A stretch of DNA of 28,453 nt from positions 1-28,453 of IMG/VR virus record IMGVR_UViG_3300013126_000184; one strand, given 5' to 3'. This DNA comes from a virus. The position numbers and the translations under genes were made by a program. Position 1 is the stretch's first letter. Each line of letters starts with the position of its first letter. The notes below the pieces were generated by a model. That model ran no database searches and was not told the DNA's origin. It worked only from the letters and a program-made list of their open reading frames with translations. This document shows, piece after piece, positions 1 to 28,453 of this stretch.

Positions 1-316
1 ATTTTTAGGTTTACCATTCAACATAGCATCTTATGGTTTACTACTTGAAATAATTGCTAAATCAGTTAATATGGTACCAGATGAATTGATTGGTAATTTA
101 GGTGATGTTCATTTATATTCAAACCATATAGAACAAGCAAAAGAACAAATCGGTAGAGAACCGTATGAATTACCTACATTAAAAATGATGAAGACTGATG
201 AGTTCTTTAAAGAATTAGGTAATGATTTATCATTGATAACACATTTAGATAACACAGACTTTGTAATTGAAGGGTATAAATCACACGCAACAATAAAAGC
301 ACCTTTATCAAATTAA
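1..316 (+). CDS. thyA: Thymidylate synthase, 3' end only
   Basis: The gene is cut by the left edge of the window; the visible frame starts at base 2 and encodes about 104 C-terminal residues. It makes dTMP from dUMP with methylene-tetrahydrofolate, a common nucleotide-supply enzyme of T4-like phages. Three family landmarks are visible: LPFNIASYGLLLEI (the substrate-binding Asn region), GDVHLYSNHIEQA (the conserved H-Y dUMP contacts), and the C-terminal FVIEGYKSHATIKAP. The normal family ending after 'IKAP' is present, so the 3' end is complete. The catalytic Cys lies upstream of the window. The next small gene starts 2 nt after the stop codon. Confidence 0.93.
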   Translation, partial: FLGLPFNIASYGLLLEIIAKSVNMVPDELIGNLGDVHLYSNHIEQAKEQIGREPYELPTLKMMKTDEFFKELGNDLSLITHLDNTDFVIEGYKSHATIKAPLSN

Positions 317-318
317 TC

Positions 319-486
319 ATGGCGAATAGAAAGAAAGTTAAGGTTAGATTTCCAAATGAATATTTTTTTGATGAAATCGAATTAAATATGGATGAGTTTA
401 GACCAGAAAAAGAATTTAATGACCAAATTTTTGGTTGGTATGGTGATATCTACATTTCGATAGAAAAAGATTCACTGGAAGAGTAA
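319..486 (+). CDS. Small hypothetical protein, 55 aa
   Basis: A short ATG-started frame begins 2 nt after thyA and stops at 484-486, just before a terminator. It encodes 55 residues beginning MANRKKVKVRFPNEYFFDEI. It is basic at the N-terminus, then acidic and aromatic (FGWYGDIYISIEKD), with no membrane segment or known motif that I recognise. Tight coupling to thyA and the downstream terminator suggest that it is the last gene of the thyA transcript. I do not recognise its function. Confidence 0.65.
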   Translation: MANRKKVKVRFPNEYFFDEIELNMDEFRPEKEFNDQIFGWYGDIYISIEKDSLEE

Positions 487-506
487 AAATAAATTAAAAA
501 CTAAAT

Positions 507-537
507 AAAAGCACTATAATGGTGCTTTTTTTATTTT
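507..537 (+). terminator. Rho-independent terminator after the thyA operon
   Basis: The stem AAAAGCAC (507-514) pairs with GTGCTTTT (522-529) around a 7-nt loop and runs into a T-rich tract to about 537. It separates the thyA/small gene unit from the gene at 567, which has its own promoter-like element. Confidence 0.8.
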
Positions 538-543
538 TGGCAA

Positions 544-550
544 TATTTAT
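544..550 (+). promoter_or_regulatory. Candidate late promoter element TATTTAT
   Basis: TATTTAT lies 16 nt before the ATG at 567 and directly after a terminator, so a new transcript must start here. It is one of ten such elements in the window. Confidence 0.55.
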
Positions 551-566
551 TAGAAAACAATTTACT

Positions 567-809
567 ATGGCAAGAAATAACGATATATATAGTATTATAG
601 TACCAGCCACGGCACCTAACTTAACAGCACACACATATACTGAGATATATGGTGGAGATGCTGGTTGTACAATAGCTATTAATGGTGTAGTTATAGATAT
701 TGGTGCAGCATCAAGTATTAATTTACACATTAGAACAGTTAGTGGTGGAACTGGTTGTTATTTATTGGGTGACCCAATAAATGTATATACTGGAAGCCCT
801 AATGTATAA
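567..809 (+). CDS. Small Gly/Ala/Thr-rich phage protein, 80 aa
   Basis: The start at 567 (MARNNDIYSII) is preferred over an upstream non-AUG start at 519, because the upstream stretch would overlap the terminator and the promoter element. The protein is short, lacks lysine, and is rich in Thr, Ala, Gly, Ile and Val. Alternating hydrophobic residues suggest an all-beta fold (CTIAINGVVIDIGA, INLHIRTVSGGTGCYL). This composition is typical of small virion decoration or fibre-associated proteins, but that is an inference; I do not recognise a named family. Its own late-type element suggests expression with the structural genes. The stop overlaps a possible ATG (802) of the next gene. Confidence 0.7.
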   Translation: MARNNDIYSIIVPATAPNLTAHTYTEIYGGDAGCTIAINGVVIDIGAASSINLHIRTVSGGTGCYLLGDPINVYTGSPNV

Positions 810-834
810 AATAACCAAAAAATTAAATTATAAT

Positions 835-2010
835 ATGAAAAATAAACAAATAATCAACCCAATTGGTCTTAAAGGTAACGAAATACATGAGCGTCAATTA
901 TCTCTTATGGGTATTAAACCAATTAACGAAAGTGAAAATAAAGGCAATCACGCTGTTGAATTGACTAAAATTGGTCCAGATGGTAACGCTTATGCTATTA
1001 TCAGAGAAAACCATGAGTATTATATTAAAAGAACTGACAAAACAACTGGTTTAATGTTAGAAGATTTTAAATATATTGGTGGTTTACAAAACAAAAAAAA
1101 TGAAGCTTACCCATCTTATGCTAAAGCTATTAAACAATTAAATTTAAAATTTAAATCGTTGGCTGAAGCTTATAACAAAGGTGGTGATATTAACGTTTTT
1201 GAAGATGATAATTTATTGGAACATCATCCGTTAAAAGCTGACCAAGCATTGTCTGCATCAAAAGGAATTGGTGATAACCAAGAATATGTTGTTGACAAGA
1301 AAGGCGCACCATTATCAAACAAAGCAAAAGAAGGTAAAGAAGAAGGTCAATTTGGTGACAATATTGCCGATAAAAAAGTTGCTGATGAGTTTGAAAAAGT
1401 TAACGAAGGTTTTGGTATGGGCTTCACTGGTGAAGGTAACTTACACGGTAATAAACCTATGAGTGAATACGATGAAAAAGCTATGCAAAATTTCATTGAC
1501 CAATATGGTGAAGAAAAAGGTAAACAAGTTTATTACGCAACAGCAAACAAAGAAGATAGAGACCCAGAAACATTTAAGAAAAATGAAGGTATGACTTCTT
1601 TGGGTGATGATGTTGAATTAAATGAATATGAAGCTGCTATTGAAGAAATGATGGCTAGATATGATGAAGCTAAGTTTCCAGATTTAACTGGTGATGGTGA
1701 AGTTACTAGAGCTGATATTCTTAAAGGTAGAGGTGTATTTGAAGATGAAGATGTTGATTATACTATGGGTAAACATGATGACCCTAATCAATTACCTAAT
1801 CCACCTAAAGAAATTAATATACCAGAAGAATTACATGGTGGTCAACATGAATTGGATATCGATAAAGATGGTGATATCGGTTCTGATGACTTGAAAAAAG
1901 TTAGAGCTGGTGCTTTAGATGAAACGCATTATGAAGAATCTATTGAAGAAGCTATCAAAAGATTAGACGCACTTTTAGAAGGTGAATTAAAAAAAAAAGC
2001 TCTGAAGTAA
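835..2010 (+). CDS. Conserved phage protein with two EF-hand loops (N-terminal part of a frameshifted gene)
   Basis: The frame yields 391 residues from ATG 835. ATG 802 is an alternative in the same frame and would overlap the previous gene by 8 nt. The N-terminal region (about 40-112) has the pattern PDGNAYAIIRENHEYYIKR followed by YIGGLQNKKNEAYPSYAKAI. I remember this type from other uncultured T4-like phages, without a function. Residues 223-250 carry YGEEKGKQVYYATANKEDRD. Two calcium-type loops follow: DLTGDGEVTRAD (283-294) and DIDKDGDIGSDD (341-352), both with the D-x-D/T-x-D-G spacing of EF-hand or dockerin loops. The frame ends at 2010 immediately after an A10 run (1989-1998). The sequence in the -1 frame then continues open to 3434, so this is probably only the first half of one protein. 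Its place in a block of unnamed genes ahead of terL suggests a virion or assembly role, by inference only. Confidence 0.75.
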   Translation: MKNKQIINPIGLKGNEIHERQLSLMGIKPINESENKGNHAVELTKIGPDGNAYAIIRENHEYYIKRTDKTTGLMLEDFKYIGGLQNKKNEAYPSYAKAIKQLNLKFKSLAEAYNKGGDINVFEDDNLLEHHPLKADQALSASKGIGDNQEYVVDKKGAPLSNKAKEGKEEGQFGDNIADKKVADEFEKVNEGFGMGFTGEGNLHGNKPMSEYDEKAMQNFIDQYGEEKGKQVYYATANKEDRDPETFKKNEGMTSLGDDVELNEYEAAIEEMMARYDEAKFPDLTGDGEVTRADILKGRGVFEDEDVDYTMGKHDDPNQLPNPPKEINIPEELHGGQHELDIDKDGDIGSDDLKKVRAGALDETHYEESIEEAIKRLDALLEGELKKKALK

Positions 2011-3434
2011 ACGAAGAGACAAAATATAAGCTGAAAGTTGATGTACCAGCTGCACCAGCTCCAGCGGAACCTATTTCCGAACCAGCCGATGACGCTGGTT
2101 TCGGTGATTTTGGGGGTGAAGAAGAAGCACCAAAAGATGATAAACCGTTTGATGACGAACCATTTGATGCTGGTGTTGAAGCTAACGAAGAAGAAGACCC
2201 AAAAAAATTCATTGAACAGCTTACTGGAAAATTAGGTCAATCTTTAAGAAAATATACTGAAGAAAGAGGTGAACCAGATTTTGATTTGGAAAAATTCGCT
2301 ATTAATTCTTTAATTTCAGCAACACATACAGCTGAGATGGATGAAGAAGACAAAAAAGATATAATCAAAAAAATAAATAATGCTGGTGATGAGGATAATG
2401 AAGATAATAATTCCGATAATCAAGATGATACCAGCGATAATTCTGGGGACTTTGGCGACCTTGGTGATGGCGATGGTGGTAATATTTCAAATGATACCGC
2501 TAATAATGAAGAGGGTTTACAAGAACTTTCAGTCTATGAGGCTAAAATGGATAACCTATTCTTAGATGAACCAAAAAGAAACAATATGTTTCAACCAAAT
2601 TCAAACGACATTTTAAAAGAAGGTGGTGATGGCGAGGCACCAACTAGATATATGTTCTTCAGTAATTTAGAACAAATGAAAAGACAATGTGGTTTATTAT
2701 TAGATTTAGATGAAGGTCAAATCGAAGCAATATTAAACAGTGGTCATGATTGGGCTGCTGACCATATTGCAGAAGCAAAAAACAATATGGACCAAGTATT
2801 TGATTTCTTAATGAACGAAACAAAGGATGAGGACGATGAATATGCTGAATGGTCAAAACCTATGGAAGTTCAACAAGACGTTCCAGTTTCTAGCGAATTA
2901 GCTTACCATTTACAAAATGAAATTGCGTTGGGTGAATCAATATTTAGATATGGTTCAGATAAATTCTTTTCACTTATTAAAGAAGTTAAAACATTATACA
3001 GCAAAGGATTAATAACATTGAATGAAAATGATGCGTTTATTGTAAACGATTTTGATTTAGGTTATTTACAAGTTGGTAATGATAAAATTAAAATGAATTT
3101 TATTTTTGAAGAGGTTGAGGCTGAAGAATTAAATGAAGCTGAGTACCAAGGTAAAAAAGTAGAAATAGGTAAACCTAAAAGAGGTGGTTCTAAAAAATTC
3201 TACGTTTATGTTAAAAACCCTAAAACTGGAAAAGTTAAAAAGGTATCGTTTGGTGCTAAATCTGGTGGTGGTAATTTAGCTGTTAAGTTAAAAGACCCAA
3301 AAGCTAGGAAAGCATTTGCAGACAGACATAATTGTGAACAAAAAAATGATAAAACACAAGCTGGATACTGGTCTTGTCGTTTACCAAGATATGCTAAATT
3401 ATTAGGATTATCTGGTGGTGGTAGATTTTGGTAA
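1986..3434 (+). CDS. Conserved phage protein, C-terminal part reached by -1 frameshift
   Basis: This frame is open from 1986 to 3434 but has no ATG or GTG before the conserved segment FIEQLTGKLGQSLRKYTEER near 2209-2268. The first possible start is a TTG at 2286, inside the conserved sequence EPDFDLEKFAINSLISATHT. Translation therefore probably enters from the 835-2010 frame at the A10 run. The visible parts are an acidic, Pro/Ala-rich linker, the LTGKLGQ...SATHTAEM helix region, and a very acidic Asn/Asp/Gly stretch. A middle region (DLDEGQIEAILNSGHDWAAD) and a basic C-terminal domain follow: KKVSFGAKSGGG, then KAFADRHNCEQKNDKTQAGY and YWSCRLPRYAKLLGL with two conserved cysteines. I recall this C-terminal domain from other phage proteins but cannot name it. 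The full product would be about 870 residues. If no frameshift occurs, only 382 residues from TTG 2286 would be made. Confidence 0.7.
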   Translation: MKKKSSEVNEETKYKLKVDVPAAPAPAEPISEPADDAGFGDFGGEEEAPKDDKPFDDEPFDAGVEANEEEDPKKFIEQLTGKLGQSLRKYTEERGEPDFDLEKFAINSLISATHTAEMDEEDKKDIIKKINNAGDEDNEDNNSDNQDDTSDNSGDFGDLGDGDGGNISNDTANNEEGLQELSVYEAKMDNLFLDEPKRNNMFQPNSNDILKEGGDGEAPTRYMFFSNLEQMKRQCGLLLDLDEGQIEAILNSGHDWAADHIAEAKNNMDQVFDFLMNETKDEDDEYAEWSKPMEVQQDVPVSSELAYHLQNEIALGESIFRYGSDKFFSLIKEVKTLYSKGLITLNENDAFIVNDFDLGYLQVGNDKIKMNFIFEEVEAEELNEAEYQGKKVEIGKPKRGGSKKFYVYVKNPKTGKVKKVSFGAKSGGGNLAVKLKDPKARKAFADRHNCEQKNDKTQAGYWSCRLPRYAKLLGLSGGGRFW

Positions 3435-3447
3435 AAATTTATAAACT

Positions 3448-3897
3448 ATGGGAAGAATTGAAAAACAAAAAAGATTATTAATCGAGCGCAAAAACAAAAG
3501 TGTTTTAGGTCAACCAGAAATGGAATGTCCTAAACCCACTCAAGATTTAGAACTAAACACTAACAATAGAGATGCTGCTATTGAAGAAAAACATATTCAA
3601 TATGGACCATTGAATGTTGACGAACCAGCTGATTTTTGGGAAAAAATAGCTGACCATTGGAATACTACTGTTGAAGCAGCTAAAAAATCAAAATGCGGTA
3701 ATTGCGTAGCGTTTGATATCTCACCTAGAATGGTTGATTGTATGCCAGGACCAGTATCTGATAAAGATGGTAGATTAGGTTATTGTTGGATGCATAATTT
3801 TAAATGTCATTCTGCAAGAAGCTGTAGAACATGGGCCAAGGGTGGACCAATAGAAGAAGATTCAATATCTTATAAATGGCAAGAAAAAAAAGATTAA
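3448..3897 (+). CDS. Cysteine-rich conserved phage protein, 149 aa
   Basis: The gene begins 13 nt after the previous stop. It has seven cysteines, six of them in the C-terminal half: C83 and C86 (KCGNCVAFD), C98, C113, C120 and C126 (LGYCWMHNFKCHSARSCRTW). The spacing with aromatic residues suggests a metal or Fe-S binding core, resembling the high-potential iron-sulfur fold by pattern only. The N-terminal third is basic and polar. A segment DEPADFWEKIADHWNTTVEAA (about 58-78) precedes the Cys region, a layout I recall in many marine T4-like phages with no assigned function. The next gene follows after one base, so the two are probably co-translated. Confidence 0.75.
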   Translation: MGRIEKQKRLLIERKNKSVLGQPEMECPKPTQDLELNTNNRDAAIEEKHIQYGPLNVDEPADFWEKIADHWNTTVEAAKKSKCGNCVAFDISPRMVDCMPGPVSDKDGRLGYCWMHNFKCHSARSCRTWAKGGPIEEDSISYKWQEKKD

Positions 3898-3898
3898 T

Positions 3899-4918
3899 AT
3901 GAAACCTTATAAAGATAATAAAAACGGTAATATTATAAAAAGAGTTTTTGATGCTAATGTTGATTCAAATGAATTAACATGGCACCAAGACCACGAAGAT
4001 AGAATTGTAATTCCAATCAATGAGAATGATTGGAAATTGCAGTTCGATAACAATTTACCTATCGAACTATCTAAAAATGGTGAATATTTCATCCCAAAGA
4101 ACACATTTCATAGGGTAATTAAGGGGTCAACTGAGTTGGTTGTTGAAATTATCGAAACTCAATTTGATGAAGAAAGTGAGTATGAAGTTGTTGTTTTGTA
4201 TGAAACAATAGAGGAAGGTCGTAAAAAGAAAAAGAAGAAAAAGAAAAAAGATGCTTGTTACTATAAAGTAAGAAGTAGATATGATGTATGGCCATCTGCC
4301 TACGCTTCTGGTGCTTTAGTTAAATGTAGAAATGTTGGTGCTGCTAATTGGGGTAATAGTACAGATGAGTCATTTGGCGATGATTATGAACCGAGTTTAG
4401 AAGAAGAAAACTTAGAAGTTTATGAAGCGAAAAAGACTGATTTCTCAAAAGAAAAAAGCAAAGGACTTCATGGTTGGTTTGAAAGACAAGGTGGTAAAGG
4501 TAAATCTAAAGGTTGGGTTGATTGCAATACGTGTAGAAAAGACCCTAAGACTGGAAAGAAAAAATGTAAAACATGTGGTAGAAAAGAAGGCGAAAAAAGA
4601 GCTAAATATCCAGCATGTAGACCAACACCAGCATCATGTGGTACTAGAGGCAAAGGAAAGAAATGGGGTAAAAAATCTGCTAATGAAGACTTGAATCTAT
4701 CAGAAAATTTTAGTATATTTGATAAAAACTATTTAGCTATGAAATTACATGAAACATTCGGACATGATGCTGAGCCAATGATAGAGCCACAAGTGACACC
4801 AAAACCAAAGGTTGAACCTAAACCAAATGAAGTGCAACCTAATATTTCTCCAAGTAGAAGAGATAAACCGTTTCTTCCTATGCCAGAAGTAACACCAGAC
4901 CCAAAAGCTATTAAGTAA
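3899..4918 (+). CDS. Composite phage protein: cupin-like domain, K9 tract, two Cys-rich modules
   Basis: The protein has 339 residues with clear modules. Residues about 12-85 look like a single small cupin barrel: LTWHQDHEDR (28-35, with H29 and H32) and YFIPKNTFHRVIKG (63-76, with H71). A run of nine lysines (109-117) links it to a module with C120, WPSAYASGALVKCR (131-144) and NVGAANWGN. Residues 181-260 form another Cys-rich module: GLHGWFERQGG, then C209, C212, C223, C226, C240 and C247, with YPACRPTPASC. The C-terminus is Pro-rich. Both Cys modules recur in phage proteins that I remember, and they may bind zinc. The cupin may bind a metal or sugar-like ligand. No enzymatic role can be assigned. 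The stop and the next ATG overlap (TAATG). Confidence 0.75.
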   Translation: MKPYKDNKNGNIIKRVFDANVDSNELTWHQDHEDRIVIPINENDWKLQFDNNLPIELSKNGEYFIPKNTFHRVIKGSTELVVEIIETQFDEESEYEVVVLYETIEEGRKKKKKKKKKDACYYKVRSRYDVWPSAYASGALVKCRNVGAANWGNSTDESFGDDYEPSLEEENLEVYEAKKTDFSKEKSKGLHGWFERQGGKGKSKGWVDCNTCRKDPKTGKKKCKTCGRKEGEKRAKYPACRPTPASCGTRGKGKKWGKKSANEDLNLSENFSIFDKNYLAMKLHETFGHDAEPMIEPQVTPKPKVEPKPNEVQPNISPSRRDKPFLPMPEVTPDPKAIK

Positions 4919-5331
4919 TGAAGGATTTGTTTTTAATATATGTCAATAAAATAGGTAAAGATTACAAGGAAAATTACTTGTATGAATTTATATTTTCGGA
5001 CACTATTCAAAACATAGATGGTGAAGATTGGGACACCTTTCCAGCTTCTGGAAGGCCATCGGCACCACATGACCATTATATCAAAAAAGTTGGTAGATTA
5101 GAGTCTGAAATTAAATTTGATATGGTTCAAGATAGTGACACTTTTGCTGTTTGGGATGCTGTGGATGAGGTGATTGCGTTAGCTTGGGAAAACATTAACG
5201 CATATGATTCTTATCCAGAAAAAAGACTTTGTTTTAAATTTGGTGAACCATTAAATGAGGTTGAAGCCAAACTATATGAAAAAGACCTAATATTACAATA
5301 TAATAAACAAAATCATGAAAAACAAAAATAA
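4918..5331 (+). CDS. Conserved hypothetical phage protein, 137 aa
   Basis: The ATG shares one base with the previous stop (TAATG), which implies translational coupling. Notable segments are LFLIYVNKIGKDYKENYLYE, EFIFSDTIQNIDGEDWDTFP, ASGRPSAPH, and KFDMVQDSDTFAVWDAVDEV followed by IALAWENI. It is soluble and acidic with many aromatic residues, and has no membrane segment or signal peptide. I recall this type from uncultured T4-like phages, without a function. The start of the next gene lies 17 nt inside this one. Confidence 0.75.
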   Translation: MKDLFLIYVNKIGKDYKENYLYEFIFSDTIQNIDGEDWDTFPASGRPSAPHDHYIKKVGRLESEIKFDMVQDSDTFAVWDAVDEVIALAWENINAYDSYPEKRLCFKFGEPLNEVEAKLYEKDLILQYNKQNHEKQK

Positions 5332-6292
5332 AATAAACGAGGGTGATAAATTTGAATTGAGGGTGACACAAGATGATTTAAAAGACCCACAAACAACACA
5401 AAAATTAGCTGCGTTACAAAAGACGAATAAAAATTTAGAGGTAAAGTTATCAAAAGATAATGATACTCAATCAATATCTGATTTGTTTGAAACTGATGCT
5501 GTTATTGAACCGCAAGACCAAGCAACAATAAAATATTTATCTAACGTTAAAGATGTGAATACTGGCGAGGTGTCAAAACCATTCACAATTGCTGATAAAA
5601 ATTATCAAATGATTAGAGGTATCCACCCTAATGGTGAAATAGGTATGGCTGTTTATTGTTTAGATGATATGGATGACAATGGTAACAATATCATACATAG
5701 TATTGATGAGTTTGAACAAAAAATAGCATTACCAATGAAAGAAACATTGGAAATGGAAGTTGAAAAACATAAAAACGACACCTATGAAGGTTTTAAACAT
5801 TATTTAGTTAATAAACAAACAAACGAAGTAAGAAAATTTAAAACTATTGAAGAGATGCTTTCATGTAACAAAATGGAAGAAGAAGAATACATGAATGTTG
5901 GTAGATTTAAAAAATACACAAATGAAAGGTTATTCGGTGCTTCTAGAAGAAAAATGGAAACGTTAAATGAGGTTACCCCAACTGGTGAAGAATCAGATGA
6001 AGAAATGAATATAAAAGCTAAAAAATTGATGGACATGATATCAAAAAGAATACCTAAGAATATCATAGACACAATTAAAACACCGATAGCACAGAGAGAA
6101 GTTATCGCAGCTTTTGCTGAAATGATTGGTGTACCTAGAAATGGTTTATCTGGTTTGATAAACGGATTGAAAGATATTTCAAAACAAGAACCGACTAATG
6201 AAAATAAAATCATAACTAAAAATGAATTATTAGAGTCGGTTAATAAAAAAAGAAATGTTATAAAAACAATTAAAGTAAAAGATATAAAATAA
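5315..6292 (+). CDS. Conserved hypothetical phage protein, 325 aa
   Basis: The frame starts inside the previous gene (17-nt overlap) and its stop overlaps the next ATG by one base, so it sits in the middle of a tightly coupled operon. The N-terminal 60 residues are lysine-rich and polar. A likely globular region follows, with KPFTIADKNYQMIRGIHPNG and IGMAVYCLDDMDDNG, and then HYLVNKQTNEVRKFKTIEEM, consistent with an alpha/beta domain. The C-terminal third is helical (KAKKLMDMISKRIPKNIIDT, AFAEMIGVPRNGLSGLI). I recognise no catalytic motif. The context suggests a virion-assembly or head-associated role, as for its neighbours, but nothing in the sequence proves that. Confidence 0.7.
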   Translation: MKNKNKINEGDKFELRVTQDDLKDPQTTQKLAALQKTNKNLEVKLSKDNDTQSISDLFETDAVIEPQDQATIKYLSNVKDVNTGEVSKPFTIADKNYQMIRGIHPNGEIGMAVYCLDDMDDNGNNIIHSIDEFEQKIALPMKETLEMEVEKHKNDTYEGFKHYLVNKQTNEVRKFKTIEEMLSCNKMEEEEYMNVGRFKKYTNERLFGASRRKMETLNEVTPTGEESDEEMNIKAKKLMDMISKRIPKNIIDTIKTPIAQREVIAAFAEMIGVPRNGLSGLINGLKDISKQEPTNENKIITKNELLESVNKKRNVIKTIKVKDIK

Positions 6293-7593
6293 TGGCTGAT
6301 TATAAAAAAATAGCTGAAGAGGCGTTAAGAAAATCTAAAATGGGTAAACAAGTGGGTGTTACTAAACCACTTAATGAAAACGTATTATACCCAGAGGGAT
6401 TATCAGAGAGAATGCACCCAGAATTAGAAAATGACTTGAAAGAAAGAAAGCATTCATTGGGTAAACACCCTATATTTCCAGAAAGTCAAGATTCAACATT
6501 TGAGGAATCGGTTATGGGTGAAAGATTCACTGAAGTTGTTAATAGGTACAAAAGAGCGTTTGAATGTGATTCAATAGACAATAGAAGTTTAATGAGTAAT
6601 ATGATGCCATTGGTTTATGAAACTATTGGTTTAGAGACAAAACACAGAAAAGAACTTGTTGAATTAGCTGTTAAAATGATTAGAGAGGAATATAACATGA
6701 GCGAAGATGTTGTAGAGATTAATGCTGAATTGACTGATAACATTAACATGCAAGGTACAAAGAAAAACCCTAAACCAGTTAGGGTAGAAACCGAATTTGA
6801 TAATCATGATGCTATGGTAAATGCTAATAAAGAAGTTTATAAACGTAGGTTTCTTAATGCAATGACACAAGGTGCTGCTAAAAAATGTAGTCACATGTTT
6901 CATATGGTGGATGATGAATTAACTGGTATCGAACCACGTTTAGCTAACAAATACACTAAAATGATGGCTGCTGCTGATTACATGTATTATGTGATACCTA
7001 AAATGGAAAACGGTGTAAATGGTGGGGTTGTTAGAGTACAATTCCCAACTGCATCAAACCCAAAAGCTGTTATTTATGCTCAAGCAATGGTGTTTCCAGT
7101 ACTTATACATGAATTGGTAAAAGGTGTTATGGAATTATTGTCAGCGCATGGTTTACCGAAAGACAGAAACACTGGTGAATTTGTTATAGGTCAAGCTGAT
7201 TTCTTAGCTGCTGAACCATGGGATATGAGAATGGGTCCTGGGTTATGGGGTAGATTTACAAACGCTATTGAACCAGATGATTTTGAATTGAAGCACCACA
7301 TTTATAGTGAATTAGCCGCTTTACCAGTAGATGAATTTAATGTTAAAATGAGAGAAGTAATGGCTAACACTAAAGAAGGTAAAAATATTGTAAAAGAAAT
7401 CGCTAATAGAGTTAGAAAAGAACTTACTGAAGAAGAATATTATGAAGCTATGAATAAAATAGATACTTACGAGAGTAAAAATTCCGATGATTATTCCGAT
7501 GGTGAAGGCTTTGATTTTGATGAACTTATAGGTGGTTCTGACGATGATGATTCCGATGATGACGATGGTTTTAATTTTGATGAATTATTTTAA
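6292..7593 (+). CDS. Conserved phage protein with acidic C-terminal tail, 433 aa
   Basis: This is the last gene of the 835-7593 block, and its ATG overlaps the previous stop (TAATG). Residues 1-150 are helical and polar. The central part carries VVRVQFPTASNPKAVIYAQA and FPVLIHELVKGVMELLSAHG, followed by RMGPGLWGRFTNAIEP. The HEL segment resembles a protease motif superficially but lacks a full HExxH. The tail from about residue 398 is very acidic, with a nearly repeated hydrophobic motif FDFDEL ... FNFDELF on either side of an Asp/Ser run; such tails often act as binding peptides. I recall homologues in T4-like phages without a function. A hairpin follows at 7618. Confidence 0.72.
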   Translation: MADYKKIAEEALRKSKMGKQVGVTKPLNENVLYPEGLSERMHPELENDLKERKHSLGKHPIFPESQDSTFEESVMGERFTEVVNRYKRAFECDSIDNRSLMSNMMPLVYETIGLETKHRKELVELAVKMIREEYNMSEDVVEINAELTDNINMQGTKKNPKPVRVETEFDNHDAMVNANKEVYKRRFLNAMTQGAAKKCSHMFHMVDDELTGIEPRLANKYTKMMAAADYMYYVIPKMENGVNGGVVRVQFPTASNPKAVIYAQAMVFPVLIHELVKGVMELLSAHGLPKDRNTGEFVIGQADFLAAEPWDMRMGPGLWGRFTNAIEPDDFELKHHIYSELAALPVDEFNVKMREVMANTKEGKNIVKEIANRVRKELTEEEYYEAMNKIDTYESKNSDDYSDGEGFDFDELIGGSDDDDSDDDDGFNFDELF

Positions 7594-7617
7594 ACAAATA
7601 TAAAATAAATAATGTTT

Positions 7618-7639
7618 AAAGGCTCCATTTGGGGCCTTT
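7618..7639 (+). terminator. Hairpin terminator before terL
   Basis: AAAGGCTCC (7618-7626) pairs with GGGGCCTTT (7631-7639) around the loop ATTT, giving 9 pairs including one G-T. A long T tract is missing, so termination may be partial. It lies between the upstream block and the terL promoter element. Confidence 0.65.
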
Positions 7640-7675
7640 GTCATTTGAAATAAACGTTTTTACGTGATTTCAGCA

Positions 7676-7682
7676 TATTTAT
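7676..7682 (+). promoter_or_regulatory. Candidate late promoter element TATTTAT for terL
   Basis: TATTTAT lies 20 nt before the ATG at 7703, in the gap after a hairpin. The surrounding bases (CATATTTATTAATAAA) match the other elements in the window. Confidence 0.6.
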
Positions 7683-7702
7683 TAATAAAAAGAATAATAA
7701 TT

Positions 7703-9463
7703 ATGCTGACAGTACAAGAAATATTTAAGGAATATGCTAGATGTTTGACAAATCCTATATATGCCATTGAGACTTATTTGGAAACATTCGATAAGACTCA
7801 AGAAGGGTTTGTTCCTTTTAGATTATTCCCAAGACAGAAAGAGATTATATCAGCTTATGAGAAACATAGATTTAACATTGTAACCAAACCTAGACAAGCT
7901 GGGGTATCAACAACAACAGCTGCATATATGTCAATAAAGGTTGGTTTTGCGGATAAAGATAACCCAGAAGCGATTCTAATCATTGCCAACAAGCAAGAAT
8001 TAGCTTTCGAGTTCTTGGCTAAAATTAAAGACTTTTTAGGTCAATTACCTAGATGGGTATGGGGTCATGAATATTATGGTAACGCTAAAAATGAAAGCAA
8101 ATCAATATTCCTTACAGACTCTAAAAAAGAAATTAAATTACCTAACGGTAGTCGTGTAAAAGCGGTTGCTACATCGAAAGACGCATTAAGGGGTTTTACA
8201 CCTACATTCTTAATAATGGATGAGGCTGCATATATCGATAACGGTGCTGAAGTGTTTGGTGCTGCTCTTACTGCATTGGGTACGGGTGGACGAGCAACAC
8301 TTATTTCAACTCCAAACGGTATGGATGCGTTATATTACAAAACATACGACCAAGCTAGAAACAAAAAGAATAACTTCAATATCATTGAAATGAAATGGTA
8401 TGAAGATTTACGTTACAACAAAGATTTGCGTTGGGTTAAAGGTGATGATGTAGAACCAGAATATGAATTTACATTTGCATCTTATAATGCTCGTATAGCT
8501 GAAGGTTGGAAGCCAACTTCTTCATGGTATGAAGAAATGTGTAGAGGTATGAACAACGATGCTAAAATGATTGCACAAGAGTTAGATGTGTCATTTATTG
8601 GTTCTGGGGGTAACGTTATTAACGAAGAATATATTGAATTCCATGAGAAAACAAACGTTAAAATACCAAAATATACAGCTGGTTTAGAACAAGAAATTTG
8701 GGTTTGGGAAGAACCACAAGAAAACCATCAATACATAATGGGTGTGGACGTTTCCAGAGGTGATGGAGAAGATTCATCAACAATTGTTATAATTGATTTC
8801 ACTACAATGGAACAAGTTATGGAGTATCAAGGTAAGATACAACCAGATTTATTAGCTCAAATAGTTGAGGAATACGGTGATTTATACAAGGCATATACGG
8901 TTGTCGATGTAACTGGTGGTATGGGTGTATCAACTGTGTTAAAACTATTAGAATTTGAATATAAACATTTGCATTATGATGATTCAAGTGGTAAAATATT
9001 ATCTGCTAGGCAAAGAGAATTGACAACACACAATAAACAAAACAAAATTCCAGGTTTCCACGCAACAAATGTGCGTCTACCAATGATTTCAAATTTAGAA
9101 TATAAGATTAGAACAAATGCTGTTAAGATACGTTCTAGTAGAATTATATCTGAAATGAAAACGTTTATTTACAAAAACGGTAGACCAGACCACATGGAAG
9201 GTTACCATGATGATTTACTTATGTCATTGGCAATGTGTTTATGGGTTATGGAACATTCATTTAAAAATTTGGAGAGATTAGAAAAACAAACAAAAGCAAT
9301 TTTGTCTAGTTGGATGTCATCATCTAACCCATTACCAACAAAAACAGTAGTTAATCCAGTAACAAAACAAAAGGAAACAAAAATAAATCCAGACCATAAA
9401 GCATATCGTAATGTTCAAGACCCTAGAGGTGAATATGCGTGGCTGTTTGGAAGAATGAAATAA
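7703..9463 (+). CDS. terL: Terminase large subunit (T4 gp17-like)
   Basis: The product is the ATP-driven DNA packaging motor and headful nuclease, which docks on the portal. The start at ATG 7703 gives 586 residues; a GTG at 7664 would place the promoter element inside the gene. The ATPase domain shows Walker A KPRQAGVST (62-70) and Walker B FLIMDEAAY (169-177), with a following LISTPNG coupling motif (200-206). The C-terminal RNase H-like nuclease has acidic residues in MGVDVSRGDGEDSS (D349 region), VVDVTGGMG (D402 region) and YHDDLLMSLA (D503/D504). Length and motif order match T4 gp17, which is about 610 aa. The next gene follows after 11 nt. Confidence 0.95.
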   Translation: MLTVQEIFKEYARCLTNPIYAIETYLETFDKTQEGFVPFRLFPRQKEIISAYEKHRFNIVTKPRQAGVSTTTAAYMSIKVGFADKDNPEAILIIANKQELAFEFLAKIKDFLGQLPRWVWGHEYYGNAKNESKSIFLTDSKKEIKLPNGSRVKAVATSKDALRGFTPTFLIMDEAAYIDNGAEVFGAALTALGTGGRATLISTPNGMDALYYKTYDQARNKKNNFNIIEMKWYEDLRYNKDLRWVKGDDVEPEYEFTFASYNARIAEGWKPTSSWYEEMCRGMNNDAKMIAQELDVSFIGSGGNVINEEYIEFHEKTNVKIPKYTAGLEQEIWVWEEPQENHQYIMGVDVSRGDGEDSSTIVIIDFTTMEQVMEYQGKIQPDLLAQIVEEYGDLYKAYTVVDVTGGMGVSTVLKLLEFEYKHLHYDDSSGKILSARQRELTTHNKQNKIPGFHATNVRLPMISNLEYKIRTNAVKIRSSRIISEMKTFIYKNGRPDHMEGYHDDLLMSLAMCLWVMEHSFKNLERLEKQTKAILSSWMSSSNPLPTKTVVNPVTKQKETKINPDHKAYRNVQDPRGEYAWLFGRMK

Positions 9464-9474
9464 GATAAATAAAA

Positions 9475-9711
9475 ATGGCAGTAGGTAGAAAAGTATTTAT
9501 GCAAAAGAACATTGGTTCTACTTTGTATAAATGGTCGCCAGAACCGACCAACTATGATAAAAAGGTTAAAACAAACAAAATAAAAGATTTTTGTAACGCA
9601 ATAGCTGGTTCACAAGGTGAGGATTGGATAAGCACTTATGTTTATGACATATCTGTTGTTAACTACGAACAAGTTAGATTAGCATACGTTGAGTGTGGGT
9701 ATGTTGAATAA
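9475..9711 (+). CDS. Small hypothetical protein between terL and portal, 78 aa
   Basis: The ATG follows terL by 11 nt with an A-rich leader. The protein starts MAVGRKVFMQKNIGSTLYKW and contains the pattern FCNAIAGSQGEDWISTYVYD. It is soluble, small and mixed alpha/beta, with no recognised motif. In T4 the sheath (gp18) and tube (gp19) genes lie at this position; this protein is far too short to be either. I do not recognise it. Confidence 0.7.
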   Translation: MAVGRKVFMQKNIGSTLYKWSPEPTNYDKKVKTNKIKDFCNAIAGSQGEDWISTYVYDISVVNYEQVRLAYVECGYVE

Positions 9712-9738
9712 CTATTTAATTTATCAATTTAATGATTA

Positions 9739-9745
9739 TATTTCA
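9739..9745 (+). promoter_or_regulatory. Weak late-type element TATTTCA before portal
   Basis: TATTTCA (in the context TTATATTTCAATAAA) lies 13 nt before the portal ATG. It is a one-base variant of the TATTTAT element, at the typical distance. Confidence 0.4.
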
Positions 9746-9758
9746 ATAAAAATAAAAT

Positions 9759-11792
9759 ATGGCTAAACAAAATTTAACAATATTTCAAAGGTTGGGACAA
9801 GTTATCAGTCCAGACGGAATTAAACCAAAAAAACAACCTTCGGTACAAAGATACAATATTGGTAACGGTGAGTTACTAAAAACCGATAATAAAGCTGATT
9901 ATGAAACAGCTAAGTTACAAGCGCAACAAAATAAATACTTAGGTCAAGTTTGGAAAAAGGTTGAAAACGGTTTGTTCCAACAATCAATAAACTATGAAAC
10001 AACACGTATTGGTTCATATTCTGATTTTGAGGCAATGGAGTTTTATCCAACTATTGCAGCTGCTTTGGATGTGATGATGGAAGAATCAACAACACTAAAC
10101 AATCAAGGTAAAATGCTTAACATTTATTCGGATAGTAAACGTGTTAAAACAATATTGGAAGATTTATTCTTCAACAGATTAGATTTCCATACAGCATGTC
10201 CAATGTGGACTAGAAATACATGTAAATATGGGGATAATTTCGTTTTTCTTCATATTGATGGCACAAACGGTATTGTTGGTGCTAAACAAATGCCTAACTA
10301 CGAAATGGAACGTAGAGAAAGCGGTTTATTCGATATGATTAGCGGTAGAGAATTAAATAGTCCAGAGATTTCTGCTGGTGATAAAGTTAAATTTTTCTGG
10401 AGAGGTCGTGATGTTGAATTTAATTCTTGGCAAATAGCTCACTTTAGATTGTTGGGTGATGATAGAAGATTACCATATGGTACTTCTGTTTTAGAGAAGG
10501 CTAGACGTATTTGGAAACAGTTGTTACTATCTGAAGATTCAATGCTTGTTTATCGTGTGACTAGAGCACCAGAAAGACGTGTGTACAAAATATATGTTGG
10601 TAACATTGATGATGCTGATGTTGAACAATACGTGAATGCTATTGCTGACAGATTTAAACGTATGCCAATTATTGACCCACAAACTGGTCAAATCGATTTA
10701 CGTTATAACCAATTAGCTAACGACCAAGATTTCTTCATTCCAGTTAGAGATGAATCCGCACCTAACCCAATCGATACATTGCCAGGTGCATCCAATCTTG
10801 ACCAAATTGCAGATATTGAATATCTAAGAAGTAATTTATTTACCGCATTACGTGTTCCTAAACCATTCTTGGGTTTTGAAGAAGCAACTGGTGAAGGTAA
10901 AAACTTAGCATTACAAGATATCCGTTTTTCTAGAACGATAAATCGTATTCAGCAATCTATTTTACAAGAATTAAATAAAATAGCAATCATTCATTTATAT
11001 TTGTTAGGTTTTGAAGACGAGTTAGATAATTTTACATTAACATTAAATAACCCATCAACACAAGCTGAAATGCTTAAAGTTGAACATTTACAACTTAAAG
11101 TTACATTACTTAAAGACGCTGTTGCTGATATTGGTAATGGATTTGGAACTATGTCATGGACACGTGCACATAGAGAAATTATGGGTTGGTCAGATGATGA
11201 GATTAAACAAGATTTACTTGAACAACGCATGGAAAAAGCAGCTGCTGCTGAATTGGCGAATACTGCTGCTGTTATTAAACATACTGGTATGTTCGATACT
11301 GTTGATAGAATTTATGGGGATTACCAAGCTGCCCTTAATGGTGGCGGTGGTGCTGGTGCTGAAGGTGGTGACGAAGGTTCTGCTGGTGGTGGCGGTGGAG
11401 GCGGCTTCGGTGGAGGCGGCTTCGGTGGTGAAGATTTAGATTTTGGTGGTGAAGGTGAAGCTGGTGCTGAAGAGGCTGCTGGAGAAGAAGGTGCAGCCGC
11501 AACAGAAGCTGGTGGTGAAACTGGTTCTATTGAAGCTGCTGCTGGTGAACCAGTTGCTGAAACTATAAAAAGAACTGAAAAATTATTGGCTGAACAAAGA
11601 AATATATTATCTAATAATTTAACACAAAGAGCCAACAAGTATAAAAACAAATATGTTGATATATTGGTTGAGACTATAAAACCAGATAACACTTCAAAAG
11701 TTGAGAAAATAAAAATATACGATAAAAATCTTAAAATAAACAAAGAGATTGATAACATAATTGACGATATCGATAAAATGTTGGAAGAATAA
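9759..11792 (+). CDS. Portal vertex protein (T4 gp20-like)
   Basis: The product is a dodecameric ring at the unique head vertex, through which DNA is packaged and ejected. Family landmarks include YPTIAAALDVMMEESTTLN near residue 95, the WTRNTCKYGDNFVFLHIDG region, PERRVYKIYVGN, and the stretch DTLPGASNLDQIADIEYLRS (about 339-358). LRVPKPFLGFEEATGEG follows. The position between terL and the protease is that of T4 gene 20. At 677 residues it is longer than T4 gp20 (524). The extra C-terminal part begins near residue 527 with a Gly/Ala/Glu-rich segment, contains GGGFGGGGFGG, and ends in a helical tail. The DNA of that segment is locally GC-rich in an AT-rich genome. Confidence 0.93.
   Translation: MAKQNLTIFQRLGQVISPDGIKPKKQPSVQRYNIGNGELLKTDNKADYETAKLQAQQNKYLGQVWKKVENGLFQQSINYETTRIGSYSDFEAMEFYPTIAAALDVMMEESTTLNNQGKMLNIYSDSKRVKTILEDLFFNRLDFHTACPMWTRNTCKYGDNFVFLHIDGTNGIVGAKQMPNYEMERRESGLFDMISGRELNSPEISAGDKVKFFWRGRDVEFNSWQIAHFRLLGDDRRLPYGTSVLEKARRIWKQLLLSEDSMLVYRVTRAPERRVYKIYVGNIDDADVEQYVNAIADRFKRMPIIDPQTGQIDLRYNQLANDQDFFIPVRDESAPNPIDTLPGASNLDQIADIEYLRSNLFTALRVPKPFLGFEEATGEGKNLALQDIRFSRTINRIQQSILQELNKIAIIHLYLLGFEDELDNFTLTLNNPSTQAEMLKVEHLQLKVTLLKDAVADIGNGFGTMSWTRAHREIMGWSDDEIKQDLLEQRMEKAAAAELANTAAVIKHTGMFDTVDRIYGDYQAALNGGGGAGAEGGDEGSAGGGGGGGFGGGGFGGEDLDFGGEGEAGAEEAAGEEGAAATEAGGETGSIEAAAGEPVAETIKRTEKLLAEQRNILSNNLTQRANKYKNKYVDILVETIKPDNTSKVEKIKIYDKNLKINKEIDNIIDDIDKMLEE
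11394..11423 (+). repeat. 15-bp tandem repeat in the portal Gly-rich segment
   Basis: Two exact copies of GGTGGAGGCGGCTTC lie at 11394-11408 and 11409-11423, encoding GGGGF twice. They are embedded in a longer Gly/Ala/Glu-rich tract of simple codons at about 11337-11560. Confidence 0.8.
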
Positions 11793-11813
11793 TCTTTTTT
11801 ATTTCAGATAAGA

Positions 11814-11820
11814 TATTTAT
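11814..11820 (+). promoter_or_regulatory. Candidate late promoter element TATTTAT
   Basis: TATTTAT lies 14 nt before the ATG at 11835. Its flanks (GATATTTATAATAAAAA) are almost identical to those of the minus-strand element before the gene starting at 21360. Confidence 0.6.
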
Positions 11821-11834
11821 AATAAAAAATTAAA

Positions 11835-12632
11835 ATGGCTAAAATAGATATTACAAACACCGTAAAAAACTTTGGTAAGATAAAAAACGCATACAATGAA
11901 ATACTTGTAGAAAGCGTTATTACTAAAAGCAAAGATAAAAAAGATTTGTTTAAATCTTATGTTAAAACTATAAAAGAAAATGAGATTTTGAAAAATCAAT
12001 TTTTGATATACGATTTGATTGAAAATAAAGTTGAACCTAACGAAACAAAGGCTAAAATATTTTTAGATGAGTGTTTGAGTATCATGTCGGAATATAACAC
12101 ATCTGAAATTTTAAAAGCTAATAAAAAATTAGCTGAAGGAATCATTTGGGAAAAAGAGTACGAATACGATAAAAAAGATTTGCATGAAAATATTTCCATT
12201 TTGTTATGTACTGGTAAAACATCTAAAACTATTGAATCAATAGTTGAGGCTAAATCATATGTTATTAACTACATAATGAGTAATACTATAAAAGAAAATC
12301 AAGAAGGTTATGGTTTACCAAATAGTGTTGTATCAAAAATAATGGTTGAAAAATACAACGACAAATATTCATCTTTAGATGAATCAGAAAAACAAATACT
12401 TAAAACTCTTATTGATTCAGATGATACTACTAAAAAAGAAGTTTACTCAAACACAATTAGAGAATGTATTGATTTGATTAATGAAAAATTAAAAGAATCT
12501 GATTTAGATACAAAAGACAGATTACTTCGTGTAAAAGATAAATTATTAAATGACAAACAAGAAATCAATGAGGATTATCCAAAAAATATATCTAAATTGG
12601 TTGAATTGAGAGCATCGTTAAAAACGAACTAA
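11835..12632 (+). CDS. Hypothetical helical protein in the head module, 265 aa
   Basis: The gene lies between portal and protease, where T4 carries the small head proteins gp67 and gp68; this one is much larger. The sequence is Lys/Glu/Ile-rich and largely predicted helical. Examples are KSYVKTIKENEILKNQFLIY and AKIFLDECLSIMSEYNTSEI, with long coiled-coil-like stretches in the last third (LKESDLDTKDRLLRVKDKLL). There is no signal peptide, membrane segment or Cys motif. A head-assembly or core role is plausible from position and from its own late-type promoter element, but the family is not recognised. Confidence 0.68.
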   Translation: MAKIDITNTVKNFGKIKNAYNEILVESVITKSKDKKDLFKSYVKTIKENEILKNQFLIYDLIENKVEPNETKAKIFLDECLSIMSEYNTSEILKANKKLAEGIIWEKEYEYDKKDLHENISILLCTGKTSKTIESIVEAKSYVINYIMSNTIKENQEGYGLPNSVVSKIMVEKYNDKYSSLDESEKQILKTLIDSDDTTKKEVYSNTIRECIDLINEKLKESDLDTKDRLLRVKDKLLNDKQEINEDYPKNISKLVELRASLKTN

Positions 12633-12637
12633 GGGTA

Positions 12638-12666
12638 TTGACTTTCTCCTGGATTTTTATTATAAT
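12638..12666 (+). promoter_or_regulatory. Sigma-70-like promoter TTGACT-N17-TATAAT
   Basis: TTGACT (12638-12643) is followed after exactly 17 nt by TATAAT (12661-12666), 14 nt before the ATG at 12681. It matches the E. coli-type consensus at 11 of 12 positions. Bacteroidota promoters normally differ from this, so it may be fortuitous or read by a phage factor. Confidence 0.4.
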
Positions 12667-12680
12667 TAATAAAAAAAAAT

Positions 12681-13124
12681 ATGAAGACGGGAAAAGAGGT
12701 AAAAACAAACATTTTTAAAAATTATAACGTAACTTTTGGTAGCGTTAATAATAAAAACCCTAAAGCGATTTATATAAACATATCTTCATGGGCTGAGCCG
12801 ATAGATGATGATAACGTTAATTATACTTCAAGTATTAGGTCACTTAACAAAAAAATAAAACAAACATTATTTAATGTTTTTGATTCAGATAATGAGTGTT
12901 TGTTTGATAAACAGAGAACCATAGTAGATTTAGATATTAGGGAATCTGGAATAAGATACGGTAAAAGAAGTTTTATGAGTTGTGAGGTTACATTGTATCT
13001 ATTTAACGAACATTCAATAACATCAACATACATGAAAGAAAATTTAGAAGTGTTGACTGATTATTTGATTAAAAATGTTTTTGAGAATAACAAAACGTTC
13101 AAATTTAATAAGAAAAAAAATTAA
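12681..13124 (+). CDS. Conserved hypothetical phage protein, 147 aa
   Basis: It starts at an ATG after an A9 leader and ends just before a strong terminator. Its recognisable parts are MKTGKEVKTNIFKNYNVTFG, then PKAIYINISSWAEP and the segment VDLDIRESGIRYGKRSFMSC followed by EVTLYLF. This looks like a compact alpha/beta protein with conserved blocks. I recall similar proteins near the head genes of T4-like phages, but no function. Together with the 265-aa gene it fills the interval between portal and protease. Confidence 0.72.
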   Translation: MKTGKEVKTNIFKNYNVTFGSVNNKNPKAIYINISSWAEPIDDDNVNYTSSIRSLNKKIKQTLFNVFDSDNECLFDKQRTIVDLDIRESGIRYGKRSFMSCEVTLYLFNEHSITSTYMKENLEVLTDYLIKNVFENNKTFKFNKKKN

Positions 13125-13126
13125 TT

Positions 13127-13150
13127 AAAGCCCCGTATGGGGCTTTTTTT
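13127..13150 (+). terminator. Rho-independent terminator before the protease gene
   Basis: AAAGCCCC (13127-13134) pairs with GGGGCTTT (13139-13146) around the loop GTAT, followed by more T. It is a strong 8-bp stem with 4 GC pairs. Confidence 0.9.
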
Positions 13151-13162
13151 GTTATCGGAATA

Positions 13163-13169
13163 TATTTAT
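13163..13169 (+). promoter_or_regulatory. Candidate late promoter element TATTTAT for the protease
   Basis: TATTTAT (in the context AATATATTTATATC) lies 18 nt before the ATG at 13188 and directly after a terminator. Confidence 0.6.
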
Positions 13170-13187
13170 ATCTATAAGCAATTAATT

Positions 13188-13910
13188 ATGGATATGAATT
13201 ATAACAATATAAAGGTACTTAAACGTGGTCAAAGTGGGTTTGGTTATTTGATTGAACATGATGCTGGATATATTAGTCCAGACGAACCAAGAAACCAACC
13301 TTTCATTAATGAAATTAAAAAATTAGAATCTGGCAAATTAGTAATTGCCGAACCTCTTATCGTTTATGTAGTATTACAAAAATACGGTATCCTAAATAGA
13401 AACGGTAGGATTTATCCAGAAGCAGTACTTAAATCACAAGACAAAATTTATCAACAAGCTATACGTGAACGTAGGGCTGTAGGTGAACTAGACCACCCAG
13501 AAAGTTCTATAATTGCTGGTGATAGAATATCACACAACATTATTGAAACGTGGTGGGAAGGTCACACACTTATGGGTAAGATGGAAATCATTATGAGCCC
13601 TGGGTTTGTTAATTATGGTATTATATCATGTAAAGGTGATGATGTTGCCAACATGTTAAGAAACAGAATTAAGATTGGTGTATCGTCACGTGGGGTAGGT
13701 TCATTAAAAGAAGGTAAGAATGGCGAACAAATAGTACAAGATGATTTTGAGATTATTTGTTGGGATGTTGTTACCGCACCATCTACACCAGATGCATGGA
13801 TTGGAAGAAGTGCAGAAGAACTAAGACCATACGTTGAAAATGTAGAAGTGAAAAAACCATTATTAAAAGAAAATCTATTAGATGATTTAGATAAATTTTT
13901 ATCTGAATAA
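13188..13910 (+). CDS. Prohead core protease (T4 gp21-like)
   Basis: The product is the serine protease that matures the prohead by cleaving scaffold and capsid proteins, then itself. The ATG at 13188 gives 240 residues; an upstream frame to 13137 would run through the terminator. The family signatures are NRNGRIYPEAVL (70-81), GELDHPESS (99-107, catalytic H103) and GVSSRGVGS (164-172, with S166 or S167 as nucleophile). Then come DDFEIICWDVVTAPSTPDAW (185-204). Order and spacing fit the herpes-assemblin-like protease fold of gp21 (T4: 212 aa). The C-terminal helix KENLLDDLDKFLSE may be the scaffold-targeting tail. Confidence 0.93.
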   Translation: MDMNYNNIKVLKRGQSGFGYLIEHDAGYISPDEPRNQPFINEIKKLESGKLVIAEPLIVYVVLQKYGILNRNGRIYPEAVLKSQDKIYQQAIRERRAVGELDHPESSIIAGDRISHNIIETWWEGHTLMGKMEIIMSPGFVNYGIISCKGDDVANMLRNRIKIGVSSRGVGSLKEGKNGEQIVQDDFEIICWDVVTAPSTPDAWIGRSAEELRPYVENVEVKKPLLKENLLDDLDKFLSE

Positions 13911-13952
13911 TAATTTTTTTTTGATAAAAATGATTTTTCGTTAAAATACACA

Positions 13953-13959
13953 TATTTAT
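13953..13959 (+). promoter_or_regulatory. Candidate late promoter element TATTTAT for the scaffold
   Basis: The sequence CATATTTATTAA is the same as at terL, but here it lies 58 nt from the ATG at 14018, giving an unusually long AT-rich leader. Confidence 0.5.
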
Positions 13960-14017
13960 TAACAAATGAGGATAAACTCATAATTAGCTATTATAAAAAA
14001 TATTAAATTAACATAAA

Positions 14018-15301
14018 ATGGCAGAAAAAAAATCAATACTTGAAGAAGCACTTTTGGATATCACAAATATTCAAAACGCTCTCAATGCTAACACAAAAGA
14101 AATACTTCGTTCTGTAGCGAAAGAAGAAATTGACGGTGTTGTGAAAGAATCTTTATCCGAAAAGATTTATGAAGAAGAAGATGTCGATACTTTAGAAGAA
14201 ACATCTCACGCTGAACACGAAAAAGCTGAATCTAAAGAAGAAAAAAAAGCTGAACACGAAAAAGGTGAAGAGAAAAAAGAGAAATCTGAAATGAAAGAAT
14301 CTAAAGAAGATGTCGAAGAAGAAAAAATGAATGAAGGCATGTACGAAGAAGGTATGTACGAAGAAGGTATGTACGAAGAAGGTAAGGGTGAAGAGTCACT
14401 AGAAGAACTTGACATGACTGGAGCTTCAGACGATGATGTTATCGCTATCTACAAAAAATTAAGTGGTGATGATGAAATCGAAATTGTTGGTGATGAACTT
14501 CACTTAAACGTAACAGAACCAGGTGAGTATATCGTAAAATTAGATTCACTAAATGATGTGGATGACACTGATGAGTTAGATATCGATGCTGACGAAATGG
14601 GTGACGAAACTGATGATGTTGAATACGATATCGAAATGGATGATGAAGACGAATCTGAAGAGGGTTCTGAAGAAGAAGGTGAAAACTTAGATGTTATTGC
14701 TTCTGACGAAGAAGAAACTGAAGAAGAAGATGAATTAGAAGAAAACATCGGTAATGTAAACGGTGCTGCTGGTCACCAAGGTCAAAGAAGACATGGTTCT
14801 TCACACTTAGGTTACGGTAAAAAATCTGTTGACGGTGAAAAACTTGAAGAAGTTCAAAAAGCTAGACAAATAGTTTCTGAAACAGCGAAAAAATATAACA
14901 GCTTATTAACTGAAGCTAAAAAATTAAAAGTTGAGAATGAAGAATTCAGAACAGCTCTTAAAGAATTTAGAACTAAGTTAGTTGAAACGGTTGTTTTCAA
15001 TAGTAATTTAACTTATGTTACAAAATTATTTATGGAACACTCTACAACAAAAGCTGAAAAACAAAACATTATAAAAAGATTTGATGAGGAAGTAACTAAC
15101 CTTAAAGAGTCTAAAAAACTTTACAAAACTATTGCAAACGAATTAGATAATAGAAAACCGATTGCTGAGTCAGTAGAGAATAAAATCATTAAAGAGGCGG
15201 CTACAAGTACTTCTAAACAATTAAACGAAAGTACTGCGTATGTTGACCCATCAACGAAGAGAATCATGGATTTGATTAACAGAGTTGAGAAAAGAAAATA
15301 A
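14018..15301 (+). CDS. Prohead core scaffold protein (T4 gp22-like)
   Basis: The product would be the internal scaffold around which the capsid assembles and which the protease later degrades. The assignment rests on position (between protease and capsid), very high Glu/Asp/Lys content, and a C-terminal coiled-coil region: ARQIVSETAKKYNSLLTEAK, then KVENEEFRTALKEFRTKLVE and LYKTIANELDNRKPIAE. This region resembles the gp22 C-terminus. Residues 1-45 are helical. The middle (about 60-250) is an acidic low-complexity linker with three MYEEG repeats. At 427 residues it is longer than T4 gp22 (269), mainly because of that linker. Several L/I-x-E sites, such as LLTE, are possible protease targets. 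Confidence 0.88.
   Translation: MAEKKSILEEALLDITNIQNALNANTKEILRSVAKEEIDGVVKESLSEKIYEEEDVDTLEETSHAEHEKAESKEEKKAEHEKGEEKKEKSEMKESKEDVEEEKMNEGMYEEGMYEEGMYEEGKGEESLEELDMTGASDDDVIAIYKKLSGDDEIEIVGDELHLNVTEPGEYIVKLDSLNDVDDTDELDIDADEMGDETDDVEYDIEMDDEDESEEGSEEEGENLDVIASDEEETEEEDELEENIGNVNGAAGHQGQRRHGSSHLGYGKKSVDGEKLEEVQKARQIVSETAKKYNSLLTEAKKLKVENEEFRTALKEFRTKLVETVVFNSNLTYVTKLFMEHSTTKAEKQNIIKRFDEEVTNLKESKKLYKTIANELDNRKPIAESVENKIIKEAATSTSKQLNESTAYVDPSTKRIMDLINRVEKRK
14333..14392 (+). repeat. 15-bp tandem repeat encoding EGMYE in the scaffold
   Basis: Units GAAGGYATGTACGAA lie at 14333-14347, 14348-14362 and 14363-14377, with a diverged fourth copy at 14378-14392. They preserve the reading frame and extend the acidic linker. 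Confidence 0.88.
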
Positions 15302-15331
15302 TAACCTTATAACAAAAAATAAAAAACAATT

Positions 15332-17170
15332 ATGTCACATTTATTAACATCTGGACAAGTAGGTAACATCGGATTAAACCACATGAAGGCTATCCGTTTG
15401 GAAACTCAAAACAAATGGGAATCATTAGGATTCTTAGAAGGTCTTAGAGGCCACGTAAAAGAAAATATCGCTCAGTTATATGAAAACCAAGCGTCTTCAT
15501 TATTAACTGAAACTACGACAGCAACAAACTCTGGTTCATTCGAAACTGTAGTTTTCCCTATCGTAAGACGTGTTTTCTCTAAATTATTAGCTAACGACAT
15601 TGTGTCTGTACAAGCTATGAACATGCCAATTGGTAAATTGTTCTACTTCGTACCACAAACTTCTAGCCGTGTTGACGGTTCTGGTGTTGCTGGTTCTGAT
15701 TATAACACAACAGCTGCTTCTGATGTTTACGGAACTACATATTCTGCACACACATCATTTGCAAACACTGGTATTCCTTCATGTGTATTACCATCTGCTG
15801 GTACATGTGCTGTAACACAAATGGAAGCTAAAAACTTGTATGATATATTCTACAATGACGGTTTATTCGATAACTCAAAAGGTACATTGACTATCCGTAC
15901 TCACTCAAACGTTCCTAAATTCGCTTTAGATTCTAACGGTAACTTCAACGCAGCTTTAGCTGGTGCTGGTACTTTAGCTACTGCAACTGACGGTTCAGTA
16001 AGAGAAATCATCGTTGCTATCTCTGGTTTTTCACCAAGCAACACAAACAAACAAGTATTAACTGGTGCTGATGGTAACCAAATGGATACTGAGTCATTCT
16101 TGGCTTCATTACAAGTTGTTACTACTGGTAACATCTTAGATAAAGATGGTAACGTTATCGTTGCTGCAAACAAATCTGTACCATTCAGAGTTGTAACTCA
16201 AAGATACGGTAAAGGAATTGTAGACTATACATCATTAACTGATGCTACTGGTTCTATCTTCTTAGCGTTAGACGTTACTCACCCAGTTGGTACAACTGCT
16301 ACTGGTGCTGTTGCTGCTGGTACAGCTACTTATGATGGATATGTTGGTGCTTCTGCAACTACTGTATCTGCATTCACATTCAACGCTGCTTGGGCTGAAT
16401 ATGCAACATTAGAACTTGAAACTGAAATGGGTGAAGTATCATTCAAATTAGATGAAGTTGTTGTATCTGTTGAAGAGAGAAAATTAAGAGCTACTTGGTC
16501 TCCAGAATTAGCGCAAGACGTTAGTGCATTCCACAACATCGATGCTGAGGCTGAATTAACAGCAATGTTATCTGAGCAAGTTGCTGCTGAGATTGACCGT
16601 GAAATCTTGAGAGATTTACGTAAAGCCGCTGCATGGCAATTACGTTGGGATTACAACGGATGGAGAAAAGCTGCTACATCTGCTAACCCATACACACAAA
16701 AAGAGTGGAACCAAACTTTAATCACAAAATTAAACCAAATCTCTGCTCAAATCCATAAATCTACGTTAAGAGGTGGTGCTAACTTCATCGTTGTATCTTC
16801 AGAAATTTCTGCTATCTTTGATGATTTAGAATACTTCCACGTATCTGATGCTAACCCAGAGCAAGACCAATACAACATGGGTATTGAAAGAATCGGTTCT
16901 TTAAGCGGACGTTACCAAGTGTACCGTGACCCTTATGCACCAGCTTACTCAGTAATCATTGGTCACAAAGGTAAGTCATTGTTAGACACTGGTTATATCT
17001 ACGCACCATACGTGCCGTTACAATTAACTCCAACAATGTACAATCCATTCAACTTTGCCCCAGTTAAGGGTATTATGACAAGATATGCTAAGAAAGTGGT
17101 TAACAACCGTTTCTATGGTCACTTGAGAGTTGACGGTGTGGTTACATTCAACCCTAACGAATTAAGATAA
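15332..17170 (+). CDS. Major capsid protein (T4 gp23-like)
   Basis: This is the main shell subunit, with 612 residues and an HK97-type fold expected for the family. The N-terminus (SLGFLEGLRGHVKENIAQLY, then ENQASSLLTE) and VVFPIVRRVFSKLLANDIVS match gp23 patterns. The conserved C-terminal half includes ATWSPELAQDVSAFHNIDAE, then AELTAMLSEQVAAEIDREIL, the segment GANFIVVSSEISAIFDD, and a closing KGIMTRYAKKVVNNRFYGHL. The likely gp21-type cleavage site (L-x-E) is LTE at residues 58-60. Compared with its neighbours the gene uses many C-ending codons (aac, ttc, atc) and CGT, as expected for very high expression. No TATTTAT element precedes it, so it is probably co-transcribed with the scaffold. 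Confidence 0.95.
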   Translation: MSHLLTSGQVGNIGLNHMKAIRLETQNKWESLGFLEGLRGHVKENIAQLYENQASSLLTETTTATNSGSFETVVFPIVRRVFSKLLANDIVSVQAMNMPIGKLFYFVPQTSSRVDGSGVAGSDYNTTAASDVYGTTYSAHTSFANTGIPSCVLPSAGTCAVTQMEAKNLYDIFYNDGLFDNSKGTLTIRTHSNVPKFALDSNGNFNAALAGAGTLATATDGSVREIIVAISGFSPSNTNKQVLTGADGNQMDTESFLASLQVVTTGNILDKDGNVIVAANKSVPFRVVTQRYGKGIVDYTSLTDATGSIFLALDVTHPVGTTATGAVAAGTATYDGYVGASATTVSAFTFNAAWAEYATLELETEMGEVSFKLDEVVVSVEERKLRATWSPELAQDVSAFHNIDAEAELTAMLSEQVAAEIDREILRDLRKAAAWQLRWDYNGWRKAATSANPYTQKEWNQTLITKLNQISAQIHKSTLRGGANFIVVSSEISAIFDDLEYFHVSDANPEQDQYNMGIERIGSLSGRYQVYRDPYAPAYSVIIGHKGKSLLDTGYIYAPYVPLQLTPTMYNPFNFAPVKGIMTRYAKKVVNNRFYGHLRVDGVVTFNPNELR

Positions 17171-17191
17171 TCTTAATTTAAAATAAAACTT

Positions 17192-17220
17192 AAAAGGCTA
17201 GAGCAATCTAGCCTTTTTTG
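17192..17220 (+). terminator. Strong terminator after the capsid gene
   Basis: An 11-bp perfect stem, AAAAGGCTAGA (17192-17202) with TCTAGCCTTTT (17207-17217), is closed by a GCAA (GNRA-type) tetraloop and followed by T residues. It is the most stable hairpin in the window. Confidence 0.95.
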
Positions 17221-17232
17221 TTTTTATAGAGA

Positions 17233-17239
17233 TATTTAT
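17233..17239 (+). promoter_or_regulatory. Late-type element TATTTAT only 4 nt before a start codon
   Basis: GATATTTATAG matches the other elements and follows the capsid terminator, but it ends 4 nt before the ATG at 17244. If it is a -10-like element, transcription would begin at or just after the annotated start codon. Confidence 0.45.
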
Positions 17240-17243
17240 AGAT

Positions 17244-17816
17244 ATGAAACTAAGTGAAATTTTTGATGAATTATTTGAAGCTAGAGTAACCATAAATGAT
17301 ACTAAAAATCTAGCCGTTATCTTTCTTAGGGACGATAATATATTCTTACTTATTGATACTGAATACGCTGACCCAAAAGGATATATTGGTTTTGGTCAGA
17401 CACTAGGTGATGTATATGGTATTTATGGTGCATATGCTGAAAAAGGCTATGGTCCATTATTATATGAATTGGTAATGACTCACGTATATCCGAAAGGTGT
17501 TACAATGTCCGATGATTCATCAACGAGTGAGGAAGCGATGAATGTGTGGGAAAAATTTGCTTCCAGAAATGATGTTGAAAAGAAACCAATAATCAGAACA
17601 CAACAAACCGATAAAGAAGAATGGTTTGATAGCATGTATGGTGATGACCCAGAACAAGATAAATGGATTGATAGAGGTAGAGAATTACATAAAACACAAT
17701 TCATTTACACTCTAGGTAAACCAAAATTAGACGCACTAATATCTAAAGGTGATGAATTTTTTAAAAAACACCCATCATTAGATGTATGGCATATGATTTA
17801 TAGTCTTGAAAGATAG
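17244..17816 (+). CDS. Possible GNAT-type acetyltransferase, 190 aa
   Basis: Residues 57-115 resemble a GNAT core: a strand (VYGIYGAYAE), then the KGYGPLLYELVMT turn and helix like the acetyl-CoA-binding motif A, then DSSTSEEAMNVWEKFASRND (91-110). That last pattern is typical of the C-terminal part of phage acetyltransferase-like proteins. The canonical Q/RxxGxG/A is only partly present (EKGYGP). The C-terminal 70 residues (EWFDSMYGDDPEQDKWIDRG) are not part of GNAT. It lies alone between the capsid terminator and the convergent minus-strand genes, with only 2 nt to the next stop codon. The substrate is unknown. Confidence 0.55.
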   Translation: MKLSEIFDELFEARVTINDTKNLAVIFLRDDNIFLLIDTEYADPKGYIGFGQTLGDVYGIYGAYAEKGYGPLLYELVMTHVYPKGVTMSDDSSTSEEAMNVWEKFASRNDVEKKPIIRTQQTDKEEWFDSMYGDDPEQDKWIDRGRELHKTQFIYTLGKPKLDALISKGDEFFKKHPSLDVWHMIYSLER

Positions 17817-17818
17817 AT

Positions 17819-18010
17819 TCACTTCAATCCTTCATCATATTTATTTTTATTAGAGGAAAACTCTTCTCTAAAATTTTCAACCATTTCTGGTAAATTAAGA
17901 AAATAACTTCTAACGTGTTTACCTAAATCCATGTCATTAGGATATTCTTTAACCAACTTTTTAATATCCATCAACGCTGCTTCTAATAATTCTTTTTCTA
18001 GATTTTTCAT
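17819..18010 (-). CDS. Small hypothetical protein, 63 aa
   Basis: ATG at 18010 gives MKNLEKELLEAALMDIKKLV, then a polar helical protein ending with NKNKYDEGLK. An upstream in-frame start at 18055 would cross the hairpin and promoter-like site, so 18010 is preferred. The gene is convergent with the plus-strand gene, and their stops are separated by 2 nt. It is the only gene here with a Bacteroidota-type promoter immediately upstream, which suggests expression by host polymerase, perhaps early. Its function is not recognised. Confidence 0.65.
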   Translation of the reverse strand: MKNLEKELLEAALMDIKKLVKEYPNDMDLGKHVRSYFLNLPEMVENFREEFSSNKNKYDEGLK

Positions 18011-18024
18011 AACAATATTTTTAA

Positions 18025-18056
18025 CAAATGTACAATAAAAAAACCGAGAATACAAA
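18025..18056 (-). promoter_or_regulatory. Bacteroidota-type promoter TTTG-N20-TACATTTG
   Basis: On the minus strand TTTG (18056-18053) is followed after 20 nt by TACATTTG (18032-18025). This fits the Bacteroidota housekeeping consensus (TTTG about 20 nt before TAnnTTTG). The expected transcript start is 8-10 nt before the ATG at 18010. The -33 part overlaps the terminator hairpin. Confidence 0.55.
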
Positions 18057-18073
18057 TCCTCGGTTATTTTTAT
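18035..18073 (-). terminator. Bidirectional hairpin, strongest as minus-strand terminator
   Basis: AACCGAG (18042-18048) pairs with CTCGGTT (18059-18065). Read on the minus strand it is followed by a run of seven T; on the plus strand by TATTTTTAT. It lies downstream of the orphan zinc-ribbon tail (stop at 18095-18097) and was probably the terminator of the original zinc-ribbon gene. It may also stop plus-strand transcription from the 17244 gene. Confidence 0.75.
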
Positions 18074-18094
18074 GTGTTAACTCGTTAATTTTAT

Positions 18095-18145
18095 TTATGC
18101 TTTTGTGCCGCATTGACCACAAAATATTTGACTTTTTAGATATAT
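18095..18145 (-). pseudogene. Orphan C-terminal tail of a zinc-ribbon gene
   Basis: Read on the minus strand, this stretch encodes IYLKSQIFCGQCGTKA and a stop, preceded by an in-frame stop at 18148. It aligns with the end of the intact protein encoded at 18954-19817 (KGHKYCSQCGGKV, stop): K, C, Q, C, G and K are identical, Y/F and V/A are conservative, and the stop codons coincide. By my count the aligned 14 codons share 28 of 42 bases. It has no start and cannot be a gene by itself. It is best read as the former 3' end of the zinc-ribbon gene, separated from its body by the endonuclease gene. Confidence 0.65.
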
Positions 18146-18151
18146 TCATTA

Positions 18152-18158
18152 TATTTAT
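18152..18158 (+). promoter_or_regulatory. Candidate late promoter element TATTTAT for the endonuclease
   Basis: TATTTAT (in the context TTATATTTATAATAAA) lies 12 nt before the ATG at 18171. A TTGACT at 18128-18133 lies 43 nt before the ATG, the same spacing as TTGACT before the 12681 gene. Confidence 0.5.
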
Positions 18159-18170
18159 AATAAAAAAAAT

Positions 18171-18953
18171 ATGTTATATAATTATAATTTAAAATTTTTT
18201 GATGAAATAAATGAAGAATCATCATATTTTATTGGATTACTATTTGCTGATGGTTCAATAAGTGATAAAGGAAAAATAACATTAAATCTTTCAAAAAAAG
18301 ATATTGAAATTATTGAGGTATTTAAACAAAAATTAAATACCAACAAACCTATTTTTTCAGTCAAAAAAACTAATTCATTATCTTTTAGTTTCCAAAATAA
18401 AATGATTTCAGAGCAATTAAAAAATTTTGGTTTGATTCCAAATAAATCTTTAATTTTAAAATTTTCTGATAAAATACCTAATAAATATTTAAAAGATTAT
18501 ATTAGAGGTTATTTTGATGGTGATGGGTGTGTCTCCATTACCAAAAATAAACACACATCTAGTTTAAGAGTACATTTTGTTGGTACTTATGAAATGTTAG
18601 AAGGAATTCAAAATGTTTTGATAAAAGAATTAAATATCACTAAAACAAAGATTAATCAATTAACTAAGGGAAAAAATACTTTTCAATTTGAAATCAGAAG
18701 AAAAAATGATATAATTTTGTTTAGAGATTTTATTTATTACAATAATTGTATTTGTTTAACTAGAAAAAAAGAAAAATTTTTCACCCAAATTGAATTGAAA
18801 CATGATGGTACTTTATTAACTTCTAGACATAAAAATATTTGTTTTAGAAAAAATAGAAATAGATGGAGAGCAACTTATTATTTAGAAGGTAAAAGAAAAG
18901 AAAAAAGCTTCAAATCTGAATCTGAAGCTTTAAACTTTTTAGAAAATTTGTAG
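18171..18953 (+). CDS. LAGLIDADG homing endonuclease with C-terminal AP2-like domain
   Basis: The product is a site-specific DNA endonuclease that promotes copying of its own gene into empty alleles. Two LAGLIDADG motifs are visible: FIGLLFADGSIS (20-31, catalytic D27) and YIRGYFDGDGCVS (110-122, catalytic D118), so one chain can form both halves of the active site. Residues about 219-258 (ICFRKNRNRWRATYYLEG, then KSFKSESEALNFL) resemble an AP2/integrase-type DNA-binding domain, a common accessory of phage endonucleases. The gene is opposite in orientation to its neighbours. Its stop codon directly abuts the stop codon of the zinc-ribbon gene, and it is flanked on the other side by the orphan zinc-ribbon tail. 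It looks complete and intact (260 aa). The codon use is even more A/T-rich than that of its neighbours, as expected for a mobile gene. Confidence 0.9.
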   Translation: MLYNYNLKFFDEINEESSYFIGLLFADGSISDKGKITLNLSKKDIEIIEVFKQKLNTNKPIFSVKKTNSLSFSFQNKMISEQLKNFGLIPNKSLILKFSDKIPNKYLKDYIRGYFDGDGCVSITKNKHTSSLRVHFVGTYEMLEGIQNVLIKELNITKTKINQLTKGKNTFQFEIRRKNDIILFRDFIYYNNCICLTRKKEKFFTQIELKHDGTLLTSRHKNICFRKNRNRWRATYYLEGKRKEKSFKSESEALNFLENL

Positions 18954-19817
18954 TTAAACTTTACCACCACACTGACTGCAATATTTGTGACCTTTTCCTA
19001 ATTTAGCACCACAGTTTGTGCAATATACTTTTACTTGCAAGTCTTCAACTGTGTTTATTTTTTGTGATATTGGTAATAATTTATATTCCACACTATGGAA
19101 AGGGAAATTATCAAAATCTTTACTAACTGTTGTTAATTTTTGATTTGAATCAGAACCTTTTTCAACTCTACCAGTTTCAATTGATTTAGATTTCTTAGCA
19201 AAACTTCTAGTAGGACTTGATTTAGTCACTGGTTCGCTTTCTAAGTTAAGACTATCTAATGTAATTGAATTACTTGTAGGTGTAATATTAGCATTATAAT
19301 AACTGGTAGAAACTGACGTTAAATTTAGTGTACCACTAACACCATTAACATATCCAGTACCGCTAGAACCAATTGGAACGCTATTTATGGACGGACTACC
19401 ATATATAACTGGATTCATTGGTAATGAACCATAACCACCATAATATGGTTTTGATTCACGATAAAAACTAACTTTGAAATCACCGTTGTTTTTTATAGCT
19501 TCTTTTACTTCTTGAGTGTTTGATACTTCATATGTATCAAATAAGAATTTTTTAGCAACATCGATATATCTATCTAAGAAAACACGTTGGCCTGGGTTTA
19601 ATACCAATCCACCTTGTGAGATTTGTTTCCCATTAAGCTCGATTTTGGTTAAAATAACGTCCGTAGTTGGATTAAATAATTCAATCTGGAACTCTGTACC
19701 AGATTTAAGATAATACGTTGGCAAATCGCCCGTATTCTTGTAGACTTTAAGTCTTGATTTGTTTACAGCAATATTTGCTGAAGGCACAGATGGTGCCGCA
19801 GAATAATTTAAATACAT
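18954..19817 (-). CDS. Virion-type protein with C-terminal zinc ribbon, 287 aa
   Basis: The N-terminal domain (about 1-125) looks all-beta: SRLKVYKNTGDLPTYYLKSG, then TEFQIELFNPTTDVILTKIE, and LVLNPGQRVFLDRYIDVAKK followed by FLFDTYEV. I recall this type from large and T4-like phages as a probable virion component. A Ser/Thr/Gly-rich linker (about 125-225) follows. The C-terminus is a zinc ribbon with CTNCG and CSQCG, eleven residues apart, which gives four zinc ligands. The stop codon directly touches that of the endonuclease gene on the other strand, and no terminator follows on this side. The last dozen codons were probably supplied with the endonuclease, since a second, diverged version lies beyond it. 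A late-type element lies 106 nt upstream. Confidence 0.72.
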   Translation of the reverse strand: MYLNYSAAPSVPSANIAVNKSRLKVYKNTGDLPTYYLKSGTEFQIELFNPTTDVILTKIELNGKQISQGGLVLNPGQRVFLDRYIDVAKKFLFDTYEVSNTQEVKEAIKNNGDFKVSFYRESKPYYGGYGSLPMNPVIYGSPSINSVPIGSSGTGYVNGVSGTLNLTSVSTSYYNANITPTSNSITLDSLNLESEPVTKSSPTRSFAKKSKSIETGRVEKGSDSNQKLTTVSKDFDNFPFHSVEYKLLPISQKINTVEDLQVKVYCTNCGAKLGKGHKYCSQCGGKV

Positions 19818-19956
19818 TTTATTAACTTTTAATATTTGTTATTATTGTACCGATACCTTTGCTGCCTTGACAGCTCTAAACCGTTTTTAATGGTCGGGAC
19901 CAATACTGTGAGTTAACACAATAATAAATATATGCAAAAATAGAAAAGGGTCAAGT
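19818..19956 (-). promoter_or_regulatory. Long leader with late-type element (19924-19930) upstream of the zinc-ribbon gene
   Basis: On the minus strand TATTTAT lies at 19930-19924, followed by 106 nt before the ATG at 19817. The leader contains small inverted repeats, such as GCTG with CAGC and TGGTC with GACCA, but no clear tRNA or known riboswitch. No open frame of note is visible. It is the longest 5' leader in the window and may carry an RNA structure. Confidence 0.4.
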
Positions 19957-19971
19957 CTATTGACCTTTTCT
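19942..19971 (-). terminator. Terminator overlapping the end of the 19957-21360 gene
   Basis: On the minus strand AAAAGGTCAA pairs with TTGACC(C)TTTT, with one bulged base, and is followed by CTATTTTT. The stop codon TAG of the gene lies in the loop, so the coding end and the terminator share sequence. Confidence 0.8.
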
Positions 19972-21360
19972 TAATTCAACTTGACTAATAATATCGAATT
20001 GTAACACACTTTTTAGTGTTGTTGTTTCTAAATTAGAAGTAACTAAAATATCTAAGTAATAAGTGTTTGGTATTAAACTATCGGTATCCAATAAGAAATA
20101 ATAGTGAGTGTTAGTTTTTTCTAATGGTTGGAAATCAATAACAGTAAATTCTGGTTTACCTTCAGTTACGTATAAACGATATTTAATATCGTCTATAAGT
20201 TGTGATTGTTCAACAGTATAAGGTATTCTAGCTGAAACTATTACTTTTCTTATATCACCACGTTTTATTTTTTCATTGTTTTGAATACCAGTTACTGTTA
20301 CAGCAACTTTTTTAGGTAACGATGAATCATCACCAATATTGTAATATTGAAAAGAATCTTTAAGCACAAAATCTAATGAAATATTTGGTCTAGAAACACC
20401 GTTAATTGATACACCAGTCCAAACATCATTAAACATAACACAATCATTATATGTTGATGGAACAAATAAATCTATTGAGTAAACACCTTTTGTTATATGT
20501 TTAACATCTGATGACGTATATGCTGAAAATAAAACATTGTCGTTATCGTAAACATTAACGCTAGGTATGTTATCTAAATTAGTAGGGTTACCACCCACAT
20601 TAACGTATAGGTATAATTTGTTGTGTTTTTCAGTATAGAAATCATATCTATCATCTTTTATATGGTTATCATAAATAGTTTCAATAAATGGTTCATAAAA
20701 TGTTTGAGTATTGTTTGTAAAGAAACCAACGTATTGTGGAACAGCTGTTTGTAAATCTTCATAAATTTTATCATATGCAATACCTAAACCATAGTTCGTG
20801 TTTCCAGTCAATACACCATTAACATAATCAGTAATGTCCATTTCTAAGTTTTCATTACCTTTGTCAAAGTGTTGATAAGTGATTGTAATAGCACTAGGTG
20901 AACCAGAATAAACTCCAGAACCACCACTCCATTCAATACCAGTTTGTGACCTAACCCAATTTGATGGCCCATTAAAATAAGCTGGGTCACCATATACCAA
21001 TAAAGGTTGTTCATAGTCATAACCAACACCATTATCCCATTCTTGGTCAATTCTAAATAATATCAAATTAAATGACGTTGTTCTTAGTTTAGAACCCATG
21101 TATGTGTTTAATAATTCTTTATCAAACGCACCCGTATTTGTCATTCTAAGAGTATGTTTTAATTTAGTTAAATCTGGGAATGTACCACCAGAATATAGTG
21201 ATTTTAATTTAGTCTCATCAAAGTGAAATAAAAATCTACTATAAGTATGTAGGGCATCTGAACCACCATAAAATATTTCACTTATAGGGTTTAAACCAGT
21301 ATTAATGTTTGAGTTATATACAATCGTATTGTTTTTATCGAAGTATGTGCGTATTACCAT
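19957..21360 (-). CDS. Large beta-rich phage surface/structural protein, 467 aa
   Basis: The gene has its own late-type element and its own terminator. The sequence is rich in Tyr, Asn, Asp and Thr, with long beta-prone segments. The N-terminal half (about 35-200) resembles carbohydrate-binding or DNRLRE-like jelly rolls: YSRFLFHFDETKLKSL, then LRTTSFNLILFRIDQEWDNG, and LEMDITDYVNGVLTGNTNYG followed by LGIAY. The C-terminal half has several Ig-like strand patterns (KVAVTVTGIQNNEKIKRGDI; RKVIVSARIPYTV). There is no signal peptide or catalytic motif. It follows the baseplate operon, so a tail or baseplate-associated surface protein is likely. The precise function is unknown. Confidence 0.65.
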   Translation of the reverse strand: MVIRTYFDKNNTIVYNSNINTGLNPISEIFYGGSDALHTYSRFLFHFDETKLKSLYSGGTFPDLTKLKHTLRMTNTGAFDKELLNTYMGSKLRTTSFNLILFRIDQEWDNGVGYDYEQPLLVYGDPAYFNGPSNWVRSQTGIEWSGGSGVYSGSPSAITITYQHFDKGNENLEMDITDYVNGVLTGNTNYGLGIAYDKIYEDLQTAVPQYVGFFTNNTQTFYEPFIETIYDNHIKDDRYDFYTEKHNKLYLYVNVGGNPTNLDNIPSVNVYDNDNVLFSAYTSSDVKHITKGVYSIDLFVPSTYNDCVMFNDVWTGVSINGVSRPNISLDFVLKDSFQYYNIGDDSSLPKKVAVTVTGIQNNEKIKRGDIRKVIVSARIPYTVEQSQLIDDIKYRLYVTEGKPEFTVIDFQPLEKTNTHYYFLLDTDSLIPNTYYLDILVTSNLETTTLKSVLQFDIISQVELRKGQ

Positions 21361-21376
21361 TTTAGTTCTTTTTATT

Positions 21377-21383
21377 ATAAATA
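21377..21383 (-). promoter_or_regulatory. Candidate late promoter element TATTTAT
   Basis: On the minus strand GATATTTATAATAAAAAG lies with its TATTTAT 16 nt before the ATG at 21360. It is almost identical to the element at 11814. Confidence 0.6.
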
Positions 21384-21393
21384 TCTAAAAAGA

Positions 21394-22392
21394 TTAATTA
21401 ATACGTATGTTTTTAGATAACATTCTACTTTCTAAGTCTTCAGCTTTAGCTCTTAAAGCACCAATCGCTTGAATATTACCAGACGATGCTAAATCAGTTG
21501 CTGGGTTACCGTTACCATTGTGTACGTGTGAAAAGATGGCGTTCTTTAATAGTTTTAAATATTCCAATAAAATATCACCAAACGGAACTTGATGAGCTTC
21601 AGTAAGAATTTTATTTAATTCTTCATCATTAATCAACATCTCATTGTCTAGTGTTATTGTTGGGGTACCATCTTTATGTGTTAATAAATTTATTTTATTA
21701 GCAACAATATTAGTTACAGTACCTTTTTCTGTTTGTTCTGGGTTTGACACACTAGGATAAGTAACATCATTTTTAATTTGAATAAATGCTTGTGTTTTAT
21801 AATTAAATTGTATTTTAAATTCATTCGATGTTGATGGTTCAAATTTACCAGCTCTAATTACAACTTCATTCTTTTTTTGTGTTATATCCGTATTAAACCT
21901 ACCTTGAATTGAAACCTCATCAGCTTTAGGAAACACACCGATTAATTCTGGTATAACAAAATTAGTTGTGTCTCTGGCAGTAACAGCTCTATCTGGCTTC
22001 CTAGATGCAAAAGTAAAAGGTCTTTGAGGTGACTGAGAATCGAAATCATCATATTCTAGTTTGTTTAATTGTGAAATAACTGGACCAAAATAAAATCTAT
22101 CAACTCTTTGTTTTGTTTTACCAATTACAAGTACCCAAACCATTTCACCTACTTTAGGTATTATAGATAAATGTTTTGGGATTAATGGAAATGCATAACC
22201 TAAATCATCGTCAAGTACGTTGTTATCACCACCAACGTTTTGGTTACCAAAAACCCTAACTCTGATTCTACCCATACCATATTCATCTTGTATAGATACA
22301 ACTTTACCCATTTTGATGTATTCAAAGTTGTCTTGTTTATATAAACTTTGACCACCATTTATCCAAACCTTATCTGTACCGTTATTTCCCAT
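21394..22392 (-). CDS. Baseplate hub/spike protein with OB-fold (T4 gp5 N-terminal-like)
   Basis: Residues about 25-110 form the OB-fold signature of gp5/VgrG-type hub proteins: GKVVSIQDEYGMGRIRVRV, then LGYAFPLIPKHLSIIPKVGE followed by MVWVLVIG. These proteins trimerise at the centre of the baseplate and carry the puncturing tip. The middle region (ADEVSIQGRFNTDITQKKNE, then VVIRAG) and the later SHVHNGNGNPATDL are typical of phage hub/spike proteins. The T4 lysozyme domain is missing. The start codon overlaps the stop of the 64-aa gene by one base, so the two are coupled. Confidence 0.8.
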   Translation of the reverse strand: MGNNGTDKVWINGGQSLYKQDNFEYIKMGKVVSIQDEYGMGRIRVRVFGNQNVGGDNNVLDDDLGYAFPLIPKHLSIIPKVGEMVWVLVIGKTKQRVDRFYFGPVISQLNKLEYDDFDSQSPQRPFTFASRKPDRAVTARDTTNFVIPELIGVFPKADEVSIQGRFNTDITQKKNEVVIRAGKFEPSTSNEFKIQFNYKTQAFIQIKNDVTYPSVSNPEQTEKGTVTNIVANKINLLTHKDGTPTITLDNEMLINDEELNKILTEAHQVPFGDILLEYLKLLKNAIFSHVHNGNGNPATDLASSGNIQAIGALRAKAEDLESRMLSKNIRIN

Positions 22393-22586
22393 TATTCACC
22401 TTTAAGTCTTTTAACCAATATTTTATTAGCTCTATCAAATCGTTGTTCTATTTCAACTAATCTGTCGTAATCTTTTATCATTTTTAATTTAATAGCTTCA
22501 TGGTCAGCTTCCATTTGTTTAATCTCAAATAAAATCTCATTATTTGTTTTTGATTCAAATTCGTCTTTTTGTTTAACTTCTTCCAT
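22392..22586 (-). CDS. Small coiled-coil protein in the baseplate operon, 64 aa
   Basis: The protein is almost entirely helical and charged: NNEILFEIKQMEADHEAIKL, then KMIKDYDRLVEIEQRFDRAN, with heptad-like spacing. It lies 11 nt after the 135-aa gene and its stop overlaps the hub ATG (TAATG). A role as a small assembly factor or chaperone for the hub is possible but unproven. It does not resemble a named T4 protein that I can identify. Confidence 0.68.
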   Translation of the reverse strand: MEEVKQKDEFESKTNNEILFEIKQMEADHEAIKLKMIKDYDRLVEIEQRFDRANKILVKRLKGE

Positions 22587-22597
22587 AGTATTAATTT

Positions 22598-23005
22598 TTA
22601 TCTAATTATACCAGAACCAATACCTATTGTTGTTGTAAAACCTTGAGATACAACTGGTGCACCTAAATTACCAACACCAACAGTAGATACTGAGGTTCCT
22701 GGTTGGATTGCTACGTTAACAACTGATTCATATAGTAACGCATCAATTATTTCTTGTATTCTAATTAACTCCATTGATTCTTCAACATTATCACCATCGG
22801 CAAACACGTTACCAACTTGTCTACCAGATTTAGATTGTTTAGAAATAATTCTAGCAGCAATTTCTTTTGCTGATAGGCCTGGTCTTAGAGCACCACCAGT
22901 TAAAATCAAAGGTGGTGGTAATGGTGCTACTGGTGCGTTTGGTATAGCAAACGCTGTTGTAATAATGTTTATAACACCAGTAATTGTAGATATATCAAAC
23001 TTCAC
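22598..23005 (-). CDS. Conserved tail/baseplate-region protein, 135 aa
   Basis: The start is a GTG at 23005 that forms a GTGA overlap with the stop of the upstream gene, which favours coupled translation. The N-terminus is hydrophobic and Pro-rich (IITTAFAIPNAPVAPLPPPL). It is followed by LSAKEIAARIISKQSKSGRQ and an acidic helix MELIRIQEIIDALLYESVVN. The C-terminus is Gly/Val/Thr-rich with no charged residues. This layout suggests a small structural protein. Position directly before the hub genes supports a baseplate role. Confidence 0.7.
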   Translation of the reverse strand: MKFDISTITGVINIITTAFAIPNAPVAPLPPPLILTGGALRPGLSAKEIAARIISKQSKSGRQVGNVFADGDNVEESMELIRIQEIIDALLYESVVNVAIQPGTSVSTVGVGNLGAPVVSQGFTTTIGIGSGIIR

Positions 23006-24432
23006 ATTAATCCTTTTATAGTATTAAGAGCTACTGGTGGTATCCCAACTAAACTTAGCATTTGCAATTTTGTGAATAAACCTTTTTCTACCGCTTTTTT
23101 AATAGCCCATTCAGTAACTAGTTCTTGTATTCTTTTCATTGCAATCGCTAATAGTATTCTGATAATCATACCAGCAATTCTTTTTATTATTTGTTTAAAA
23201 AGTTTTTTATTCTTTTTAATAAAATCAACCCCATCAACATAAGTTGCTGTTGGTCCATAAACAATTTTGTAATTTATCAAAAATATCATAACAATTTTTG
23301 GTGATAATACTATACCAACAATGACTTTAATTAAGTTATTGATTATTGATAAAAAGAAATTTAATTTAACACTTACTTTATCTGTTGGGTTACCAACTCT
23401 GATAGCACTGGTATTAGCCATGGTTTCTAAACCATTTGCTAGTTTTGCTTTTTTATCTTGTTGTGTTATTGCAGTTGACATTGTTTCAGTAAAAGATGTA
23501 AGTGTTGAAACTGGTACTGAACTATCAATCGTTTCACTAGTTTTAATTTTAACAATACCTCGTTGTCTTTCACTAGAACGTTGTTCTATAACAAGCATTT
23601 CATCGTTTGAAAATTCAAAAAACCCATCACTGCTTGAGTCACCATCTTTTGTGTTGATGTCCTCGTCAACCATTTTATCAATGATTTTATTTATTTTTTC
23701 TTCTTGTTCTAACTGTTTTCTAGTTTTTGAAATACTAAATGAAATTGAACCAAAAATAATCTCTACTATTCTACTAACAATGTTATCAATATTAAACAAT
23801 GTTAATGAATCTATAAAATTATTATTTAGGTCATTAAGTGTTTTTGTATTATAAGTTGAATTAGCTTTGATGGTTAAACTATTGTTTGGTCTAGTTGATG
23901 TACCTATTGAATTGAAAGTAATATCAAACATGTTTTTCCATGTATAAGTAGTACCGTCAGCTTGTATCACACCAGCTAAAAATGTATTAAAATCAGTTGA
24001 ATCAGTAAGAGTTGGAGTGACATCGTTATATAATAATTTACCGACTGGTGAGTCTGGTTTTATTTTAAACAAATTAATGAAATCTATTTTTTTAACTTCT
24101 ATTACAATACCACCACCAGTTGATTTGATGAAGTCTGGTAGACTAGGATTAACACCACAACTAACAATTGATTTTAATTCGGTTTTAAGGGCTTTTTTAA
24201 TATCTTTCTCAATCTTACCCAAAGAGTTTGTGATAATCTCTACAATCGCATTTACTAGCGCAATAGTTCCTATTAAAGATATAATAATATCCGTTAAGAA
24301 ATTAATAACATCTCCTTTATTATTAACCGATGAGAATGATGACTTATCCTTAAATTTAGGTAAGCCACTAGTTGCGGTTTTTAATGCGGCAATTTGACCA
24401 AAAACTTTTTTCTTACTATCAACTACTGACAT
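23002..24432 (-). CDS. Large conserved tail-region protein with hydrophobic segments, 476 aa
   Basis: The gene starts 2 nt after the 130-aa gene. Hydrophobic segments occur at about 44-68 (VINFLTDIIISLIGTIALVN) and 360-385 (FFLSIINNLIKVIVGIVLSP, then IVMIFLI). Another lies near 415-430 (IAGMIIRILLAIAM). These could insert in a membrane or pack in the tail lumen, as in tape-measure or hub proteins. Other landmarks are the N-terminal SVVDSKKKVFGQIAALKTAT, CGVNPSLPDF, and KLLYNDVTPTLTDSTDFNTF. I recall similar proteins in distant T4-like phages with unknown function. A tape-measure or baseplate-hub analogue is possible, although the length is short for a tape measure. Confidence 0.68.
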   Translation of the reverse strand: MSVVDSKKKVFGQIAALKTATSGLPKFKDKSSFSSVNNKGDVINFLTDIIISLIGTIALVNAIVEIITNSLGKIEKDIKKALKTELKSIVSCGVNPSLPDFIKSTGGGIVIEVKKIDFINLFKIKPDSPVGKLLYNDVTPTLTDSTDFNTFLAGVIQADGTTYTWKNMFDITFNSIGTSTRPNNSLTIKANSTYNTKTLNDLNNNFIDSLTLFNIDNIVSRIVEIIFGSISFSISKTRKQLEQEEKINKIIDKMVDEDINTKDGDSSSDGFFEFSNDEMLVIEQRSSERQRGIVKIKTSETIDSSVPVSTLTSFTETMSTAITQQDKKAKLANGLETMANTSAIRVGNPTDKVSVKLNFFLSIINNLIKVIVGIVLSPKIVMIFLINYKIVYGPTATYVDGVDFIKKNKKLFKQIIKRIAGMIIRILLAIAMKRIQELVTEWAIKKAVEKGLFTKLQMLSLVGIPPVALNTIKGLM

Positions 24433-24434
24433 GG

Positions 24435-24827
24435 TTAATCAATTTCGTTTTCTAAATCATTTTCAACATTATTATTTTTAATCATCTCTCTAATAGATTT
24501 GAAATCGTTTAAAGATGCAGCACCATTAGTTCTTTCACTAATAGCTGCTTCAGCATCACCACGACTTTTAATAATATCGCTTTGTAATTTAGCTAATTCT
24601 AGTTTGATTCTAATTGCCGAATCTTTAACTTTTAATAAGTTACCTTTTTCTTTAGCAATTTTAGTCAAATCGTCAACATCTACTGGTACAGCACTAGCAG
24701 ATAGCTCATTAATAGTTCTTTGAGCATCATTTATTTGTAAACAAGCATCATTATAGGTTTCTTGCATTAACCCTTCTAATGATTCAGAGTTGTTTACTTT
24801 TACGTCTTGTTTCTTTTTTCTTGGCAT
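24435..24827 (-). CDS. Coiled-coil phage protein, 130 aa; possible small terminase
   Basis: This is the first gene of a late minus-strand operon, with a TATTTAT element 16 nt upstream. The N-terminus is basic (MPRKKKQDVKV), followed by long helices (TYNDACLQINDAQRTINELS, then DDLTKIAKEKGNLLKVKDSA and IRIKLELAKLQSDIIKSRGD), and an acidic C-terminus. Size and a helix-hairpin layout resemble small terminase subunits of T4-like phages (gp16), but sequence evidence is weak and its neighbours are tail genes. An alternative is a tail-assembly chaperone. I list it as unassigned. Confidence 0.65.
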   Translation of the reverse strand: MPRKKKQDVKVNNSESLEGLMQETYNDACLQINDAQRTINELSASAVPVDVDDLTKIAKEKGNLLKVKDSAIRIKLELAKLQSDIIKSRGDAEAAISERTNGAASLNDFKSIREMIKNNNVENDLENEID

Positions 24828-24843
24828 GATTTCTAGTTTTACT

Positions 24844-24850
24844 ATAAATA
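24844..24850 (-). promoter_or_regulatory. Candidate late promoter element TATTTAT for the tail operon
   Basis: On the minus strand GGTATTTATAGTAAAA places TATTTAT 16 nt before the ATG at 24827. It would drive the operon 24827 to 21394. Confidence 0.6.
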
Positions 24851-24881
24851 CCTAATAATACGGTTTTATTGCAAATTTTAT

Positions 24882-25607
24882 CTACAAACCATGGTTTTTT
24901 AGTACCTCGTAAAGTTCTTTAAACCTTTTCATCGCTAACCTAATATCTTTAGTTGATAGGTTAGTGTAATTTCTCATGGTTTCTAGCACTGAATTTTTAT
25001 TATACTTTGAACCCCCGTCCATCGAGTCAAATGCTGTTTCCCAATTATCTAAAATGTCAATTAATGCGTAACCTACTTTTTTTTCGTTATCACTTAACCT
25101 CTTTTTGACTGGTAAATCTTCATCATCTAACTCTTCTCTTATGCCATCACATAATGATTTAATAAAATCATCCATTGATGTAGTTTCGTTGTCTATAACA
25201 TAAGTTAAATCTGGTCGTTCTTCCAAATTGTCAGACATATCTTCGTATGATGTTGTCTGTTTCATATGTTTTTCGTCTTTAATAAGTAATCCTAAAATAT
25301 AATTTTTACTTATTGTCCCAAAATATGAATAAGCTTTTTTCCCTCGTCCTCTTTCAAACTTATGTACTTTTGTCATAAGAAAGGAGACCGTATCGCTATG
25401 CAGCTCTTCAAACGTCTCCCCTTTCCTATATAATTTGTACCTTCTAATAATCGATTCTATCATTTTATCGAGTGGAGCTTTTAACCACTCGTTAAAAATT
25501 AGATTCCTTTCTGCTTCGTCTTCTGACTCTAAAAAATTAATAACGGCTTCTTCTTCATTTGGACCAAAATACATATCGTTTTTTCTTTTGCGTCCTCGTT
25601 TATTCAC
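24882..25607 (-). CDS. Late-transcription sigma factor (T4 gp55-like)
   Basis: The product would redirect host RNA polymerase to late phage promoters. Residues 13-60 (YFGPNEEEAVINFLE, then FNEWLKAPLDKMIESIIRRY) match the start of phage sigma factors of the gp55 group. A sigma region 2-like segment follows: FEELHSDTVSFLMTKVHKFE (66-85), then KKAYSYFGTISKNYILGLLI (90-109), the part that recognises the -10 element. The rest is acidic and less conserved, and the C-terminal helices (STKDIRLAMKRFKELYEVLK) may contact other factors. At 241 residues it is longer than T4 gp55 (185). The start is a GTG at 25607; an ATG 11 codons later is an alternative. It is the natural candidate to read the TATTTAT elements. 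Confidence 0.8.
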   Translation of the reverse strand: MNKRGRKRKNDMYFGPNEEEAVINFLESEDEAERNLIFNEWLKAPLDKMIESIIRRYKLYRKGETFEELHSDTVSFLMTKVHKFERGRGKKAYSYFGTISKNYILGLLIKDEKHMKQTTSYEDMSDNLEERPDLTYVIDNETTSMDDFIKSLCDGIREELDDEDLPVKKRLSDNEKKVGYALIDILDNWETAFDSMDGGSKYNKNSVLETMRNYTNLSTKDIRLAMKRFKELYEVLKNHGL

Positions 25608-25619
25608 CTTTTATTAATA

Positions 25620-26408
25620 TTAAGCTTCATATGTTATTTTTCTATCGTTAGGGAAATAATACTCTTTTTTAGCTTGTGCTAACCACCATTTAGCCTCTGC
25701 TGGGTCTAAGGTTTCTTTATAACTAGCGAATAAAGAGCCACTTCTTTGATTTATATGTTTGTAACCAAATCTTGGTATAACCATTACTCTAGCATCTTTG
25801 AATGTCATACGTAACAAGAACTCATAAATGAAAGTTAATTTGATACTAGGTTTAAAGCCACCAAATTCTTCATAAATCGATTTTTTCATCACGATACCAT
25901 CAATATTAAAGTTCTGGTATGCTAACAATGCGTTGTTATCTAAAATACCTAATTCATCAGAGAAACTTTGAGCCCAAACAGCTTCATTTGTGAACCCTAA
26001 AAATTGATTGTTTGAGTCAACATCGATTATAATTGGCATAAAGATATCTACATTAGTGTGAGCTTTTTTGTACTCAACAACATTTTTAAACCAAATTTTA
26101 GCGTATTCATCATCAAATTCTAATATTGAGAACCATTCTGATTTACATACTGAAACACCGTAGTTAATTTGTGTTGCAAAATCAGTTTCACCATCGTTTT
26201 CAGCGATAACCACAATCTTTTTTAAATCACCAAAATCAGCAGCTTTAACTGTTTTGGCTGTTTCACTTCCTTTAGGTACAACAACTATCAGTTCATCTGG
26301 TCTAACCGTTTGGTCAGCAACACTCTGTACTGCGTTATTGAATAAAATTTTTGTTTCTTCGTTCAATTCATGAACTGGTATAATAACCGAAATATTTGTT
26401 TTTTCCAT
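25620..26408 (-). CDS. Glycosyltransferase, GT-A fold (family 2-like)
   Basis: The N-terminus is typical of family 2 enzymes: ISVIIPVHELNEE (6-18), then NNAVQSVADQTVRPDELIVV. A later SEWFSILEFDDEYAKIWF (about 90-107) contains the acidic D-D pair at the position of the metal-binding DxD. The acceptor half (NIDGIVMKKSIYEEFGGFKP) is also characteristic. The enzyme would transfer a sugar from a nucleotide donor to an unknown acceptor: modified phage DNA, a virion protein or a host surface glycan. It follows a second glycosyltransferase after 16 nt and precedes the sigma factor by 12 nt, so the three are probably co-transcribed. Confidence 0.85.
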   Translation of the reverse strand: MEKTNISVIIPVHELNEETKILFNNAVQSVADQTVRPDELIVVVPKGSETAKTVKAADFGDLKKIVVIAENDGETDFATQINYGVSVCKSEWFSILEFDDEYAKIWFKNVVEYKKAHTNVDIFMPIIIDVDSNNQFLGFTNEAVWAQSFSDELGILDNNALLAYQNFNIDGIVMKKSIYEEFGGFKPSIKLTFIYEFLLRMTFKDARVMVIPRFGYKHINQRSGSLFASYKETLDPAEAKWWLAQAKKEYYFPNDRKITYEA

Positions 26409-26424
26409 TTTTATAATGTTTTAA

Positions 26425-27579
26425 TTAAGCGTTAGTCGTTTCTAATTCTTTTTGAGCGTTTTCTAAAGTTTCTAAAGAAATTCTCATTTCATTAATTCTA
26501 TTTTCAAGCATCGTTGAGTAAGCTGCAATTGCTTTTTCAACTTGTTTTTCTGATGTGTATGAACCTTTAGTTTCATTTATAGCATCAGTTAAATCACTAG
26601 GAACTGAATCTTCTAACCAAACTTTTAAATAAGTTGCAATTAGTTCTGGGATGTTTAATGTAGTGTTAGTCCAAACACCATTTTGTTTTATGATAACATT
26701 TCCGTCAGCATCAACATTTTCCATCCATTCTGGAATCATGTTAGGCATTTTACCAATAACTGGGGTGTTACATTCAATAGCTTCTAATGGGAATGTACCA
26801 AATCCAGATTGGTCATCAACCCATACAGCTAAACAAGATTTAGCTAATTCATTAGCAAATTGTTGTCTAGGTAAACCTCTCAACTCTTTAAATGTAATCC
26901 ATTTATAGATTGGGAATTGTAAATAAAATGATTTAGCGATTTTAGCAGCGTCACCTTGGTTTCTTGTTAATATCGAAACAACTGGAATTTTAGGTTTTTC
27001 GCTGTCTTTAAAGTAAGATGGGATTGATACTGGGACAACATGTGTGTTGATAGATGGGAATAAAGTTTTCAAGTAATTAGCTTGTTTATCTGACGTTGTA
27101 ATAACGTCATTGAAACCGTAATCAACATTCCATCTTTTACCGATTTGTAATAATTCTAATAAGTAGTCGTAACTTTGTGAGAAAACAACTTTTTTACATG
27201 GAAAAGTTTTAACTTGGTCCATAATATTAGAGAAGATTTCTGGGATAACAATAAAATCAGCTGGGCTAATATTTAATTGTTGACCTTCAATCGATACGTG
27301 TGGTAATGAAGCGTATTCTTCACCTAACCAATCAGCAATACCGTTACCTTCTTGGTCACCTCTTAATTTGTAATCATTTTTTTCGTGTAGGATTGAAGCT
27401 TTGAAACCCAAATCATTTAAAATTTTAACATGCTCGTAAATGTTTGCAATACCAGCAGTTGGGTTACCTTTTGTATCCAACGTAAAAAAGTATAAATTAA
27501 AATCTTTTGATTCTAATTTTGCTAGAACTTCTTTAACTTGTTTAATTTGTTCTGCTACTTGTTTTTTTTGTTCTTCCAT
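26425..27579 (-). CDS. Glycosyltransferase, GT-B fold (family 4-like)
   Basis: The N-terminal Rossmann-like half starts FNLYFFTLDTKGNPTAGIAN, then YEHVKILNDLGFKASILHEK, typical of GT-B enzymes. The C-terminal donor domain shows IPVVSILTRNQGDAAKIAKS and the motif DDQSGFGTFPLEAIECNTPV, equivalent to the E-x7-E region that binds the nucleotide sugar. The C-terminal 50 residues form a charged coiled coil (TMLENRINEMRISLETLENA), as does the N-terminal 20, which is not part of the fold and may mediate oligomerisation. It acts with the neighbouring GT-A enzyme by inference. Acceptor and sugar are unknown. Confidence 0.82.
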   Translation of the reverse strand: MEEQKKQVAEQIKQVKEVLAKLESKDFNLYFFTLDTKGNPTAGIANIYEHVKILNDLGFKASILHEKNDYKLRGDQEGNGIADWLGEEYASLPHVSIEGQQLNISPADFIVIPEIFSNIMDQVKTFPCKKVVFSQSYDYLLELLQIGKRWNVDYGFNDVITTSDKQANYLKTLFPSINTHVVPVSIPSYFKDSEKPKIPVVSILTRNQGDAAKIAKSFYLQFPIYKWITFKELRGLPRQQFANELAKSCLAVWVDDQSGFGTFPLEAIECNTPVIGKMPNMIPEWMENVDADGNVIIKQNGVWTNTTLNIPELIATYLKVWLEDSVPSDLTDAINETKGSYTSEKQVEKAIAAYSTMLENRINEMRISLETLENAQKELETTNA

Positions 27580-27606
27580 TTTGTTTTATTATTTAATATT
27601 ATAATG

Positions 27607-27966
27607 TTATTCTTGTTCTTTTAATATTCCGTAATTATAAAGTGTATTAAATGCTATTTTGTAAGATAATGATGTTTTTTCTAAAGCTCTATCAGCACCC
27701 AATGTATCGTCATCTGTTTCTTCAGTGCCATCCATTAATATTTCTATCATTAATCTAACCATTTCATATTTGGCACCATCGATTTCACGACCTCGTTCTC
27801 TAGTAACTTCAGTTATTTCACTACCAGTCATTTTGCCTTCAGCATCTAAATATGCTTTTTCTTCACGGTCAACCACTTTATCTGTTGGTTCTGCACCAAC
27901 TGGTTTTATTGTTTTTTCTAACGCATCCAAATCTATGTAATAGATGCTACCACCGAATTCAATCAT
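27607..27966 (-). CDS. Conserved hypothetical phage protein, 119 aa
   Basis: It starts 1 nt after the upstream gene's stop, so it is coupled to it. The N-terminus is MIEFGGSIYYIDLDALEKTI; the centre is acidic and charged (REEKAYLDAEGKMTGSEITE); the C-terminus is helical (KTSLSYKIAFNTLYNYGILK). There is no metal-binding, nucleotide-binding or membrane motif. I recall this type of short protein from T4-like phages without a known function. Confidence 0.7.
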   Translation of the reverse strand: MIEFGGSIYYIDLDALEKTIKPVGAEPTDKVVDREEKAYLDAEGKMTGSEITEVTRERGREIDGAKYEMVRLMIEILMDGTEETDDDTLGADRALEKTSLSYKIAFNTLYNYGILKEQE

Positions 27967-27967
27967 A

Positions 27968-28453
27968 TTAGTTTAGTTCTTCGTAAGATGTTATTTTAGT
28001 ATTCAATATTTTTTCACGCAACTCTTCATCTCGTATAAAGTCTAAGATTGAGTCGATTTCGTAATCAGATGGCGTGGTTTTATTATAAGATGCGTTAACT
28101 TTAACGCTTATTTTACCAGAAGGTTTTGAATCGAGAGTTTGTGGATTTGCAGTAATCAATACATCAACGTCATCCCATTTATCAGCATATGTTGTCACAA
28201 ATTTTAAATTTGTTGCACGACAACCAGTTTTAGATAAAAAGAAAAATGTTGATGGAATACTTTTTTCCACTTCTCTACTAATTAGAACGATTTCATGTTC
28301 ACCGTCATCAGCGATTTCCGTTAAAAAAGAATTAAAATGGTTCATTAGACCATCTGACAATTGGTCAGCGTGACCAAAAATTTCTAGAGGGGCTTCTAAA
28401 TATAGAAACCTATTAAGTTTGTTAGTGTCTTCAAACTCAAAATGGTTGATTAA
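27968..28453 (-). CDS. 5'-truncated phage protein, possible HAD-like phosphatase
   Basis: The frame stays open across the right edge of the window, so the start lies outside; a TTG at 28360 is not a credible start. About 161 residues are visible. The pattern FLYLEAPLEIFGHADQ, then EIVLISREVEKSIPSTFFFL, then SKTGCRATNLKFVTTYADKW and DVDVLITANPQTLDSKPSGK is a repeated beta-alpha arrangement. It recalls HAD-type phosphatases or 5'-nucleotidases of T4-like phages, with S/T and K positions compatible with motifs II and III, but motif I (DxD) would lie off the window. The fold assignment is tentative. Confidence 0.6.
   Translation of the reverse strand, partial: LINHFEFEDTNKLNRFLYLEAPLEIFGHADQLSDGLMNHFNSFLTEIADDGEHEIVLISREVEKSIPSTFFFLSKTGCRATNLKFVTTYADKWDDVDVLITANPQTLDSKPSGKISVKVNASYNKTTPSDYEIDSILDFIRDEELREKILNTKITSYEELN

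Follow-up and report, generated by a model that had tools for sequence, protein, structure and literature searches.

The window, a complete virus record of 28,453 bases in IMG/VR that encodes a major head protein and an S77 prohead protease, contains a conserved phage gene for a zinc-ribbon protein whose last codons have, in our reading, been entered by a mobile unit of about 860 bp, made up of a homing endonuclease gene and a substitute C-terminus for the gene in which it sits, so that a complete protein is still encoded there. We put the probability of this reading at roughly 0.87. In the direction in which the zinc-ribbon gene is read, the features of the region are as follows (window positions).

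18987-19817, minus strand: resident part of the zinc-ribbon gene, codons 1-277, the target of the insertion (open reading frame, Zn_Ribbon_1 match, invariant cysteines).
18954-18986, minus strand: substitute 3' end borne by the unit, KYCSQCGGKV plus stop (19/30 bases shared with the native tails of relatives; the equivalent part travelled with the nuclease in L009 and L033).
18904-18931, minus strand: terminator-like hairpin for the zinc-ribbon transcript, in the antisense of the endonuclease C-terminal codons (synonymous recoding; also in L009 and L033).
18171-18953, plus strand: LAGLIDADG homing-endonuclease gene, 260 aa, with two LAGLIDADG motifs and a weak AP2-like C-terminus (Pfam, PHROG, stop codons).
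18125-18170, plus strand: 5' leader of the endonuclease gene, forming the far end of the unit (equivalent stretch common to L009 and L033 up to AAGACTTAT).
18095-18124, minus strand: the gene's original 3' terminus, FCGQCGTKA and stop codon, displaced and severed from the zinc-ribbon gene (30/30 bases shared with the working tail of L001 and L002).
18042-18065, minus strand: original zinc-ribbon terminator, now behind the displaced tail (equivalent sequence directly 3' of the gene in L001 and L002).
17819-18010, minus strand: small gene, 63 aa from its ATG, which is next after the zinc-ribbon gene in endonuclease-free relatives (tblastn).

The intact zinc-ribbon reading frame occupies 18954-19817 on the minus strand and, as had been stated from the letters of the window, ends KGHKYCSQCGGKV-stop; the stop codon is 18956-18954. 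Zn_Ribbon_1 spans residues 265-285 of the protein, and the ribbon cysteines show no variation across 19 aligned relatives. The predicted structure of the protein was of low confidence (mean pLDDT 55), and a fold search with it returned no usable match. Two distant zinc-ribbon relatives, and no more, were found in host genomes. One further record gives a zinc-ribbon match in two pieces.

The endonuclease matches Pfam LAGLIDADG_3 at 41.3 bits (cut-off 22.5) and PHROG 4645 (endonuclease) at E=1.6e-44; its AP2 match falls under the Pfam cut-off. Each of the two LAGLIDADG motifs, FIGLLFADGSI and YIRGYFDGDGCV, has its terminal acidic residue, and both are kept in the related nucleases of L009 and L033. 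A sequence search of the PDB gave at best a weak match to a putative homing endonuclease, 2dch. As a putative homing enzyme it would cleave at a specific site and transfer its own gene, of which the unit shared between diverged flanks in L009 and L033 (below) is an indirect sign. In the direction of the zinc-ribbon gene, the proposed unit begins with the substitute C-terminus (9-10 codons and a stop), continues with the antisense nuclease gene, whose C-terminal codons contain a terminator-like hairpin for the host gene, and closes with the nuclease leader, leaving the old 3' end and its own terminator behind, cut off from the gene. The two genes are convergent, and the endonuclease TAG immediately abuts the zinc-ribbon TAA.

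Which of the two ends is the old one can be read from relatives that lack the endonuclease. On the far side of the endonuclease gene from the zinc-ribbon gene, an orphan frame ends IYLKSQIFCGQCGTKA-stop (stop codon 18097-18095), and a minus-strand terminator follows about 30 nt past this stop, at 18065-18042. The sequence-only reading had reported both, together with an identity between the two tails of 28/42 bases over 14 codons, which a base count reproduces. Taken alone, the protein match between the tails falls close to the upper limit of what chance gives and is not compelling: among 912 open reading frames scanned with the stop as anchor, it scores 37, and upstream controls reach 46 and 38. 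The relationship is nevertheless certain, because the orphan is identical to the working tail of L001 and L002 at 30/30 bases and is followed by matching downstream sequence, which rules out chance similarity.

Four relatives without the endonuclease (L001, L002, L003 and L023) have a zinc-ribbon gene that ends KLGKGHKFCGQCGTKA-stop, and directly after the stop come TAAAATAAATTAACGAGTTAACACATAAAT, the terminator and a homologue of the small window gene at 17819-18010. In L001 and L002, the C-terminus is HKFCGQCGTKA-stop, followed by the leader found in the window, the terminator and the next gene, whose homology to the window gene (74.5% identity over 51 aa by tblastn) starts 90 nt past the last sense codon of the zinc-ribbon gene. 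As the window orphan shares 30/30 bases with the L001/L002 tail and the present tail of the window gene only 19/30, the orphan is the original end and HKYCSQCGGKV is a foreign substitute. The earlier proposal, that an endonuclease gene had entered the zinc-ribbon coding region with a substitute C-terminus, had called for endonuclease-free relatives in which the gene runs straight into KFCGQCGTKA-stop and the downstream terminator, and this is what these relatives have; neither relatives without such a tail nor a separate complete paralogue was seen among them. The observation behind that proposal is thus confirmed, and its interpretation, supported by the unit-free relatives, the exact match of the orphan and four more loci, is largely right. 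In L021 and L022, the zinc-ribbon gene is joined in frame to the small gene behind it and seems to have lost the ribbon (L021:5001-5930); some phages may therefore do without the tail, and this weakens the case for its obligatory restoration. In L021, a cargo open reading frame overlaps the stop of the fused gene, with neither a nuclease nor a displaced tail.

The same arrangement recurs elsewhere. In IMG/VR, a search with the zinc-ribbon protein turned up 31 loci, to which a profile scan added 80, many of them overlapping. Seventy-eight distinct zinc-ribbon loci were scored for an opposite-strand open reading frame whose stop is only a few bases from that of the gene, and for a second stop-anchored zinc-knuckle tail downstream. 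A nuclease reading frame that abuts or overlaps the gene stop, together with a displaced tail, was present at five (the window, L009, L033, L018 and L058), and the other 73 have neither. A displaced-tail match in L111 proved to be its own tail past a frameshift. The four loci besides the window are as follows.

L009: zinc-ribbon gene ends KFCSQCAKKV; LAGLIDADG reading frame with 60% identity to that of the window; old tail FCSSCGTKA.
L033: nuclease is that of L009; old tail FCSNCGTKT.
L018: zinc-ribbon gene ends KLKVEFKYCPLCATKI; 357-aa GIY-YIG-like reading frame; old tail CGSKLGKGDKFCANCGTKA.
L058: zinc-ribbon gene ends HKLKNGYKYCPICATKV; 338-aa relative of the L018 nuclease; old tail CGAKLGKTDRFCSQCGHKK.

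The nuclease lies on the strand opposite to the zinc-ribbon gene in 5/5 loci, and the stop codons, which abut in the window, overlap in the other four. Insertion site goes with nuclease type: the LAGLIDADG units (window, L009, L033) split the gene just 5' of the F in the KFC motif, and the unrelated GIY-YIG-like units (L018, L058) some ten codons before that, close to the CG of the first knuckle. The polarity seen in the window is repeated where close unit-free relatives exist, with the old tail of L009 sharing 30/30 bases with the L007/L008 group against 21/30 for its substitute tail, and that of L018 sharing 56/60 with L016 against 36/60. The closest relatives of L033 and L058 are more distant, and there the counts for old and new tail are 21/30 against 19/30 and 44/60 against 34/60, respectively. 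The GIY-YIG-borne tails are nearest to the tails native to L061 and L073, which belong to other lineages (49/60 each), a likeness that points to the kind of phage from which they may have come. Behind the zinc-ribbon terminator, many relatives, but not every one, have a reading frame that resembles secreted DNA/RNA non-specific endonucleases and has a signal-peptide-like start (L004, L005, L006, L007, L009, L016, L024 and L029; Endonuclease_NS match of the L004 frame, 98.7 bits).

The second nuclease is called GIY-YIG-like on several partial likenesses. No Pfam model scored above cut-off for the L018 and L058 proteins, and the match to PHROG 5123 (GIY-YIG homing endonuclease) has E=0.015. The predicted N-terminal domain runs strand-strand-helix-helix-strand-helix, and its best structural matches include the I-TevI catalytic domain (probability 0.84-0.97; TM, by target length, about 0.7), although E is at least 0.5. 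The characteristic GIY-YIG residues are visible in these nucleases.

Alignment of L009 with L033 provides evidence that substitute tail and nuclease move as one piece. The flanks of these two loci are diverged, with 58% identity on the left (upstream gene) and 52% on the right, behind the old tail. Between them lies a shared unit of 95-98% identity, in which the substitute tail agrees at 36/38 bases and the nuclease block at 802/816 (98.3%). The similarity starts at ATAAATTCTGTAG in the tail codons and stops at AAGACTTAT directly before the old tail, boundaries that are accurate to within a few bases. A unit that is nearly identical between diverged flanks must have travelled with its tail and nuclease jointly, and each recipient retained a 5' part and a displaced tail that were its own. 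In IMG/VR (2.9 million viral contigs), the closest relatives of both the LAGLIDADG and the GIY-YIG-like nucleases all lie at the zinc-ribbon gene's 3' end; the remaining relatives show domain-only likeness at 30-43% identity. Nine distant LAGLIDADG relatives (30-35% identity) come from crAss-like, Flavobacterium, Lak and other phages, and those that are annotated have other gene contexts; the arrangement is probably no general habit of this LAGLIDADG family.

The unit also supplies the target gene with a terminator-like hairpin. The sequence-only reading had held that the intact gene has no terminator of its own; this did not stand, as a hairpin with a 12-bp stem and a T-rich tail lies in the direction of the zinc-ribbon gene at 18931-18904, inside the endonuclease gene. 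L009 and L033 keep it with the stem core conserved and the loop altered. When the last endonuclease codons were redrawn synonymously from the phage's own codon usage (2000 draws), an equally stable terminator arose in 4/2000 recodings for the window, 3/2000 for L009 and 0/2000 for L058; of the control gene ends, 2/85 reach -9 kcal/mol. The window and L009 share ancestry, so these hairpins amount to two independent cases at most. The L018 nuclease gene has no embedded hairpin (830/2000 recodings equally stable), and an embedded terminator is therefore not universal among the units.

An unlikely alternative is that ordinary illegitimate or short-homology recombination between diverged phages imported the gene end with its downstream neighbour and duplicated the tail, the nuclease being a passenger. 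Against this, each of the five displaced zinc-ribbon tails comes with a nuclease, and no such tail was found at the other 73 of the 78 loci within the sequence available (which ends 0.6 kb downstream in L030 and 1.1 kb downstream in L019, so that farther remnants would be invisible there). With the smaller count of negatives (5 versus 66), a Fisher test gives p=8e-8. The recurrence of both nuclease types, each at its fixed codon, and the sharp unit boundaries in L009 and L033, also speak against a passenger. What the alternative does have in its favour is a duplicated tail with other cargo: L018:7311-8355 (the same single contig as L034, L079 and L134) has a major-capsid gene whose 3' end is recoded; next come a GNAT-domain gene that begins MKTLIQKLLRESL, not a nuclease, and a displaced capsid tail, FNNRFYGHVKVDGVPTFNINELR. 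The two capsid tails have identical last 22 residues and differ at 18/78 bases; the displaced copy shares 70/78 with the capsid tail of L016 and the current one 66/78. In L004 (8110-8136), a 27-nt scrap of capsid tail (INNRFYGHI) sits between the terminator of the capsid gene and an HNH-like reading frame, and is perhaps the remnant of an older tail swap. These two capsid cases suggest, from sequence comparison, that tail swapping extends beyond the zinc-ribbon gene. That selfish modules of this phage group live by tail swapping in general, with independent nuclease types having evolved compact C-terminus/stop/terminator units whose terminator is encoded in the antisense of the nuclease's C-terminal codons, and with non-nuclease cargo as at the L018 capsid gene, is a tentative extension to which we give somewhat less than even odds.

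LAGLIDADG and GIY-YIG nucleases are frequently borne by introns, and the insert is located in conserved codons, as would suit a self-splicing group I intron or an intein whose mature product has the old tail, the new tail being mere read-through. This we consider very improbable. No group I or group II intron, or other Rfam family, was found at gathering score in the five source sequences, and at E<=5 the window stretch gave no intron-like match; a nuclease encoded on the opposite strand makes an intein impossible; and read-through would not yield a proper CxxC knuckle five times. The thought that the orphan is the remnant of a former tandem zinc-ribbon paralogue, with the endonuclease lying between two genes, draws on the shortness and mutual similarity of zinc-ribbon tails and can be set aside almost entirely, since no relative examined has a second zinc-ribbon gene at the site (73 loci are without one), the empty alleles are a single gene continuous with an orphan-type tail, and the orphan has no gene body upstream.

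For a homing endonuclease with a substitute C-terminus, the following course is proposed. In a mixed infection, the endonuclease would cut a unit-free phage at the codons of the second CxxC knuckle, and repair of the break off a unit-bearing genome would copy the unit into the cut phage, with the recipient's 5' gene part and its old tail serving as homology arms. The substitute tail keeps the ribbon cysteines in different DNA, and the rejoined hybrid gene should consequently be both functional and uncuttable. An unrecoded junction would recreate much of the target, and a foreign tail is therefore the expected solution.

Several known systems share parts of this arrangement. Integrative elements that restore a tRNA gene supply a replacement 3' end and leave the old end in place at the far junction. 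The phage unit likewise provides a new 3' end with the old one at the far junction; it differs in having neither a recombinase nor an identical att core, in its protein-gene target, and in tails that differ at 11/30 bases. The cyanophage psbA endonuclease is a case of intronless homing next to an intron site, and mobE in Aeh1 nrdA is a gene-splitting insertion. Both resemble the phage nuclease here in being aimed at conserved codons of an important gene. We know of no substitute coding sequence supplied by either for its target.

The free-standing endonucleases of T4-like phages (seg, mob) are intergenic, flanked by conserved genes, and their cut sites are hundreds to thousands of bp distant; mobE and segF have terminators within their coding regions, and the review passages considered describe no tail replacement (PMC2988022). 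Like them, the nuclease genes reported here are phage-borne, lie outside introns and were likely spread by break repair in mixed infection. Unlike them, the unit lies inside the target coding sequence with replacement codons, and the original tail is displaced.

The closest parallel comes from fungal mitochondria. In Glomus, the atp6, atp9, cox2 and nad3 genes have inserted C-termini with LAGLIDADG or (atp9) GIY-YIG reading frames, and the native C-terminus stays downstream and is nearer to relatives than the inserted one (PMC3630166). The same paper compares these cases with atp6 of Allomyces macrogynus, where an endonuclease reading frame carries a C-terminus (PMC3630166). The phage units share with these fungal mORFs an endonuclease frame near the 3' end of a conserved gene, a foreign in-frame C-terminus, and a native tail kept downstream that is closer to relatives (window, L009, L018). 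They differ in residing in a tailed-phage gene, in the convergent nuclease with abutting or overlapping stops, in the terminator within the nuclease antisense (L018 excepted) and in a tail of only 10-20 codons; in Glomus, the inserted C-terminus, and in some genes also the mORF, is in phase and transcribed with the native gene (PMC3630166). Tail swapping had been called an unusual strategy from the window alone; unusual it is, but with the fungal cases it is not without precedent (PMC3630166). No phage precedent was found in the open-access literature, subscription journals being outside the search. The strategy is thus known from fungal mitochondria and is found here in environmental phages with a different layout of convergent genes, abutting or overlapping stops and an embedded terminator.

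If this reading is true, a homing endonuclease can inhabit conserved phage coding sequence with neither an intron nor an intein, by bringing replacement codons that differ in DNA and keep the protein motif, together with a new terminator. This would link a fungal mitochondrial mechanism to phages and offer a source of C-terminal mosaicism in phage proteins. The phage pairs L009/L007 and L018/L016 are possible test cases. For annotators, short orphan tails beside nucleases may be displaced gene ends.

Finally, some features of the wider region were recorded in passing. The interval between the capsid and zinc-ribbon genes, at window 17244-17816 and in many of the loci, holds highly variable cargo genes with common short N-termini (MKLSEIFDELFEAR, MKxLIKKLLREGL), which recall the capsid-targeting peptides of T4 internal proteins. 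Behind the capsid gene of L012 (6600-8180), a 526-aa translation has weak MTES_1575-type nuclease and weak Mom/GNAT-like matches, all below cut-off. Similar C-terminal peptides, DNIIDDIDKMLEE and ENLLDDLDKFLSE, occur at window 11754-11792 and 13872-13910, in the proteins encoded at 9759-11792 and 13137-13910 (the prohead protease), and are perhaps a shared assembly signal.
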